Origin: an uncultured Paracoccaceae bacterium | GTDB taxonomy: Bacteria > Pseudomonadota > Alphaproteobacteria > Rhodobacterales > Rhodobacteraceae | Direction of reading: 5' to 3' | NCBI GenBank assembly: GCA_947489705.1 | Contig: CANLEQ010000008.1 | Coordinates: 1-64,000, forward strand | Length of the DNA: 64,000 nucleotides | Shown here: one piece after another, positions 1 through 64,000 of the stretch | How positions within the stretch are numbered: the stretch's first letter is position 1 | Layout: every line of letters begins with the position of its first letter | The notes under the pieces: generated by a model | Database searches by the model: none | Told to the model about the DNA's origin: nothing | The model's input: only the letters and a program-made list of their open reading frames with translations | Translations under genes and position numbers: made by a program

Positions 1-87
1 CGCCAGACCGCCGGAATTCATACCCGCATCGCCCTCATGAACCGCTTCAACACCCTCGGCACCGCCGAGATCGTCCGCATCGCATAA
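1..87 (+). CDS. C-terminal end of a probable IS5-family transposase (5' partial)
   Basis: Frame 1 reads 28 residues, ending ALMNRFNTLGTAEIVRIA, before a TAA at 85-87. This kind of tail (HTRIALMNRFNTLGT) is what I associate with IS5-type transposases of Rhodobacterales, and an IS5-like terminal repeat follows 54 bp downstream. No catalytic motif is visible because only the tail is present. It could be another protein, but the adjacent IS end favours a transposase. Confidence 0.4.
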   Translation, partial: RQTAGIHTRIALMNRFNTLGTAEIVRIA

Positions 88-141
88 CATCAGCGGGGTA
101 AGGGGCAGTCACCCCTCAAGCGCGAATTGCGCAACAACGCC
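1..141 (+). mobile_element. Right end of an IS5-like insertion sequence (truncated by window start)
   Basis: The window opens inside a reading frame that stops at 87. About 50 bp further on, the sequence TTGCGCAACAACGCC ends at 141. Its reverse complement begins GGCGTTGTTGCGCAA, which resembles the terminal inverted repeats of IS5-family elements (typically GGC(A/G)TTGTTGC...). The left end and the bulk of the transposase lie outside the window. The family assignment rests on the end sequence and the transposase tail only, so it is moderately sure. Confidence 0.5.
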
Positions 142-371
142 TGTCGGTCCCGCGTTCGAGGAGCGGCAAGTTTCATCAGCCCCCCACCCCCGAAGCTGGC
201 TAGGTCTTACCGAAAATGAAGCGGGCCAACGAGTCGCGAGATTCGCGCGACCGCTTAAAATTGCCACCCCCGGCCCAGCGCATACCGTTCGGCAATGGCG
301 GATAAAATGGGGGACAGCAGAAGGCCATAATCCAAAAAAATACTTAAATATAGAGATTTACATCAGTATAC

Positions 372-461
372 TGGCGGAGGAGGTGGGATTCGAACCCACG
401 GTGCGCTTTCACGCACGCCGGTTTTCAAGACCGGAGCAATCGACCACTCTGCCACTCCTCC
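372..461 (-). tRNA. tRNA-Ser(UGA)
   Basis: On the minus strand the sequence folds as a class II tRNA. The acceptor GGAGGAG (455-461) pairs with CTCCTCC. The anticodon stem-loop is CCGGTCTTGAAAACCGG with anticodon TGA. A long variable arm follows, then GGTTCGAATCC in the T arm, a discriminator G, and an encoded CCA (372-374). The length of 90 nt including CCA suits tRNA-Ser. An IS end lies 230 bp downstream of its 3' side, so this could be an insertion-prone boundary. Confidence 0.96.
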
Positions 462-1046
462 TCGCCGATTTGGGTGCTAGCGTGGCCTGACGCATTTTGG
501 AAGAGGGGCTGATGGGCGATCCAAGAGACGGTTCAGCTTTCTACTGGCTTTGGCGATGGCGGCGCGACGGGAGATGTGGTCCTAGGCGGTGCGGCGAGCG
601 ATGGGAGAGCCTCCTGAAGCCCCCCGCGTTCCGCGTCATGTCTTGATGCAGCGCCATGGACCTTCCCTGCCGCATCCGCGACGCAGGTTTCGGCGCGGGG
701 ATGAGCGTGGTGTTCGGGTGATCCTGGAGGCGCCGTCGCCGGGCGTCGTGTTTTGCGGCAGCCCCACCTCGAGCGCGTGTCAGATCCCCTATCATTCCGC
801 TATTCCTGACGGGCTATCCGTTCCGAGACCATACAATGCGCAATCTTCTTCCCCCGTCATGAGTCCGGGAAGACATCTTTCCGTCCGGCTACGTTGGCGT
901 TGACGGCAAATCGAGCCGACGGCATTGGGACCGGGGGATCTTTTCTCGCCTCTCGCGGGTCGCTATGGTCGGCCGAACGCGAAGCGTTGCACGTCCCGCC
1001 TCCGCCGGAGCGAGGCGATCGGCGATGGCGCGCCACGGGAGAGACC
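462..1046. other. About 585 bp without a supportable gene
   Basis: Reading frames on both strands here (for example 541-795 minus and 589-903 plus) are rich in Arg, Pro and His. They lack a ribosome-binding site and resemble no family I know. The region separates tRNA-Ser from the lipoprotein gene at 1047 and presumably contains the promoters of both. It may hold decayed mobile-element sequence, since an IS end lies nearby, but I cannot identify any remnant. Confidence 0.5.
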
Positions 1047-1595
1047 ATGCAATTCTTGCTTGCAGCACGTTTCAATCGCCTGGCATTCGCGGGGGCGTTG
1101 CTAGCCTTCGCCGGATGTTCGGAGCAGCCTGGCGACACATCCGCGAGCGCGGCGTCGGACGAGGAGCGGGCGCAGGTTCTGACCGAGGGTCCCCCGCGAG
1201 ACATGGAGGCCCCGGAGGTGTTCCAGGCGGCCGCGAACGGCCTCTGGGACGGGCGCCCGTCGCTCGGGGGGATCTGGGTCGCGCATCCCGACGTCGATAC
1301 GCCCGAACGCGTGATCGTTCGCAACGATGAGACGGGCGCGTCGGTGGTGGGCGCTCTCTTCCGGCGCGAGCGTGAGAATCCCGGCCCTCCCTTTCAGGTC
1401 AGCAGCGATGCGGCGGACGCGTTGGGCATGCTTGCGGGCGCGCCGGCCCCCCTCGAGGTGACGGCGTTGCGCCGCATGCAGACCACCGCCGAAGATCCGG
1501 AGATCCCCCCTGAGCCCGGCGACGATGCGGATAACCCTGTGGCCGACGCGGACACGCGCCCGGCGCCGCCGCCCGAACGGCCCGCTGCAGGTTGA
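1047..1595 (+). CDS. RlpA-like (double-psi beta-barrel type) lipoprotein
   Basis: This 182-aa protein starts with a lipoprotein signal peptide. A positive/hydrophobic N-terminus runs into LLAFAGC, with Cys24 as the likely lipidated residue. The central part (about 55-135: ANGLWDGRPSLGGIWVAHPD ... VIVRNDETG ... GALFRRER ... VSSDAADALGM) has the look of an RlpA/double-psi barrel domain, which binds or cleaves peptidoglycan. The C-terminal 40 residues are Pro/Asp/Glu rich and probably disordered. The ATG at 1047 was chosen because the signal peptide begins there; an upstream in-frame start adds 51 unlikely residues. It sits just before dacC, another murein gene, which fits a periplasmic wall role. 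RlpA membership is inferred by eye. Confidence 0.65.
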   Translation: MQFLLAARFNRLAFAGALLAFAGCSEQPGDTSASAASDEERAQVLTEGPPRDMEAPEVFQAAANGLWDGRPSLGGIWVAHPDVDTPERVIVRNDETGASVVGALFRRERENPGPPFQVSSDAADALGMLAGAPAPLEVTALRRMQTTAEDPEIPPEPGDDADNPVADADTRPAPPPERPAAG

Positions 1596-1702
1596 ACCGT
1601 CTCGCGAATGTGAAGCATGGTCCGCCGCGGGATGCCTATTCCGTTGAAGAACGATAGGGCATAGGCTTGCGGCGCATGAAAAAGAGCAAAGAGGAAGAGC
1701 CG

Positions 1703-2869
1703 ATGACGTTCAGGAAACTGGCTTGGGCAATTCTGGCCGCGGTCGCCATCGCAGCACCCGCGCGAGCGCAATTCGACACCAGCGCGACGTCCGCCTTCGT
1801 CTACGACATCGGCACCGAGACGGTCCTGATGGCCAAGCAGGCCGACGTGCCGCTGCCGCCGGCGTCGATGTCGAAACTGATGACGCTCTACATGCTGTTC
1901 GACGCGCTCCGCGATGATCGGGTCAGCATGGATACCCGGTTCGGCGTGAGCTCGCGCGCAGTGGCGCTTGGCGGGTCGTCGATGTACCTGACCGAGGCGG
2001 ACCGCCCCACCGTCGAGGAGCTGATCCAGGGCATCATCGTGCAATCCGGCAACGATGCCTGCGTCGTGGTGGCCGAGGGCCTGGCGGGAAGCGAGGAGGC
2101 CTTCGCGACGATGATGACCCAGCGCGCCCGCGAGATCGGCATGACCCAGTCGACATTCGCCAACGCGTCGGGATGGCCCAATCCCCAGCATCGCATGTCG
2201 ATGCACGATCTCGGCGTTCTCGCCACGCATCTTATCACCGAATTTCCGGAATATTACGGATACTTCGCGCAGAAGACATTCGCCTTCGACGGTCGGGTTC
2301 CGGCCAATCACCGGAACCGCAACCCGCTTCTGGGTCTCGGCATCGGTGCCGACGGGCTCAAGACCGGCCACACGACCGAGGCGGGATACGGGCTCGTCGG
2401 TTCCGCCACCCAGGGCGACCGGCGCATCGTCTTCGTGATCAGCGGGATCGATTCCGAAAAGGCGCGTGCCGAAGAGGCGGAGCGTATCGTGAACTGGGCC
2501 TTCCGCCAATTCGTCGAAAAGCAGATCGTGTCGCGCGGCCAATCCGTGGCCACGGCCGATGTCTGGCTGGGGGCCGAGGGAAAGGTCAATCTCGTGGCGG
2601 AGCGCGACACCGGGATGCTCGTGCCGGCTCTCTCGCAGGACAGTATCGCCGCCGAGGCGCTCTTCACCTCGCCCATCGAGGCGCCTATCGCGGAAGGCCA
2701 GGAACTCGGCACGCTCGTGATCCGCGTCGAAGGCCTTCCCGATACCGAGATGCCGCTTCTGGCCGATCGGTCCGTTGCCGCGGCCGGTTTCGTGCCGAGG
2801 CTCAGGACGGCGGCCGGCGTGCTGCTGCAACAGGTCATCGGGGCCGCCGGCGCCGCCGTTTCGGAGTGA
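1703..2869 (+). CDS. dacC: D-alanyl-D-alanine carboxypeptidase (PBP5/6 type, peptidase S11)
   Basis: It trims the terminal D-Ala from peptidoglycan pentapeptides in the periplasm. The 388-aa product has a signal peptide (MTFRKLAWAILAAVAIAAPARA) and all three penicillin-binding motifs: SMSK at 55-58 with nucleophile Ser55, SGN at 115-117, and KTG at 220-222. A C-terminal beta-rich domain with an amphipathic tail follows, as in membrane-associated PBP5. The ATG at 1703 is preferred over 1667 because the signal peptide starts there and GAGGAAGAG sits just upstream. Its stop overlaps the tmk start (TGATG), so the two are probably translated together. Confidence 0.93.
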   Translation: MTFRKLAWAILAAVAIAAPARAQFDTSATSAFVYDIGTETVLMAKQADVPLPPASMSKLMTLYMLFDALRDDRVSMDTRFGVSSRAVALGGSSMYLTEADRPTVEELIQGIIVQSGNDACVVVAEGLAGSEEAFATMMTQRAREIGMTQSTFANASGWPNPQHRMSMHDLGVLATHLITEFPEYYGYFAQKTFAFDGRVPANHRNRNPLLGLGIGADGLKTGHTTEAGYGLVGSATQGDRRIVFVISGIDSEKARAEEAERIVNWAFRQFVEKQIVSRGQSVATADVWLGAEGKVNLVAERDTGMLVPALSQDSIAAEALFTSPIEAPIAEGQELGTLVIRVEGLPDTEMPLLADRSVAAAGFVPRLRTAAGVLLQQVIGAAGAAVSE

Positions 2870-3480
2870 TGCCGCGGGGCCAGTTCTACAGCTTCGAGGG
2901 CATCGACGGATCGGGAAAGTCCACCCAGGCGAAGCGTCTGGCGGATCTTCTGCGCGCGCGGGGTAGGGATGTCGTGCTGACGCGCGAGCCCGGCGGGTCC
3001 CAGGGGGCCGAGGATATCCGGCGCCTGGTGCTCGAAGGCGATCCCGAGCGATGGTCCGCGGAGACGGAGCTTCTGCTCTTCACCGCCGCGCGACGGGATC
3101 ACCTCGAGCGGACGATCCTCCCGGCTCTGGACCGGGGCGCGGTGGTGGTCTGCGACCGGTTCGCCGACAGCACGCGGATGTATCAGGGGCTGTCCCGCGG
3201 GGATCTGCGCGGCACGGTCGACGCGTTGCACGGCATGATGATCGGGATCGAGCCGGACCGGACATTCCTGATCGACATGGACCCGTCAAAGGGACTTGCC
3301 CGTGCCCTGTCGCGCCGGGGCGGCGAAGAGCGGTTCGAGACGTTCGGCATGGAGCTGCAGATGCGCATGCGCGACGGGTTCAGGGATCTCGCGCGCGAAT
3401 TTCCGGACCGCATCGTCGTGATCGACGGCGATCGCGCCCCGGCCGACGTCGCGGCGGCGGTCGCGGCCGCGCTTCCATGA
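2869..3480 (+). CDS. tmk: Thymidylate kinase
   Basis: It phosphorylates dTMP to dTDP for DNA synthesis in the cytoplasm. The 203-aa product has the P-loop EGIDGSGKST at residues 10-19, the TREPGGS motif that follows, and the DRFADS motif that contacts the nucleotide. The length is typical of bacterial Tmk. The ATG overlaps the dacC stop by one base (TGATG at 2867-2871), and its own stop overlaps the holB start by four bases. This gives a tightly coupled dacC-tmk-holB run, and tmk-holB adjacency is a common bacterial arrangement. Confidence 0.96.
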   Translation: MPRGQFYSFEGIDGSGKSTQAKRLADLLRARGRDVVLTREPGGSQGAEDIRRLVLEGDPERWSAETELLLFTAARRDHLERTILPALDRGAVVVCDRFADSTRMYQGLSRGDLRGTVDALHGMMIGIEPDRTFLIDMDPSKGLARALSRRGGEERFETFGMELQMRMRDGFRDLAREFPDRIVVIDGDRAPADVAAAVAAALP

Positions 3481-4601
3481 GCGACGCGGACCTCTACGAG
3501 CCCGATCGGGTCGAGGGCGTCGCGCATCCGCGCATGACCCCTGTGCTCTACGGGCAAGAGGAGGCCGAGGCCGCGTTGCTCACGGCCTTCGGCTCGGACG
3601 CGATGCACCATGCCTGGCTTCTGACGGGGCCGCGCGGGGTCGGCAAGGCGACGCTCGCATGGCGGCTGGCACGGTTCCTGCTGTCGCAACCACATGGCGA
3701 TCAGGGACTGCTCGCCGCGGATCCGCCACGAACCCTCGACACCCCGCCCGACCATCCCGTTGCCCGGCGCGTGGCCTCGCTCGGCGAGCCGCGGCTCTTC
3801 CTGATGCGGCCGACGATCAACCCCGCGACAGGCACGCCGCGCCGCGACATCACGGTCGATCAGTCCCGCAGGCTCAAGGAGTTCCTGCATCTCAGCGCCG
3901 CCGACGGAGGCCAACGCGTCGTTCTGATCGACAGCGCCGACCAGATGAACGTCGCGACGGCCAATGCGCTCCTGAAACTGCTCGAGGAGCCGCCCGCGCT
4001 CACCACCTTCGTGCTGGTGAGCCACGCACCCGCGGGCCTTCTGCCGACCATCCGGTCGCGGTGTCGCGTGCTTGCCTGCCGCCCGCTCGCGCCCGCCGAC
4101 CTCGCCGCGGCGCTGGACCAGGCGGGCCTCGACACGGAGGTCTCGCCGATGGTTCTGGCGCAGCTCGCCTCCGGATCGGTGGGCGAAGCCGCGCGGCTCT
4201 TGCAAGAGGACGGGCCGGCCCTCTATGCGCGGCTGGTCGGCCTCTTCGCACCCTGCCCCGACATGGACCGGCAAGCGTTGCTGGCGCTGACCAACGGCCT
4301 TGCCGGTGCGGCCGGCCAGGCACGGATGGATACGCTCGTCCGGCTGATCGAGCTGATGCTGGCGCGACTGGCGCGCTACGGCGCCGGCGCCACCCCCGAG
4401 GCCGAGGCCGCGAAGGGCGAGGCGCAGATGCTGGCCCGGCTTGCCCCCGATGCCGAGGCCGCGCGCCGGTGGGCCGCGTTGCACCAATCGGCGGGTGCGC
4501 GCCTTTCGCAGGGGCGGCGGGTCAACCTTGACCCCTCCTCGCTCATCCTTGATACCGGGGCGAGCATCAACGACACGGGCCGCGCCATTCTGGCGCGTTA
4601 G
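3477..4601 (+). CDS. holB: DNA polymerase III subunit delta'
   Basis: This is a clamp-loader subunit (374 aa). An AAA+ N-terminal domain carries the P-loop GPRGVGKAT near 51-59. The segment VVLIDSADQMNVATANALLKLLEEPP follows, and then SRC (in IRSRCRVLACRPL), the arginine-finger motif of this family. The C-terminal helical part is less conserved. The zinc-binding cysteines found in some clamp-loader subunits are not evident between the P-loop and Walker B. The ATG overlaps the tmk stop (ATGA), supporting translational coupling. Confidence 0.92.
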   Translation: MSDADLYEPDRVEGVAHPRMTPVLYGQEEAEAALLTAFGSDAMHHAWLLTGPRGVGKATLAWRLARFLLSQPHGDQGLLAADPPRTLDTPPDHPVARRVASLGEPRLFLMRPTINPATGTPRRDITVDQSRRLKEFLHLSAADGGQRVVLIDSADQMNVATANALLKLLEEPPALTTFVLVSHAPAGLLPTIRSRCRVLACRPLAPADLAAALDQAGLDTEVSPMVLAQLASGSVGEAARLLQEDGPALYARLVGLFAPCPDMDRQALLALTNGLAGAAGQARMDTLVRLIELMLARLARYGAGATPEAEAAKGEAQMLARLAPDAEAARRWAALHQSAGARLSQGRRVNLDPSSLILDTGASINDTGRAILAR

Positions 4602-4621
4602 GCCCGGTTTCTCGGGGCCCC

Positions 4622-5419
4622 ATGACACCCATCATCACCGACAGCCATTGCCATCTGGACTTTCCCGATTTCGAAGGCGAGCGCGATGCGATCGTCGCCC
4701 GCGCCGTCGAGATGGGGGTGGCGCGCATGGTCACGATCTGCACGAAGCTTCGCCAGGCGGCGGAGGTGCGCGCCATCGCCGAGGCCCACGATCCGGTCTT
4801 CTGGGCCGCGGGCACCCACCCGATGAGCGCCGCTTCCGAGCCGATGGTCGCGGTCGAAGAGCTGGTGGCGCTTGCCCGGCACCCGAAGATGGTCGGGATC
4901 GGCGAGACCGGGCTCGACTATCATTACACCGCCGACAGCGCCAAGGTGCAGCAGGAAAGCCTCCGCCTCCATATCGAGGCGGCGCGGCGGACGGGCCTGC
5001 CGCTCATCATCCATGCACGCGACGCCGACGACGACATGGCCCGCATCCTGACCGAGGAACATGGCGCGGGGGCCTATCCCTGCGTGATGCACTGCTTTTC
5101 GTCCAGCCGCGCTTTGGCCGAGACCGCCCTCGATCTGGGGTTCTACCTGTCGATGTCAGGCATTGCCGCCTTTCCCAAGAGCGGCGATCTGCGCGAGATT
5201 TTCGCCGCCGCGCCGCTCGACCGCATCCTGGTCGAGACCGACAGCCCCTATCTCGCCCCGCCGCCCCATCGCGGCAAGCGCAACGAGCCCGGCTTCACCG
5301 CCCACACCGCCCGTGTCGGGGCGGAGACGTTCGGCATGGACTACGCGGATTTCGCCGCCGCGACCGAAGCGAATTTCGAGCGGCTGTTTTCCAAGGCCGC
5401 CGCGTGGACCCCTGCATGA
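4622..5419 (+). CDS. tatD: TatD-family metal-dependent hydrolase / DNase
   Basis: The 265-aa TIM-barrel hydrolase has the SHCHLD metal-binding motif at residues 8-13 (His9 and His11). The family signatures GETGLDY, IHARDAD, MHCFSSS and ETDSPYLAPPPHRGKRNEP follow in the expected order. Family members have 3'-5' exonuclease or D-tyrosyl-tRNA deacylase-like activities; the precise substrate cannot be read from sequence. It starts 20 bp after holB. The holB-tatD-MBL order is a conserved block in alphaproteobacteria. Its stop overlaps the next gene's ATG by four bases. Confidence 0.92.
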   Translation: MTPIITDSHCHLDFPDFEGERDAIVARAVEMGVARMVTICTKLRQAAEVRAIAEAHDPVFWAAGTHPMSAASEPMVAVEELVALARHPKMVGIGETGLDYHYTADSAKVQQESLRLHIEAARRTGLPLIIHARDADDDMARILTEEHGAGAYPCVMHCFSSSRALAETALDLGFYLSMSGIAAFPKSGDLREIFAAAPLDRILVETDSPYLAPPPHRGKRNEPGFTAHTARVGAETFGMDYADFAAATEANFERLFSKAAAWTPA

Positions 5420-6213
5420 GCGAGCTGCGCTTCACCATTCTGGGGTGCGGATCGTCGGGCGGCGTGCCGCGTCTCGGCGGCATCTGGGGCGATTGCGATC
5501 CCGAGAACCCCAAGAACGCGCGCCGGCGCTGCTCCCTGCTCGTCGAACGCCTCGGTCCCGACGGCACGACACAGGTGCTGATCGATGCCTCGCCCGATCT
5601 GCGCTCGCAGCTTCTCGATGCCGGGATCGGACGTCTCGACGGTGTGGTCTTCACCCATCCCCATGCCGATCATTGCCACGGCCTCGACGATCTGCGGATG
5701 GTGGTCTTCAACACGCGCGCGCGACTTCCGGTCTGGGCCGACGGCCCCACCGGCGAGAGCCTGCTCGGGCGGTTCGGATACGCCTTCCGCACGCCGCCTG
5801 GATCGAGCTATCCGCCGATCCTCAACCTCAACCCGATCGAGGGGCCGGTCCGGATCGAAGGCCCCGGCGGCGCCGTCACGCTGGAGCCGTTCCGCGTCGG
5901 CCACGGGGGCATCACGGCGCTGGGCTTTCGCATCGGCGGGCTCGCCTATCTTCCCGATGCCTCCGATATCGGTGACGAGGGATGGTCCGCCCTCGAAGGG
6001 CTCGACATCTGGATCGTCGACGCGCTGCGCCGGGATCCGCATCCGAGCCATTCGCACCTCGCCAACACTCTGGGCTGGATCGAACGGGCCGCGCCGCGGC
6101 GGGCGGTCCTGACAAACATGCATGTCGACATGGATTACGAGACCGTCCGGCTCGAGACGCCCGACCATGTCACGCCCGCCTTCGACGGGATGGTCCTGAG
6201 CTTGCGGGAATGA
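5416..6213 (+). CDS. MBL-fold metallo-hydrolase (PhnP-like phosphodiesterase family)
   Basis: The 265-aa metallo-beta-lactamase-fold protein carries the metal motif HPHADHCHGLDD near residues 78-89 and later ligands in GLAYLPDAS and DALRRDPHPSHSH. The N-terminal GCGSSGGVPR and the HxHxDH loop match the PhnP-like branch, whose members hydrolyse cyclic phosphodiesters. No phosphonate genes are nearby, so a C-P lyase role is not supported. It is coupled to tatD upstream and to the AEC transporter gene downstream by 4-bp ATGA overlaps. Confidence 0.85.
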   Translation: MSELRFTILGCGSSGGVPRLGGIWGDCDPENPKNARRRCSLLVERLGPDGTTQVLIDASPDLRSQLLDAGIGRLDGVVFTHPHADHCHGLDDLRMVVFNTRARLPVWADGPTGESLLGRFGYAFRTPPGSSYPPILNLNPIEGPVRIEGPGGAVTLEPFRVGHGGITALGFRIGGLAYLPDASDIGDEGWSALEGLDIWIVDALRRDPHPSHSHLANTLGWIERAAPRRAVLTNMHVDMDYETVRLETPDHVTPAFDGMVLSLRE

Positions 6214-7136
6214 GCGCCCTCATCGACGTGGTGCTGCCGGTCTTCCTGGTGATGGGGGCCGGATACCTCGCGACGTGGCGCAACCTTTTTTCCGACAGTG
6301 CGGTCGACGGGTTGATGGCATTCACCCAAGGGTTCGCCATCCCCTGCCTGCTCTTTCGGGCCATCGCCACGCTCGATCTCGGGGCCGAGTTCAGCTGGCC
6401 GATCCTGCTGCCCTTCTATCTCGGCGCGATCGCCGGCTTCTGCACGGGACTGTTCGGCGCCCGTGCCTTCGGTCGCAACTGGGAGGATTCGGTCGCGATC
6501 GGGTTCTGCGGGCTGTTCTCGAACTCGGTGCTGCTGGGACTGCCGATCGCCGAGCGCGCGTTCGGCACCGACAGTCTGCGCTTCAACTATGCCATCATCG
6601 CGGTCCATGCGCCGTTCTGCTATCTGCTCGGCGTATCGGTGATGGAACTGGTCAACGCGCGCGGCCAGTCGCTCATCGGCCTGCCGGGCAAGGTCACGCG
6701 GGCGATGTTCCACAATTCGCTGGTGATCGGGATCGCCCTCGGCTTCGTGGTCAACCTGACGGGACTGCCTCTCCCGCGGCTGCTCGACGACGCGCTGCAG
6801 ATGATGATCCGCGCGGCGTTGCCGGCGGCGCTCTTCGGCCTCGGGGGGATCCTCTACCGCTACAAGCCCGAAGGCGATCTGCGGCTGATCGGGCTGGTCT
6901 GTTTCTGCTCGCTGATCCTGCATCCGGCCGTGACCTACGGGGTCGCGACCGCATTGGGGCTCGGCGTCGTGCCGCTGCGCGCCGCCGTCATCACGGCGGC
7001 CATGGCACCGGGGGTCAACACCTACATCTTCGCCAATATCTACGATTCCGCCAGGCGCACCGCCGCGTCGGGCGTGCTTGTCGGAACGGGAATGTCGATC
7101 CTCAGCGTCTGGATGTGGCTCCTGATCCTGCCCTAG
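6210..7136 (+). CDS. AEC (auxin efflux carrier) family transporter
   Basis: The 308-aa integral membrane protein has about ten hydrophobic segments in two halves, starting MSALIDVVLPVFLVMGAGYLA, which is typical of the AEC/Mdc family. Family members export or import organic anions such as malonate or malate; the substrate is not predictable here. The ATG overlaps the upstream stop (ATGA), so it is the last gene of the dacC-to-AEC run. Its stop overlaps by four bases the stop of the convergent ABC permease gene on the other strand. Confidence 0.85.
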   Translation: MSALIDVVLPVFLVMGAGYLATWRNLFSDSAVDGLMAFTQGFAIPCLLFRAIATLDLGAEFSWPILLPFYLGAIAGFCTGLFGARAFGRNWEDSVAIGFCGLFSNSVLLGLPIAERAFGTDSLRFNYAIIAVHAPFCYLLGVSVMELVNARGQSLIGLPGKVTRAMFHNSLVIGIALGFVVNLTGLPLPRLLDDALQMMIRAALPAALFGLGGILYRYKPEGDLRLIGLVCFCSLILHPAVTYGVATALGLGVVPLRAAVITAAMAPGVNTYIFANIYDSARRTAASGVLVGTGMSILSVWMWLLILP

Positions 7137-7984
7137 CCGGGCGAGAGGCCCCGCATCCGCTCGGACCGGCGGCGCAGCAGTTCGACCGTCGTCAGGAGCG
7201 CGATCGAGATCGCGACCAGGATCGAGGCGACGGCGAGGATCGTCGGCGAGATCTGTTCGCGCAATCCGATGAACATCTGCCAAGGCAGCGTCTTCTGTCC
7301 CGCCGAGCCGACGAAGAGGACCACGACCACCTCGTCGAACGACGTGATGAAGGCGAAGAGGCCGCCGGAGATCACGCCCGGCAGGATCAGTGGCATCTGC
7401 ACCTTGAAGAACGTCCTGACCGGCCCCGCCCCGAGATTGGCCGATGCCCGCGTGAGCGAATTGTCGAACCCGACCAGGGTGGCCGTCACCGTGATGATGA
7501 CGAACGGAATCCCGAGCGCCGCATGGGCGAGCACCACGCCGAGATAGGTCCCCTGCAACCCGATGCGGCTGTAGAAGAAGTACATCCCGGCCGCCGAGAT
7601 GATCAGCGGCACGATCATGGGCGAGATCAGGATCGCCATGATCGCGCGGCGCGCGGGCACGTGGCTCTGCGACAGACCGATGGCCGCGAGTGTCCCGAGT
7701 GCCACCGAGAGCAGCGTGGCGGCAGGCGCGATTTGCACGGAGTTCCTGAGCGCCGATTGCCATTGGGGATTGGTGAAGAAGTCCCGGTAATGGCGCAGGG
7801 AATAGGCATCCGCCTCGAAGGCCAGCATACCCGGCGTGAAGGTGAAGAAGTTCTCGGCGTTGAACGAGAGCGGAATGATCGTGAGGATCGGCGCGATCAG
7901 GAAAAAGAAGATCAGCCCGCAGATCACGCGGAACGTGTAGAACCAGATCCTCTGTCCCGTCGTGGCATAGGGGGGAAGTTGCAT
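7133..7984 (-). CDS. ABC transporter permease, PotC type
   Basis: The 283-aa inner-membrane permease has six predicted TM segments. The EAA loop lies around LTRASANLGAGPVRTFFKVQMPLILPGVISG, the site that docks on the ATPase. It begins 12 bp after the other permease and is the last gene of the five-gene minus-strand operon. The set of PotA-like ATPase, PotD-like binding protein and two permeases fits uptake of polyamines or related cationic or small organic solutes. The exact substrate is unknown. Confidence 0.88.
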   Translation of the reverse strand: MQLPPYATTGQRIWFYTFRVICGLIFFFLIAPILTIIPLSFNAENFFTFTPGMLAFEADAYSLRHYRDFFTNPQWQSALRNSVQIAPAATLLSVALGTLAAIGLSQSHVPARRAIMAILISPMIVPLIISAAGMYFFYSRIGLQGTYLGVVLAHAALGIPFVIITVTATLVGFDNSLTRASANLGAGPVRTFFKVQMPLILPGVISGGLFAFITSFDEVVVVLFVGSAGQKTLPWQMFIGLREQISPTILAVASILVAISIALLTTVELLRRRSERMRGLSPG

Positions 7985-7996
7985 GCGTCCGTCTCC

Positions 7997-9751
7997 TTAC
8001 CCGAGGCTCACGTTGTCGATGCCGACGAGGCGGTCGTAGAGGTAGTAGAGCACCAGAACCACGACGAGGAGGATCGTGCCGAGCGCCGCCGCCAACCCCC
8101 AGTTGAGCGATGTCGAGATGTGGTAGGCGATGCGGTTCGAGATGAACGTGCCCGTCGTGCCGCCGACCAGTTCGGGCGTGATGTAATAGCCGATCGACAG
8201 GATGAAGACGAGGATGCAGCCCGCGCCGATGCCGGGCACCGATTGCGGAAAATAGACCCGCCAGAATGCCGTCCAGTTCGTCGCGCCGAGCGACTTGGCG
8301 GCACGCACGTAATGCGGCGGGATCGTCTTCATCACCGAATAGAGCGGCAGGATCATGAAGGGCAGCAAAATATGCGTCATCGCGATGATCGTGCCCGTCT
8401 GGTTGTTGATGAGCGCCAGCCGGGCGGTATCGCTGATCACACCGAGCCAGACCAGGATGTCGTTGATCACGCCCTGCTGTTGCAGCAGGACCTTCCAGGC
8501 GCTCGTCCGGACCAGAAGCGACGTCCAGAACGGCAGCAGGACCAGAATCAGCAGCAGGTTCGACGTCCGCATCGGCAGGTTCGACAGCAGGAACGCGATC
8601 GGATAGCCGAGTGCGATGCAGCTGAACATGATCGCGAGCGACATGAACAGGGTGCGCTGGAACAGCATGAGATAAATCTGCTCTCCCTCGGGCTGGGCCT
8701 CGATCCCGTTGGCCGTCAGCCGAAGATCGGCGGCGGTCAGGAAATAGCCCGCCGTATAGGGGTCGGAGAAGGCCTCGATCGTGCCCCAGATCTGCGTGTC
8801 GGCCCAATCCTCGTCGATCTCCTCCAGAAAGAAGTCGCGGACCGACCGTTCCTCGAATTGAGGCACGGCCTCGCGCGCGGCGGCAATTAGCGCGGCCGCC
8901 TCGCCCTCGTAGCCCTCGCCGCGGCCCGCCGAGAGATCCTCGTAGAGCGCCTGATAGACGATGTTCCAGGGGTCTTCCTCGGCCGGGCTGTCCTCGTCCT
9001 CGGTCTGGATGACGCGCGCGAATTCGCTGTAGATCGAGGCGGTGCGCGGCAGGGCCTCGGAGGCGAGATCGCTGATCCGGAAGGCCGGCTCGGGCGTGTC
9101 GAAGTCGAGCGCCCGCGCCTCTTCGCGCGTCTCCGCGGCATCCTGGGCCGCTTCGGCCTCGGCCGCATCCCGAAGCCAGCCCTCGCGGTCCTCGATCCAG
9201 CGATCCGCCGCCATCAGGGTCATCCAGGTCGACGGCTCCTCCCAGGCCTCGTCGAGGGCGATGAACTGATCGGCATAGATCTCGCCGATATCGTCCACGT
9301 CGCGGCCGGTCTGGCGAAAAAGCGACGATATCCCCGTCATCTCGTAGTTGAGGCGGCTGCCGATCCGCGTGTGGTTGCGCAACTCGCTCGCGATCACGAG
9401 ATCGGCGCCCAGCGCGCGGAACACCTCCTCGTCCGGAAGATCCTCGCCGTTCCAGTTGTCGAGCGCCTGGACCGTGCGGGGGAGGTTCTCGCTGATGATG
9501 TCGTTCTCGACGGAGCGGAACAGCATGTCGGCGATGGGTGCCACGAAGGTCACGAGCACGAAGATCAGGAGCGGCGCGATCAGGGCCAGCGCCCGGAGCT
9601 TCTGCGCCCGCAGCGCGCGGTTCAGGCTGCGCTTGAGCGGCGTGCCGTCCGCCGCGACCATGGCCGCTTCTGCGCGGTCGGCGTCCCGCATGGCATTGTC
9701 GGGCGTCGCGCCGGTAAAGGCGTCCGGCGCGGTGGCGCTCGACCGTGCCAT
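7997..9751 (-). CDS. ABC transporter permease, PotB type, with a large periplasmic insertion
   Basis: The 584-aa permease is about twice the usual PotB length (roughly 280-300 aa). TM1 lies at about 53-75. A hydrophilic, acidic segment of some 290 residues (about 76-365) follows. The remaining TM helices come after it, starting near QRTLFMSLAIMFSCIALGYPIAFLL, with an EAA loop at KSLGATNWTAFWRVYFPQSVPG. By topology the insertion is periplasmic between TM1 and TM2, where PotB normally has a short loop. The 50-residue N-terminus before TM1 is cytoplasmic. It lies 3 bp after the DUF1330 gene. The permease core is certain; the role of the insertion is not known. Confidence 0.87.
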   Translation of the reverse strand: MARSSATAPDAFTGATPDNAMRDADRAEAAMVAADGTPLKRSLNRALRAQKLRALALIAPLLIFVLVTFVAPIADMLFRSVENDIISENLPRTVQALDNWNGEDLPDEEVFRALGADLVIASELRNHTRIGSRLNYEMTGISSLFRQTGRDVDDIGEIYADQFIALDEAWEEPSTWMTLMAADRWIEDREGWLRDAAEAEAAQDAAETREEARALDFDTPEPAFRISDLASEALPRTASIYSEFARVIQTEDEDSPAEEDPWNIVYQALYEDLSAGRGEGYEGEAAALIAAAREAVPQFEERSVRDFFLEEIDEDWADTQIWGTIEAFSDPYTAGYFLTAADLRLTANGIEAQPEGEQIYLMLFQRTLFMSLAIMFSCIALGYPIAFLLSNLPMRTSNLLLILVLLPFWTSLLVRTSAWKVLLQQQGVINDILVWLGVISDTARLALINNQTGTIIAMTHILLPFMILPLYSVMKTIPPHYVRAAKSLGATNWTAFWRVYFPQSVPGIGAGCILVFILSIGYYITPELVGGTTGTFISNRIAYHISTSLNWGLAAALGTILLVVVLVLYYLYDRLVGIDNVSLG

Positions 9752-9754
9752 GGC

Positions 9755-10042
9755 TCAGGTGCCCTCCACCAGGATCATGGTGCTTTCGGCACAGCGGCGA
9801 CGGATCTCGGCCACCTCCTGGTAGGCCGGATCGTTGTACGCGGCCTTCGCGGCTTCGAAACTGTCGAATTCGATGACGACGTGGCGACCCATATCCTCGC
9901 CTTCCGGCGTCTCGGACGCGCCGCCGCGTACGATGAACCGCGCGCCGTGCGCTTCGAGCACGGGCGTGTCGCGGCGAACGTATTCCGGGTAGCCCTCCGG
10001 ATCCGTCACCTTGATGTGACCGATGATATATCCCTTTGGCAT
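9755..10042 (-). CDS. DUF1330 domain protein inside the ABC operon
   Basis: This 95-aa protein reads MPKGYIIGHIKVTDPEGYPEY... and ends with AESTMILVEGT. It is a ferredoxin-like alpha/beta-barrel domain of the DUF1330 family, related to dimeric antibiotic-biosynthesis-monooxygenase folds. The start at 10042 follows AGGAGGGATCC. It lies between the binding-protein gene and the PotB-type permease, with only 3 bp to the latter, so it is part of the transcript. Its role in transport or metabolism of the substrate is unknown; a small cytoplasmic enzyme acting on the imported compound is one possibility. Confidence 0.8.
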   Translation of the reverse strand: MPKGYIIGHIKVTDPEGYPEYVRRDTPVLEAHGARFIVRGGASETPEGEDMGRHVVIEFDSFEAAKAAYNDPAYQEVAEIRRRCAESTMILVEGT

Positions 10043-10104
10043 GGATCCCTCCTGCACGATGAAAACCGGGTGATGTCGCGGGGCCGGGTGGCGCCCGGAA
10101 AGCG

Positions 10105-10126
10105 GGGGCGGGCCGAAACCCGCCCC
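10105..10126 (-). terminator. GC-rich stem-loop after the binding-protein gene (attenuator or mRNA stabiliser)
   Basis: GGGGCGGG (10105-10112) pairs with CCCGCCCC (10119-10126) around a 6-nt loop, 11 bp past the stop of the binding-protein gene. No T-run follows in the direction of transcription. It is therefore more likely a processing or stabilising hairpin or partial attenuator, which would keep binding-protein mRNA more abundant than the downstream permeases, than a full terminator. Confidence 0.5.
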
Positions 10127-10136
10127 GGCATGTCGC

Positions 10137-11285
10137 TTACTGAGCGAGCCAGGCCTGGAACTTGGCGTCCAGGTCGTCGCGGTAATCGGCCCACCACAGA
10201 TAGTTCTGCACGAAGGCGTTCGACGCGTTGTCGGGGTTGGTCGGCATGTGCGGCGCCATCTCGATGCCGAGTTCCGCATGCTGACCGACCAGCGGTGCCG
10301 ACGAATCGCGCGCAGGGCCATAGCTGATGTACTTGGCCTGATCGGCGAGACGCTGCGTGTCCGTCGCGAACCACAGGAAGTCCTTGACGCGGTTCAGATC
10401 CTCTTCCTCGAGACCCTCGGGAATGATCCAGCCGTCGAGGTCGTAGGATTGCGTGTCCCACATCATCTCGACCGGCTGGTCCTGCTCGGCGATCAGGCTG
10501 AAGAGACGGCCGTTATAGGTCGATCCGAACACCACTTCGCCATCGGCCAGAAGCTGCGGCGTGTCGGCACCCGAGGTCCACCAGACCGTCTGGTCCTTGA
10601 TCGTGTCGAGCTTGTCGAAGGCACGCTGCTGGCCTTCCTCGGTCTCGAGCACGTCATAGACGTCTTCCTGGGCCACGCCGTCGCAGATCAGCGCCCATTC
10701 CATGTTGTTGTGCGGGCGACGCTCGAGGCTGCGCTGACCGGGGAAGGTCTCCAGGTCGAACACGTCGCAGATCTCGGACGGCGTCTCGCCACCCCATTCC
10801 TCGACGTCGTTGCGATAGCCGAACGTGTAGGAATAGGCGATCTGCGGGATGAAGCAGTCGCTGACCAGCATGTCCTCGCCGAAATCCTCGGAGGCCGGCG
10901 TGCCGTCGGGTGCGGGGGCCGCGATCTCGTCGATATCGACCTCCATCGCCAGACCCTCGTCGCAGAGGCGCATCGCGTCGGCGGCGGTCACGTCGACCAG
11001 GTCCCAGCTGATGTTGTTGGCTTCGGCCTGCGCGCGCATGCCGGCCACCGCTTCGGCGGAGCTTTCGTCCCAGGTCACCGAGACGTCGGGATTGGCCTCG
11101 AGATAGGGCTCCACATAGGCCTTGAGCTGGCTGTCCTGATAGGCGCCGCCCCAGGAGACGATCGTCATCTCGTCGGCCATGGGTTCGCCCGCGACGGGGC
11201 TCTCGGGCATGTCGTCCTGCGCGAAGGCGCCGGTCGCCGCGACGGCGAATGCCGCCGAACTCATCATGATGGATCTAAGTTTCAC
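10137..11285 (-). CDS. Extracellular solute-binding protein, PotD-like
   Basis: The 382-aa periplasmic binding protein has a signal peptide (MKLRSIMMSSAAFAVAATGAFA, cleavage before QDD). The mature start ADEMTIVSWGGAYQDSQLKAY is typical of spermidine/putrescine-type binding proteins. The GTG at 11285 is used because AAGGAG lies 8 bp upstream and the signal peptide begins there. It follows the ATPase gene after an 80-bp gap and precedes a stem-loop, in line with higher expression than the other operon genes. It probably delivers a polyamine-like solute to the two permeases; specificity is inferred from family only. Confidence 0.88.
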   Translation of the reverse strand: MKLRSIMMSSAAFAVAATGAFAQDDMPESPVAGEPMADEMTIVSWGGAYQDSQLKAYVEPYLEANPDVSVTWDESSAEAVAGMRAQAEANNISWDLVDVTAADAMRLCDEGLAMEVDIDEIAAPAPDGTPASEDFGEDMLVSDCFIPQIAYSYTFGYRNDVEEWGGETPSEICDVFDLETFPGQRSLERRPHNNMEWALICDGVAQEDVYDVLETEEGQQRAFDKLDTIKDQTVWWTSGADTPQLLADGEVVFGSTYNGRLFSLIAEQDQPVEMMWDTQSYDLDGWIIPEGLEEEDLNRVKDFLWFATDTQRLADQAKYISYGPARDSSAPLVGQHAELGIEMAPHMPTNPDNASNAFVQNYLWWADYRDDLDAKFQAWLAQ

Positions 11286-11365
11286 GTTTGTTTCTCCTTG
11301 TAGGGTGCCCGTTATCTGTTGTCCCCCGTCCGCCGGGTACGGTCCGGGGGCTGTCAGTCGCGGTC

Positions 11366-12466
11366 TCAGGGGTCGAGCGCGCGACAATCCTGCGGAAGCC
11401 AGCCGATCTTGACCTTCTGGCCGGGCCTCAGCCGTGTCTGGTCGGCGCGGTTCCGCGTCTTGACGATGAAATCGTCCCGCCCGGCGATGCGCAGCCGCGT
11501 GCGGAAGACGTCGCCCATATAGATGAATTCGAGGACCTCCGCATCGAGCGTGAGCGAGCGTTCGTCCCAGTCGGGATCGAATTCCACCCGCTCGGGCCGG
11601 ATCGACACCAGCGTCTTGTCGCCCACCTTGCTCACGTTGACCGGAACCGCGTCGATCTGCTCGCCGCTCGCGTCGAGCCTGACGACGCAGCGCCCGTCCT
11701 CCAGCGCCACGACCTCGCCCTCGAGCGTGTTGTTCTCGCCGATGAACTGGGCGACGAAGCTGTTCTGCGGCTGCTCGTAGAGGGCGTCGGGTGTGGCGAG
11801 CTGCTGGATCCGGCCATCGTCGAAGACCGCCACGCGATCCGACATCGTCAGCGCCTCGGTCTGGTCGTGCGTGACGTAGACCACCGTGATCCCCAGATCG
11901 TGGGCCAGCCGCGTGATCTCGAACTGCAACGTCTCGCGGAGCTGCTTGTCGAGCGCGCCGAGAGGTTCGTCCATCAAGACGAGCTCGGGCTCGAAGACGA
12001 GGGCGCGGGCGAGGGCCACGCGCTGCTGCTGTCCGCCCGAGAGCTGCGCCGGCCGGCGGCCGCCGAAATCTCCCATCTGCACCATGTCGAGCGCGCGCCT
12101 GATCTTGGCCTCGCGCTCGGACTTGCCGATCTTCCGGACCTCGAGCGGGAAGGCCAGGTTCTCGGCCACCGACATGTGCGGAAAGAGGGCGTAGTTCTGG
12201 AACACCATGCCGATGCCGCGCTTGTGCGGGGGAATGTTGTTGATCTCGCGTCCGTCGAGCCGGATCTCGCCGTGGGTCGCCACCTCGAAACCCGCCAGCA
12301 TCATCAGGCACGTCGTCTTGCCCGACCCCGAGGGTCCGAGCATGGTCAGGAATTCGCCCCGTCCGATCGAGAGGTTCAAATCTTTGACGACGAGGGTTTC
12401 GCCGTCATAGCTCTTCTGGACGCGATCGAACTCCACGAACGCCTGTTGCGAATGGCCATCGGGCAC
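11366..12466 (-). CDS. ABC transporter ATP-binding protein, PotA type
   Basis: The 366-aa ATPase has Walker A GPSGSGKTT, signature LSGGQQQRVALARAL, Walker B LVLMDEPLGALD and the H-loop YVTHDQTEAL. A C-terminal TOBE-like domain (about 240-366) is present, as in PotA/MalK-type ATPases. The start is GTG 12466, placed 7 bp after AAGGGAG; an alternative TTG at 12469 is closer to the Shine-Dalgarno. This is the first gene of the minus-strand operon. It is divergent from gph across about 200 bp that should hold both promoters. Confidence 0.92.
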   Translation of the reverse strand: MPDGHSQQAFVEFDRVQKSYDGETLVVKDLNLSIGRGEFLTMLGPSGSGKTTCLMMLAGFEVATHGEIRLDGREINNIPPHKRGIGMVFQNYALFPHMSVAENLAFPLEVRKIGKSEREAKIRRALDMVQMGDFGGRRPAQLSGGQQQRVALARALVFEPELVLMDEPLGALDKQLRETLQFEITRLAHDLGITVVYVTHDQTEALTMSDRVAVFDDGRIQQLATPDALYEQPQNSFVAQFIGENNTLEGEVVALEDGRCVVRLDASGEQIDAVPVNVSKVGDKTLVSIRPERVEFDPDWDERSLTLDAEVLEFIYMGDVFRTRLRIAGRDDFIVKTRNRADQTRLRPGQKVKIGWLPQDCRALDP

Positions 12467-12615
12467 CAATCATCTCCCTTTGAATGATCGTCGTTGTCGC
12501 GATCTTGGCGCGAACTAAACTCAAGGCCTCGTTACATTGCAAGCGGCGAGCGGGTTTTTCGGCTTTTGCGGTTAATCTGAAGTCGATCGGCCGGCGCAAT
12601 GTGAAACTCAAGTCT

Positions 12616-12631
12616 ATTCGACTTCTCGAAT
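12616..12631. promoter_or_regulatory. Small inverted repeat in the potA-type/gph intergenic region
   Basis: ATTCGA-CTTC-TCGAAT is a perfect 6+6 bp inverted repeat between the divergent ABC-operon and gph starts. It is a possible operator for either side or a chance palindrome. No regulator gene lies next to it. Confidence 0.25.
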
Positions 12632-12674
12632 TGCGACAATCTCGGGCAGAATCGAAACCTACGGAGGCCAGGTG

Positions 12675-13328
12675 ATGGGCACGATCATATTCGACCTCGA
12701 CGGCACGCTGATCGACTCGGCGCCCGACATCCATGCCGTCCTGAACGCGGCCCTGGCCCCGCTCGGCGTCGCCGCGCTGTCGCTGGAACGGGTGCGCGCG
12801 TTCATCGGACGCGGCGCGCCGACGCTGGTTCGGCGGGCCTGCGACGCGCTGGACGTGCCGGAGGCGGAGCGTCAGGGTGTGCTGGACCGCTTCCTCGCGC
12901 GCTATGCGACCGCGGTGGACCTGACCCGGCCCTATCCGCATGCGATCGGCGCGCTCGACACGCTCCGTGCGGCGGGCCACAAGCTGGGCCTTTGCACCAA
13001 CAAGCCGATCGACGCGACGCGCTTCGTGCTCGATCATTTCGACCTGGCGGAGCGGATGGACGTGGTGATCGGCGGCGACAGCCTGCCGGTGCGCAAGCCC
13101 GATCCCGCCACGCTCCGGGCGGTGATGGACGGGATGAACACGCGCCGGTGCCTCTATGTCGGCGACAGCGAGACGGATTGCGAAACGGCGCGCGCCGCCG
13201 AGATGCCCTTCGCGCTCTTTACCGAAGGGTATCGCACCACCCCGACCGAGGATCTGACGCATCGCGCGGCCTTCGCCGATTGGTCGCGCTTCCCGGCGCT
13301 CGCTCAGGGCATCCTTGCCGAGAACTGA
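12675..13328 (+). CDS. gph: Phosphoglycolate phosphatase (HAD family)
   Basis: The 217-aa HAD hydrolase has motif I FDLDGTLIDSAPD at the N-terminus, with Asp nucleophile and general acid. Motif II is in LGLCTNKP, the motif III Lys in PVRKPDP, and motif IV in YVGDSETDCETA. It dephosphorylates 2-phosphoglycolate made by DNA repair or Rubisco oxygenation. The ATG at 12675 is preferred to GTG 12672 because GGAGG (12663-12667) is 7 bp upstream. The HAD fold is certain; the substrate follows from close resemblance to Gph. Confidence 0.87.
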   Translation: MGTIIFDLDGTLIDSAPDIHAVLNAALAPLGVAALSLERVRAFIGRGAPTLVRRACDALDVPEAERQGVLDRFLARYATAVDLTRPYPHAIGALDTLRAAGHKLGLCTNKPIDATRFVLDHFDLAERMDVVIGGDSLPVRKPDPATLRAVMDGMNTRRCLYVGDSETDCETARAAEMPFALFTEGYRTTPTEDLTHRAAFADWSRFPALAQGILAEN

Positions 13329-13368
13329 TCCTGTCGCATCTTTCGGGGAATGACCCGAGCGCAAGAGA

Positions 13369-13454
13369 TGGTGCGGTTGAGAAGACTCGAACTTCCACGG
13401 GTGTTACCCCACAGCGACCTCAACGCTGCGCGTCTACCATTCCGCCACAACCGC
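13369..13454 (-). tRNA. tRNA-Leu(GAG)
   Basis: On the minus strand a class II tRNA starts GCGGTTG (13448-13454). The anticodon stem-loop is CAGCGTTGAGGTCGCTG with anticodon GAG, followed by a long variable arm and GTTCGAGTC in the T arm. The acceptor strand CAACCGC, discriminator A and encoded CCA (13369-13371) complete it. Length is 86 nt with CCA. Confidence 0.96.
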
Positions 13455-13602
13455 ATCTCTCGGGCTCGGGTGGCGGGTATGTAACGAGTCGTGCAGCGCT
13501 TGTGAAGGGCATTTTCGCCTCTTTTTCGCGGCGGTGGCGCAGGGGCCCCCGGCACGGTAAGAAACCCCGCAAACCCGCATCCCCGGACCCGGAGGCGCCC
13601 TC

Positions 13603-14268
13603 ATGATCGAGTGGAAGATTTCGCCCGAACCCGTCGCCTACGACGACGCCCTCGCCGAAATGGAGGCGCGCGCCGCCGCGATCCGCGAGGGCCGCGCGCA
13701 GGAGATGATCTGGCTCCTCGAACATCCGCCGCTCTATACCGCCGGAACCTCGGCGCGGATCGAGGATCTGCGCGATCCGGACCGCTTTCCGGTCCATCAG
13801 GTCCGGCGCGGCGGACAATATACCTATCACGGGCCGGGCCAGAGGGTCGTCTACGTCATGCTCGACGTGGGCGGGCGCGGGCGCGACGTCCGCCGCTTCG
13901 TGGAACAGCTCGAAACCTGGGTGATCGCGACGCTGGCGGAATTCGGCATCACCGGCGAGTTGCGCGAGGGCCGTGTGGGCGTCTGGGTCACCCGCCCCGA
14001 CAAGCCGCGCAACGCGGCCGGTGCCGTGGCCGAGGACAAGATCGCGGCGATCGGCGTCAAGCTGCGCAAATGGGTGAGCTTTCACGGCCTCTCGCTCAAC
14101 GTCGAGCCGGACCTCGCGCATTTCGACGGCATCGTGCCCTGCGGCATCACCGATCACGGTGTCACCTCGCTCGTCGATCTGGGCCTTCCCGTCACGATGG
14201 CCGATGTCGACGTGGCGCTGCACCGCACCTTCGCGGACATCTTCGGCGAGGCGCCCGGGCCCCGCTGA
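13603..14268 (+). CDS. lipB: Octanoyl-[ACP]:protein N-octanoyltransferase
   Basis: It transfers octanoyl groups from acyl carrier protein to lipoyl domains, the first step of lipoate assembly on dehydrogenase complexes. The 221-aa product shows the family signature [13 protein letters not shown], the substrate Lys in [17 protein letters not shown], and the catalytic Cys in [12 protein letters not shown]. The start ATG at 13603 gives the usual N-terminal length. It is convergent with tadA, 3 bp apart. Confidence 0.96.
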
Positions 14269-14271
14269 CGC

Positions 14272-14727
14272 TCAGCGCCGCGCGCGAAAGAACGCGGTCA
14301 GCAGCGCCTCTGATTCCGATGCGGCCAGGCCCTCGTAGATCTCGGGTGTGTGATGTGCCTGTGGATGCGCAAACACCCGCGCCCCATGGGCCACCCCGCC
14401 GGATTTCGGATCCGCGGCGCCGTAATAGAGCCGGGCGATCCGTGCCGCGGCGATCACGCCGGCACAGGCCGCGCATGGCTCCAGCGTGACGTAGAGGTCG
14501 CACCCTACGAGCCGTGCGGAGCGCAGTCCCGCACAGGCCGCGCGGATCGCCTGTACCTCGGCATGGGCGGCCGGATCGTGCAATTCCCGCGTCCGGTTTC
14601 CCGCGGCGGCCAGGACCTGACCGTGCGGCCCGACCAGCACGGCGCCGACGGGCACCTCGCCCCGCGCCGCCGCCGCGCGCGCCTCGGCGAGCGCCAGGTC
14701 CATGAACGAGCGAAAGGGACTTTGCAT
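14272..14727 (-). CDS. tadA: tRNA-specific adenosine deaminase
   Basis: It deaminates A34 to inosine in tRNA-Arg(ACG). The 151-aa product has the zinc motif HAEVQAI, with His ligand and catalytic Glu, and PCAACAGVI with two Cys ligands, plus GAVLVGPHGQVLAAAGN before them. The length is typical. It is divergent from rluB with 28 bp between start codons, so the promoters overlap the coding starts. Confidence 0.95.
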   Translation of the reverse strand: MQSPFRSFMDLALAEARAAAARGEVPVGAVLVGPHGQVLAAAGNRTRELHDPAAHAEVQAIRAACAGLRSARLVGCDLYVTLEPCAACAGVIAAARIARLYYGAADPKSGGVAHGARVFAHPQAHHTPEIYEGLAASESEALLTAFFRARR

Positions 14728-14755
14728 GCGCCGGTGATCGCCCTATGCGGGGGAT

Positions 14756-15559
14756 ATGGCAAGCCCGACCACACCCGCCGGCGATCGCGTCGCCAAGGTC
14801 ATCGCCCGATCCGGGCGCGCCTCGCGTCGCGTGGCCGAAACGATGATCGGGGCAGGCCGGGTCCGCGTCAACGGCAGGATCATCGACAGCCCCGCGCTCA
14901 ACGTCACGGATGCCGACCGGATCGAGGTCGACGGCGTGGCCCTCGTCGCGCCCGAGCCGCCGCGGCTCTGGCTCTATCACAAGCCGGAGGGGCTGGTGAC
15001 GACGGAACGCGACGAAAAGGGCCGCCGCACCGTCTTCGACGCCCTGCCCGACGACATGCCCCGCGTGCTGAGCGTCGGAAGGCTCGACATCTCGTCCGAG
15101 GGGCTTTTGCTGCTGACCAATGACGGCGAGATCAAGCGCCGGCTGGAATTGCCGTCGACGGGGTGGCTCCGCAAGTACCGCGTTCGGGTCAAGGGAACGC
15201 CGAAGGACGAGGATTTCGCGCCGCTGCGCCGCGGTCTCACGCTCGACGGCGAGCGGTTCCAGCCCATGACGGTGACGCTCGACCGCCAGCAGGGTGCGAA
15301 TGCCTGGGTCAGCGTGGCCCTGCGCGAGGGCAAGAACCGCGAGATCCGCCGCGCGATGGAGACGCTGGACTTTCCCGTGAACCGCCTGATCCGGGTCTCT
15401 TACGGTCCGTTCCGCCTCGGCGATCTCAAGGCCGGCGCGGTGGAAGAGGTCAAGCCCCGCGTGCTGCGCGACCAGCTCGGCCTGACGAGCGAGGGAGAGG
15501 CCAAGCCGAAACCCAAGCGCAATCGGCGGCCGATGCGGGGCCGCGACACCGGCAGGTAG
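14756..15559 (+). CDS. rluB: 23S rRNA pseudouridine synthase, RluB type
   Basis: The 267-aa protein has an N-terminal S4 RNA-binding domain (about 10-60: RVAKVIARSGRASRRVAE...) and an RsuA/RluB/E/F catalytic domain. The catalytic Asp is in SVGRLDISSEGLLLLTNDG, and GKNREIRRAME is also typical. RluB modifies 23S rRNA U2605 in E. coli. The Lys/Arg-rich tail (PKPKRNRRPMRGRD) is common in this group. RluB rather than RsuA/RluE/RluF is inferred from the S4 domain and tail. Confidence 0.88.
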   Translation: MASPTTPAGDRVAKVIARSGRASRRVAETMIGAGRVRVNGRIIDSPALNVTDADRIEVDGVALVAPEPPRLWLYHKPEGLVTTERDEKGRRTVFDALPDDMPRVLSVGRLDISSEGLLLLTNDGEIKRRLELPSTGWLRKYRVRVKGTPKDEDFAPLRRGLTLDGERFQPMTVTLDRQQGANAWVSVALREGKNREIRRAMETLDFPVNRLIRVSYGPFRLGDLKAGAVEEVKPRVLRDQLGLTSEGEAKPKPKRNRRPMRGRDTGR

Positions 15560-15673
15560 CGGCCGGGTCGCCGCCGGGGCCTTAAAAATCCTTCCCGAGC
15601 GGCCTATCTCTTTCCGGGGACCGCCGCCCGGAACGCGGGCGCGGCGGACTGCAAGGAAGAAGGTTAAGGTTCG

Positions 15674-15877
15674 ATGTCGAGACTTGTTCTGGTGGCCGCC
15701 ATCCTGCTGGCGCTCTGGGCCGTGATCACCGGCGGGATCTCGGTTCTGCGCAGGCTTGCCGCGCGCACCGGCCCCGCCTTGCCGCATTCCGGATCCAAGG
15801 GAGCCATGATGCAGAAGACCTCGTTCATCATCCTCGTCGCGGTGATCTTCTATGTCTCGCTCTGGGGCGGGGCGTGA
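15674..15877 (+). CDS. Small two-TM membrane protein preceding the XpaC/TelA genes
   Basis: This 67-aa protein has one hydrophobic segment at about 4-24 (LVLVAAILLALWAVITGGISVL) and a second at about 48-65 (TSFIILVAVIFYVSLWGGA), joined by a short polar linker. AAGGAAGAAGG lies upstream of the ATG. Its stop is 16 bp before the ATG chosen for the XpaC-like gene, so it looks like the first gene of the operon 15674-18884. Function is unknown; a membrane partner of the XpaC/TelA-like proteins is inference. Confidence 0.65.
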   Translation: MSRLVLVAAILLALWAVITGGISVLRRLAARTGPALPHSGSKGAMMQKTSFIILVAVIFYVSLWGGA

Positions 15878-15893
15878 GCGGACGGCGCAACTG

Positions 15894-16760
15894 ATGTCCC
15901 GTCTCGATCGCGAACCCGAGGCCCGGACCCGCGCCGAGGCGTGGCACGGCCGGCGGCGCAGCCGCGCGGGGGCAAGGGTCAACGCGCTCTTTATCGCGCC
16001 GGTGCCGCTTCTTTTCCGGGCCTTCGGGTCCGAGCCGGTGGGCCTCTTCTTTAACCTGCTGGCCTTCGGCGCGCTGATGGCCGCGGCCTATTTCACGCGC
16101 GAAGGGTTGCGGGCCGAGGACGCCTATGACGCGCGGTCCGTCGCCCGCCGCCCCACCCTTCCGCGCAAGCTTTTCGGGGCTGCCCTGACCGGGGGCGGTC
16201 TCGCGCTTGCCGGGCTTGCCGGCGGCGATGTCGTGGCGTCGGTCGTCTTCGCAATCCTCGGGATCGGTCTGCATGTGATGGCCTTCGGAGCCGATCCGTT
16301 GCGCGACAAGGGCGGCCCGGGCCTCGACCGGTTTCAATCGGACCGCATCGCCCGCGCCGTGGACGAGGCCGAAGCCTATCTCGCGGAGATGCAGGGACTG
16401 ATCGCGCCGCTCGCGGATCGCGGCCTCACCGACCGGGTCGAGCGGTTTTCCACCACCGCCAGACGGCTCTTCCGCATCGTCGAGGCCGATCCGCGCGACC
16501 TCGCGGGCGCGCGGCGGTGGCTCGGCGTCTATCTTCTGGGCGCGCGCGACGCGACAGAGAAATTCGCGGCCCTCTATGCCCGCCGCCGCGACCGGGGCGT
16601 TCGGGCGGATTACGTGGCGTTGCTCGACGACCTCGAAACCGGATTCGCGCGCCGATCCGAGACGATGCTGCTGGACGATCGCTCGGACCTTGATATCGAG
16701 ATCGAAGTGTTGCGCGACCGTCTCGCGCGCGAAACGTTGCACCATCAGGACGAGAGCTAG
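15894..16760 (+). CDS. XpaC-like (5-bromo-4-chloroindolyl phosphate hydrolysis family) membrane protein
   Basis: The 288-aa protein has an N-terminal basic stretch and three or four hydrophobic segments within residues 30-130. A soluble helical C-terminal domain follows (LDRFQSDRIARAVDEAEAYLAEM ... VERFSTTARRLFRIVEADP). This architecture and the TelA-like gene directly downstream match the XpaC family, whose biochemical role is not settled. The ATG at 15894 is preferred because it follows the upstream stop. An in-frame ATG at 15852 would add 14 residues and overlap the upstream gene. Confidence 0.75.
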   Translation: MSRLDREPEARTRAEAWHGRRRSRAGARVNALFIAPVPLLFRAFGSEPVGLFFNLLAFGALMAAAYFTREGLRAEDAYDARSVARRPTLPRKLFGAALTGGGLALAGLAGGDVVASVVFAILGIGLHVMAFGADPLRDKGGPGLDRFQSDRIARAVDEAEAYLAEMQGLIAPLADRGLTDRVERFSTTARRLFRIVEADPRDLAGARRWLGVYLLGARDATEKFAALYARRRDRGVRADYVALLDDLETGFARRSETMLLDDRSDLDIEIEVLRDRLARETLHHQDES

Positions 16761-16770
16761 GAGAACCTTC

Positions 16771-17922
16771 ATGTCCAGGCCCGCCCGCCCCAGATCCCGC
16801 ATTCCGAACGCGGAAATGGACGACATGACGGCTTCGTCCCTGCCCGATGCCGAGACGGGCCCGCCAAGCTATGCCGATGCCGATCCCGAGACGGCGCGCG
16901 CCATCGAGAGGCGTCTGGCCGCACTCGACATCGGCGACAGCGGCTCGATCATCGGCTTCGGAAGCATTGCGCAGGCCGAATTGCAGCAGATCAGCCAGGC
17001 GATGCTCGCCGACGTCCGCAACAAGGATCTAGGGCCGGCGGGCGACGGGCTGCGGGCCATGGTGGCGGCATTGCGCGGATTTTCGACGACCGAGCTCGAC
17101 ATGCGGCGCACCCGGACCCTGTGGGAGAAGGTGACCCGCCGCGCCGCCCCGATGGCCCGTTTCAAGGCCCGGTTCGAAGAAGTCCAGACCCAGATCGACG
17201 AGATCACGGACAACCTTCAGCGACACGAGCACCAGCTCCTGAAGGACATCAAGTCGCTCGACAGGCTCTACGAGAAAACCCTCGCCTTCTACGACGAGCT
17301 CGGCCTCTATATCGCCGCAGGCATCGAAAGGCTCCGCCGTCTCGACGAGGACGAAATTCCGGCATTGGAGGCTGCGACGGGCGGCGACGCGGTGGTCGCG
17401 GCGCAGAAGCTGCGCGATCTGCGTACGGCGCGCGACGATCTGGAGCGCCGCGTGCACGACCTCAGGCTCACCCGGCAGGTCACGATGCAGTCGCTGCCCT
17501 CGATCCGGCTGGTTCAGGAAAACGACAAGTCGCTCGTGACCAAGATCAATTCGACGCTGGTGAACACGGTGCCACTGTGGGAGACGCAGCTTGCGCAGGC
17601 CGTCACGATCCAGCGATCCGAGGATGCGGCCGACGCAGTCCGCGACGCTTCGGACCTGACGAACGAGCTCCTGGCATCGAACGCCAGCAACCTGCGCCGG
17701 TCGAACGAGAAGATCCGCGAGGAGATGGAGCGCGGGGTCTTCGACATCGAGACCGTCAAGACGGCCAATGCCGAACTGATCGAGACCATCGAGGATTCGC
17801 TGCGCATCGCCGACGAGGGGCGCGCGCGCCGCGCCAGCGCCGAGGCCGACCTCCAGACGATGGAGGCGGAGCTGAGATCCACGCTGGCCTCCGCGTCCGC
17901 CGATCCGAAACCGCGGCGATAG
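16771..17922 (+). CDS. TelA-like toxic anion resistance protein
   Basis: The 383-aa largely helical cytoplasmic protein of the TelA/KlaA family has long helices typical of the domain (FKARFEEVQTQIDEITDNLQ, LLKDIKSLDRLYEKTLAFYDELGLYI, SLVTKINSTLVNTVPLWE). TelA relatives have been linked to tellurite resistance and, in Firmicutes, to envelope stress; the mechanism is unknown. The start follows TAGGAGA overlapping the XpaC-like stop, 10 bp apart, so the two are co-translated. The N-terminal 60 residues are low complexity. Confidence 0.87.
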   Translation: MSRPARPRSRIPNAEMDDMTASSLPDAETGPPSYADADPETARAIERRLAALDIGDSGSIIGFGSIAQAELQQISQAMLADVRNKDLGPAGDGLRAMVAALRGFSTTELDMRRTRTLWEKVTRRAAPMARFKARFEEVQTQIDEITDNLQRHEHQLLKDIKSLDRLYEKTLAFYDELGLYIAAGIERLRRLDEDEIPALEAATGGDAVVAAQKLRDLRTARDDLERRVHDLRLTRQVTMQSLPSIRLVQENDKSLVTKINSTLVNTVPLWETQLAQAVTIQRSEDAADAVRDASDLTNELLASNASNLRRSNEKIREEMERGVFDIETVKTANAELIETIEDSLRIADEGRARRASAEADLQTMEAELRSTLASASADPKPRR

Positions 17923-17924
17923 CC

Positions 17925-18884
17925 ATGCGCATGCGATCCACGGGCATGCTCTTGCTGGGCCTCGTCGCGGCTGCGGCCTGCGACCGCGGCCCCATCGTCG
18001 ATCCCGTGCCGCGCCCGATCGAACGGCCCGAGCGCCCCGCCCCGGCGCTGACACCGATGCCGCCTCCGGTCGCGGAACCCGTCGACGATACCGAGATCCG
18101 GGCCTATTATCGACAGGTGACCGACAGCCTTCTGGCGCAGGGCCTCCTGCGTCAGGACGGTGGCGGTCCCGACACGCCCTATGATGCGGACCGGCTGGCG
18201 GATACTTTCATGCGGGTCGCGCTCTATCAGGAATACGACACCAGTTCGGGCCGTCTGGTCCAGCGCGAGACGGCGAGCCGACTGCACCGCTGGGAAACGC
18301 CCGTCCGCCTCGAGGCCCGGTTCGGCGGCTCGGTGCCGCCCGCGATCCAGACCCGCGACCGCAACGAGATGGCGGCCTTCGCGAACCGGCTGTCGCGGGC
18401 CAGCGGCCATCCCGTCTCGGCGGTCCCGAGCGGCGGCAACTTCACCGTCTACGTCGTCGGCGAGGAAGAGCGTGTGACCCTCGGCCCGGAGCTTCGCCGC
18501 CTCGTGCCGGGCCTGTCGGAGACCGCCCTGAGATCGGTCCTGGCCCTGCCCCGTTCGAGCTATTGCGTGGTCTTCGCACTCGATCCGAGCGATACGGGAC
18601 GCTACACGCAGGCGGTCGCCATCGTGCGGGCGGAACATCCCGACCTTCTGCGCCTGTCGTGCCTGCACGAGGAGATCGCGCAAGGCCTCGGCCTGCCCAA
18701 TGACTGGAGCGGCGCGCGCCCCTCGATCTTCAACGACGACGAGGAATTCGCCCTGCTCACCACGATGGACGAGGCTTTGCTCAGGATCCTCTACGACCCG
18801 CGCCTTGCGCCCGGCATGACACCCGAGACCGCGGCCCCCATCGTCGAGACCATCGCCGGCGAGATCATGGGCGGCCCGAGCTAG
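17925..18884 (+). CDS. DUF2927 lipoprotein
   Basis: The 319-aa protein has a lipoprotein signal (MRMRSTGMLLLGLVAAAAC, Cys19) and a Pro-rich linker (about 22-55). A globular domain beginning IRAYYRQVTDSLLAQGLLRQDGG contains the family's late motif LRLSCLHEEIAQGLGLPND. It resembles a zincin-like fold by its HEEIAQGLGL helix, but I cannot confirm a metal site (only one His in HEE). It is 2 bp after the TelA-like gene, making it the fourth gene of this operon and suggesting a periplasmic partner. Confidence 0.8.
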   Translation: MRMRSTGMLLLGLVAAAACDRGPIVDPVPRPIERPERPAPALTPMPPPVAEPVDDTEIRAYYRQVTDSLLAQGLLRQDGGGPDTPYDADRLADTFMRVALYQEYDTSSGRLVQRETASRLHRWETPVRLEARFGGSVPPAIQTRDRNEMAAFANRLSRASGHPVSAVPSGGNFTVYVVGEEERVTLGPELRRLVPGLSETALRSVLALPRSSYCVVFALDPSDTGRYTQAVAIVRAEHPDLLRLSCLHEEIAQGLGLPNDWSGARPSIFNDDEEFALLTTMDEALLRILYDPRLAPGMTPETAAPIVETIAGEIMGGPS

Positions 18885-18893
18885 GCGCCCACC

Positions 18894-19445
18894 TCAGAGT
18901 CCGTCGCGCGCCACCAGCTGCGCCAGATCGTCGATCGCCTGCGCCTTGGCCGCGGCGATGCCCGAAGCGGTGGAGGCCGCGATCGGCACGCTCAGGTCGA
19001 AGCGACGCGCGGTATCGCCGCGCGTGCCGTCGGTCGATGCCACGAAATACTGCCCCGCGATGCGATAGTGCCCGGTATTTTCCGGCAGGGCGCGGGTGAA
19101 CCGCACTTCGAGCCGCGCATCCGGCGTCTCGTAGAAGGGCCAGGGCTCGGCCGCGACGCGGGCGCGGGTCAGGGCGGCCAGCCGGAAGGCGAGCCCTTCG
19201 GTAAAGGCCCGCCGCGGGTCGTCGGCCCAGAGCAGGTCGGAATCGCTGACGAGCGCGCCGGTCTCGTCCTCGACATAGATGACTTCCTGGCTGGCATAGG
19301 TCGGCAGCGACACGTCGCGCACCTCGACCGAGCCGTAGCTTACCGGGATGCGCCCCGTCTCGGGAACGGGGGGCAGCTCGTAGCGCAGCGGCTCGCCGCC
19401 ACAGGCACCGAGAAGGAGAGCAAAGGCGAGGGCAAAGCGTTTCAT
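18894..19445 (-). CDS. pqiC: ABC-type transport auxiliary lipoprotein (PqiC)
   Basis: The 183-aa outer-membrane-type lipoprotein has the signal MKRFALAFALLLGAC with lipidated Cys15. A DUF330/PqiC domain follows (LRYELPPVPETGRIPVSYGSVEVRDVSLPTYASQEVIYVEDE). It would anchor the PqiB tunnel to the outer membrane. Its start lies one base after the pqiB stop, and the order pqiA-pqiA-pqiB-pqiC is complete. An upstream start (19565) adds 40 Arg-rich residues and is rejected. Confidence 0.88.
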   Translation of the reverse strand: MKRFALAFALLLGACGGEPLRYELPPVPETGRIPVSYGSVEVRDVSLPTYASQEVIYVEDETGALVSDSDLLWADDPRRAFTEGLAFRLAALTRARVAAEPWPFYETPDARLEVRFTRALPENTGHYRIAGQYFVASTDGTRGDTARRFDLSVPIAASTASGIAAAKAQAIDDLAQLVARDGL

Positions 19446-19446
19446 G

Positions 19447-22302
19447 TCACCGTCCGAAGAGAAGGGAATTTGGGGCGCGCTCGATCTGGCGCGCCAGCGA
19501 ATTGATGGAGGATGCCGCTTCCTGAACGTCGCGCAGGGTGCTGCGCGCCTGCGACCCGAGCGCACCGTTGGCCTCGTAGCCCGAGATCACCGTCTCGGTC
19601 TGCGCCAGAAGCTCGCTTGTGCTGGTAAGCAGCGCCGGAAGCTGGTCCGAGGCGCGGCGGATCGCATCCGCAGCCTCTTCGGCCGAGGCGAGCGTCTGGT
19701 TCGCGCTGTCCACCAGACCGCCCTCCTGGATTTCGATCAGAAGCCGCTGAACCTCTTCCAGCGCATTGGCGAGCGCACCCGGGACACGCTGCGTATCCTC
19801 GGACGAGACGAGGTCGTTGGCCGATGTCACGAGTTCCGAGACCCGCGCCGAGAGCTCCTCGATCGGGATCTGCGTGGCCTCGCTTGTCAGAGCCTCGATA
19901 TCCTCGGCGATGCGGTTGGCGCGCTCGACGACCTCGGGCGCGTTGTCGGCGGCGATCGCCACCGAATTGGCCGCGCGTTCGGCCTCGGTCAGCACGGCCT
20001 GAAGCTGCAAGGTCAGATCCGTGACCGCCGTCTCGGCAGTGGCGAGCGTCTGCGTCGCCTGGTCGAGAACGCCGCCATCGACGATTTCGTCCATGACACC
20101 GCGCGCCGCGGCGAGCGTCTCGTTGATCTGCCCCGGCACCGCCTGGGTTTCGGCGCGGGTGACCAGAAGGTCGAGATCGGCGACGAGATCGTTGACGTTC
20201 GCGACCACCTGGTCGAGCGGCAGCGTGTCGAGGTCGGTCACGAACGCCAACAGGTCGCGCGACAGCGTGTCGATCCCGCGCAGCAATCCCGGCACCTCGT
20301 CGAGGCTGTCCTGCGCATTCGCGACCGCCAACCGCGCCTCGGCCAGAAGCGGGTTCAATTCGCCCGCAAGGTTCGTGACCACGCCGCGCAGATCGACCAG
20401 CGTCGCCTCAGCTGTCTCCACGAGGCCCGCCGCGCGGATTTCCTCGATCAGACCGTCGACCTGGTTGAGCAGGCTCGACACGTCGCCGGTCAGGCCCTGC
20501 GTGGCGGGATCGGCAAGCAGCGTCCGCAAGGCCGCGATCGAGCCTTCGGTCTCCTCCACCACGGATTGCAGCGGCAGGTCGTTCACCGAGTTGATGAGCT
20601 GATCCAGACTGGCGACGGCCGCGTTGATCTCGGCCAGGGTCGCCGGCACCTCGTCCACGGCGACGAACACCGCATTGGCCGCATCCTCGGCGGCGTCGAG
20701 GGCCGCGACGAGCTGTTCCACCGCGCCCGCTTCGCGCAGTTCGCCCACGACGCCCTGAAGGTCCTGCGCCGTCTGGTTGAGGGTGAGCATGAGGTCGTTG
20801 GCCTGATCGGGAAGCCCCTGCACGCCATCGGACCCCACGAGGCTCCGGACCGCAGAGAGGATGCCCAGCACTTCGGACGGGGTCTCGCGCACGCCTTCGT
20901 CGTTGAGGATCGCGTTGGCGCTCGACATGAGGGCGATGGCGTTGTTCAGCACCTCCTCGATGGGCAGGTTGTTGACCCGGTTGAAGACGCCCTGGGCGGT
21001 ATCGGTGAAATCCGAGATGTCGCCCGGAATCGACGGGATGCGCGGATAGGGCTCGGCATCCATGACGAGGCTCGCATCCTCCACGTTGTCGAGCTGCACC
21101 AGCCCAACCTGCAATCCCCCGAGGAGCGAGGCGCTCTGCAACTGCGCGCGCAGCCCGTTACGCACTGCGAACTCGAAGAAATCATAGACCGTTTCCTCGT
21201 CGGCCTCGCCTTCGAGCCCGAGATTGCCCGGCTGGATCTCGATCGTCACCAGAAGCCGGATCTCGCGATCGCCGAACCTCTCCTCGTCGAGCAGACCGGT
21301 CAGCGCGTCGATCCGCCCGACCGAGATGCCGCCGAAATCCACGTCGGCCCCGACCTCCAGGCCCGCCACGGTGTCGTCGAAGACGACGGAGAAGAGTACC
21401 GGTTCGCCGCTGAACGCATCGCCGAACACCGAAGAACGCGCGGTGTCCTCGTCTCCGTAGAGCGTGAACACGCTTTCGGGCGTGACCTCCTCGCCGCCGG
21501 AGACGGTCGTGGCGAAACTGATCCCGCCCGAGACCAGCGACGCGATCGACGCCACGTCGAGCCGCGCGCCCTGCGCGCCGAAGCTGAAGGTGAAGCCCGA
21601 CGTGTCCCAGAACCGTGTCGAACTCGTGATCAGGCGCGCTTCGGGTTCGCGGACGAACCCGTCGGCAAGGACCGACGTGCCGTCGGGGCCAAGCCGCAGG
21701 TTGGCGATCTGTCCGACCTCGATGCCGCGGTAGTAGATCTTGGTGCCTTCGGACAATCCCTCGACGGAATCGCCGCGCAGCTGGAAGGAGATCCCCTCCT
21801 GCCCGTACCGGACGAGCGGCGCGGCACTCACACCGTCGAAGACGCGCTCGGGTTCGCCGATGACGCTGTCCCAGTCGCCCTCGATATAGACGCCGCTCAG
21901 CACGGTATCGAGCCCGGCCACCCCTTGGGCGGAGACTTCGGCGCTGACCACCCAGAACTCGGCATCCTCGTCGATGTATTCCGCGACATTCTGGTCGACG
22001 CGGATCTCGGCCACAACCTGTTCGAGATCGTCGGAAAACTGGACCGCCTCGACCACGCCCACCACCACGTCGCGGTATCGAAGCTGGGTCTCGTCGGCCC
22101 GGACGCCCGACGCGTTCTCGAACGCCACCTCGATCAGGGGGCCGCGATCCGCGTAATTCTGCCACACGACATAGAGCGAGATGACCAGCGCCAGGACCGG
22201 CACCATCCAGACGATCGACAGGCGCGACAGGATCGACCGGCGGGCCTTGCGCAATTCGGGTGCGGCGGCACCGGCGCTCGAGCGGGACGGGTCGTCGGTC
22301 AT
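19447..22302 (-). CDS. pqiB: MCE-domain protein PqiB with extended repeat region
   Basis: The 951-aa protein is anchored by one N-terminal TM (about 29-48: LSIVWMVPVLALVISLYVVW). Three MCE domains follow, roughly 54-150, 165-270 and 297-400, with typical motifs such as YYRGIEVGQIANLRLGPDG and FGGISVGRIDALTG. The remaining 520 residues are helical and consist of four related units of about 118-130 aa beginning LPIEEV (446), LPLQSV (576), LPLDQV (694) and IPIEEL (812). E. coli PqiB has about 546 aa, so the periplasmic needle is far longer here. It should form a lipid conduit between the inner and outer membranes. Confidence 0.9.
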   Translation of the reverse strand: MTDDPSRSSAGAAAPELRKARRSILSRLSIVWMVPVLALVISLYVVWQNYADRGPLIEVAFENASGVRADETQLRYRDVVVGVVEAVQFSDDLEQVVAEIRVDQNVAEYIDEDAEFWVVSAEVSAQGVAGLDTVLSGVYIEGDWDSVIGEPERVFDGVSAAPLVRYGQEGISFQLRGDSVEGLSEGTKIYYRGIEVGQIANLRLGPDGTSVLADGFVREPEARLITSSTRFWDTSGFTFSFGAQGARLDVASIASLVSGGISFATTVSGGEEVTPESVFTLYGDEDTARSSVFGDAFSGEPVLFSVVFDDTVAGLEVGADVDFGGISVGRIDALTGLLDEERFGDREIRLLVTIEIQPGNLGLEGEADEETVYDFFEFAVRNGLRAQLQSASLLGGLQVGLVQLDNVEDASLVMDAEPYPRIPSIPGDISDFTDTAQGVFNRVNNLPIEEVLNNAIALMSSANAILNDEGVRETPSEVLGILSAVRSLVGSDGVQGLPDQANDLMLTLNQTAQDLQGVVGELREAGAVEQLVAALDAAEDAANAVFVAVDEVPATLAEINAAVASLDQLINSVNDLPLQSVVEETEGSIAALRTLLADPATQGLTGDVSSLLNQVDGLIEEIRAAGLVETAEATLVDLRGVVTNLAGELNPLLAEARLAVANAQDSLDEVPGLLRGIDTLSRDLLAFVTDLDTLPLDQVVANVNDLVADLDLLVTRAETQAVPGQINETLAAARGVMDEIVDGGVLDQATQTLATAETAVTDLTLQLQAVLTEAERAANSVAIAADNAPEVVERANRIAEDIEALTSEATQIPIEELSARVSELVTSANDLVSSEDTQRVPGALANALEEVQRLLIEIQEGGLVDSANQTLASAEEAADAIRRASDQLPALLTSTSELLAQTETVISGYEANGALGSQARSTLRDVQEAASSINSLARQIERAPNSLLFGR

Positions 22303-22946
22303 CCGGAAAGGCTTTCCCTGTTGGTGTCCCAGATCATTCGGGGATCGAAACTCTGTGCCGCCAACATGGTAAAGATCACCGATAAGGCGAACGTGATCGC
22401 CGCCGGTCCCGGATTGATGGAAGCTGCGAAATTTAGCTGCACCAGCGCCGACAGGATGGCAACGACAAACACGTCGATCATCGACCATCTGCCGATGAAT
22501 TCGACCACTTCGTAGAGTTTGTGCCGGCGATGCGGCTCCATCGACAGGGGTTTGGCGACCGAATAGGCGAGCCACGCGATTGCAACGAACTTGCCGACGG
22601 GGATCATCACAGACGCCACGAAGATGACGATCGCGATCCCGACCGCGCCATGGGACGCGAGTTCGATCGCGCCCTCGATGATGGTGTCGTCGGAGGAATT
22701 GAAGAGCACGCGCGTCCTGAGCATCGGATAGACGTTGGCCGGAATGTAGCAGATCATGCCGACGGCGAGCCAGGCCCAGACCCTTTGCAACGATCCCCGG
22801 TCGCGCGAGCGCAGGGCGGTGCCGCAGCGCGCGCACCGGTCGGTGCCGATGGGCCAGACCCGCGTGCACCTCGTACAGGCGACCAGCCCCTCCTGCCGGG
22901 CGGTGACTAGGGGCGTCTGTCTTCCAGTGTCTTCCATATTGTCCAT
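22299..22946 (-). CDS. pqiA: Paraquat-inducible protein A-type membrane protein (second copy)
   Basis: The 215-aa protein has a rubredoxin-like zinc ribbon (CTRC at about 24-27 and CARC at about 38-41) and then four TM helices. The PqiA signature IPANVYPML is present, with a FASVMIPVGKF-like third helix. It overlaps pqiB by four bases and the first pqiA by 40 bases. E. coli has these two halves fused in one protein; here they are separate genes. The start could be ATG 22946 or ATG 22937. Confidence 0.87.
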   Translation of the reverse strand: MDNMEDTGRQTPLVTARQEGLVACTRCTRVWPIGTDRCARCGTALRSRDRGSLQRVWAWLAVGMICYIPANVYPMLRTRVLFNSSDDTIIEGAIELASHGAVGIAIVIFVASVMIPVGKFVAIAWLAYSVAKPLSMEPHRRHKLYEVVEFIGRWSMIDVFVVAILSALVQLNFAASINPGPAAITFALSVIFTMLAAQSFDPRMIWDTNRESLSG

Positions 22947-23548
22947 CTGCACATCGTTGCGTCCTGCAGGACGATCACCACCACGAGGCCCGCGAACATC
23001 CAGAAGGCGGGACCGTATTCCACCCGCGCCAGATCGCTGACCTTCACGAGCGCCACGGCCACGCCGATCACGAAGATCTCGGCCATCGACCACGGGCGCA
23101 GATCCTCCGACCAGCGGAACGCGCGGCGCGCCCCCGGCCAGGGCCTGCGTCCCAGCGCCAGCGGCGCGATCACGTAGACGACGAGCGCCGCACGCGCCGC
23201 GGGGATCAGCACGATCAGCGCGGCGACCGCGACCGACAGGCCCATCATCCAGCCCCCGTCGACGAAGGCCAGTGCCGCGTCGAAGACCGAGGCCCGGTTC
23301 GTGATGCCCTGCGCATTGATCCCGAGAAAGGGAAAGAACGTCGCCCCGAACATCAGGATCATCACCGTCACGGCCAGCGCCACGATCCGCCCGAACGCGC
23401 CGCTGCGCGGTGCGATCAGGACGTGGTGGCATCGCCGGCACATGATCCGCTCGCCCGATGCAGGCTCGCGCGCCACGTAGAGCGCGTCGCATTGCGGACA
23501 GGCGATCAGCTCTTCCAGATCCGGATCGTCACTTGCGATATCGGCCAT
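22907..23548 (-). CDS. pqiA: Paraquat-inducible protein A-type membrane protein (first copy)
   Basis: The 213-aa protein has an N-terminal zinc ribbon (CPQC ... CRRC), four TM helices and the family motif TFFPFLGINAQGITN. It is the first gene of the four-gene pqi operon on the minus strand. ATG 23548 is favoured; a GTG at 23566 would add six residues. PqiA proteins are inner-membrane partners of the PqiB conduit and probably load or unload lipids. Confidence 0.86.
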   Translation of the reverse strand: MADIASDDPDLEELIACPQCDALYVAREPASGERIMCRRCHHVLIAPRSGAFGRIVALAVTVMILMFGATFFPFLGINAQGITNRASVFDAALAFVDGGWMMGLSVAVAALIVLIPAARAALVVYVIAPLALGRRPWPGARRAFRWSEDLRPWSMAEIFVIGVAVALVKVSDLARVEYGPAFWMFAGLVVVIVLQDATMCRWTIWKTLEDRRP

Positions 23549-23678
23549 GCGCGGGCCCCGCTTCACCTGCCCGCCGATCGCGGGCCATCGGCATATTGCT
23601 TAGTCGGATCAACGGGCAAAGACCAGCCGCCGGCCGCTCACGTCTGCGCGGGCCGCCGCCCCGGGGACCGGGCCTGCG

Positions 23679-25496
23679 TCAGGCCGCCGCCCGCGCCTTG
23701 CGCCCGAGTGCCTGGTCGACCGCCTCGTAGAGCAAGTCGCGGCTGAGAGGCTTGGCGAGCTGCCCGTCGAAACCGAGCGGCGAGACGCTGTCGCCCGCGG
23801 TCAGCAGGATCACGGGGATATGCCTCAGATCCGCGGCCGACCGGATCGACGCGAGCAGTCCCTCGCCGTCCATCCGCGGCATGTGCATGTCCGTCAGGAC
23901 CAGGTCCACCTCCGTCTCGCGCAGCAGATCGAGCGCCTCGGCACCGCTGCCGGCCTCGAGCGCCTGGTATCCGGCGACCTCCAGAAAGCTGCTCGCGATA
24001 CTGCGGTTGAGCCGGGCATCGTCCACGACCAGCACCCGGAACCCTTCGTTGCCATGGCGTAGGGCGCCCTCCCGCCCCGCCGGAGCGGCTTCGTGACATG
24101 CCTCGGGCAGGACCAGCGGCAGGCGAAGCGTGAACGTCGCCCCCGCGCCCGGCGGCGACGATGCCGTGAGATCGCCGCCCATCAGCCGGGCGAGATCGCG
24201 CGCGATCGCCAAGCCGAGGCCCGTGCCGACTCCGGTGGCCGAGGCGACGTCGTCGAGCTGCCGATAGGGCTCGAACACGGCCTCGATGGCCTCGGGCGGA
24301 ATGCCGTGCCCGGTATCGCTGACGTGGATCTGTATCCAAGGCACCGCGCCACCGGTCGCGCTTGCCTCGACCGAGATCGCGCCGCCCCGGGTATGCTTGA
24401 TCGCGTTCGAGACGAGGTTCGAGACGATCTGCCGGATGCGGATATCGTCGCCCACGATCCGCTCGGGGAAATCGTCCGCGACGCCCACCTCCAACGTGTT
24501 GGCCGACGCCGAGGCCGCGTCCGCAAAGAGGCTGCGCACGATCCGCAGAAGATGCGACAGGGACATGCTGGTGGGTCGGATGACGAATTGCCCCGCCTCG
24601 AGTTTCGCGTGATCGAGCAGATCGTCGAGCAGCGAGCGCATCGCCGTCGCGGAGGAGAGGATCATCGCCGCACGCTCGCGATCCCCGGTGTCGCGTGCCT
24701 CCATCTCCAGCATCTGCCCGGCCGCCATCACCCCGTTCAGGGGCGTGCGGATCTCGTGACTGATCATCGCGAAGAACCGGTCCTTGGCGTCGACGGCCGC
24801 ATTGGCGCGGTCCCGCGCGGCGGTAAGCTGTACCTTGGCAGCATGGGCAACGTATCCCGATCGCAGGCTGAGACAAAATCCCAGGAACAGAATGCCGTAG
24901 AGGTAGGTCAATCTATCCGGCGAAACGTACTCGGTACCCGATACTGCGACCCCGAGGATGGGAAAGATCGGGGCGATCATGGCGCAGTAATACCGCATGT
25001 CCTCGGTTCTGACATTGCAGGCCATCTGTATCCAGAGCACCGTTATGATCGACGCCACCAGGAAGCCAAAGCCGCTGCTTTCCGAAATGAAGATCCAGTT
25101 CACCGCTGCCACGCAACTCGACTGAAGGAAGGTCAACGCGATGCTGGCATACAGGTGCCGTTTGCGGCGCCCGTTCAGATATCGCGCTTCCACCACCTGC
25201 AGCGCGAACGTGACCGCGGAATACAGAACGAACGGCAAAAGAGTGAATGCGCGCGCTCCGGATAGAAAGGCGAAACAGAAAAACCCCACGCAGGCCAGGT
25301 GTGCGGTGATGCGCTCGGCATAGTTCGTCATCTGCTGGCGGATCGCGGTCGCCTCGTTCGAGGTTGCGAAAATTCTCCCCAGAGCTGAGGAAACGCCACG
25401 AAACCCTCTGCGGAGGGCCGAACCCGCAACCGGCCCGCGATCCCTCGAACGACGCAGTCTGCGGAAGACGTCCAACGATGACGGCATGGGGGACAT
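23679..25496 (-). CDS. Hybrid sensor histidine kinase with C-terminal receiver domain
   Basis: The 605-aa protein has an N-terminal membrane region with about six TM segments (65-215). The dimerisation/phosphoacceptor domain carries SHEIRTPLNG with His247. The HATPase domain has its N box near NLVSNAIKHT, DTGHGIP, and GVGTGLGLAI. A receiver domain at about 486-600 has phosphoacceptor Asp536 (LTDMHMPRMDG) and conserved Lys582 (AKPL). The ATG at 25496 has GAGGAGA upstream; an in-frame ATG at 25526 is less likely. There is no cognate response regulator next door. It is divergent from the TAXI-TRAP genes, but a regulatory link to them is not shown. Confidence 0.9.
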   Translation of the reverse strand: MSPMPSSLDVFRRLRRSRDRGPVAGSALRRGFRGVSSALGRIFATSNEATAIRQQMTNYAERITAHLACVGFFCFAFLSGARAFTLLPFVLYSAVTFALQVVEARYLNGRRKRHLYASIALTFLQSSCVAAVNWIFISESSGFGFLVASIITVLWIQMACNVRTEDMRYYCAMIAPIFPILGVAVSGTEYVSPDRLTYLYGILFLGFCLSLRSGYVAHAAKVQLTAARDRANAAVDAKDRFFAMISHEIRTPLNGVMAAGQMLEMEARDTGDRERAAMILSSATAMRSLLDDLLDHAKLEAGQFVIRPTSMSLSHLLRIVRSLFADAASASANTLEVGVADDFPERIVGDDIRIRQIVSNLVSNAIKHTRGGAISVEASATGGAVPWIQIHVSDTGHGIPPEAIEAVFEPYRQLDDVASATGVGTGLGLAIARDLARLMGGDLTASSPPGAGATFTLRLPLVLPEACHEAAPAGREGALRHGNEGFRVLVVDDARLNRSIASSFLEVAGYQALEAGSGAEALDLLRETEVDLVLTDMHMPRMDGEGLLASIRSAADLRHIPVILLTAGDSVSPLGFDGQLAKPLSRDLLYEAVDQALGRKARAAA

Positions 25497-25699
25497 ACGT
25501 CTTTCTCCTCGGTCTTCCGCCGTCATACCGGGGTGCCTTGTCGATCTGATTAAGAAAAAGCGTCGTCTTATAGGTATTGCCGCGCATCACGCCCTGAGCC
25601 GCGGCCCCTTGCCGAAGCGAACGCACTTGCGCATCCTCTCTTCAGGGCGAAGTGCCGACCGGGCGCCCGCCAATGCAACTGCAAATGCAGGGAGATCAC

Positions 25700-26665
25700 A
25701 TGTCCTATCTCAAACAGCTCTCGATGGCGGCCTTGGCCGTCGGAATGGCCGGCCCCGTGGCCGCACAGGAAGAGACCTTCATCACCATCGGCACCGGCGG
25801 CGTCACCGGCGTCTACTATCCCACCGGCGGCGCGATCTGCCGCCTCGTGAACCGCGGGCGCGCCGATCACGGCATCCGCTGCTCCGTCGAAAGCACCGGC
25901 GGTTCGGTCTTCAACGTGAACGCGATCCGGCAGGGCCAGCTCGATTTCGGCGTCGCCCAATCCGACGTGCAAAGCCAGGCCTATAACGGCGAAGGACAGT
26001 TCGACGAGGCGTTCGAAGGCCTGCGCGCGGTCTTCTCCGTGCATCCCGAACCCTTCACGGTCGTCGCCCGCGCCGATGCCGGCATCGAAAGCTTCGACGA
26101 TCTTCAGGGCAAGCGCGTCAATATCGGCAATCCGGGTTCCGGACAGCGTGTCCTAATGGAGCGCCTGATGGAGGCAAAGGGCTGGACGACCGGCGATTTC
26201 GCCCTCGCCTCCGAACTCCAAGCCGCCGAGCAGAGCCAGGCGCTCTGCGACAACAACATCGACGCGATGGTCTATTCGGTCGGTCACCCCTCCGGCTCGA
26301 TCCAGGAGGCGACGACGGCGTGTGATTCGGTGCTGGTCGAGGTGAACGGCCCCGAGGTGCAGCAGCTGGTCGAAGAGAACGGCTATTACCGGACCGCCAC
26401 CATTCCCGGCGGCATGTATCGCGGCAATGACGAGGATACCGAGACGTTCGGCGTCGGCGCGACCTTCGTGACGTCGGATGCCGTGTCCGAGGATGTCGTC
26501 TACGAGGTGACGCGGGCCGTCTTCGAGAATATCGACCAGTTCCGCTCGCTCCACCCGGCCTTCGAGAATCTCGACCCCGAGCAGATGGCCAATGACGGGC
26601 TCAGCGCCCCGCTCCATGCCGGCGCCCAGCGCTATTTCGAGGAAGCGGGCCTGCTTCAGGAATAA
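25700..26665 (+). CDS. TAXI-family TRAP transporter solute-binding protein
   Basis: The 321-aa periplasmic protein has the signal peptide [22 protein letters not shown] followed by [20 protein letters not shown]. That last stretch is the hallmark of TAXI binding proteins, which bind glutamate, 2-oxoglutarate or similar acids in known cases. GGGAGATCAC precedes the ATG. A stem-loop terminator follows the gene and the permease gene starts 223 bp downstream, so the binding protein can be made in excess. The substrate cannot be inferred. Confidence 0.92.
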
Positions 26666-26674
26666 GCGATTGTC

Positions 26675-26704
26675 GCCCGGGCGCGGTCCGTCCTGCGCCC
26701 GGGC
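26675..26704 (+). terminator. Stem-loop between TAXI binding protein and TRAP permease genes
   Basis: GCCCGGGCGC (26675-26684) pairs perfectly with GCGCCCGGGC (26695-26704) around a 10-nt loop, 10 bp past the stop. The trailing sequence ACATTT is only weakly T-rich, so it may act as a partial terminator or 3' stabiliser for the binding-protein message. Confidence 0.6.
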
Positions 26705-26888
26705 ACATTTCGCGCAAGCCCAATTTCAGGGCACAGCGCGTGCTCCGGTGCGGCGGCAACCTCCGATGTATCGCACAAATGCAACGCCACCGGCACATTT
26801 CGTTTTCCTCTTCCTGCCCCGGGCATTCCGGTTAAGTTTGTCTTAAGACATTCCCGGGCCCCGGGGATGCGGGAAAGAGGTGCGGCCA

Positions 26889-29519
26889 ATGACAGAAGAC
26901 CGATCGGGCAATCGCCAGTTTTCCGACGACGAACTGCAGGACCTGGTCGCCTCCTCGGATGCGGGCGCCCGGACGCCCGCGCAGCGTCCCGTCGCCTTGC
27001 TGATCGCCGGGCTGGCCCTGGCCTGGTCGCTCTTCCAGCTCTGGATCGCGCAGCCGCAGCTCTGGTTCGGGGCCTACCTGCCGGTGCTGAACTCCTCGCA
27101 GACGCGGCCCATCCACTTGGCCTTCGCGTTGGCGCTGGCCTATCTCTGCTATCCCGCCCTGAAGAACAGCCCGCGCGACCGGGTGCCGATCCTCGACTGG
27201 GTGCTCGGGATCGTGGCGACGTCGACCGCGCTATACATCTTCTGGTTCTCCGACTATCTGGCGCAGACCGCGCGGTCCGGCCTGCCCACCGACACGCAGA
27301 TCATCGTGGGCTCGGTCGGCATCGTCCTGCTGCTCGAGGCCTCGCGGCGCGCGCTGGGCCCGGCGCTCACCGTGGTCGGCGCGATCTTCCTCGCCTATGC
27401 CTATTTCGGCGAAGGCTGGCTCATTCCCGACCTCATCGCGCATGAGGGGCTGTCCTTCACCAGCCTCATCAACGCGCAATGGCTAGACACCCAGGGTGTC
27501 TTCGGCATTCCGCTCGGCGTCTCGACCGCCTTCGTGTTCCTCTTCGTGCTCTTCGGCTCGCTGCTCGACAAGGCGGGTGCCGGCAACTACTTCATCCAGC
27601 TCGCTTTTGCCGGGCTCGGCCATCTTCGCGGAGGCCCGGCCAAGGCGGCGGTCGTGGGCTCGGCCATGACCGGCCTCATCTCGGGTTCGTCCATCGCCAA
27701 CGTGGTCACCACCGGCACCTTCACCATCCCGCTGATGAAACGCGTGGGCTTCACCTCCGAACAGGCCGGATCGGTCGAGGTCGCAAGCTCGGTCAACGGC
27801 CAGATCATGCCGCCCGTCATGGGCGCCGCGGCCTTCCTGATGGTCGAGTTCATCGGAATCTCCTACGTGCAGGTCATCAAGCACGCCTTCATCCCGGCGG
27901 TGATCAGCTATATCGCGCTGGTCTACATCGTGCATCTCGAGGCCCTGAAAAAGGAGATGCCGGCACTCGGCAAGGGCGCCTCGCTCGGCCGGATGGCCCT
28001 CAATTTCGGCATCGGCTTCGCGGTCTTCGGTGCGGGGTTCACGGCGCTCATCTATCTCATCGCCGGCCTCAACGCGGTGCTGCCGCAACTGACGGCCCCG
28101 ATCGCGCTCGTCGCGCTGGGTGCGGTCTATGTCTATCTCGTCTACGTCGCCTCGCGGCAGACCGATCTTGAGATGGAGGATCCCAATGCCGAGATCGTCT
28201 CCCTGCCCGAGGTCGCGGATGTCTGGAAGACCGGCCTTCACTATATTCTGCCGATCCTGGTCCTCGTCTGGTTCCTGATGGTCGAACAGCAGAGCCCGGC
28301 CAAGTCCGCCTTCTACGCCACCTGCCTGATGCTGTTGATCATCGTCACCCAGAAACCGCTGAAGGCGATCTTCCGGCGCGGCGCCTCGGTCGGCGCCTCG
28401 CTGCGCGAGGGGGGCGTCGACCTGCTCGACGGGCTGATCGCGGGCGCGCGCAACATGATCGGCATCGGCGTGGCCACGGCCGCGGCCGGCATCATCGTGG
28501 CGACCGTCACCCGCACGCCCATCGGGACCGAGCTTGCCGCCCTCGTCGAACAGCTCTCGGGCGGCATCCTCATCGTCATGCTGGTGCTCGTCGGCCTCTT
28601 CAGCCTGGTGCTGGGGATGGGCCTGCCTACGACGGCCAACTACATCGTGGTCTCGTCGCTGATGGCGGGGGTGGTCGTGTCGCTCGGCGCGCAGGAAGGG
28701 CTGATCGTGCCGCTCATCGCGGCGCATCTCTTCGTGTTCTACTTCGGGATCATGGCCGACGTGACGCCGCCCGTGGGCCTCGCCTCCTTCGCGGCGGCGG
28801 CCGTCTCGGGGGGCGACCCGATCAAGACCGGCTTCACGGCGTTCTTCTATTCGCTCAGGACCGTCGCCCTGCCGTTCCTCTTCATCTACAACCCCACGTT
28901 GATCCTCTACGGCGTGGATCTGACCACGACGTCGGGCATCGCGCATGCGGCCTTCGTCTTCGTCGTCGCGACCTTCGCGATGCTGCTCTTCGCGGCCGCG
29001 ACGCAGGGCTATTTCCTGACCCGCTCGCGCTGGTTCGAATCGGTGGCGTTGCTCCTGGTGGCCTTCACGCTCTTCGTGCCGAATTTCTGGCTCAACCAGG
29101 TCTCCCCGCGCTTCGCGGACATTCCGCCCGGACAGTTCGAACAGGCGCTCGGTTCCGCCGAGGCCGGATCGCGCATCCGCATCCGCATCCAGGGGCCCGA
29201 TTTCGCCACCGGCAATCAGGCCGAGACCACCCTGCCGATCGATGTCGGCGAAGGCGACGCGGCCGCGCGGCTCGAGCAGACGGGCCTCATGTTCCGCCCC
29301 GGCACGGACGATGCCGCGCTGGAAGAGCCGATGTTCGGCTCGCCCATCCAGGAACAGCTGTCGAATTTCGACTTCTACGCCGACGACCCCGTGCGCATCA
29401 GCGAGGTGCTGGCCCCGCGCGAGCGGATGCCGGCACAGATCTTCTACCTGCCCGCGCTGCTGCTTCTGGGGCTTGTGATCATGCTGCAACGTCGTCGCCA
29501 GACGACGCCGGCATTCTGA
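26889..29519 (+). CDS. TRAP transporter fused permease (DctQM type) with DUF3394-like tail
   Basis: The 876-aa polytopic membrane protein joins a small DctQ-like part (about 40-190) to a large DctM part. The latter has the family motifs GLISGSSIANVVTTGTFTIPLMK, VEVASSVNGQIMPPVMGAAAFLM and LGMGLPTTANYIV. A C-terminal region after about 690 (ESVALLLVAFTLFVPNFWLN...) resembles DUF3394 found in these TAXI-type permeases. The ATG at 26889 follows GAAAGAGG; a GTG at 26880 is possible. It works with the upstream TAXI binding protein, driven by an ion gradient. Confidence 0.91.
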   Translation: MTEDRSGNRQFSDDELQDLVASSDAGARTPAQRPVALLIAGLALAWSLFQLWIAQPQLWFGAYLPVLNSSQTRPIHLAFALALAYLCYPALKNSPRDRVPILDWVLGIVATSTALYIFWFSDYLAQTARSGLPTDTQIIVGSVGIVLLLEASRRALGPALTVVGAIFLAYAYFGEGWLIPDLIAHEGLSFTSLINAQWLDTQGVFGIPLGVSTAFVFLFVLFGSLLDKAGAGNYFIQLAFAGLGHLRGGPAKAAVVGSAMTGLISGSSIANVVTTGTFTIPLMKRVGFTSEQAGSVEVASSVNGQIMPPVMGAAAFLMVEFIGISYVQVIKHAFIPAVISYIALVYIVHLEALKKEMPALGKGASLGRMALNFGIGFAVFGAGFTALIYLIAGLNAVLPQLTAPIALVALGAVYVYLVYVASRQTDLEMEDPNAEIVSLPEVADVWKTGLHYILPILVLVWFLMVEQQSPAKSAFYATCLMLLIIVTQKPLKAIFRRGASVGASLREGGVDLLDGLIAGARNMIGIGVATAAAGIIVATVTRTPIGTELAALVEQLSGGILIVMLVLVGLFSLVLGMGLPTTANYIVVSSLMAGVVVSLGAQEGLIVPLIAAHLFVFYFGIMADVTPPVGLASFAAAAVSGGDPIKTGFTAFFYSLRTVALPFLFIYNPTLILYGVDLTTTSGIAHAAFVFVVATFAMLLFAAATQGYFLTRSRWFESVALLLVAFTLFVPNFWLNQVSPRFADIPPGQFEQALGSAEAGSRIRIRIQGPDFATGNQAETTLPIDVGEGDAAARLEQTGLMFRPGTDDAALEEPMFGSPIQEQLSNFDFYADDPVRISEVLAPRERMPAQIFYLPALLLLGLVIMLQRRRQTTPAF

Positions 29520-29529
29520 GGGGACCGCC

Positions 29530-29952
29530 ATGCCCGAGACGATCCTGCTGCCCATCGACCTGTCGTCGCCGCCGTCGTGGGAACGCGCCCTGCCGCGTGC
29601 GCTCGCCCTCGTGGACGGGGGCGTGCTGCACGTCCTCACGGTCATCCCGAATTTCGGGGCCTCGATGGTCGGCAACTTCTTCGACGAGGGCTGGATGGAG
29701 CGCGCGCTCCACGAGGTCGGCGAAAAGCTGACCGCCTGGGTGAACGCGCATATCCCCGACGCGCAGGAAGTGCACCCGCACGTGGTCCACGGCCGGATCT
29801 ACGACGAGATCATCCGCGCGGCCGACAGGCTCGAGGCGGGCACGATCGTCCTGGGCGCGCCGCCGGCGGACGTCACCGACTATCTGCTCGGCCCCAACGC
29901 CGCCCGCGTCGTGCGCCATTCCCGAAAGTCGGTCTTCGTGGTGCGCGACTAG
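29530..29952 (+). CDS. Universal stress protein (UspA family) of the TRAP operon
   Basis: The 140-aa protein starts with PETILLPIDLSSP and has the ATP-binding signature GAPPADVTDYLLGPNAARVVRHSRKSVFVVRD (G-2x-G-9x-G-like). It begins 10 bp after the TRAP permease gene with GAGGGGACC upstream. Usp proteins encoded with TRAP transporters (such as TeaD of Halomonas) can modulate transport, so regulation of this transporter is a reasonable inference. The stop overlaps by four bases the stop of the convergent Lrp-like gene. Confidence 0.88.
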   Translation: MPETILLPIDLSSPPSWERALPRALALVDGGVLHVLTVIPNFGASMVGNFFDEGWMERALHEVGEKLTAWVNAHIPDAQEVHPHVVHGRIYDEIIRAADRLEAGTIVLGAPPADVTDYLLGPNAARVVRHSRKSVFVVRD

Positions 29953-30185
29953 AACGCCCGGAACGTCAGCGTGGTCAGCGTCCGCTCGATTCCATCGATG
30001 CCCTGAAGCTCGTCGTTGATGAACTTGCCGATATCGCGATCCTCGGGGATGTAGAGCTTGAGCAGAAGCTCGTAGGCACCCGAGGTCGAATAGAGCTCGG
30101 AATGGATCTCCCGCAGGGCGATCTCGTCGGCGACGGCATATGTGGTGCCGGGGCGGCAGCGGATCTGGACAAAGACGCATTGCAT
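29949..30185 (-). CDS. Stand-alone Lrp/AsnC ligand-binding (RAM) domain protein
   Basis: This 78-aa protein covers only the effector-binding domain of Lrp/AsnC regulators (MQCVFVQIRCRPGTTYAVADEI ... SGAYELLLKLYIPEDRDIGKFINDELQGIDGIERTLTTLTFRAF) with no DNA-binding helix-turn-helix. Such proteins form oligomers and bind amino acids, sometimes modulating full-length Lrp proteins. It is transcribed away from the SDR/aminotransferase pair across a 117-bp gap. The role is unknown beyond the fold. Confidence 0.82.
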   Translation of the reverse strand: MQCVFVQIRCRPGTTYAVADEIALREIHSELYSTSGAYELLLKLYIPEDRDIGKFINDELQGIDGIERTLTTLTFRAF

Positions 30186-30302
30186 GGCGGCACTCCTGAC
30201 AGGCTGGCCGATTTGATCATTCCGCATCCGAAAGAACCAGCCCCCTTTCCCTGACGGTCGAGTTGCGTCAAGAACGGTATACCAAAAGGGGAGGCATCGA
30301 AG

Positions 30303-31046
30303 ATGGCGACATACGATTTCAGCGGTCAATCCGCGATCATCACCGGCGGCGCGCAGGGCATCGGCCTTGCCGTGGCCGAACATCTGGCCCGCGACGGCGC
30401 GCGCGTGGCGCTCTGGGACCGCGACGAGGCGCTGGCGCAGGAAAGCGCGGCGAAGTTCGAGGGCGCGGTCGCCTGCGGTGTCGACATCGCCGACTGGGAC
30501 AGCGTGCAGGCCGCGATGGCCAAGACGACCGACGCGCTCGGCCCGGTCTCGATCTGCGTGAACTCCGCCGGCGTGGCTGGCAGCAACGCGCCTGTCGTGG
30601 ATTACGACGTCGCGGAATTCCAGCAGATCGTGAACATCAACCTGATGGGCACCTTCCACGTCAACCGCGCGGTTGCGCCCGGAATGCGCGAGGCCGGGTA
30701 CGGCCGCATCGTCAACATCGCCTCCATCGCCGGCAAGGAAGGCAATCCCAAAGCCAGCGCCTATTCCGCATCCAAGGCCGGCGTCATCGGCCTGACGAAG
30801 TCGCTCGGCAAGGAATTGTCGGACATGGATATCGCGGTCAATTGCGTGACGCCCGCCGCCGCACGGACCCGGATCTTCGACCAGATGAGCCAGGAGCATA
30901 TCGACTACATGCTGTCGAAGATCCCGCGTGGCCGGTTCCTCGAACTGGGTGAGGCGGCCAGCATGATCGCCTTCCTCTGCTCGCGCGAGAACAGCTTCAC
31001 GACCGGCGCCGTCTTCGACCTGTCGGGCGGCCGGGCGACCTACTGA
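30303..31046 (+). CDS. SDR-family oxidoreductase
   Basis: The 247-aa classical short-chain dehydrogenase has cofactor motif TGGAQGIG (about 15-22), NSAG at about 87-90, the catalytic Ser in NIASIAGKEG and YSASK (Tyr and Lys). Asp at the end of beta2 (ALWDRDE) suggests NAD(H) preference. The sequence is closest in style to sugar-acid or 3-oxoacyl reductases; the substrate is not known. It overlaps the following aminotransferase gene by one base (TGATG), so the two enzymes probably serve one pathway. Confidence 0.88.
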   Translation: MATYDFSGQSAIITGGAQGIGLAVAEHLARDGARVALWDRDEALAQESAAKFEGAVACGVDIADWDSVQAAMAKTTDALGPVSICVNSAGVAGSNAPVVDYDVAEFQQIVNINLMGTFHVNRAVAPGMREAGYGRIVNIASIAGKEGNPKASAYSASKAGVIGLTKSLGKELSDMDIAVNCVTPAAARTRIFDQMSQEHIDYMLSKIPRGRFLELGEAASMIAFLCSRENSFTTGAVFDLSGGRATY

Positions 31047-32281
31047 TGGCCTTCATCCCCGATTTCGCCCCGTCGCTGTCCCGGCTCGGGACCGAATCGG
31101 CGTTCGAGGTCCTGGCCCGTGCCGCACGCATGCAGGGCCAGGGCCACGACGTCATCAATCTCGGGATCGGGCAGCCGGACTTCCAGACGCCCGATCACAT
31201 CGTCGAGGCGGCGCGAAAGGCGCTGGCCGACGGCGCGCATGGCTACACGCCCGCCAACGGCCTGCCCGCCCTGCGCGAGGCGGTCGCGGACGATCTTGGG
31301 GCGAGGTACGGACTTTCGGGCGACAACGCGGTCGATCCCGACCACGTCGTGGTCGTGCCGGGCGGCAAGCCGACGATGTTCTTCGCCTGCCTCATGTTCG
31401 GACGGCCGGGGGTGGAAATCCTCTATCCCAATCCCGGCTTTCCGATCTACGAATCGGTGATCCGCTATACCGGCGCCACGCCCGTTCCCATCGCGCTCGA
31501 GGAATCGAACGGTTTCGCATTCGACGCCGACACCGTTCTGGGCCAGATCACGGATGCCACGCGGCTGATCATCATCAACTCTCCGGCCAACCCGACCGGC
31601 GGGGTGACGCCGAAGGCCGAGATCGACAAGCTGGTCGCGGGGCTGGTCGAGCATCCGCATGTCGCGATCCTGAGCGACGAGATCTATTCGCGCATGCTCT
31701 ACGGCGGACGCGAGCATGTCTCCCTGCTGAGCTATCCCGAGATCCGCGACCGCCTCATCGTGCTTGACGGCTGGTCCAAGACCTATGCCATGACGGGCTG
31801 GCGGCTGGGCTTCGCGATCTGGCCGCACAGCATGGTCGACCACGCCACGCGGCTTTGCATCAACGATCATTCCTGCGTCAACGCGGCGACGCAACATGCC
31901 GGCATCGCGGCGCTGACGGGTCCGCAGGATGCGGTGGACCGCATGGTCGCGAAATTCGACGCGCGGCGCGAGGCCATCGTGGAGTGGCTGAACGGGCTTC
32001 CGGGGATGAGTTGCGCCGATCCGGGCGGCGCGTTCTATGCGTTCCCGAACATTTCCGGCACGGGAATGAACGCCCGCGCCCTGCAGGATCTGCTGCTGAA
32101 CGAGGCGCATGTCGCCACGGTGGCGGGGACGTCCTTCGGGGTCCACGGCGAGGGGTATCTGCGGTTTTCCTACGCCAATTCGATGGAGAACATCGAAGAG
32201 GCGATCGATCGCATCCGCAAGCTCCTCGCGCGCAGGGCCGATGCGACGACGTCGCAACACGCCCCCGCCTCAGGTGGCTGA
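31046..32281 (+). CDS. PLP-dependent class I/II aminotransferase
   Basis: The 411-aa fold-type I enzyme has NLGIGQPDFQTP at the substrate-binding N-terminus, NSPANPTGG with the cofactor-contacting Asn, and DEIYSRM with the pyridine-N Asp. The Schiff-base Lys is in DGWSKTYAMTGWRLG, and RFSYANS holds the carboxylate-binding Arg. It resembles aspartate/aromatic-type aminotransferases. Coupling to the SDR gene suggests a joint catabolic or biosynthetic step, which cannot be named from sequence. Confidence 0.9.
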   Translation: MAFIPDFAPSLSRLGTESAFEVLARAARMQGQGHDVINLGIGQPDFQTPDHIVEAARKALADGAHGYTPANGLPALREAVADDLGARYGLSGDNAVDPDHVVVVPGGKPTMFFACLMFGRPGVEILYPNPGFPIYESVIRYTGATPVPIALEESNGFAFDADTVLGQITDATRLIIINSPANPTGGVTPKAEIDKLVAGLVEHPHVAILSDEIYSRMLYGGREHVSLLSYPEIRDRLIVLDGWSKTYAMTGWRLGFAIWPHSMVDHATRLCINDHSCVNAATQHAGIAALTGPQDAVDRMVAKFDARREAIVEWLNGLPGMSCADPGGAFYAFPNISGTGMNARALQDLLLNEAHVATVAGTSFGVHGEGYLRFSYANSMENIEEAIDRIRKLLARRADATTSQHAPASGG

Positions 32282-32289
32282 GCGGGGCT

Positions 32290-32532
32290 TCAGGCGCCCT
32301 TTTCCATCGCGTCGAGACGGGCCTTCAACGCCTCGTTCTCCTCGCGGGCCTTCTGCGCCATCGCGCGGACCGCATCGAACTCCTCGCGGGTGACGAAGTC
32401 CCGATCCGCGAGGAACCGGTCCACCATCCCCTTGAACGCGGTTTCCGCCTCGTCGCGCGCGCCCTGCGCCACGCCCATCGCGTTGGTCATCAGCTGGCTG
32501 AAATCGTCGAACATCTTGTTGCGGGTCTGCAT
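32290..32532 (-). CDS. ubiK: Ubiquinone biosynthesis accessory factor UbiK (BMFP family)
   Basis: This 80-aa protein reads MQTRNKMFDDFSQLMTNAMGVAQGARDEAE, followed by FLADRDFVTREEFDAVRAMAQKAREENEALKARLDAMEK. That is the N-terminal amphipathic helix plus C-terminal coiled coil of the YqiC/UbiK family. In E. coli UbiK aids aerobic ubiquinone synthesis with UbiJ and binds lipid. It is divergent from lgt, 101 bp apart. Confidence 0.88.
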   Translation of the reverse strand: MQTRNKMFDDFSQLMTNAMGVAQGARDEAETAFKGMVDRFLADRDFVTREEFDAVRAMAQKAREENEALKARLDAMEKGA

Positions 32533-32633
32533 GGTCTGGCGATCCTCTCGAACGGTTGTTTCAAACTATATGGCTGCGGCTTGCGCAATTCTCAAGGTTG
32601 ACACCGGGCCGGGCTCGGGTCTTGTGGCGGACC

Positions 32634-33518
32634 ATGATTTTCGCGATCCCCTTCCCCGACATCTCTCCCGAGATCTTCGCGATCGAGATCGGGCAGTTCT
32701 CGTTCGCGCTCAGGTGGTACGCGCTCGCCTACGTGGTCGGGATCCTGCTGGGATGGCGGCTGGCCGTGCTGGCGCTGCGCCGCGACCGCCTCTGGCCCGG
32801 CCTCAAGAAACCCTTCGATCCCGCCAAAGCCGAGGACCTGATCACCGCCGTCATCCTGGGGATCCTGCTGGGCGGACGGCTCGGCTTCGTGTTCTTCTAC
32901 CAGCCGGGCTATTACCTGTCGCACCCGGCCCAGATTCCGATGATCTGGCAGGGCGGCATGTCGTTTCACGGGGGCATGCTCGGGATGGCGTCGGGTGCGC
33001 TCTGGTTCGCGTGGAAGCACAAGGTCCGCGTGCTCACCATCCTCGATCTCATGGCGCTCGGAACCCCGCCGGGGCTGCTCCTGGGGCGGATCGCCAACTT
33101 CATCAACGCCGAGCTCTGGGGGCGGCCCACCGACCTTCCGTGGGGCGTGATCTTTCCGGGCGAGGCCGCCCAGGATTGCGCCGGTGTCGCGGGGCTCTGC
33201 GCCCGCCACCCGTCGCAGCTCTACGAGGCGGGGCTCGAGGGGATCGTGCTCGGCGCCCTCGTCATCTTCGTGGTCTTCGCGCGGGCCTGGACCCGCCGCC
33301 CCGGCCAGGTGACGGGCCTCTTCCTCGTAGGCTACGGCGCGGCCCGGATCTTCGTGGAATTCTTCCGGCAGGCCGACGCCCAGTTCATCGCGCCCGACAA
33401 TCCGATGGGATACGTGGTGCAGATCGGCGCCGCGGGCCTCAGCATGGGCCAGCTCCTGTCGCTTCCCATGGTGGCGTTGGGGCTCGCCTTCATCCTGCGC
33501 GCCCGGTCTCGGCCATGA
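32634..33518 (+). CDS. lgt: Phosphatidylglycerol--prolipoprotein diacylglyceryl transferase
   Basis: It attaches diacylglycerol to the lipobox Cys of prolipoproteins in the inner membrane; several lipoprotein genes in this window depend on it. The 294-aa polytopic protein has MSFHGGMLG with the essential His, and the Lgt signature GRIANFINAELWGRPTDLPWGVIFP. HPSQLYEAGLEG and the late YGAARIFVEFFRQAD follow. The ATG at 32634 gives the usual N-terminus; a longer frame from 32556 is not supported. It overlaps the next gene by four bases. Confidence 0.96.
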   Translation: MIFAIPFPDISPEIFAIEIGQFSFALRWYALAYVVGILLGWRLAVLALRRDRLWPGLKKPFDPAKAEDLITAVILGILLGGRLGFVFFYQPGYYLSHPAQIPMIWQGGMSFHGGMLGMASGALWFAWKHKVRVLTILDLMALGTPPGLLLGRIANFINAELWGRPTDLPWGVIFPGEAAQDCAGVAGLCARHPSQLYEAGLEGIVLGALVIFVVFARAWTRRPGQVTGLFLVGYGAARIFVEFFRQADAQFIAPDNPMGYVVQIGAAGLSMGQLLSLPMVALGLAFILRARSRP

Positions 33519-34585
33519 CCCCGCTCGGCGAGATCCTGATCCGTCAGATCCGCGCCACCGGCCCGATCACGGTGGCCGACTACATGAGCACCTGCCTCAT
33601 GCATCCCGAGCACGGCTATTACACCACGCAAACCCCCTTCGGTGCCGAAGGCGACTTCGTCACCGCGCCCGAGATCAGCCAGATGTTCGGCGAGCTCGTC
33701 GGCCTCGCACTGGCGCAGAGCTGGCTCGACCGCGGCGCGCCCGCCCCCTTCGCGCTGGTCGAGCTCGGCCCCGGTCGAGGCACCCTGATGGCCGACGCGC
33801 TGCGCGCCACGCGCGCCGTGACCGGATTTCACGACGCGATGGAACTGATCCTGGTCGAGCCGTCCGCGCCCCTGCGCGAGATGCAGGCGCGGACGCTCGG
33901 GGATCACGACCCGCGCTGGGTGGCAACGATTGCGGAGCTGCCGCAGATGCCGGTCTTCCTCGTGGCCAACGAACTCTTCGACGCGCTTCCCGTCCGGCAA
34001 TTCCTGCGCGACGGCGATCTCTGGCGCGAGAGGCTGGTGGCGGTGAGGGACGACGCGCTGGCCTTCGCGCTGTCGGATGCGGTGCCGCTGGCTGATCTGG
34101 CGCCTCGCCTCGCCGACACCGCGCAGGGCGACATGGTCGAGACCTGCGGGCCCGCCACGTCCCTCGCCGCCGGGATCGGAGAGCATATCGCGGCCCATGG
34201 CGGCGTCGCCCTGATCGTCGATTACGGCGATGCGGTATCGCTTGGCGATACGTTCCAGGCGGTGCGGGCCCACCGGAAGGTCCCGGTGCTGGCCGATCCC
34301 GGCCGCGCCGATCTGACCGCGCATGTGGATTTCGGCGCACTGGCCCGCGCCGCCCCGTGCGACGCGGCGCCGCTGGTGCCGCAGGGCGTCTGGCTGGAAC
34401 GGCTCGGGATCACGGCTCGGGCCCGCGCGCTCGCCCGCGATCTCGCGGGCCCCGCCCTCGACACCCATGTGGCGGCGCATCGGCGGTTGACGCATCCCGA
34501 GGAAATGGGACAATCGTTCAAAGTTCTGGCGCTGCACGACCCTGTCGGACCTCCGCCCGGGGTGGCGACCGAAAGCGGGACCTAA
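33515..34585 (+). CDS. NDUFAF7/MidA-like SAM-dependent methyltransferase
   Basis: The 356-aa protein of the COG1565 family has the start HPEHGYYTTQTPFGAEGDFVTAPEISQMFGEL, the SAM-binding motif LVELGPGRGTLMADALR, VANELFDALPVRQF and DYGDA. Mitochondrial NDUFAF7 dimethylates an arginine of complex I subunit NDUFS2; bacterial homologues are thought to be related, but the target is unproven. ATG 33515 overlaps the lgt stop, and its own TAA overlaps the pgeF ATG (TAATG), so lgt-methyltransferase-pgeF form one translationally coupled run. Confidence 0.88.
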   Translation: MTPLGEILIRQIRATGPITVADYMSTCLMHPEHGYYTTQTPFGAEGDFVTAPEISQMFGELVGLALAQSWLDRGAPAPFALVELGPGRGTLMADALRATRAVTGFHDAMELILVEPSAPLREMQARTLGDHDPRWVATIAELPQMPVFLVANELFDALPVRQFLRDGDLWRERLVAVRDDALAFALSDAVPLADLAPRLADTAQGDMVETCGPATSLAAGIGEHIAAHGGVALIVDYGDAVSLGDTFQAVRAHRKVPVLADPGRADLTAHVDFGALARAAPCDAAPLVPQGVWLERLGITARARALARDLAGPALDTHVAAHRRLTHPEEMGQSFKVLALHDPVGPPPGVATESGT

Positions 34586-35340
34586 TGCTCGAAATCCTGA
34601 CCTCCGACATATTGCAGCCGTTCCCCCACGGCTTCTTCACCCGGCGCGGCGGGGCCTCCTCCGGCGTTTTCGCGGGGCTGAATTGCGGGTATGGCTCGTC
34701 GGATCAGAACGATATCGTGCGGATCAACCGCGACCGCGTGGCGGAGGCCGTCGACGTGCCCCCAACCGCGCTGCACGGCGTGAACCAGGTCCATTCCGCG
34801 GATGTCGTGACGCTCGACGATCAGCCCCCCGCCACCCTTCCGCGGGCCGACGCGATGGTGACGCGGCGTCCGGGCCGCGCCCTGGGCATCCTGACCGCCG
34901 ATTGCATGCCCGTCCTTCTGGCCGATGCCGAGGCCGGCGTGATCGGGGCGGCGCATGCGGGATGGCGCGGCGCGCTCTCGGGCGTGATCGAGGCCACGAT
35001 CGACGCGATGGACGCCCTCGGGGCCGATCGCTGCAACATCTGCGCCGCGATCGGACCGTGCATCTCGCAATCGGCCTACGAGGTGGGACCCGAGATGATG
35101 GACGAGATCGCCGGCGACGATCCCGACGCCACCCGATATTTCGCGCAAGGCCACGGCGACCGGCTGCATTTCGACCTCGCCGGATACGGGCTTCACCGCT
35201 TGCGCAATGCGGGTGTGGGGGCGGCGGAATGGCTGCGTCACTGCACCTATTCCGACGAGGCGCGGTTCTATTCCTATCGCCGCTCGGTGCATCGTCGCGA
35301 GGCGGATTACGGGCGCCTGATCGCGGTGATCCGCATGTGA
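34585..35340 (+). CDS. pgeF: Peptidoglycan editing factor PgeF (YfiH/laccase-domain family)
   Basis: The 251-aa protein has the family signatures HGFFTRRGGASSGVFAGLNCG, HGVNQVHSADVV (His), LTADCMPVLLAD (Cys), GAAHAGWRGAL (His) and GPCISQSAYEVG. PgeF removes misincorporated L-Ser at position 1 of murein stem peptides; older annotations call it polyphenol oxidase. The ATG overlaps the upstream TAA. The neighbour order lgt-methyltransferase-pgeF recurs in Rhodobacterales. Confidence 0.92.
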   Translation: MLEILTSDILQPFPHGFFTRRGGASSGVFAGLNCGYGSSDQNDIVRINRDRVAEAVDVPPTALHGVNQVHSADVVTLDDQPPATLPRADAMVTRRPGRALGILTADCMPVLLADAEAGVIGAAHAGWRGALSGVIEATIDAMDALGADRCNICAAIGPCISQSAYEVGPEMMDEIAGDDPDATRYFAQGHGDRLHFDLAGYGLHRLRNAGVGAAEWLRHCTYSDEARFYSYRRSVHRREADYGRLIAVIRM

Positions 35341-35467
35341 GCCCGGCAGTCTTCGCGGCATCGTCTCACTGCCGCCGCAGACTTGCCGCAATCGCCCCGC
35401 AGGATCGAGCGCACGAAACCCGCATCGCCGTCCGACGCGGCGGACGCACCCCGAGAGGAGACGCATC

Positions 35468-36220
35468 TTGTCGATCCCGCAGGCCCTCCCGACCGCGCAC
35501 GAACCCTGGACATTGCGCCGCGACGCCGCGGCCCGGCCGGTGCCGACGATGCCGCCCATGACGCATCGCTACCGCGTCTCGTGGCTCAACGCGCGCGGAG
35601 AGGTCGAGGATTTCGTGCGCATGGGGCCCGGCACGCCGCTTTTCGTGCGCTCCTTCGCCGCCCTGGTCCGCGGAGCTCTGCTCGCCACGCCCGATGGTCC
35701 CGTTGCCGTCGAGGACGCCTATCCGGGGATGAAGATCGTGACCCGGCGCGGGCCCAAGACGCTGCTTTGGGTCGGCGGCCATACCGTCGTGCCGCGGGCG
35801 AGCGGGACCCCGCTCTACCGGCTGCCGGCCGACGCGATGGGGCTCGGGCGTCCGTCGCCCGATCTGGTTCTGGGACCGGGCGCACGTCTCGTCGGCGGCG
35901 TGCCCGCCCAGCATGCGCGCGTGGGGCGGGCGCAGGCCCTGCTTCCGGTCTCCACCCTCGCCGACGGGCAGAGCGTAATCGAAATCGCGCCGGTCTCGGC
36001 GGTGCCCTGCTTCCATCTGGGGTTCCGCGCGCATCAGACCTTCACCGTGAACGGCATCGAGATCGAAAGCGTCCATCCCGGGGCGCTTGGGCCCGAGATC
36101 GGCGACGATCTGCGGCGGTACTATCTCGGCATGTTCCCGCATGTGGAGCGCCCGGAGGATTTCGGCGTGTTGGCGATGCGGCGCCTGCCCGACCGCCCGC
36201 TGGGTGCTGTCGCGCCCTAG
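35468..36220 (+). CDS. Hint (Hedgehog/intein) domain protein lacking the usual catalytic Cys
   Basis: This 250-aa protein has a Hint_2-like region from about residue 60 (SFAALVRGALLATPDGPVAVEDAYPGMKIVTRRGPKTLLWVGGHTV). In active Hint domains a Cys (or Ser) stands four residues before the Gly of the GTxIxT strand; here that position is Ala65. Self-cleavage is therefore doubtful. The TTG start at 35468 is chosen because GAGGAG lies 7 bp upstream; an ATG 28 codons on is the alternative. The function of Hint proteins in Rhodobacterales is unclear. Its end overlaps the convergent Lrp gene by four bases. Confidence 0.75.
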   Translation: MSIPQALPTAHEPWTLRRDAAARPVPTMPPMTHRYRVSWLNARGEVEDFVRMGPGTPLFVRSFAALVRGALLATPDGPVAVEDAYPGMKIVTRRGPKTLLWVGGHTVVPRASGTPLYRLPADAMGLGRPSPDLVLGPGARLVGGVPAQHARVGRAQALLPVSTLADGQSVIEIAPVSAVPCFHLGFRAHQTFTVNGIEIESVHPGALGPEIGDDLRRYYLGMFPHVERPEDFGVLAMRRLPDRPLGAVAP

Positions 36221-36717
36221 CTCCTGCGCGCCACGCGCGCCTCGAGAACGTCGAAGGGCACGCCCGGCTCGTCCTTGGCACAACGGATGACGAGGGATGT
36301 CTTGACCGACGCGACATTCGGCGCGCTGGTCAGTTGCGACGTCAGGAACGCCTGGAAGCTCGACAGGTCCGGCGCCACGCATTTCAGCACGAAATCCACC
36401 TCACCGTTCAGCATGTGGCATTCACGAACCAGCGGCCAGTCGCGACACCGCGCCTCGAACGCGGCGAGATCGACCTCCGCCTGGCTTTGCAGGCCCACCA
36501 TCGCGAAGACCTGCACCTCGAATCCGAGGCTGCGGGTATCGACGACCGCGTGGTATCCTTCGATGAATCCCTGATCCTCGAGCGTGCGCACCCGTCGCAG
36601 GCAAGGCGGCGCAGAGATCCCGACCCTGCGGGCGAGCTCCACGTTGGTCATGCGTCCGTCGGCCTGCAATTCGGCAAGAATCAACCGATCTATCGCATCG
36701 AGCTTGTGGCCTGCCAT
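36217..36717 (-). CDS. Lrp/AsnC family transcriptional regulator
   Basis: The 166-aa regulator has an N-terminal winged HTH (LDAIDRLILAELQADGRMTNVELARRVGISAPPCLRRVRTLEDQGFIEGY) and a C-terminal RAM effector domain. The start at 36717 follows GAGGAAAC. It is divergent from trxB across 150 bp. That gap contains an AT-rich tract and the palindrome TTGCGCAA (36778-36785) in the context AACATTGCGCAACATT, a possible Lrp-type autoregulatory site (inference). The regulon and ligand are not visible from sequence. Confidence 0.9.
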   Translation of the reverse strand: MAGHKLDAIDRLILAELQADGRMTNVELARRVGISAPPCLRRVRTLEDQGFIEGYHAVVDTRSLGFEVQVFAMVGLQSQAEVDLAAFEARCRDWPLVRECHMLNGEVDFVLKCVAPDLSSFQAFLTSQLTSAPNVASVKTSLVIRCAKDEPGVPFDVLEARVARRS

Positions 36718-36753
36718 GTTTCCTCGCTGTGTGCATTCTTGTCGAACCAATAG

Positions 36754-37869
<1,116 letters not shown>

Positions 37870-37881
37870 GAGGCCGGGGCG

Positions 37882-39381
37882 ATGGGCAACACACTATACG
37901 ATGCGCTCTATGCCCCCCATACCGGCAAGCGCGACACGTTCCTCCACCTGCCCGATGGGTCGCGGCTCGCCTATGGCGACTTCGTGGCCCGCGCGGCGCA
38001 ATTCGCCCGTGCGCTCCATGATCTCGGGGCCCGCCCCGGCGACAGGGTGGCGGTGCAGGTCGCGAAACTGCCGGACACGCTGGCGCTGTTCGCGGGCTGC
38101 ACGCAGGCGGGGCTGATCTTCGTGCCGCTCAACCCGGGATACACACCCGACGAGATCGGCTATTTCGTCGGCGATGCGGAGGCGCGGATCCTCGTCTGCG
38201 ATCCCGACGACGAGGCCGCGCTCGGCGACGTTGCGACAGGGGCCGGGGCGCATCTCGCCACACTCGGCGATGGCAGGGGCACGATCCACGAGGCCGCGAA
38301 TGCCGCGCCCGCCGAGTTCCCGATCGTGGCGCGCGGACCCGAGGATCTGGCCGCGTTTCTCTATACCTCGGGGACGACCGGCCGCTCGAAGGGTGCGATG
38401 CTGTCGCACCGCAACCTCCTGTCGAACGCGCGCACGCTGGTCGAGGCCTGGCGCTTCGACGCGGACGACGTCCTGCTGCATGCGCTGCCGATCTTCCACA
38501 CGCATGGCCTTTTCGTGGGGACGAACGTCATGCTGCTGGCGGGCGGCGCGATGATCTTCCAGCCGGGCTTCGACCTCGACGCGCTGATCGAGGCGATGCC
38601 GCGGGCCACCGCGATGATGGGCGTGCCGACCTTCTACACGCGCCTTCTCTCGGACGAACGGTTCGATCGCGACCTCACCGCCGGCATGCGGCTCTTCGTC
38701 AGCGGCTCGGCCCCGCTTCTGGCCGAGACGCATCGCGCCTTCGAGGAGAGGACCGGCCACCGGATCCTCGAACGCTACGGTATGACCGAGACGAACATGA
38801 ACGTCTCGAATCCCTATGACGGCGAAAGGCGCGCGGGCACCGTGGGCTTCCCCCTGCCGGGCGTCACGCTCGAGATCCGGGATCCCGATACCGGCGCGGC
38901 CCTGCCGCAGGGCGAGATCGGGGTGATCGAGGTACGCGGCGACAACGTGTTCCAGGGCTACTGGAAGATGCCCGAGAAGACCGCCGAGGAATTGCGCGAC
39001 GACGGGTTCTTCATCACCGGCGATCTTGGCCGGATCGACGCGGACGGCTATGTCACGATCGTCGGCCGCGCCAAGGATCTGATCATTTCCGGCGGCTACA
39101 ACATCTATCCCAAGGAGATCGAGGCGATCCTCGACGAACAGCCGGGCATCCTCGAATCGGCCGTCGTGGGCGTGCCGGATCCGGATTTCGGCGAGGCGCC
39201 CGTCGCGTTCCTCGTCGCCTGCGACGGGGGCCCGGATCTCAACGCGATCCGCACCGAAATCTCCCGCACCCTCGCGCGCTACAAGCATCCCCGGCGATAC
39301 GAACTGATCGCCGAGTTGCCCCGGAACACGATGGGCAAGGTCCAGAAGGCCGCCCTGCGGGAACTCGCGGCGCAATACTGA
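37882..39381 (+). CDS. matB: Malonyl-CoA (methylmalonyl-CoA) synthetase
   Basis: The 499-aa ANL-superfamily acyl-CoA ligase has AMP-binding motif YTSGTTGRSKGAMLSH, ERYGMTETNMN, GYW, TGDLG and GRAKDLIISGGYNIYPKEIE, with catalytic Lys near the end in NTMGKVQK. The N-terminus MGNTLYDALY and the MTETNMN motif fit MatB enzymes, which activate malonate. AGGAGG precedes the start. No malonyl-CoA decarboxylase gene is adjacent. Malonate specificity comes from family resemblance. Confidence 0.88.
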   Translation: MGNTLYDALYAPHTGKRDTFLHLPDGSRLAYGDFVARAAQFARALHDLGARPGDRVAVQVAKLPDTLALFAGCTQAGLIFVPLNPGYTPDEIGYFVGDAEARILVCDPDDEAALGDVATGAGAHLATLGDGRGTIHEAANAAPAEFPIVARGPEDLAAFLYTSGTTGRSKGAMLSHRNLLSNARTLVEAWRFDADDVLLHALPIFHTHGLFVGTNVMLLAGGAMIFQPGFDLDALIEAMPRATAMMGVPTFYTRLLSDERFDRDLTAGMRLFVSGSAPLLAETHRAFEERTGHRILERYGMTETNMNVSNPYDGERRAGTVGFPLPGVTLEIRDPDTGAALPQGEIGVIEVRGDNVFQGYWKMPEKTAEELRDDGFFITGDLGRIDADGYVTIVGRAKDLIISGGYNIYPKEIEAILDEQPGILESAVVGVPDPDFGEAPVAFLVACDGGPDLNAIRTEISRTLARYKHPRRYELIAELPRNTMGKVQKAALRELAAQY

Positions 39382-39494
39382 TCGCGCAAAGAGGCCGTTT
39401 ACCAAGCATCGGTCTTGATGTTTCGGTCTATGACACGCTAGGGGGCATGCAACTCCGTCCCGACGGCATTTTTCCTTCATTCATGAGTTGCCCC

Positions 39495-41207
39495 ATGCAG
39501 ACACCCAACCTCGCCCCGATCCCCGAACTCTACGTTTCCTACGACAGCGCGCAGAAGCTGAAATCGGAGGCCGCAGATCTCGTCAGCCTCGATCTCACGC
39601 CGCGCCAGATCTGTGATCTGGAACTGCTGATGAATGGCGGCTTCGCGCCGCTGAAGGGGTTCATGGGGAAGGCGGATTACGACGGCGTCGTCGAGAACAT
39701 GCGACTGGCGGACGGGACGCTCTGGCCCATTCCGATCACGCTCGACGTGTCCGAGGCCTTCGCCGAAGGGATCGAGGACGGCCAGGATCTCGCCCTGCGC
39801 GACCAGGAAGGGGTAATTCTCGCCACGATCACGATCACCGACAAATGGTCGCCCGACAAGGCGCGCGAGGCCGAGATGGTGTTCGGCGCCGACGATGACG
39901 CACATCCCGCGGTCGATTACCTGCACAACCGCGCGGGCAGGGTCTATCTCGGCGGGCCGGTGACGGGCATCCAGCCGCCGGTCCACTACGATTTCCGCGC
40001 GCGTCGCGACACGCCCAACGAACTCCGCGCCTATTTCCGCAAGATGGGGTGGCGCCGTGTCGTGGCGTTCCAGACGCGCAACCCGCTGCACCGCGCGCAT
40101 CAGGAGCTGACCTTCCGCGCCGCGAAGGAAGCGCAGGCCAACCTGCTGATCCATCCCGTGGTCGGCATGACCAAGCCCGGCGACGTCGACCACTTCACGC
40201 GCGTGCGCTGCTACGAGGCGGTGCTCGACAAGTATCCGACCGCGACGACCACCATGTCGCTGCTGCCGCTGGCCATGCGCATGGCCGGCCCGCGCGAGGC
40301 GGTGTGGCACGGCCTGATCCGCAAGAATTACGGCTGCACCCACTTCATCGTCGGCCGCGACCATGCCGGGCCCGGCAAGAATTCCGAGGGCGAGGATTTC
40401 TACGGCCCCTACGACGCGCAGGATCTCTTCCGCACCCATCAGGAGGAGATGGGCATCGAGATGGTCGACTTCAAACACATGGTCTACGTCCAGGAACGCG
40501 CGCAATACGAGCCCGCCGACGAGATCGTCGATCAGGACAAGGTGACGATCCTCAACATCTCGGGCACCGAGCTGCGCCGTCGCCTGCGCGAGGGCCTCGA
40601 GATTCCCGAATGGTTCTCCTTCCCCGAGGTGGTGAAGGAGCTGCGCCGCACCTCGCCCCCGCGCTCGGATCAGGGATTCACGGTGTTCTTCACGGGCTTC
40701 TCGGGATCGGGCAAATCGACGATCGCCAACGCGCTGATGGTCAAGCTGATGGAGATGGGCGGGCGCCCCGTGACGCTGCTCGACGGCGACATCGTGCGCA
40801 AGAACCTGAGCTCGGAACTGGGGTTCAGCAAGGAACACCGCGACCTCAACATCCGTCGCATCGGTTATGTCGCAAGTGAGATCACCAAGAACGGCGGCAT
40901 CGCCATCTGCGCACCGATCGCCCCCTATGCGACCACGCGGCGTGCCGTGCGCGAGGATATCGAGGCGTTCGGTGCCTTCGTCGAGATCCACGTGGCGACC
41001 AGTCTCGAGGAATGCGAGCGGCGCGACCGCAAGGGCCTCTACAAGGCCGCGCGGGCGGGCAAGATCGCCGAGTTCACCGGCATCTCGGACCCCTATGACG
41101 AGCCGAAGAACCCCGAGCTCAGGATCGACACCGAGAACATGGATGTCGACAATTGCGCGCATCAGGTGCTTCTGAAGCTGGAGAGCATGGGCCTTATCGC
41201 CGCCTGA
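39495..41207 (+). CDS. sat/cysC: Bifunctional sulfate adenylyltransferase / adenylylsulfate kinase
   Basis: The 570-aa protein catalyses sulfate to APS to PAPS. The N-terminal ATP sulfurylase part (about 1-390) has FQTRNPLHRAHQELT and the later GRDHAGPG. The C-terminal APS kinase part (about 395-570) has P-loop GFSGSGKST and DGDIVRKNLSSELGFSKEHRD. This is the single-chain Sat-CysC fusion common in Rhodobacterales. ATG 39495 is chosen by comparison with usual N-termini (NLAPIPELYVSYDSAQKL); in-frame ATGs at 39483 and 39447 also exist, and the Shine-Dalgarno is weak for all three. Confidence 0.93.
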   Translation: MQTPNLAPIPELYVSYDSAQKLKSEAADLVSLDLTPRQICDLELLMNGGFAPLKGFMGKADYDGVVENMRLADGTLWPIPITLDVSEAFAEGIEDGQDLALRDQEGVILATITITDKWSPDKAREAEMVFGADDDAHPAVDYLHNRAGRVYLGGPVTGIQPPVHYDFRARRDTPNELRAYFRKMGWRRVVAFQTRNPLHRAHQELTFRAAKEAQANLLIHPVVGMTKPGDVDHFTRVRCYEAVLDKYPTATTTMSLLPLAMRMAGPREAVWHGLIRKNYGCTHFIVGRDHAGPGKNSEGEDFYGPYDAQDLFRTHQEEMGIEMVDFKHMVYVQERAQYEPADEIVDQDKVTILNISGTELRRRLREGLEIPEWFSFPEVVKELRRTSPPRSDQGFTVFFTGFSGSGKSTIANALMVKLMEMGGRPVTLLDGDIVRKNLSSELGFSKEHRDLNIRRIGYVASEITKNGGIAICAPIAPYATTRRAVREDIEAFGAFVEIHVATSLEECERRDRKGLYKAARAGKIAEFTGISDPYDEPKNPELRIDTENMDVDNCAHQVLLKLESMGLIAA

Positions 41208-41232
41208 TCCCCCTTTTGCGCGACACGAGCGA

Positions 41233-41260
41233 GAGCCCGGCCCCGATGGCCGGGCTCTTT
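41233..41260 (+). terminator. Rho-independent terminator after the sulfate-activation gene
   Basis: GAGCCCGGCC (41233-41242) pairs with GGCCGGGCTC (41248-41257) around a 5-nt loop. A short TTT follows, 26 bp past the stop codon. Confidence 0.8.
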
Positions 41261-41354
41261 GCGTTCCGGCGCGTCGCAAAAGCTTCATTCAACCGAGGTC
41301 GAGCCGACACACTGGCGATCTAGGGCTGCTGCGCAACTACAGGAGTGCGCAGCC

Positions 41355-43265
41355 ATGAAAGACCTCAAAGCCACATCGCATCTCAGCTGGGACGAATGGG
41401 ACGAATTGAACGATCCCCGCCCGGAAAGGACCGATTTCGACGATGTGGTCTCCGGTGCCATGTCCCGCCGCGGTTTTCTGGGTGGTGTCCTGGCAATCGG
41501 ATCGGGCGCCGCGGTCATGGGTCTCGGGCCCCGCGCATCGCAGGCCCAGACGGCGGTGGAGCGGTTCGCCTTCACGCCGATCCCGATCCAGACCGACACC
41601 ACGGTCCACGTCCCCGAAGGCTATCGCTGGAAGCCGCTGGCGAAATGGGGCCAGCCGCTCTTCACCGGCGTCGAAGAGATGAGCCACGAGACGGGCGTCT
41701 CACTTGCGGCCTCCGACAGGGTGTTCGGCGAGAATACCGACGGGATGGAATCGTTCGTGCACGAAGGGCATCAGCTCATCGCCGTGAACCACGAATACGT
41801 GAACCCAGAAATCAACCTGCCCCATATCGAGGGCGGCATCCCCACCAGCGCCGAGCACGTGCGCATCCTGCAGAACATGCAGGGCGTCACGGTGATGGAG
41901 ATCGCGCAAGGCGGGGACGGGTTCGAGATCGTGCTCGACAGCCCCTACAACCGCCGCATCCATCACAACACGCCGATGGAGATCCGCGGGCCCGCCGCCG
42001 GCCACGACCTCCTCAAGACCGAGGCCGATCCCGAAGGCCGCACCGCGCTCGGAACGTTCAACAATTGCGGATCGGGAAGGACGCCCTGGGGCACGTATCT
42101 GACCTGCGAGGAAAACTTCAACGGATATTTCGGCTCGACCGATCCGGAGCTCGAGGCCGATCTGCCCGAGGATTATACCCGCTACGGCATCGGGGCGCAG
42201 TCGCGCTACAATTACGAAGCCTTCGATGCGCGGTTCGACGTGTCGCAAAACCCCAACGAGCCGCGCCGCGCCGGCTACGTGGTCGAGATTGACCCGACCA
42301 ACCCCAAGAGTACCCCGATCAAGCGCACCGCGCTCGGCCGGTTCAAGCACGAGAATGCCGCCGCGACCCTCGCCGCGGACGGGCGCGTGGTGGTCTATCT
42401 GGGCGACGACGAGCGGGGCGAGTTCCTCTACAGGTTCGTGTCGGACGCGCCTTATGTCGAGGGCGAGGACACGTCGAGCCTGCTCGACGAGGGGCAGCTC
42501 TACGTCGCGAAGTTCAACGACGACATGAGCGGGGAATGGATCGCGCTGACCCCCGAGGCGACGGGAATGGCCGACGACGCCGAGATCGCGATCTTCACGC
42601 GCCTGGCCGGGTCGGCCGTGGGCGCGACGACGATGGATCGCCCGGAATGGGTGGCGGTGAATCCCGTGGCGGTCGAGGCCTATTGCGCCCTGACCAACAA
42701 CAGCGATCGCGGGATCGAGGGCAATGCGGGTGGCGATCCCGCATCCGTCGGTGGTCCCAACCCGCGCGCCGAGAACGAATATGGCCAGATCCTGCGCTGG
42801 TTCCCGGCCGACGAGGATCACGCCGCGTCGCAATTCCGCTGGGATCTCTACGTGATGGCGGGCAACCCCGTGGTGCACGACGACGCCTATGCCGGCTCCG
42901 ACAACATCGAGCCCGCCGAGGGCGAGGGAACGGTCGGCAACCTCTTCAATTCGCCCGACGGCATGTCGTTCGACACGACCGGCCTTCTGTGGATCCAGAC
43001 GGACGGCGACGACACGAACGAGGGCGATTTCGCGGGCATGGGCAACAACCAGATGCTGGCCGGCGATCCTGAAACCGGACGGATCGAGCGGTTCCTCACC
43101 GGGCCCAAAGGGTCCGAGGTGACGGGCCTGACCTGGTCGGACGACAAACGGACTATGTTCGTGGGCATCCAGCATCCGAACGCCCCCTTCCCCGATGGCG
43201 AGGGCATGCTGCCGCGCTCGGCGGTCATTCAGGTGGTCCGCGACGATAACGGCCTGCTGGGGTAG
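41355..43265 (+). CDS. PhoX-family (DUF839) Tat-exported phosphatase-like protein
   Basis: The 636-aa protein has a twin-arginine signal preceded by an acidic N-terminus (DVVSGAMSRRGFLGGVLAIGS, Arg38-Arg39), so it is folded before export. The PhoX/DUF839 domain shows NHEYVNPE, TWGTYLTCEENFNGYFG-like and GRFKHENAAATLAADGRVVVYLGDDERGEFLYRFVS segments and a late NSPDGMSFD. Known PhoX enzymes are Ca/Fe-dependent alkaline phosphatases. The catalytic set was not checked residue by residue. ATG 41355 follows AGGAG. It is single, flanked by terminators on both sides. Confidence 0.87.
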   Translation: MKDLKATSHLSWDEWDELNDPRPERTDFDDVVSGAMSRRGFLGGVLAIGSGAAVMGLGPRASQAQTAVERFAFTPIPIQTDTTVHVPEGYRWKPLAKWGQPLFTGVEEMSHETGVSLAASDRVFGENTDGMESFVHEGHQLIAVNHEYVNPEINLPHIEGGIPTSAEHVRILQNMQGVTVMEIAQGGDGFEIVLDSPYNRRIHHNTPMEIRGPAAGHDLLKTEADPEGRTALGTFNNCGSGRTPWGTYLTCEENFNGYFGSTDPELEADLPEDYTRYGIGAQSRYNYEAFDARFDVSQNPNEPRRAGYVVEIDPTNPKSTPIKRTALGRFKHENAAATLAADGRVVVYLGDDERGEFLYRFVSDAPYVEGEDTSSLLDEGQLYVAKFNDDMSGEWIALTPEATGMADDAEIAIFTRLAGSAVGATTMDRPEWVAVNPVAVEAYCALTNNSDRGIEGNAGGDPASVGGPNPRAENEYGQILRWFPADEDHAASQFRWDLYVMAGNPVVHDDAYAGSDNIEPAEGEGTVGNLFNSPDGMSFDTTGLLWIQTDGDDTNEGDFAGMGNNQMLAGDPETGRIERFLTGPKGSEVTGLTWSDDKRTMFVGIQHPNAPFPDGEGMLPRSAVIQVVRDDNGLLG

Positions 43266-43298
43266 TCGCTCCCCCAGGATCACCCGGCAGGACACTGG

Positions 43299-43327
43299 GG
43301 CGCGCCTTCGACAGGCGCGCCTTTTTT
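43299..43327 (+). terminator. Rho-independent terminator after the PhoX-like gene
   Basis: GGCGCGCC (43299-43306) pairs with GGCGCGCC (43314-43321; self-complementary) around a 7-nt loop and is followed by TTTTTT (43322-43327). It separates the PhoX-like gene from the convergent M3 peptidase gene, which ends at 43340. Confidence 0.88.
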
Positions 43328-43339
43328 CCTGGCCGCCGC

Positions 43340-45367
43340 TCAGGCCGCGGCGTCGAGACCGCGTCCCTTCAGCAGCGCCTCGACGCCCGGCATCTTGCCG
43401 CGGAAGCCGATATAGGCGTCCTTGGCCTCTTCCCTGCCGCCGGCCGAGAGGATGTGGCGTTCCAGCTTCGCGGCCGTCTCGGGATCGAACGGGCCGCCCG
43501 CCTCGCCGAAAGCCGCGAACGCATCCGCATCCATGACCTCGGACCACATGTAGCTGTAATATCCCGAAGAATATCCGTCGCCCGAGAAGACGTGGCTGAA
43601 ATGCGGCGTGGCATGCCGCATTCCGATCGCGTGCGGCATCTCGATGCCGTCGAGAATCTCGCGCTGGAACGCGATCGGGTCCTCGGGCGCCTCGCCCGCG
43701 TGGAATTCCAGGTCGACGAGCGCCGATCCGACATATTCCACCGTCTGGAAGCCCATGTCGTAGGTGTTCGCGGCCAGAAGCCGGTCGAGCATGTCGCGCG
43801 GGATGGGCTCGCCGGTTTCCGCATGGGTCGCGAATTTCTCGAGCACTTCGGGCACTTCGAGCCAATGCTCGAAGAGCTGGCTGGGAAGCTCCACGAAATC
43901 GCGCGCCACCGACGTGCCGCTGATCGATTCGTAGGTCACGTCCGACAGCATCTGGTGCAGCGCGTGGCCGAATTCGTGGAAGAGCGTGCGCGCATCGTCG
44001 TAGCTCAGCAGCGCGGGCCTGCCCTTGGCAGGCTTGGCGAAGTTGCAGACATTGACCACGATGGGGCGGATTTCGCCGGCGAGCTTCTGCTGGCTGCGCA
44101 TGGTCGAACACCAGGCTCCCGACCGCTTGGAGCCGCGCGCGAAGTAGTCGCCGAGGAAGATCGCCATGTGGCGGCCGTCGCGGGTGACCTCCCAGGCTCG
44201 GACGTCGGGGTGATAGAGCGGCACCTCAACCGGGGTGAAGTCCAGCCCGAAGAGGCGGTTCGCGCAATCCATCGCCGCCTCGATCATGCGGTCGAGCTGA
44301 AGATAGGGCTTCAGGGCGCTTTCATCGAGATCGTGTTCCTCCGCGCGGCGCTTTTCGGAATAGTACCGCCAGTCCCAGGGCTCCAATTCGCCGTTGACGC
44401 CGTCATTGTGCATCATCGCCGAAAGGCGCTGCTGGTCCTCCATCGCCCTAGCGCGCGCAGGCTCCCAGACCCGCATCAGAAGGTCGCGAACGGCGCCGGG
44501 CGTGCCGGCCATCTCGGTTTCCAGCTTGAACTCCGCGAAGCTGTCGTAGCCCAGAAGCCCCGCGCGCTCCTCGCGCAGGGCGAGGATTTCGGCCGCGAGG
44601 TCGCGGTTGTCGGTCTCGCCGCCGTTGGCGCCGCGGGCGGTCCAGGCGGTATGGGCGATCTCGCGCAGGTCGCGGCGGGGGGAAAATTGCAGGAACGGCA
44701 CGATCAGCGACCGCGACAGGGTGATCGCGGGGCCGTCGAGATCCCGCTCCTCGCCGCTGGCCCGCGCGGCCTCGATCAGGAAATCCGGCAGGCCTTCGAG
44801 ATCGCCGTCGCGCAACGGCATCGACCAGGCGCGCTCGTCGGCCAGGAGGTTCTGGCCGAACTGGACACCCAGAGAGGCCAGTCGCTCGGTCACCTGGGCG
44901 AGCCTGTCCTTGGCGAACCCGCCAAGCTGGGCGCCGCGCCTGACGAAGGAGCGACGGGTCAGAAACAGAAGCCGCGCCTCTTCGTCGGTAAGGTCGAGTT
45001 CCTCGCGCCGGTCCCAGAGCGTCTCGATCCGCGCAAAGAGCTCCGCGTTCTGCGAGACTTCGGAGGCATAGGCCGAAAGCCGGGGCGAGAAGTCGCGGCT
45101 GAGCGCCTCGCGGCGCGGATTGCTGTCGGCGCCGGCGAGGTTGTAAAACACACCCAGCACCCGGCCGAGCGTGGCATCGGCGCGCTCCAGCGCCTCGATC
45201 GTGTTGGCGAAGGTCGGTGCCTCGTCGAGCGCCGCGATGGCCGCCACGTTCGCCCGCGCCTCTTCGAGGGCCGCATCCACCGCTTCGTCGAAATGGTCGT
45301 CCTCGATCCGCTCGAACGGCGGCATCCGGTAGGGGGTCGTCCAATCGTCCAGAAGGGGGTTGGTCAC
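43340..45367 (-). CDS. M3-family metallopeptidase (oligopeptidase A type)
   Basis: The 675-aa cytoplasmic zinc peptidase has the HEFGH active site in TLFHEFGHALHQMLS and the third ligand Glu in the following helix (FVELPSQLFEHW). The C-terminal motif HFSHVFSGDGYSSGYYSYMWSEVMDADAFAAF is typical of oligopeptidase A/Dcp. It degrades short peptides. The GTG start at 45367 has AAAGGAG 6 bp upstream and gives the expected length; a longer frame exists but is Arg-rich. Confidence 0.93.
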   Translation of the reverse strand: MTNPLLDDWTTPYRMPPFERIEDDHFDEAVDAALEEARANVAAIAALDEAPTFANTIEALERADATLGRVLGVFYNLAGADSNPRREALSRDFSPRLSAYASEVSQNAELFARIETLWDRREELDLTDEEARLLFLTRRSFVRRGAQLGGFAKDRLAQVTERLASLGVQFGQNLLADERAWSMPLRDGDLEGLPDFLIEAARASGEERDLDGPAITLSRSLIVPFLQFSPRRDLREIAHTAWTARGANGGETDNRDLAAEILALREERAGLLGYDSFAEFKLETEMAGTPGAVRDLLMRVWEPARARAMEDQQRLSAMMHNDGVNGELEPWDWRYYSEKRRAEEHDLDESALKPYLQLDRMIEAAMDCANRLFGLDFTPVEVPLYHPDVRAWEVTRDGRHMAIFLGDYFARGSKRSGAWCSTMRSQQKLAGEIRPIVVNVCNFAKPAKGRPALLSYDDARTLFHEFGHALHQMLSDVTYESISGTSVARDFVELPSQLFEHWLEVPEVLEKFATHAETGEPIPRDMLDRLLAANTYDMGFQTVEYVGSALVDLEFHAGEAPEDPIAFQREILDGIEMPHAIGMRHATPHFSHVFSGDGYSSGYYSYMWSEVMDADAFAAFGEAGGPFDPETAAKLERHILSAGGREEAKDAYIGFRGKMPGVEALLKGRGLDAAA

Positions 45368-45444
45368 GTGCGGCTCCTTTGTTGCTCGCTCATGACCTAG
45401 GGTCTGGACCCGACCATTGCCAGCCCCCACCCCGGCCCGGTCGT

Positions 45445-46488
45445 TCAGGATCCGGGCGTCCTGCCGCCGCAAACCGGGCAATCGACGCGGCGATGGAGCG
45501 CGATGGTGCGGCTTTCGCCGTAGAGCGCGTCGTGGATCGCCATGCGCGCGCGGAGCCCCTCTCCCGCCCCGGTCAGCTCCTTCACCGCCTCGGCCGCCAT
45601 CATCGCGCCGACGATCCCGGGCAGCGGTCCCAGCACCCCCGCCTCGGCGCAGGAGGGCGCAAGGCCCGGCGCGGGAGGTTCGGGAAAGATGCAGGCATAA
45701 CAGGGCGTTCCGGCGGCCGTGGCGAAGGTCGTCACCTGCCCTTCCCATTGCGACAGCGCGCCGGAGACGAGCGGCACGCCAGTTTCCACGCAGGCGGCAT
45801 TGACGGCGTAGCGGGTGGCGAAATCGTCGCATCCGTCGAGAACCAGATCGTAATCGCCGACGAGCGTCGCGGCCATCCCGGCCTCGAGCCGCCTGTGATA
45901 GGGGCGCACGACCACATAGGGGTTCACGGCATTCATCGCGGCCTCGGCGGAAAAGACCTTGGGCATGCCGATCCGCGCGTCGGTATGGATGACCTGCCGT
46001 TGCAGGTTCGTTGCCTCGACCGCGTCGTCGTCGATGACGCCGATCGTGCCGATGCCGGCCGCCGCCAGATACAGCATCGCGGGCGAGCCCAGTCCGCCGG
46101 CGCCGACCACTAGGACGCGCGCCTCCTTCAGCCGCTTTTGCCCCGTTCCGCCGATCTCGCGCAGGACGACATGACGGGCATAGCGCTCCAGCTCGCCGGG
46201 CGCGAAGGCCCCCTGCGGCTGATCCTTCGGCCTATTTTCGGGGCGGACCCGCGCGCGTACGCGCCTGAGCCCCGCGCGATAGACCAGGACCAGCACGCCG
46301 ATCCCCCCGGCGACGAGCCATTCCCCCGTCGATCCGCCCAGCGCCGGCCGCAAAGGGTTCGGAAACAGCGTGAGCGCCAGCACGGTCACGTAGAGGAGCG
46401 CCAGCAGGATCAGCCGCGCCTGCACGGGCCAGCCCGCGCGACCGCCGAGCCACCAGATGGCCAAAGCCGCGATCGCGACCAGCAACAT
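45445..46488 (-). CDS. moeB: MoeB/ThiF-type E1-like adenylyltransferase with N-terminal membrane region
   Basis: The 347-aa protein has two or three hydrophobic segments in the first 75 residues. A linker rich in Arg and Pro follows, then a full E1-like domain (about 97-345): GERYARHVVL-like start, GAGGLGSPAMLYLAAAG for ATP, DDDAVEATNLQRQ, and two zinc CxxC pairs (CYAC and CPVC). MoeB adenylates the C-terminus of MoaD for molybdopterin synthesis, while ThiF acts on ThiS. The membrane extension is absent from E. coli MoeB (about 249 aa). The start overlaps the dut stop by one base. Confidence 0.85.
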   Translation of the reverse strand: MLLVAIAALAIWWLGGRAGWPVQARLILLALLYVTVLALTLFPNPLRPALGGSTGEWLVAGGIGVLVLVYRAGLRRVRARVRPENRPKDQPQGAFAPGELERYARHVVLREIGGTGQKRLKEARVLVVGAGGLGSPAMLYLAAAGIGTIGVIDDDAVEATNLQRQVIHTDARIGMPKVFSAEAAMNAVNPYVVVRPYHRRLEAGMAATLVGDYDLVLDGCDDFATRYAVNAACVETGVPLVSGALSQWEGQVTTFATAAGTPCYACIFPEPPAPGLAPSCAEAGVLGPLPGIVGAMMAAEAVKELTGAGEGLRARMAIHDALYGESRTIALHRRVDCPVCGGRTPGS

Positions 46489-46931
46489 CAGGCGGTTCCG
46501 GTCGATCCGAAGCCGCCCTCACCGCGATCGGTTTCCGAAAGCGCCGCATCCTCGACGAGGGAGGGCCGCAGGACGGGGGCGATCACGGCCTGCGCGATCC
46601 GGTCGCCATGCGCGACCTCGAAGGCCGCGTGCCCGGCATTGAGCAGCGCGACCTTCACCTCCCCCCGGTAATCCGCGTCGACGGTGCCGGGGCTGTTGGG
46701 CACCAGGATCGACGCGCGGGTCGCAAGGCCCGATCGCGGCCGGATCTGCATCTCTGTCCCCGGCGGAAGCTCCACGACGAAACCCGTGGGGATCAGCATG
46801 ACCGATCCGGGGGCGAGCGAAAGCGGCCCGTCGGGAAGACATGCGCGAAGATCCATGCCCGCCGCATCGCGCGTCGCGTAGGCGGGGAGCGGCAGATCGT
46901 TGCGCTCGAGCCGCTTGAACCTGAGGATCAT
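46488..46931 (-). CDS. dut: dUTP diphosphatase
   Basis: It hydrolyses dUTP to dUMP, keeping uracil out of DNA. The 147-aa trimeric enzyme has the five conserved motifs: [35 protein letters not shown] and the C-terminal [10 protein letters not shown] arm. It sits between coaBC (49 bp upstream) and moeB, the usual coaBC-dut neighbourhood. Confidence 0.96.
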
Positions 46932-46980
46932 CTTCGCCTCCGATCGGTCGCGCCTGTCCGAGGGGAAACGGGCGCCACGA

Positions 46981-48189
46981 TCATGCGCCCCGTGCCCCCA
47001 GATGGTCGGCGATCCGGCGCGCGAGCTTGCGCGCCAGCGCGATCTTGGTGTCGCGGGGCCAGTCCTCGGACCCGTCCTGCGTCACCAGGGTCAGGGCGTT
47101 CTCGGTCCCGCCCATGATCCCGGTCCCGGGCGAGACGTCGTTTGCGAGGATCCAGTCGCACCCCTTGCGCAGCCGTTTCGCGCGCGCATGCTCGAGCACG
47201 TTTTCCGTCTCGGCGGCGAAGCCCACGACGAGGGCGGGCCGCCCCTCGCCCATCCGGGCCACGCTCGCCAGGATGTCGGGGTTCTCCGCGAGATCGAGCG
47301 TGGAATGTCCACCCGGCCCCTTCTTGAGCTTCTGTGTCGCGGCGGTTCCCACCCGCCAGTCCGCGACCGCGGCGGCGAAGATCGCCGCATCAGCCGGCAG
47401 GGCGGCCCGGACGGCAGCAAGCATCTCGGCCGCCGTCTCGACGCGCACCAGCGTCACGCCCTCCGGCGGCGCGACCGATGCGGGGCCCGTCACGAAGGTC
47501 ACGGTCGCGCCGAGGTCACGCAGCGCGGCGCCGAGGGCCGAGCCTTGTGCGCCCGAGGACCGGTTGGCGATATAGCGCACCGGATCGATCGGCTCGTGGG
47601 TGGGGCCCGACGTCACGATGACATGCCGGCCGGCAAGTGGCCCCGACGCGAGCCGCGCGGCGATCGCGTCGACGATTTCGAGCGGTTCGGCCATGCGTCC
47701 GGGCCCGTACTCGCCGCAAGCCATGTCGCCCTCGTTCGGCCCCACCACCGCGATGCCGTCGCCTTGCAGGACGGCGAGATTGCGGCGGGTGGCGGGATAC
47801 TCCCACATCCGCACGTTCATCGCGGGGGCGATCAGGACCGGCGTGTCGGTCGCCAGAAGCAAGGTCGTGGCCAGATCGTGCGCGTGTCCACTCGCCATGT
47901 TGGCCATCAGGTTGGCGGTCGCGGGCGCCACCACGATCAGGTCGGCCGCGCGCGAAAGCTGGATATGGCCCATCTCGGCCTCGTCGGTCAGATCCCAGAG
48001 ATCCGAATAGACACGACACCCCGCCAGCGACGACAGAGACAGTTCCGTCACGAATTCCGATCCTGCCCGCGTGAGGACCGGGGTCACCACGGCACCGCGT
48101 TCGCGCAGGCGCCGGACCAGATCCAGTGCCTTGAACGCGGCGATCCCGCCGCCCACGATCAGGAGGATATGCTTGCCGGCCAATGTCAT
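46981..48189 (-). CDS. coaBC: Bifunctional phosphopantothenoylcysteine decarboxylase / phosphopantothenate--cysteine ligase
   Basis: It carries two steps of coenzyme A synthesis. The 402-aa protein has the N-terminal CoaC flavoprotein part ([19 protein letters not shown] ... [18 protein letters not shown] ... APAMNVRMW). The C-terminal CoaB part has [25 protein letters not shown] and AAAVADWR. The ATG at 48189 was chosen because the flavodoxin-like first strand begins there ([14 protein letters not shown]). It leads a coaBC-dut-moeB run on the minus strand. Confidence 0.95.
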
Positions 48190-48232
48190 CGCGCGGACCC
48201 TAGGCGAGCCGTCGCGGACCGGCAAGCACCGC

Positions 48233-49033
48233 CTAGCGCAATGCGTCGCAAGGATCGGGGCGGTCCGCGCCATAGCGCCCGGCGACAACCACTTGGTCGA
48301 AGGGCGCGTCGGCCTCGGCTTCGGTGAATTGGCCGATCGCCATGACGGCGAGATCCGGTCGCGCCGTCTTCAGAAACCTGGGAACACCCCAATCTTTGCG
48401 CGCATGTCCGTTCCCCGTGACGATGGCGACCGGGCCGCCCGTCTCGTCGAAGGCCCTGAGCGCGGTGCGGGCCAGCACGGCATCGCGCAGGCGCTGCGCC
48501 TCGACCATCCCGGCAAGCATTTCGGGCGGCATGAGGCCGCAATGCGCACGCTCCTGATCGTCCTCGCGCAGCGCCTGCTCGCTCGGCGGGAGCGGCCGAT
48601 CGAGCGCGAAGCGCCGCGTTTCGGCTTTGCCCACGACCGATGCCGCACCATCCTCCACCGCATGCGACAGATCGACGCGCGGGACGCCCGCGCCATAGAT
48701 GCGTGCGCCACCGGCGGCACGAAAGATGGGGGCATACGTGCCGAAATCCGGCCAGCCGCGCGCTTCCCAGGCCAGCGCGGCGCCGAGTTCGGCCACAGGC
48801 GCGGCCTGAAGCTCGGTCGCGATCGGGCCCTGTTCGGCCTCCAGCATCTCGAAGACGACAGCCGAAGGCGCCAGACGCGCGATCCAGTCGGCCTGGTTGG
48901 CATGGTGCGCCGCGACGTCGTGCAGCTCACCCATCACAACGACGTCACCCGCAATCTCGATATCCGCCTCGGCCAACGCCAGCGTCGCGCCGAAGAGGAA
49001 TGCGACCGCGGGAAAGGAAGCGAGAAACCTCAC
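48233..49033 (-). CDS. ChaN-like haem-binding/uptake family protein
   Basis: The 266-aa protein has a signal peptide (VRFLASFPAVAFLFGATLALA) and a ChaN/Tiki-type domain starting DIEIAGDVVVMGELHDVAAHHANQ. A later GNGHARKDWGVPRFL follows. ChaN of Campylobacter binds haem; family members are putative iron-uptake proteins or proteases, so the role is not settled. The GTG start at 49033 overlaps the rpoH stop (GTGA, 4 bases), implying translational coupling with the sigma factor gene. Confidence 0.75.
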   Translation of the reverse strand: MRFLASFPAVAFLFGATLALAEADIEIAGDVVVMGELHDVAAHHANQADWIARLAPSAVVFEMLEAEQGPIATELQAAPVAELGAALAWEARGWPDFGTYAPIFRAAGGARIYGAGVPRVDLSHAVEDGAASVVGKAETRRFALDRPLPPSEQALREDDQERAHCGLMPPEMLAGMVEAQRLRDAVLARTALRAFDETGGPVAIVTGNGHARKDWGVPRFLKTARPDLAVMAIGQFTEAEADAPFDQVVVAGRYGADRPDPCDALR

Positions 49034-49908
49034 GCGAGGAAATGCATCACTTCCGTCGATTGCGTCTCGAGCGAGCGGCGCATCTTCTGGAAGGCCGCGG
49101 CCTCGAGCTGGCGGACGCGCTCCTTGCTGAGCCCGAGCTCGCTGCCGAGACTTTCGAGAGTTCTCGGCTGATCGCGCAACTTGCGCTCGCGGACGATGAA
49201 CTGCTCGCGCTGGTTCAACTGACCCATCGCATCGATCAACCAGCTTCTCAGCGTATCGATATCCTTGCGATGGCTGACCGTCTCGTCCGCCTGGGCGCTG
49301 TCGTCCTCGAGCGCGTCGATCCACTGGCGACCTTCGTCCTCGGTGGATTGCGTCGCGTTCAGCGAAAAGTCGGACCCGGCCAACCGGCCTTCCATCATCT
49401 CAACATCGTGGAGCGGAACCCCGACCTCGACCGAGATCATGTGCCGCATCTGGTGCCGGTCGAGCGGTTCGCCCCGAGAGGCGGCCTCGCGCTCCAGCCG
49501 CGCTTGCACGCGGCGCATGTTGAAAAAGAGCGATTTCTGACTGCTGGTCGACCCGGTGCGGACCATCGACCAATTCCGCATCACGTAATCCTGGATCGAT
49601 GCCTTGATCCACCAGACCGCATAGGTCGAGAATCGCACGCCCCGGTCCGGATCGAACTTGTCAGCGGCCTTCATCAATCCAAGCCCCGCCTCCTGGATCA
49701 GATCGTTCATCGGCGCGCCGTAACGCCGGAACTTCGCGGCCATGCTGATGGCGAGGCGCATATAGGCGGTGATGAGACGGTGGAGCGCGGCTTCGTCGCG
49801 CTGGTCGCGCCATGCATAAGCAAGCTGCAACTCGGTCTCGGCGTCCAGCAACTCGGCTTGCATCGCGCGCCGGGACAAGGTCTGGTCAGAAAAGCCATCG
49901 AATGCCAT
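49030..49908 (-). CDS. rpoH: RNA polymerase sigma-32 factor (RpoH, RpoH-II-like)
   Basis: The 292-aa sigma-70-family factor has region 2 (LITAYMRLAISMAAKFRRYGAPMNDLIQEAGLGLMKAADKFDPDRGVRFSTYAVWWIKASIQDYVMRNW). The RpoH box follows (SSQKSLFFNMRRV). Region 4 (LNQREQFIVRERKL ... LGLSKERVRQLEAAAFQKMRR) completes it. The box sequence is nearer to the RpoH-II paralogue, linked in Rhodobacter to singlet-oxygen and oxidative stress, than to heat-shock RpoH-I; this is my recollection of the families. GGGAGA precedes ATG 49908. Confidence 0.92.
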   Translation of the reverse strand: MAFDGFSDQTLSRRAMQAELLDAETELQLAYAWRDQRDEAALHRLITAYMRLAISMAAKFRRYGAPMNDLIQEAGLGLMKAADKFDPDRGVRFSTYAVWWIKASIQDYVMRNWSMVRTGSTSSQKSLFFNMRRVQARLEREAASRGEPLDRHQMRHMISVEVGVPLHDVEMMEGRLAGSDFSLNATQSTEDEGRQWIDALEDDSAQADETVSHRKDIDTLRSWLIDAMGQLNQREQFIVRERKLRDQPRTLESLGSELGLSKERVRQLEAAAFQKMRRSLETQSTEVMHFLA

Positions 49909-49978
49909 CTGCAATCTCCCCAGGGTTGGTCTTGGCTGGGCGCGGTGAGTTAGCTGTCTTTTCACATAGCCCTTGAAG

Positions 49979-50533
49979 ATGCAGACGCGCGGTCTCGAAG
50001 AAAGTTCCGGAATATTGTTGCCAAAGCTCACATTCATCCTAGGGGGCGCCGCCTCGGGCAAGTCCAACTATGCGGAATCGCTCGCAAAGACCTGCGATCA
50101 TCCCAGAATCTACATCGCCACCGCGCAAGCCTTCGACGACGAGATGCGCGCCAAGATCGCCCGTCATCGCAATGCGAGGGAGGCGGACGGGTGGCGTACG
50201 GTGGAGGAACCATTCGCCCTGGCTCGCGCCATAGGCGAAGCGCCCGGCGATCACCTCGTGCTGGTCGATTGCCTGACATTGTGGCTGTCGAACGTGATGC
50301 TGGCGCAGCAGGACCGGTCCGAGGAAGGCCTGATCGACGCGCTCGCCGCGCGGCGCGGGCCGACCATCGTCGTCTCGAACGAGGTGGGTCAGGGCCTCGT
50401 GCCGGAGACGCCCCTCGGCCGTCGGTTCCGGGAGGCGCAGGGCGGCCTCAACCGGCGCGTCGCGGGCGAGGCCGATCTGGTGGTGGCGGTGATGGCGGGG
50501 CTGCCGCTCGCGCTCAAGGGGCGCCTCCCGTGA
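49979..50533 (+). CDS. cobU: Bifunctional adenosylcobinamide kinase / adenosylcobinamide-phosphate guanylyltransferase
   Basis: It acts in nucleotide-loop assembly of cobalamin. The 184-aa protein has P-loop ILGGAASGKSNYAE, IATAQAFDDEMRAKIARHR with the guanylylated His, WRTVEEP, LVDCLTLWLSN and VSNEVGQGLVPETPLGRRFREAQG. ATG 49979 is used; a TTG at 49973 or a TTG nearer the P-loop are alternatives. It is coupled to the phosphatase gene downstream (GTGA overlap). No cobalamin riboswitch fits in the 70-bp gap to rpoH. Confidence 0.93.
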   Translation: MQTRGLEESSGILLPKLTFILGGAASGKSNYAESLAKTCDHPRIYIATAQAFDDEMRAKIARHRNAREADGWRTVEEPFALARAIGEAPGDHLVLVDCLTLWLSNVMLAQQDRSEEGLIDALAARRGPTIVVSNEVGQGLVPETPLGRRFREAQGGLNRRVAGEADLVVAVMAGLPLALKGRLP

Positions 50534-51099
50534 GCACGCTGTGGTGGATCCGGCACGGGCCGACCCATGCCCGCGGCATGGTGGGGTGGACGGATCTGCC
50601 GGCCGATCTGGGCGACCTCGCGGCTTTGGAACGACTGCGCGACGCGCTTCCGGACGCGCCCGTCATCTCGTCGCCGCTCGTCCGCGCGGTGAACACGGCC
50701 GACGCGATCCAGGGCAGCCGTCCCCGGCTGCCGCACGATCCCGACCTGCGGGAAATGTCGTTCGGCGCATGGGAGACGCGCCTGCACGATGAAATCGATG
50801 CCGAGGACCCGGTGCTGCTCAGGGCGTTCTGGGAACGTCCCGGCGAGACGCGCCCGCCCGGCGGGGAAAGCTGGAACGAGCTGCGCACGCGGGTGGACCG
50901 CGCCGCCGACCGGCTTCTGACGCGCGGCGAGGACGTGATCGTCGTGGCCCATTTCGGGCCGATCCTCACCCAGTATCAGCGCGCCGCCGATCTCACCACG
51001 GTTGCCGCGTTCGGCCAGAGGATCGACAACCTCTCGCTGTCGCAATTCCGGCGCGACGGGGCAGGCTGGACCGTCTGCCGGGTCAATTATCCGGCCTGA
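50530..51099 (+). CDS. Histidine phosphatase family protein, probable alpha-ribazole phosphatase
   Basis: The 189-aa phosphoglycerate-mutase-fold enzyme has the RHG motif (WWIRHGPTHARG), SSPLVRAVNTADAI, LREMSFGAWE and VVAHFGPI. Four-base overlap with cobU suggests it is CobC, which dephosphorylates alpha-ribazole phosphate in cobalamin assembly; the fold is sure and the substrate is inferred from context. The GTG at 50530 is the start, matching the RHG motif position in the family. Confidence 0.85.
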   Translation: MSTLWWIRHGPTHARGMVGWTDLPADLGDLAALERLRDALPDAPVISSPLVRAVNTADAIQGSRPRLPHDPDLREMSFGAWETRLHDEIDAEDPVLLRAFWERPGETRPPGGESWNELRTRVDRAADRLLTRGEDVIVVAHFGPILTQYQRAADLTTVAAFGQRIDNLSLSQFRRDGAGWTVCRVNYPA

Positions 51100-51179
51100 A
51101 GGGGGCCGGCAGGGTGACATTAACCGCAAGGAAAGCGCCGAGGTCTATGGTCGCCCGCCATGGATGGAAAGGATCTTTC

Positions 51180-52109
51180 ATGGTTGCCCGCGCCTATACC
51201 GTCGCGTTCGAGGGAATCGAGGCGCGCGTCGTCGAGGTTCAGTGCGCCATCTCGCTCGGCCTTCCGGCGTTCTCCATCGTGGGGCTGCCCGACAAGGCGG
51301 TGAGCGAGGCGCGCGACCGGGTCCGCGCATCGCTCGATGCGCTCAACATCGCGCTGCCGTCCAAAAGGGTGGTCATCAACCTTTCGCCCGCCGACCTTCC
51401 GAAGGAGGGCGGCCATTTCGACCTTCCCATCGCGATGGCGCTTCTGGCCGCGCTCGAGATCGTGCCGCCTGACCTCATCGAGAACACGCTCGCGCTGGGC
51501 GAGCTCTCGCTCGACGGAGAGCTGCGATCGGTGGTCGGCGCGCTGCCCGCCGCGATGGCCGCCGCCGAAAGCGGTCGCACCCTGCTTTGTCCCCACGGGT
51601 CGGGATCCGAGGCGGCCTGGGTCGACGCGACCGCGGTGATCGCGCCGCGCAATCTCGGCGCGGCGATCCGGCATTTCACGGGCCAGGCCCCGCTCGCCCC
51701 CGCCGAGGCGGGAGAGGTTATCGACGGCCCCGGCTTTCGCGACCTGAGCGAGGTGCGCGGGCAGGAACGCGCCAAGCGCGCGCTTGAGATCGCGGCCGCC
51801 GGACGCCACCACCTGATGATGGTCGGAACGCCGGGGTCGGGAAAGTCGATGCTGGCCCAGCGCCTGCCGGGGATCCTGCCGCCGCTGACGCCCGCCGAAG
51901 CGCTCGAGACGTCGATGATCCATTCGCTGGCGGGGCTGATCGACGAAGGCGGGATCAGCCGGGTCCGCCCGTTCCAGGAACCCCACCACACCGCCTCGAT
52001 GGCCGCGATCGTGGGCGGCGGCAAGGGTGCGAAGCCCGGCCAGATCAGCCTCGCGCATAACGGCGTCCTCTTCATGGACGAATTTCCGGAATTCGCCGGC
52101 CTTATGTAG
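51180..52109 (+). pseudogene. comM: comM, 5' part, disrupted by transposon
   Basis: ComM is a YifB-type AAA ATPase (Mg-chelatase-like helicase) that promotes branch migration during natural transformation. This part encodes the N-terminal Lon-like domain (MVARAYTVAFEGIEARVVEVQ...), Walker A GTPGSGKSML and Walker B VLFMDEFPEF. The insertion follows at 52096/52097; the frame then reads three foreign residues (GLM) and stops at 52109, giving 309 aa. AAAGGAT precedes ATG 51180. Joined to the 3' part at 55585 the gene is 503 codons with the stop, normal for ComM. The truncated product keeps Walker A and B but lacks the rest of the ATPase, so it is presumably inactive. Confidence 0.95.
52089..52096 (+). 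repeat. Left copy of the 8-bp target-site duplication
   Basis: GAATTCGC directly precedes the element's left end and is repeated exactly at 55577-55584. An 8-bp duplication is the usual size for IS1595-family elements. Its presence shows a simple transposition event. Confidence 0.92.
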
Positions 52110-52121
52110 CAAACGCACCAA
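52097..52121 (+). repeat. Left terminal inverted repeat of the transposon
   Basis: This 25-bp end, starting CGGCCTTATGTAGCAAAC, matches the reverse complement of 55552-55576 at 24 of 25 positions (C versus A at position 4). The stop codon truncating comM lies inside it (TAG at 52107-52109). Confidence 0.92.
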
Positions 52122-52149
52122 GATGAAATCCGCCTGGATCGCTGCTGTC

Positions 52150-53070
52150 TTAGTCGTCGTTGCGTTCTGGCCTGTAAAGGTCATAGCCGGTGCTGGGGTA
52201 GTCTTGCCTGAGGCGATTACCGTTGAAGTGCAGCCAAAAATGCTCTTCAAAAACTTCTGTGGACGCAGAAATTGCCATACCTTCGTACCAGATCAGTATG
52301 CCAATTGCGAACCAGGAGAAGCTACCGTCCGGGTCGCTGGAGATAGCTTGGTAAGATATTCTGTCGGTTTGGTTTGGCCCGATAATGATACGGACAGAAC
52401 GAAGGTTAGCGCTTACACGTTTCCACTTACCATTTTTGCCACCAGGGACATAGATAGATGTACTGGTAGCCGTGATTACCCCTGGGCTCGCTCCGCAGTT
52501 ACGAAAGACTGCATCAATATTGATGAAGCGACCCGGCTTTCCTGGGGCACCAACGATTTCCAAGTTCCCTTTTTCGTAAGATACGAAGGGGCGGATTTGT
52601 CGATTACCAATTTTTTCTGTAAGGGAAACGGTTTCCAATGCGGCTTCGGTTGTTCGCACGGCTTCACCGACCATCTTGTCGGCGCTGTCAGCCGCTCGTC
52701 TCCCGGCGTCGGCTGCTGCTTTGGCATAGAGCGCAGCGGCGGCAGCGGCACCAAGAGTGAGTCCTCCTACTATGACACCCAATACCCCAAGCCAAAACGC
52801 GCGGCGGGTCCAGTTGGCGCTTTCCTTGGCAGCGTCAGCCGCCTTCCATTGAGCGCACAGATCGGAATAACGGTCGTCTTCGCCCTGTGCGCATGGGCGA
52901 TCTATGCGTGGGGTTTCGTTAAGGTAATCGCCCAGCCAAAACAGTGGCCCTACTTCATCGCCAAAATTTTGCTCGGCACCTCTGTTCTGCTCTTGCCCCT
53001 GTCCATGTTCTGGTGACGCGGCGAAAGCTATTCCAAGTGCAATTGCGTAGATCCAAGAGCGGAAAGGCAT
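52150..53070 (-). CDS. Cargo protein: signal-peptide, single-TM hypothetical protein
   Basis: The 306-aa protein has a putative signal peptide (MPFRSWIYAIALGIAFAAS) and a Gln/Glu-rich stretch. The motif SDLCAQWKAADAAKESANWTRRAFW leads into a TM helix (about 95-115). An Ala-rich amphipathic segment and a beta-rich C-terminal domain of about 150 residues follow (IRPFVSYEKGNLEIVG ... GRFINIDAVFRNCGASPG). The QW-AA-AA-SA-W-TM arrangement is a recurring uncharacterised membrane-protein type in proteobacteria. Its start overlaps the DUF6471-type gene's end by 43 bases, implying one transcript. It ends 28 bp before the left inverted repeat. A long antisense frame exists but is judged a shadow. Function is unknown. 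Confidence 0.72.
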   Translation of the reverse strand: MPFRSWIYAIALGIAFAASPEHGQGQEQNRGAEQNFGDEVGPLFWLGDYLNETPRIDRPCAQGEDDRYSDLCAQWKAADAAKESANWTRRAFWLGVLGVIVGGLTLGAAAAAALYAKAAADAGRRAADSADKMVGEAVRTTEAALETVSLTEKIGNRQIRPFVSYEKGNLEIVGAPGKPGRFINIDAVFRNCGASPGVITATSTSIYVPGGKNGKWKRVSANLRSVRIIIGPNQTDRISYQAISSDPDGSFSWFAIGILIWYEGMAISASTEVFEEHFWLHFNGNRLRQDYPSTGYDLYRPERNDD

Positions 53071-53252
53071 TGTAAGAAGAATCCTGCGGTGAACTTCCCC
53101 CGGCTTACCTTATTCCGCAGGTTCCGCTCGTTCTCTTCGATGCCGATCCCATGAAGCCGCTCTACGAGTTGTCCGTAAGTCACGCTCTTTCGGGCCATCT
53201 CTGCTCTAAGCAAGGCTTTGGCCTTTTCTTCCCAGTCGGTACGTTCCGCCAT
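53028..53252 (-). CDS. Cargo protein: DUF6471-type small protein
   Basis: This 74-aa protein reads WEEKAKALLRAEMARKSVTYGQLVERLHGIGIEENERNLRNKVSRGKFTAGFFLQCLSALG. That is the DUF6471 pattern (WxxKAxxxLRxExxRxxVxYxxLxxxLxxIGxxExxxNLRNKxxRGKFxxxFxxQCLxAxG), probably a helix-turn-helix fold. The start at 53252 has GGAGG 5 bp upstream; an upstream ATG (53273) is less likely. It is first in the leftward transcript from the divergent promoter. It is the best candidate to bind the TCATCATAT repeats there, which is inference. Confidence 0.8.
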   Translation of the reverse strand: MAERTDWEEKAKALLRAEMARKSVTYGQLVERLHGIGIEENERNLRNKVSRGKFTAGFFLQCLSALGSTQLHLE

Positions 53253-53274
53253 GTCACCCTCCATGATGCTCATG

Positions 53275-53353
53275 TCATCATATAGAGTGCTATAGCCCTT
53301 GACAAGGTGACGCTATATCATCATATTTAGTGCAACAGCACCGGATATGATGA
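53275..53353. promoter_or_regulatory. Divergent promoter pair with overlapping -35 boxes and three TCATCATAT repeats
   Basis: Rightward: TTGACA (53299-53304), 17 bp, CATATT (53322-53327), driving the transposase. Leftward: TTGTCA (complement of 53300-53305), 17 bp, TATGAT (complement of 53277-53282), driving the DUF6471-type gene. The core TCATCATAT occurs at 53275-53283 and 53318-53326 in direct orientation, each extended to a 16-bp repeat ending AGTGC with 14/16 identity, and inverted at 53345-53353. The first two copies cover the two -10 boxes; the third overlaps the transposase start codons. A repressor bound to these would shut both promoters at once. Confidence 0.72.
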
Positions 53354-54318
53354 CAATGGCACAACACTTTCTCCTCTCCGCAGCGTCCCGCACCCTCTCG
53401 CTCCGCTCCATCTACAAGGCGGGCGAAGAAGCGGCTTACGAGACGTTCTGCAAGATGCGTTGGGCCGAGACGGACGGTGAAGCGATCTGCCCCCGTTGCT
53501 CGCATGACGAGACGTACAAGATCACCACGCGCCGCAAGTTCAAGTGCAAAGCTTGCGCCCACCAGTTCAGCGTCACCAGCGGCACGATCTTCGCCAGCCG
53601 CAAGATGGACTTCGTTGATCTTCTGGCAGCGATCTGCATCATTGTGAACGCCTCCAAGGGCGTCAGCATGATCCAATTGAGCCGCGATCTGGACTGCCAG
53701 TACAAGACGGCGTTCGTCCTGGTGCACAAGCTGCGCGAAGCGATGGCCGAAGAGGTCCAGACGGGCGTTGTCCTCGATGGTCACGTTGAAATCGACGGCG
53801 CTTACTTCGGCGGGCACGTTCGCCCCGCCAACGAAAAGGCCAAGCGCGTTGACCGCCGCTTGAAGCGACATCAGACGGGGCAGCGCCGCGTTGTCGTCGC
53901 GCTGCGCGAGCGCGCCGGTCGCACCCTGCCGTTCGTTGCCATGCACGAAGGCGAGGGCGTGGCCTTCTCGATCGAGAACGTCAGCCGCACCGCCACCATG
54001 TCAGCCGACGAAGCGTCCCATTGGGACATGCTCCACGCCGGTTGGATGGTTGACCGCGTGAACCACTCGGAAATCTACAGCGACCACGGCAAGCACACGA
54101 ACATGGTGGAAAGCTTCTTCTCGCGTCTGCGCCGCATGGTGCAGGGCCAGCATCACCACGTTAGCCCGCAGTACCTGTACCAGTACGCGAACCACGCCGC
54201 ATGGCTTGAAGACAACCGCCGCACCGACAACGGGACGCTGGCGCATATCATGGTATCGAACTCGATGGGAGCGCCGGTTAGCCGGTCGTGGAAGGGTTAC
54301 TGGCAACGCGCGGCGTAG
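53347..54318 (+). CDS. IS1595-family (ISXO2-like) transposase
   Basis: The 323-aa DDE-type transposase has an N-terminal zinc ribbon (Cys48, Cys51, Cys67, Cys70 in CPRC...CKAC) and the ISXO2-like catalytic core. Catalytic residues are Asp150 in VEIDGAYFGG, Asp221 in SADEASHW, and Asn252/Glu255 in KHTNMVESFFSRLRR, giving the DDNE set of the family. It appears intact. Start codons at 53347, 53350 and 53356 are all possible; the predicted transcript begins only about 15-20 nt upstream, so the leader is very short. It moves the element by cut-and-paste or co-integrate formation, to judge from the family. Confidence 0.93.
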   Translation: MMTMAQHFLLSAASRTLSLRSIYKAGEEAAYETFCKMRWAETDGEAICPRCSHDETYKITTRRKFKCKACAHQFSVTSGTIFASRKMDFVDLLAAICIIVNASKGVSMIQLSRDLDCQYKTAFVLVHKLREAMAEEVQTGVVLDGHVEIDGAYFGGHVRPANEKAKRVDRRLKRHQTGQRRVVVALRERAGRTLPFVAMHEGEGVAFSIENVSRTATMSADEASHWDMLHAGWMVDRVNHSEIYSDHGKHTNMVESFFSRLRRMVQGQHHHVSPQYLYQYANHAAWLEDNRRTDNGTLAHIMVSNSMGAPVSRSWKGYWQRAA

Positions 54319-54377
54319 GGGCCACCACAACATCTTGCAGATTCGATTCGACTCAGCACAGGATGATTGGTAAATAA

Positions 54378-54409
54378 AAACCGCAGGGTGCTGTAACACC
54401 CTGCGGTTT
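54378..54409 (-). terminator. Strong stem-loop terminator, T-tract facing leftward
   Basis: AAACCGCAGGGTG (54378-54390) pairs perfectly with CACCCTGCGGTTT (54397-54409) around a 6-nt loop. Read on the minus strand the hairpin is followed by TTTTTATTT. It should therefore stop leftward transcription before it runs antisense into the transposase, and may act weakly rightward too. It lies 60 bp past the transposase stop. Confidence 0.75.
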
Positions 54410-54420
54410 AGAGCAACCCG

Positions 54421-54500
54421 CCGTTAGCTGGCGGTGATTTGTGAATTCACTCTTGCTGCTTCGCACATGGTGAGTCCAGGGTCAAGCGTCCAGCTAACGG
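54421..54500 (+). repeat. Perfect 11-bp inverted repeat upstream of the cargo pair
   Basis: CCGTTAGCTGG (54421-54431) and CCAGCTAACGG (54490-54500) are perfect complements separated by 58 nt. They could form a long stem-loop in the leader of the gene at 54521, whose start is 20 nt further on. This could be a regulatory RNA structure or a protein-binding pair. It does not fit an integron attC site because the GTT and AAC halves are in the wrong order. Confidence 0.5.
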
Positions 54501-54520
54501 CTTCTTCATAGGAGCCACGC

Positions 54521-54733
54521 ATGGCCCTCAAAGACAGAATCGGCAGAGCGCCGATATACCGGCTGACGCCTGACGACGCAGTCGAAGTTTGGCTGCGACA
54601 CTGGTCAGGAGAGTATCAGCACAACATTGCTGCATCCTACGGGGTCAATCCCGGCAGGGTAAATGATGTGTTGAAGGGCAGAAAGCACCCTGAAAGCAAG
54701 CGCATGGCGCAGGCAAGAAGGGGGGCGGCCTAA
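54521..54733 (+). CDS. Cargo protein: small HTH-like protein
   Basis: This 70-aa basic protein reads LTPDDAVEVWLRHWSGEYQHNIAASYGVNPGRVNDVLKGRKHPESKRMAQ. The segment HNIAASYGVNPGRVNDVLKG has the spacing of a helix-turn-helix. AGGAG precedes the ATG, and its TAA overlaps the ATG of the next gene (TAATG). It is probably a DNA-binding partner of its coupled neighbour; function unknown. Confidence 0.7.
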   Translation: MALKDRIGRAPIYRLTPDDAVEVWLRHWSGEYQHNIAASYGVNPGRVNDVLKGRKHPESKRMAQARRGAA

Positions 54734-55014
54734 TGAGTGCTGATACCCAGAACATTCTTTGCGGCGCATGTCGCGTACCGATAAAAGGTCCGGCTGACGG
54801 AAAGGCTGAGAACGTGTTCACTTGTCCCGAGTGCGGGAGAAGCGACACACGTGAAAACGTCCTCAAAGAGGTCAAAGCCTTCGTCACGGAAATGGCAGAG
54901 CGTCATCTCCAAGAATCCATGAGGAAGGCTGCGAGGAGCAGCAAAATGCTCCAGTTCAAGGGCAAGCCCATCCCAAAGAAGTCGTATCGGTTCATCACTG
55001 ATCATAAATTCTAA
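54733..55014 (+). CDS. Cargo protein: zinc-ribbon hypothetical protein
   Basis: This 93-aa protein has two Cys pairs (CGACRVP at about 10-14 and CPECGRSD at about 31-38) typical of a small zinc ribbon. A charged helix (NVLKEVKAFVTEMAERHLQESMRKAARSS) and a basic C-terminus ending KKSYRFITDHKF follow. It overlaps the preceding gene by one base, so the two are co-translated. It belongs to a widespread but uncharacterised alphaproteobacterial type; function unknown. Confidence 0.72.
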   Translation: MSADTQNILCGACRVPIKGPADGKAENVFTCPECGRSDTRENVLKEVKAFVTEMAERHLQESMRKAARSSKMLQFKGKPIPKKSYRFITDHKF

Positions 55015-55021
55015 CCTACTG

Positions 55022-55043
55022 TGCCGGCTCTTCGGGGCCGGCA
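55022..55043. terminator. UUCG-capped stem-loop between convergent cargo genes
   Basis: TGCCGGCTC (55022-55030) pairs with GGGCCGGCA (55035-55043) around TTCG, giving a nine-pair stem including one G-U. It sits exactly between the stops at 55014 and 55044, so it can end transcription from either side, although no T-run follows. Confidence 0.6.
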
Positions 55044-55508
55044 TCACTTCCCCACCATCACCCACAGCTTGTACGGCCCGCTTTCGCCATGATCGTCGCT
55101 CCACCCGCGATCCTCAATAAGGCCGCGCAGGAAGCACGAGCGGATGGTCGCGCCGATCCGCTTGCGCAGCACGGCGTAAGTCTCGTCATCCGCCACTAGC
55201 CCGCGATCCTCGCACCATGCGAACGTGATCTCACGCGACGTGAGCGGCCTTTCCGCCTCTCTCAGCGTCTTCAACACGAACCGCGTCACCGTGCCCTTCT
55301 TGGCCTTGTGCTTGGTGACGTACTCCGCTGGTGACTTGTGATCGGCGGTGCCGTCGAAGAGCCGTATGGCCGCGTCCAGGTGGTCTATGTCCACCGTCAG
55401 GCGTCGGATTTGCTTCTCGTGCTTGTCCCGCATGGCGCACAGTTGGGTGTGCTTCTCGACCAGTCCAGCAAGTGTGTTCGGGCGTTCGGGTTTGGGTAAG
55501 TTTGACAT
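55044..55508 (-). CDS. Cargo protein: coiled-coil plus winged-helix-like protein
   Basis: This 154-aa protein has an N-terminal motif PERPNTLAGLVEKHTQLCAMRDKHEKQIRRLTVDIDHLDAAIRLFD that should form a helical hairpin or coiled coil. A C-terminal region, GTVTRFVLKTLREAERPLTSREITFAWCEDRGL ... IRSCFLRGLIEDRG, has the pattern of a winged helix. The TLAGLV...DHLDAAIRLFD motif is a recurring feature of unnamed mobile-element proteins in alphaproteobacteria. Its start is 43 bp inside the right inverted repeat. Function unknown; nucleic-acid binding is inference. Confidence 0.72.
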   Translation of the reverse strand: MSNLPKPERPNTLAGLVEKHTQLCAMRDKHEKQIRRLTVDIDHLDAAIRLFDGTADHKSPAEYVTKHKAKKGTVTRFVLKTLREAERPLTSREITFAWCEDRGLVADDETYAVLRKRIGATIRSCFLRGLIEDRGWSDDHGESGPYKLWVMVGK

Positions 55509-55551
55509 GCGGCGAACTTACTGGAATCGCTTACGGAAATCGCGTATTCAG

Positions 55552-55576
55552 TTGGTGCGTTTGCTACATAAGTCCG
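55552..55576 (-). repeat. Right terminal inverted repeat of the transposon
   Basis: Read inward from 55576 it begins CGGACTTATGTAGCAAAC and matches the left end (52097-52121) at 24 of 25 positions. The transposase presumably binds the shared inner part. Confidence 0.92.
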
Positions 55577-55584
55577 GAATTCGC
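55577..55584 (+). repeat. Right copy of the 8-bp target-site duplication
   Basis: GAATTCGC here is identical to 52089-52096. Removing the element plus one copy restores the comM frame (GAA TTC GCG CGG, encoding E-F-A-R). Confidence 0.92.
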
Positions 55585-56176
55585 GCGGGCGGTCCTCGAG
55601 ACGCTGCGCCAACCGATCGAGACCGGAGATGTCGTCATCGCGCGGGCCAACGCGCATGTGCGCTATCCGTGCAAGTTCCTGCTGGTCGCGGCGGCGAACC
55701 CCTGCAAGTGCGGCTATCTTCCCGATCCCGCGCGGGCCTGCGCGCGGGTGCCCGAATGCGGCGTCGATTACCTCGGCCGTATTTCGGGCCCGCTGATGGA
55801 CCGGTTCGATCTGCGCGTGGAGGTGCCGCCGGTGGAATTCGCCGATCTCGACAGCGTGCCCACCGGAGAGGACACCGCCAGCGTCGCTGCGCGCGTCGCC
55901 CGGGCGCGGCAGATCCAGACCGAGCGGTTCGCCGAGCATCCGCGCATCCGGGTCAATGCCGATGCCGAAGGGGCGCTGCTCGACCGGATCGCCGCGCCCG
56001 ATGCCGAGGGGAAGGCGCTGCTTCTGGGCGCCGCCGAACGGCTGGGCCTGAGCGCGCGGGGCTATCACCGCGTCTTGCGCGTGGCGCGCACCATCGCCGA
56101 TCTCGACGGCGCGCGCGACATTCGCCGTCCGCATCTGGCCGAGGCGCTGTCGTTCCGGTTGACCGCGCGGGCCTAG
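55585..56176 (+). pseudogene. comM: comM, 3' part, separated by transposon
   Basis: Reading on from the duplication, the frame gives ARAVLETLRQPIETGDVVIARANAHVRYPCKF. The ComM C-terminal features follow: AAANPCKCGYLPDP with zinc-type cysteines, GRISGPLMDRFDLRVEVPP, and the Mg-chelatase C-terminal helical domain (LSARGYHRVLRVARTIADLDG ... LAEALSFR). It has no start codon or ribosome-binding site of its own next to the junction. Its stop overlaps by four bases the stop of the convergent CoA-transferase gene. Confidence 0.95.
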
Positions 56177-57348
56177 GGCGCGGTCGCCAGCACGCCGCCG
56201 GCGACGAGCGCGTCGATCTCGGACGCCTCCAGCCCCCATTCACGCAGAATGTCGGGACGCGGCAGGCTTCCGTCCGCGGCCGAGGACGAGATCACCCCGT
56301 CGCTCGCGTCGAAGCGCGGCACGGTCCGGGACTGCGCAACGCCGTCGATTTCGGTGAAAAGGCCGCGCGCGACATTTGCCGGATCCCGGCGTGCTTCGGC
56401 GCGCGTCAGAACGGGCGTCACGCAGCCATCCGTCCCTGCGAAGAGCGCGACCCAATGCGCCCGCGGGCGGGAAACGAAGACCGAGGCGATCGTCTGCGTG
56501 CAATACGCTTCGTCCTCGACCCGCCCGGAGGCGAGGCGCGCATCCTCCGCGAGACCCAGCCCGTCGAGCAGGATACGGCGGAACGCGGGTTCGATCGCGC
56601 CGACGACCACCCATTCCCCGTCGCCGCAGAGATAGGTCCTGTAGTAATGCCGCCCGCCATCGAGCGGATTGGACCCAGCCGGCCCGTGCAGGTCCATCGC
56701 CCCGAGCGCGTCGATCAGGGTATAGAGGCTGGCCGACCCGTCGACGATGTTCGCGTCGACCACCTGGCCCCGCGCCGTCGCGCGGGCATGCATCACCGCA
56801 CTCAGAAGCCCGATCACGGCGAAGAGCGCCCCGCCCGCCATGTCGCCCACAAGGGGCGGCATCCCCAGGGGTGGCGCCCCCTCCCGCCCGAAGAGCGACA
56901 GCGCCCCCGACACGCCCAGATAGTTGAGGTCGTGCCCCGCCATCCCGGCTCTCGGCCCGTCCTGGCCCCATCCCGTCACCCTCGTATAGGCGAGCGCCGG
57001 CTGGACCCCGTGGCAGTCCCGGGGCCCGAGGCCGAGACGCTCCATCGTGCCGGGGCGATAGCCTTCGATCAGCCCATCCGCCCGGCCCACGAGCCGGAGG
57101 ACCAGATCGCGGCCGGCTTCGGCCTTGAGGTCGACCTGGATCATCGGCCGCGAGCGGTAGAAGATCGAGGCGGCGCGCATGGAGGCGAAGTCGAGATCCG
57201 CGCCCAGCGCCGGATAGCCGCCGGGCCGGTCGATCCGGATCACCTGCGCGCCGAGATCGGCCAGCAGCATGGCGGCATAGGGCACCGGCCCGATCCCTGT
57301 CAGTTCGACGATCCTGAGGCCTGTGAGCGGTCCCTTGCGTGTCTGCAT
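56173..57348 (-). CDS. CaiB/BaiF CoA-transferase family protein (alpha-methylacyl-CoA racemase-like)
   Basis: The 391-aa protein has GLRIVELTGIGPVPYAAMLLADLGAQVIRIDRP, the hallmark N-terminus of the family, and the catalytic Asp in AGHDLNYLGVSGALSLFG. MVDGSASL-like NIVDGSASL and PPLVGDMAGGA are also present. The HD(L/I)NYL(A/G)(V/L)SG signature favours alpha-methylacyl-CoA racemase over a true CoA transferase. AGGAGGAC precedes ATG 57348. It is divergent from an acyl-CoA dehydrogenase gene, 200 bp apart, which supports fatty-acid or branched-chain acyl-CoA metabolism. Confidence 0.88.
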   Translation of the reverse strand: MQTRKGPLTGLRIVELTGIGPVPYAAMLLADLGAQVIRIDRPGGYPALGADLDFASMRAASIFYRSRPMIQVDLKAEAGRDLVLRLVGRADGLIEGYRPGTMERLGLGPRDCHGVQPALAYTRVTGWGQDGPRAGMAGHDLNYLGVSGALSLFGREGAPPLGMPPLVGDMAGGALFAVIGLLSAVMHARATARGQVVDANIVDGSASLYTLIDALGAMDLHGPAGSNPLDGGRHYYRTYLCGDGEWVVVGAIEPAFRRILLDGLGLAEDARLASGRVEDEAYCTQTIASVFVSRPRAHWVALFAGTDGCVTPVLTRAEARRDPANVARGLFTEIDGVAQSRTVPRFDASDGVISSSAADGSLPRPDILREWGLEASEIDALVAGGVLATAP

Positions 57349-57548
57349 TCGCGTCCTCCTCCGGGGCGAAGAGTGACCAGTGCGCCGCCCGATTGCCACG
57401 GAAATTTTCCTCGCAATCGCGGCAGGGTCCGGTAGGCTCGGCTCCGACGGGGGGAGGCATCGTTAGAGCCGGCGATGCGGCCAGTGGCTATGTCGCGCGG
57501 ACGACCCGGGCGATCCCGATGCAGGTGACATTCGAGGGAGGAAACCAG

Positions 57549-58727
57549 ATGACAGCCTATGACAGCGCATTCTCCGCAACCGCGGCGAGCCCCGTCTTCT
57601 TCGACGACGAACACCAGATGCTGCGCGATCAGGTCCGCCGCTTCGTCGAGACCGAGGTGAAGCCCCACGCCCTGCAATGGGAAGACGACGGCATGGTCCC
57701 CCGCGCGACCCTGCGCAAGATGGGCGAGCTCGGGTTCTTCGGTATCCGCTATCCCGAGGAATACGGCGGCTCGGATCTCGACCACCGCGCGACCGTCGTC
57801 TGGGCCGAAGAGCTCGGGCGCTCGACCTTCTCGGGCGTGGCGATCACCGCCCTCGTCCATACCGACATGGCCTCGATCCATATCTGGAATGCCGGGACCG
57901 AGGAGCAGCGGAAGAAATGGATCCCGTCCTGCATCTCGGGCGAGTCCATCTCGGCCGTCGCCGTGTCGGAGCCGGGTGCGGGGTCGGACGTCAAGGGCAT
58001 CACCACCAAGGCCCGCCGCGAGGGGGACGAATGGGTGCTGAACGGCTCGAAGCTCTACATCACCAACGGCGTCCACGCGGATCTCTATTGCGTGGCGGCC
58101 AAGACCGATCCCGATGCCCGGCCCTCGCAATCGGTGAGCATGTTCGTCGTGGAAAAGGACACGCCGGGCTTCAGCGTGGGCCGGCAGCTCGACAAGCATG
58201 GCTGGCGGTCCTCCGACACGGCCGAGCTCAACTTCGACGAGGCGCGCGTGCCCGCGGCGAACATGCTGGGCGCGCAGGGGCGCGGCTTCTACGAGATCAT
58301 GAAGAACTTCCAGAACGAGCGTCTGGTGATCGGCGCGATGGCGATGGGCGAGGCACAGGCCGCGCTGGAGCTGACGCTCGACTGGGCGAAGGGTCGCAAC
58401 GCCTTCGGCGCCAAGCTCTGGGACAAGCAGGCGATCCGCCAGCGCATGGCGATGCTGGCCAGCCGCGTCGAGGCGTGCCGCCAGATGATCTATGCTACCG
58501 CGCGCCGGGCGGCTCTGGGCGAGGATGTCGTGCGCGAGGTCTCCATGATCAAGGCGCTGGCGGGCGAGCTGGTGAACGAGGTCATGTACGATTGCGTGCA
58601 GTTCCACGGCGGCATGGGCTTCATGCGCGAATCGACGATCGAACGGATGTCGCGCGATGCGCGGGTCCAGTCGATCGGCGGCGGCGCCACCGAGGTCATG
58701 CTCGAGGAGGTCGCGAAGCGCATGTGA
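57549..58727 (+). CDS. Acyl-CoA dehydrogenase
   Basis: The 392-aa FAD-dependent dehydrogenase has SAVAVSEPGAGSDVKGITTKARREGDEWVLNGSKLYITNG (signature 1) and, near the C-terminus, YDCVQFHGGMGFMRESTIERMSRDARVQSIGGG with a Glu at the usual catalytic-base position (FMRES). It oxidises acyl-CoA to enoyl-CoA, passing electrons to ETF. GAGGAAA lies upstream of ATG 57549. Chain-length specificity is unknown. Confidence 0.92.
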   Translation: MTAYDSAFSATAASPVFFDDEHQMLRDQVRRFVETEVKPHALQWEDDGMVPRATLRKMGELGFFGIRYPEEYGGSDLDHRATVVWAEELGRSTFSGVAITALVHTDMASIHIWNAGTEEQRKKWIPSCISGESISAVAVSEPGAGSDVKGITTKARREGDEWVLNGSKLYITNGVHADLYCVAAKTDPDARPSQSVSMFVVEKDTPGFSVGRQLDKHGWRSSDTAELNFDEARVPAANMLGAQGRGFYEIMKNFQNERLVIGAMAMGEAQAALELTLDWAKGRNAFGAKLWDKQAIRQRMAMLASRVEACRQMIYATARRAALGEDVVREVSMIKALAGELVNEVMYDCVQFHGGMGFMRESTIERMSRDARVQSIGGGATEVMLEEVAKRM

Positions 58728-58794
58728 CGCGGGCTTGACGCCCCGCCCCATGCGCGGTCCAAGTCGGGGCGCATCTAGAGAGGAACGCCAGACC

Positions 58795-60036
58795 ATGACC
58801 GCCGACCCCGTCGATCCCGCCGCCTTGGACCGCTTGGCCGAGGTGGCCGTGCGCACCGGATTGAACCTGCAGGAAGGTCAGGACCTGATCCTGACCGCCC
58901 CCGTCGAGGCGCTGCCGCTGGTACGCCGCGTTGCGGCCGCCGCCTATCGCGCGGGCGCGGGCCTCGTCACGCCGATCCTCTCCGATCCCGAGGTCGCGCT
59001 TGCGCGCTACGCCCATGCGCGCGACGAAAGCTTCGACAATGCGGCCGGCTGGCTCTACGACGGCATGGCCGAAGCGTTCGGCAACGATACCGCCCGCATG
59101 GCGATCGTGGGCGAGGATCCGATGCTGATGGCCGAACAGGACCCGGCCAAGGTGTCGCGCGCGGGCAAGGCCAACTCCATCGCCTACAAGCCCGCGCTGG
59201 AAAAGATCGCGACGTTCCAGATCAACTGGACCATCGCCGCCTATCCCGGCCGGCAATGGGCGATACGGATGTTTCCCGACATGGATCCCGACGCGGCGCA
59301 GGCAAAACTGGCCGAAGCGATCTTCGCGGCCTCGCGCGTCACCGACGAGAACGCCGTCGCCAACTGGGAAGCGCACAATGCGCGGTTGCGCAAGCGCACC
59401 GACTGGCTCAACGATCATCGCTTCCGGGCCCTGAAATACAGCGGTCCCGGCCTCGACCTGACCGTCGGGCTCGCCGACGGCCACGAATGGATGGGCGGTG
59501 CATCGCGCGCCGGCAATGGCGTCGTCTGCAACCCCAACATCCCGACCGAAGAGGTCTTCACCACACCCCACGCGGCGATGACCGAAGGTCGCGTGCGCGC
59601 GACCAAGCCTCTGTCGCATCAGGGCAGCCTGATCGAAGGGATCGAGGTCGAATTCCGCAAGGGCCGCATCGTCGAGGCCCGCGCGACCAAGGGCGAGGCC
59701 GTGCTGCGCGAGCTCATTGACACCGACGAGGGCGCGCGGCGCCTGGGCGAGGTGGCGCTGGTGCCGCATTCCTCGCCGATCTCGCAATCGGGGCTCTTGT
59801 TCTACAACACGCTCTTCGACGAGAACGCGGCCTGCCACATCGCGCTCGGCCAATGCTATTCCAAGTGTTTCGTGGACGGCGACACGCTCACCCCCGTGGA
59901 GGTCGAGGAACGCGGCGGCAACAGCTCGATGATCCATGTCGACTGGATGATCGGCGGGCCCGAGACGGATATCGACGGCATCGCCGAAGACGGCACCGCC
60001 ACGCCCGTCTTCCGCAAGGGCGAATGGGCGATCTGA
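58795..60036 (+). CDS. M29-family aminopeptidase
   Basis: The 413-aa metallo-aminopeptidase (thermophilic AmpS/PepS type) has NPNIPTEEVFTTPHAAMTEGRV, GARRLGEVALVPHSSPISQSGLLFYNTLFDENAACHIALGQCY and NSSMIHVDWMIGG. These supply the family's Glu/His/Asp metal ligands. AGAGGAAC precedes ATG 58795. It removes N-terminal residues from peptides. It is 67 bp after the acyl-CoA dehydrogenase gene and 42 bp before adenine deaminase. Confidence 0.92.
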   Translation: MTADPVDPAALDRLAEVAVRTGLNLQEGQDLILTAPVEALPLVRRVAAAAYRAGAGLVTPILSDPEVALARYAHARDESFDNAAGWLYDGMAEAFGNDTARMAIVGEDPMLMAEQDPAKVSRAGKANSIAYKPALEKIATFQINWTIAAYPGRQWAIRMFPDMDPDAAQAKLAEAIFAASRVTDENAVANWEAHNARLRKRTDWLNDHRFRALKYSGPGLDLTVGLADGHEWMGGASRAGNGVVCNPNIPTEEVFTTPHAAMTEGRVRATKPLSHQGSLIEGIEVEFRKGRIVEARATKGEAVLRELIDTDEGARRLGEVALVPHSSPISQSGLLFYNTLFDENAACHIALGQCYSKCFVDGDTLTPVEVEERGGNSSMIHVDWMIGGPETDIDGIAEDGTATPVFRKGEWAI

Positions 60037-60078
60037 GCCACGCTGGACATTGAGCGCGGCGGGGGATCAAGTAAGGCG

Positions 60079-61788
60079 ATGAGCGACGATCCCTCTCCGC
60101 ACCTCGAACGGCGCATCGCGCAGGCCCGCGGCGATGCAGCCGCCGAACTGGTCCTGCGCGGCGGGCGCATGCTCGACCTCGTGACCGGCGCGCTGCTGGA
60201 GGGCGACGTCGCGATCTGCGGCGATACCATCGTGGGCACCGGCGCACGCTACGACGGCGCGGAGATGATCGACGTCGAGGGCCTGATCCTCGTTCCGGGT
60301 TTCATCGACACGCATCTTCATGTCGAAAGCAGCCTCGTCACCCCGCTGGAATTCGACCGTTGCGTCACTCCGCGCGGGGTGACCACGGCGATCTGCGACC
60401 CGCACGAGATCGCCAACGTTCTGGGCGCGCCCGGCATCAGGTGGTTCCAGGAGGCCGCCCGGCTGACCCTGATGGACCTCAGGGTACAGCTCTCGTCCTG
60501 CGTGCCCTCAACCCACATGGAAACCGCCGGAGCCGCGCTGGGCGCCGACGACATCGCCGGGCTGATGGGCGATCCGAGCGGGATCGGCCTTGCGGAGTTC
60601 ATGAACTATCCCGGTGTGATCCATCGCGACCCCGAAGCGATGGCGAAGCTGCGTCTTTTCGCGGGCGGCCATGTCGACGGGCATTGCCCGCTTCTGGGCG
60701 GGCGCGATCTCAACGCCTATATCGCCGCGGGCATCCGGACCGAGCACGAGGCGACGAGCGCCGCCGAGGCGCGCGAAAAGCTGCAGAAGGGCATGCGGGT
60801 CCTCATCCGCGAGGGCTCGGTCAGCATGGATCTCGAGGCGCTGCAACCGCTCCTGACCGAGCGGACGGCGCCCTACATGTGCCTTTGCACCGACGATCGC
60901 AACCCGCTCGATATCGGCGAGGCGGGGCATCTCGACTACATGATCCGCCGGCTGATCGCGCTCGGAACCGAACCGCTCGCCGCCTATCGCGCGGCAAGCC
61001 TGTCGGCGGCGGAGGCGTTCGGCCTCAAGGATCGCGGGCTGATCGCGCCGGGCAAGCGGGCGGATATCGTCGCGGTGACGAGCCTCGAGCGGTGCGACGC
61101 GCAGATCGTGCTCGCGGGGGGCCGTGTCGCCGACGACGCGGCCTTCGCAGCGCGCGGAACGCTGCCGCCGATCGGACGCGGCTCCGTCAAGGCCCCCGCG
61201 ATCGGCGCCGCAAGCTTCAGGGCGACCGCGAACCGCGAGGAGACTCCCGTCATAGGCATCCGCGAAGGACAGATCCTCACCGATCACCTGACCGAGACCG
61301 TGGCGATCGAGGATGGCGACAAGCGGCCCGATCCGGACCGCGATCTAGCGCGGATCGCCATCGTCGAACGCCACGGCCGCAACGGCAATATCGCCACCGG
61401 CTTCGTGCGCGGTTTCGGCCTGCGGCGCGGCGCGATCGCCTCCACGGTGTGCCACGATCACCACAACATCGCCTGCGTGGGCGCGGATTACGAGGATATG
61501 GCGCTGGCCGCCAACCGTCTGAGCGAGATCGAAGGCGGCTTCGTCGTCGCAGAAGGCGGTCGGATTCTCGCCGAGCTCGCCCTGCCCATTGCGGGCCTCA
61601 TGTCGCTCGAGCCCTTCGAGCACGTTCGCGAGCGGCTCGAAGATCTGCGCGCCGCTGCGAGGACGCTCGGCGTCGTACTGGACGAGCCGTTCCTCCAGCT
61701 CGCCTTTCTCGCCCTTCCGGTGATCCCCGCGCTCAAGATCACCGACCGCGGACTGGTGGACGTGACGCGGTTCGAGATCCTGCCCTAG
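60079..61788 (+). CDS. ade: Adenine deaminase
   Basis: It converts adenine to hypoxanthine in purine salvage. The 569-aa amidohydrolase has [18 protein letters not shown] with metal ligands His79 and His81, [32 protein letters not shown] and the extra C-terminal domain typical of Ade ([25 protein letters not shown]). The length is typical. The start ATG at 60079 agrees with the beginning of the N-terminal beta domain. Confidence 0.94.
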
Positions 61789-61798
61789 TCGTCGCGCC

Positions 61799-62083
61799 TC
61801 AGCCGCGCGGTACCGAATAGAGCGCGTAGCCTCCGACCGCGTCGACCTGCACCGCGCCCGTCTCGGTTACGAACACCCCGAGATTCTCGACCCCGACCGG
61901 GCATGCCACGAGATCGGCGGAATCGTCGAGAAACTGGTTGGTATAGGCGCTTTCGCCCACCCGCCGGCATTGATCGGCGTCGTTGCGGTATCCTCCGAGG
62001 ATCGGCAATTCGACCGGCACCGGCGGCGTGGTCGGAACGCAGGCAGAGAGGGTGACGGCAACGGCGATGAGAGGCAGGCGCAT
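61799..62083 (-). CDS. Small lipoprotein of unknown function
   Basis: The 94-aa protein has a lipoprotein signal (MRLPLIAVAVTLSAC, Cys15) and a short mature part with three further Cys residues or fewer (DADQCRRVGESAYTN, DLVACPVGVENLGVFV). The mature region is compact, and I recognise no family. It lies 74 bp after the M48 lipoprotein gene on the same strand and may be cotranscribed. Confidence 0.7.
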   Translation of the reverse strand: MRLPLIAVAVTLSACVPTTPPVPVELPILGGYRNDADQCRRVGESAYTNQFLDDSADLVACPVGVENLGVFVTETGAVQVDAVGGYALYSVPRG

Positions 62084-62157
62084 TGTGGACCTTTCGATGC
62101 GGCGGTTGATGTCGATCCTAGCAGGCGGGCACGGCAGACGGCGAGACCTGATTTTCC

Positions 62158-62868
62158 TCACCGCCCCGCGACGACCTGCCGGACCACCCGGATGCGGTCT
62201 GCATTGGGCGGGTGGGTTCCGAGGAACGTGTTGCCCGGATCGGGCGCGTTCTCGAAGAAGGCCACGCCGCGGATCGGATCGTATCCCGCCCGCAAGGTCA
62301 GGATGGCGCCGAGCGCGTCGGCCTCGAGCTCGAACTCCTTGGAATACCGCCGGCCGCCATAGAACGCGCCCACGTTCTGCGCCCTCTGGATCGCGACCTC
62401 GTTGCCACCGCCGAGCGCCACGACCGCGCCAGCCAGGATCGCGCCGGTGGTGGCGGAGGCCTGACCGCGCCCGATATGTCCCTCGATGTGATGCGCGGCC
62501 TCGTGGCCGAGGATGAACGCCAGCTCGTCGACATTCGCCGCCTCCCGGATGAGCGCGAGGGTGAAGCCGACGATCGGCTGGCCGTCGGGCCCGAGCGTCT
62601 GGAACGCGTTGGCAGGCAGCCCCGGACGATCGTCGACCACCACCGCGTAGTCGCAACGGGCGCCGCGCGTGCGTGCCCGGCATTCAGAGATCGCGACCGG
62701 CATGACGTCGTCGACGACCTGCACGAAGGTCCGCGTGGACACGCTCGGGGTGGGCGTCGCGGGCCGGGCTTGCTGCGGCGCGGGCCTCTCCGGCACCGGC
62801 TGCACGATCACCAGGTCGCCGCCGCAGGCCGTAAGGAACATCAGGAAAAGAACGGCGAGATATCGCAT
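62158..62868 (-). CDS. M48-family metalloprotease lipoprotein
   Basis: The 236-aa protein has a lipoprotein signal (MRYLAVLFLMFLTAC) and a Pro/Thr linker. A peptidase M48 domain carries HEAAHH (HExxH zinc motif) in ELAFILGHEAAHHIEGHIGR, and the third ligand Glu lies in FELEADALGAIL. The GTHPPNADRIRVV end is the usual M48 tail motif. It is probably a periplasmic or outer-membrane quality-control protease of the BepA/LoiP kind, though shorter and lacking TPR repeats. Confidence 0.9.
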   Translation of the reverse strand: MRYLAVLFLMFLTACGGDLVIVQPVPERPAPQQARPATPTPSVSTRTFVQVVDDVMPVAISECRARTRGARCDYAVVVDDRPGLPANAFQTLGPDGQPIVGFTLALIREAANVDELAFILGHEAAHHIEGHIGRGQASATTGAILAGAVVALGGGNEVAIQRAQNVGAFYGGRRYSKEFELEADALGAILTLRAGYDPIRGVAFFENAPDPGNTFLGTHPPNADRIRVVRQVVAGR

Positions 62869-63033
62869 GGAGCAGGGGCCTTCTCGGAAACGGATGGGCG
62901 TCAGCCTAACATACTAACAGGGCAGATCCGGGCGGCCAGTCACCTTTTGCACCTGCCGACCCACGCCCCTTCGCGATCACAATCCGCGGCGTCCCGTCTG
63001 GCATCGCGCCGATCTATCGCCTAGCGTGGAGAC

Positions 63034-63273
63034 ATGTTTACGATCGAGCACGATTTCGACGCGACAATCATCACGCTGGTGGACGATCCTGCCACGCATC
63101 GGCAGGAAGACGTGATCGTCAACGCCTTCGAGGATTGCGTGACACTCGAACAGGTCGACACGCGTACCGACATGGTCCGGACAGTGACCCTCTCGCTTGC
63201 GCAGGTGCGCGACCTTGCGGCAGCTCTGGACCTGCCGGAGGGGGCCTATCAGCTGGGGCCGAAGACGCGGTGA
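63034..63273 (+). CDS. Small hypothetical protein coupled to the HDAC-like gene
   Basis: This 79-aa acidic protein (MFTIEHDFDATIITLVDDP ... VTLSLAQVRDLAAALDLPEGAYQL) has no motif I recognise, no signal and no TM segment; beta strands followed by one helix are likely. Its TGA overlaps the GTG of the following histone-deacetylase-like gene by four bases (GTGA). This supports it being real and functionally linked. Confidence 0.65.
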   Translation: MFTIEHDFDATIITLVDDPATHRQEDVIVNAFEDCVTLEQVDTRTDMVRTVTLSLAQVRDLAAALDLPEGAYQLGPKTR

Positions 63274-64000
63274 GCACCGGGTTCTTCTGGGACGAACGGT
63301 GTTTCTGGCATGGCGGCGGCAATTACGCGTTTCTGGCGCAAGTGGGCGGGCTGGTGCAGCCGCTGGCGGCCGGCGGCCTGCCCGAAAGCCCTGAATCGAA
63401 GCGCCGGCTCAAGGCATTGCTCGATGTGACGGGCCTTGCCGGCACGCTCGACCTTCGAGGAGGGTCAGGGGCAAGCTGGGACGACCTCGCGCGCGTTCAT
63501 CCGGAGGCTTTTCTGCGCGAGTTCAAATCTCTGTCGGACGCGGGTGGCGGCGAGATCGGCCTGCGCACCCCGTTCTCGAAGGGCGGCTTTGAGATCGCGG
63601 CCCTGTCGGCGGGATTGGCGCGCGACGCGCTCGATGCCGTCCTGCGGGGCGAGATGACGAACGCCTACGCCCTGTCGCGGCCCCCGGGGCATCATTGCCT
63701 GCCCGACTGGCCGAACGGATTCTGCCTGCTGGCCAATATCGCCATCGCGATCGAAGCGGCCCTGGCCCGCGGTCTTGCGCGCAAGATCGCGGTGATCGAC
63801 TGGGACGTGCATCACGGCAACGGCACCGAGGCGATCTTCTACGATCGCGCCGACGTCCTGACCGTCTCGCTGCACCAGGACCGCAACTACCCGCTCGATA
63901 CCGGGGGCGTGGCGGATCGGGGACGCGGTGCCGGCGCGGGCTTCAATTGCAACATTCCCCTGCCGGCCGGGACGGGCGAGGCGGGGTATCTCTCGGCCTG
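63270..64000 (+). CDS. Class II histone deacetylase-like (acetylpolyamine amidohydrolase-type) protein, 3' partial
   Basis: The open frame from GTG 63270 runs off the window end after 243 codons. It reads STGFFWDERCFWHGGGNYAF, RPPGHHCLPDWPNGFCLLAN (the His-His pair of the active site) and IDWDVHHGNGTEAIFY (zinc-binding Asp and His). LHQDRNYPLDTGGV and GFNCNIPLPAGTGEAGYL then match class II HDAC-like deacetylases. In bacteria these act on acetylpolyamines, acylated amines or unknown substrates. The second zinc Asp and catalytic Tyr lie beyond the window. Confidence 0.9.
   Translation, partial: MSTGFFWDERCFWHGGGNYAFLAQVGGLVQPLAAGGLPESPESKRRLKALLDVTGLAGTLDLRGGSGASWDDLARVHPEAFLREFKSLSDAGGGEIGLRTPFSKGGFEIAALSAGLARDALDAVLRGEMTNAYALSRPPGHHCLPDWPNGFCLLANIAIAIEAALARGLARKIAVIDWDVHHGNGTEAIFYDRADVLTVSLHQDRNYPLDTGGVADRGRGAGAGFNCNIPLPAGTGEAGYLSA

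Follow-up and report, generated by a model that had tools for sequence, protein, structure and literature searches.

The window analysed here, a 64,000-nucleotide stretch of DNA from an uncultured Paracoccaceae bacterium, encodes on its minus strand a PqiB of 951 aa with three MCE domains, whose tail appears to have arisen by fourfold tandem multiplication of the helical unit that ends ordinary PqiB. Among relatives, the tails made of such units fall into discrete length classes, are kept in register and are still being duplicated, and their length covaries with that of TamB, which is the surprising part. We give about even chances to the reading that the units form a modular stalk and that their number, alongside TamB length, is selected in each lineage to fit the distance bridged.

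The gene belongs to a pqiA1-pqiA2-pqiB-pqiC cluster lying on one strand, with two genes carrying a PqiA domain (PF04403) upstream and a pqiC-like gene (PF03886) downstream (Table 1). Over 22299-23566 of the minus strand, PqiA is divided between two genes that overlap and each carry a single PqiA domain, whereas it is one gene in E. coli. Against the NCBIfam model NF008070 (PqiB, PRK10807), the protein scored 368.8 bits over residues 23-517, below the curated cut-off of 525 bits, and it was therefore filed as PqiB-type only and not as an NF008070 equivalog. The PqiB-type assignment is based on three PF02470 stretches above the cut-off behind an N-terminal helix, the neighbouring genes and the region behind the third MCE domain, in which DSSP applied to the AF2 model gave helices across most of residues 432-949 with modest confidence. 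Membership in LetB/YebT would require seven MCE domains, and three were found; the protein is a variant of PqiB and does not represent a new system. Judged by named relatives, the window belongs to Palleronia; the nearest of them was Palleronia pontilimi (71% in the best segment, with the match spanning residues 1-951). PqiB was the sole protein with PF02470 matches in the window's Palleronia genome, where no MlaE match was obtained; MlaE was likewise not found in two further sampled genomes of the genus (G066 and G324).

Table 1. Features of the pqi cluster in the window, with positions counted from its first nucleotide.
Feature	Positions	Strand	Basis or remark
pqiB coding sequence without stop	19450..22302	-	951 aa; stop codon 19447-19449
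N-terminal hydrophobic helix, residues 30-51	22150..22215	-	AF2 helix, hydrophobicity judged by eye; presumed membrane anchor
MCE domain 1 (PF02470)	21913..22143	-	E 9.2e-11
MCE domain 2 (PF02470)	21613..21795	-	E 1.1e-9
MCE domain 3 (PF02470)	21097..21387	-	E 8.8e-6
Helical unit 1, residues 446-575 (130 aa, with insertions)	20578..20967	-	Self-alignment and unit HMM
Helical unit 2, residues 576-693 (118 aa)	20224..20577	-	Self-alignment and unit HMM
Helical unit 3, residues 694-811 (118 aa)	19870..20223	-	Self-alignment and unit HMM
Helical unit 4, core residues 812-904	19591..19869	-	Self-alignment and unit HMM
C-terminal cap, residues 905-951	19450..19590	-	Last residues ARQIERAPNSLLFGR; tail ends, alignment
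pqiA second half, separate gene (PqiA domain, PF04403)	22299..22946	-	E 1.6e-50
pqiA first half, separate gene (PF04403)	22907..23566	-	E 1.7e-37; overlaps next gene
pqiC-like lipoprotein gene (PF03886)	18894..19445	-	E 5.8e-24; start picked by eye at MKRFALAFALLLGACGG

The first-pass annotation had described four related units behind three MCE domains, and both parts were borne out: the motifs LPIEEV, LPLQSV, LPLDQV and IPIEEL begin at residues 446, 576, 694 and 812, and three PF02470 stretches precede them. Its comparison with a protein of about 546 aa in E. coli was also correct (K-12 pqiB, 1013259-1014899, 1641 nt, 546 aa), and the TQxxPG-like segment it had assigned to three of the four units occurs in units 2-4 only. 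In the self-alignment it had proposed as a check, all six unit pairs scored above all 1000 composition shuffles. Five of the six also exceeded all 1000 shuffles in which the hydrophobic/polar pattern was kept; for unit 2 against unit 4, 5 of these 1000 shuffles came up to the observed score. According to the seed alignment, the core repeat has about 93 aa, within which one site accepts 23 or 30 aa and another 18, while the end accepts 7; unit 1 carries about 30+7 residues beyond the core, and units 2 and 3 about 18+7 each. A unit profile of 92 positions, built from units of several proteins, retrieved four copies from the window, three of them broken into two matches by insertions. The repeats of the window are old, the one pair of full-length HMM matches compared being 28% identical. 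Cap-like ends of the form IER-x-PNSL-x-x-GR were common to most of the relatives listed in the alignment of tail ends.

Tails outside the family were short. In the class and phylum samples, full-length open frames were mostly 540-620 aa among the matches listed, and ten PqiBs from outside the family (seven with longer frames, two ordinary ones and that of E. coli) had tails of 89-168 aa. The seven longer frames (645-981 aa) had been candidates for independent expansions, and all seven proved to be upstream frame extensions with tails of 89-152 aa. Pattern-kept shuffles of 105 tails yielded 42 domains at E < 1e-3, the best at 6.6e-8, so weak matches to the unit HMM carry no meaning. Four of the ten outside tails beat the best shuffle (L128, 2e-9; L129, 4e-13; L130, 2e-8; and E. 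coli, 1e-8, which is little better than that shuffle), and the remaining six may be homologous to the unit, judging by position and size. One exception was found, a protein with a 404-aa tail of three units (L179) in a record named Pararhizobium mangrovi (Rhizobiaceae). Its nearest proteins are two Puniceibacterium PqiBs, to which it is 62% identical, and of its 10463 bases only the pqi cluster, at about 2779-7070, matches other loci that were retrieved. This cluster was probably acquired by horizontal transfer, and mislabelling or contamination could also account for it. Since the outside tails are short with this one exception, the expansion of units is a trait of this family in our sample.

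PqiB matches were obtained in 56 of the 149 sampled genomes of the family and, across the order sample, in 162 of 292 genomes, where 3 matches were weak. With the tail counted from the residue equivalent to 420 onward, the 105 complete family tails fell into classes of 165-195 aa (6 tails, about one unit by HMM), 258-295 aa (52, about two), 365-404 aa (22, about three), 481-534 aa (15, about four) and 560-688 aa (10, about five to six). Exactly 281 aa was the length of 31 of them. Eight units, in an 881-aa tail, were counted in the named relative Oceanicola granulosus. Where two tails differed by a single gap, the commonest sizes were 7, 93, 116, 23 and 100. Among the 283 gaps in 144 nearest-neighbour pairs, which are not independent events, 7 was the commonest length (58 gaps); multiples of 7 numbered 76 and lengths of 1-4 numbered 55. 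Tails of exactly 531 aa occurred in nine distinct proteins from several genera, including that of the window (L072 and L139, with identical tails and equally long contigs, were counted as one genome, giving nine and not ten), and the other eight aligned to the window tail without gaps at 41-72% identity. The register of the tails is strictly kept, and tail dN/dS values of about 0.27-0.54 (NG86, four comparisons) indicate that the tail is under purifying selection. At the amino acid level, two neighbouring units of L107 were 100% identical and two of L194 were 97% identical; tandem duplication was thus recent in these two, and units are still being duplicated. On the most economical account, unit number would be gained by tandem duplication and retained where it fits the envelope. 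In one genome (G022; L060 and L061), PqiB was present in fragments, perhaps a decayed gene or assembly errors.

In this trans-envelope system of the PqiABC type, which presumably transports lipid, the units would form a modular, probably hexameric stalk and putative lipid conduit leading from the three-MCE barrel at the inner membrane to PqiC at the outer membrane. The first-pass annotation had expected a much longer needle. The repeats are real and occupy the place of the E. coli needle, and tails outside the family are one unit in size; the part that was not supported is a needle that is straight and longer in proportion. As one straight helix, the window tail would measure about 800 Å (531 aa × 1.5 Å) and the 881-aa tail about 1300 Å, compared with a periplasm of 27.3 nm in Rhodobacter sphaeroides (PMC10470753). 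A straight helix of about 800 Å cannot fit a periplasm of such ordinary width (about 270 Å); if the carriers have a periplasm of this kind, the units must rise far below 1.5 Å per residue. Reported values for E. coli are about 230 Å for PqiB, with a straight needle, and 21-27 nm for the periplasm (PMC10897342).

In the AF2 monomer of the window protein (38 sequences), the mean pLDDT of ten-residue blocks of the helical tail ranged over 37-84, and for a relative with a 281-aa tail (44 sequences), the tail was likewise helical with block means of 39-81. The helices break near conserved LP, TQxxP, GG and (V/L)P sites, and prolines inside the units are invariant or nearly so in the alignment. In VIA-align, talin rods and four-helix bundles matched parts of residues 514-624 and 740-918 with Z of 10-12, values that the tool describes as common for helical models. 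The modelled tail resembles helix bundles in parts, with modest confidence; membership among talin/spectrin-like rods would call for antiparallel bundles in each repeat. Couplings from mean-field and pseudolikelihood analyses were mainly local; in 529 units (Neff 467), 41 of the 46 top pairs lay within 7 residues, and there were peaks at i+3/i+4. Antiparallel ridges expected of hairpin contacts at motif-defined turns were not significant (27th-90th percentile). The MCE domains served as a weak positive control, as their depth was low (Neff 137-160) and, among pairs at least 6 apart, their long-range fraction was not above chance. Gaps of 7 residues and local couplings suit continuous helices, and AF2 gives partial bundles. 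The predominance of 7 among gap lengths, the nine distinct proteins keeping 531-aa tails and the coupling peaks speak for a rod in which all units join in a single unbroken parallel six-helix coiled coil, longer than that of E. coli by a factor of several; the invariant or nearly invariant prolines, the predicted breaks near them and the dimensions given above argue against such a rod, which we consider unlikely. The units probably do not extend as one straight helix, and the simplest alternative would be that they double back at conserved Pro/Gly breaks and pack as short bundles of helices.

TamB, a presumed bridge across the gap that PqiB would span, and the YhdP-like protein, also a presumed bridge of the envelope, were used as length proxies. 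From the 56 family genomes with PqiB, two were left out (G022 with fragments and G147 with a contig end), and of the other 54, 52 had a TamB whose length could be read from a conserved motif near the N-terminus; G013 and G065 yielded no such motif, another frame having been taken for G065. Tail length and TamB length were correlated (rho 0.574, p 9e-6, n=52), more strongly for tails of at least 250 aa (rho 0.774, n=46). TamB length rises with GC (rho 0.39), and the partial correlations on GC were 0.60 and, for tails of at least 250 aa, 0.75. Phylogenetic contrasts gave r of 0.64 with the tree of PqiB MCE parts and r of 0.56 with that of TamB, both at a permutation p of 0.0005; as the signs of the contrasts agreed in only 34 of 51 and 31 of 51 cases, respectively, large contrasts carry this result. 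A second set was taken from the order listing, in which 51 genomes were picked for spread and nearness, not at random, and one had no TamB match. In the remaining 50 genomes, whose TamB lengths were exact in 20 cases and stop-to-stop frames in 30, rho was 0.688 (p 3e-8), with contrasts at r 0.61 (p 0.001) and a rank correlation of contrasts of 0.38 (p 0.006). The named set, 10 of whose 80 tails are identical to tails in the other sets, was kept out of the TamB test.

When the genomes were classed by tail length, median TamB length rose from 1320 aa for two units (n=51) through 1445 for three (n=21) and 1593 for four (n=14) to 1822 for five to six (n=10), and the six single-unit genomes (median 1531) were off this trend. 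Tail length was uncorrelated with the length of the MCE part (rho 0.11), with GC (rho 0.06) and with the YhdP-like open frame (rho 0.03, n=45). The YhdP-like protein was matched in 47 of 53 genomes, 27 of them above the family cut-off, with lengths taken as stop-to-stop frames and G087 and G133 left out for contig-edge or C-terminal-only matches. The comparison of repeat number with periplasm width that the first-pass annotation had called for was thus answered, by length proxies, positively with TamB and negatively with the YhdP-like protein. The latter result, the single-unit class and the modest agreement of contrast signs are the main facts against a fit of the stalk to envelope width. The genome with a TamB of about 3158 aa had a 560-aa PqiB tail (L260, G054). 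The tamB and pqiB matches lie near each other in three genera, at a distance of about 1.2-1.3 kb and on the same strand in g173 (G339, G197, G302 and G201), of about 3 kb in g105 (G105 and G301) and of about 15-19 kb in g24 (G023, G392, G226 and G165), which suggests a functional link.

For tails of at least 250 aa, the slope was 1.39 TamB residues per tail residue (1.13-1.67). E. coli TamB has 1259 aa. The span quoted for E. coli TAM is 200 Å (PMC10897342). Together, these values give a rough calibration of about 0.2 Å per PqiB residue, or about 26 Å per 118-aa unit, which is far below a straight helix and presupposes that PqiB and TamB cross one and the same gap. On the same assumption, a tail gaining about 0.7 residue per TamB residue is mismatched with a rod rising 1.5 Å per residue. 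A stronger reading, which we regard as possible but somewhat short of even, is that the number of PqiB units (1-8) and the length of TamB are co-adjusted to the distance between the membranes by a fixed folded step of a few nm per unit, so as to act as a natural ruler, with the inner-to-outer membrane distance varying by a large factor among Roseobacter-type lineages, for which, as for other alphaproteobacteria, no Lpp spacer is known.

Two further accounts bear on the covariation. Longer PqiB and TamB could hold more lipid or flex more with the width of the envelope unchanged, both proteins lengthening in lineages with a higher lipid flux or larger cells. The constant length of the YhdP-like protein is in favour of such a gain in capacity, as are reports implicating both PqiB and TamB in phospholipid transport (PMC12800296), but capacity alone does not explain discrete, gap-free unit lengths, and we think it improbable. 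Alternatively, duplications of little function might accumulate by neutral or lineage-specific drift, with TamB following by ancestry or by a general expansion of repeats. Very recent duplications are indeed present and single-unit proteins lie off the trend; however, a gapless fixed tail length over several genera, purifying selection on the tail, contrasts that stay at about r 0.6 with either tree and again in the second set, and the lengths of the MCE part and the YhdP-like protein, which do not follow the tail, make drift the least likely of the accounts, with only a slim chance of being right.

The idea that loss of Mla led to long tails was rejected, because tails of 281 aa also occur in genomes of the order sample that have no MlaE (e.g., G236 = L090); the five MlaE-less PqiB carriers of the family sample had tails of 381-688 aa. 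As a separate observation, PqiB matches were found in 32 of the 34 genomes without MlaE and in 130 of the 258 with MlaE in the order sample (Fisher p 2.4e-7), where counts were read by eye, 3 of the 130 were weak matches and the statistics ignore kinship. Pqi may stand in for Mla.

A natural PqiB series of 1 to 8 steps, tied to the length of TamB, bears on whether PqiB, LetB and TamB truly reach across the periplasm in cells, and on the determinants of periplasm width in alphaproteobacteria, in which there is no known Lpp homologue (PMC10470753). In the titles and abstract openings of the open-licence papers listed by our searches, we found neither repeated PqiB units nor a covariation of TamB and PqiB lengths.

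Among the closest known systems, E. coli PqiB (PDB 5uvn) likewise has three MCE domains, a C-terminal helical tail and pqiA and pqiC as neighbours. It matches residues 52-446 of the window protein in sequence (E 8e-49), and no other structure matched the model of that protein better (Z 21.0, rmsd 14.7, 378 aligned). Its tail of about 141 aa has the size of one unit, in contrast to 531 aa and four units in the window. E. coli LetB/YebT, also a sequence match (E 3.8e-67), resembles the window protein in building an MCE tunnel from a repeated module, with seven MCE rings (PMC12436622); LetB repeats the MCE rings, whereas the window PqiB keeps three MCE domains and repeats the helical unit. MlaD of Veillonella parvula (PMC10665443) and MpcD of Brucella (PMC12436622) are MCE proteins whose long C-terminal helices have been proposed as bridges across the envelope, and the length of the MlaD model, about 23.5 nm, agrees with a periplasm measured at 24.2 nm (PMC10665443). 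Both differ from PqiB in having a single MCE domain and ABC-transporter partners, and no tandem unit is described for them in the parts of these sources consulted. TamB is alike in being a candidate conduit for lipids across the envelope and in having a length that covaries with the PqiB tail, and differs in its unrelated beta fold and its partner TamA (PMC12800296).
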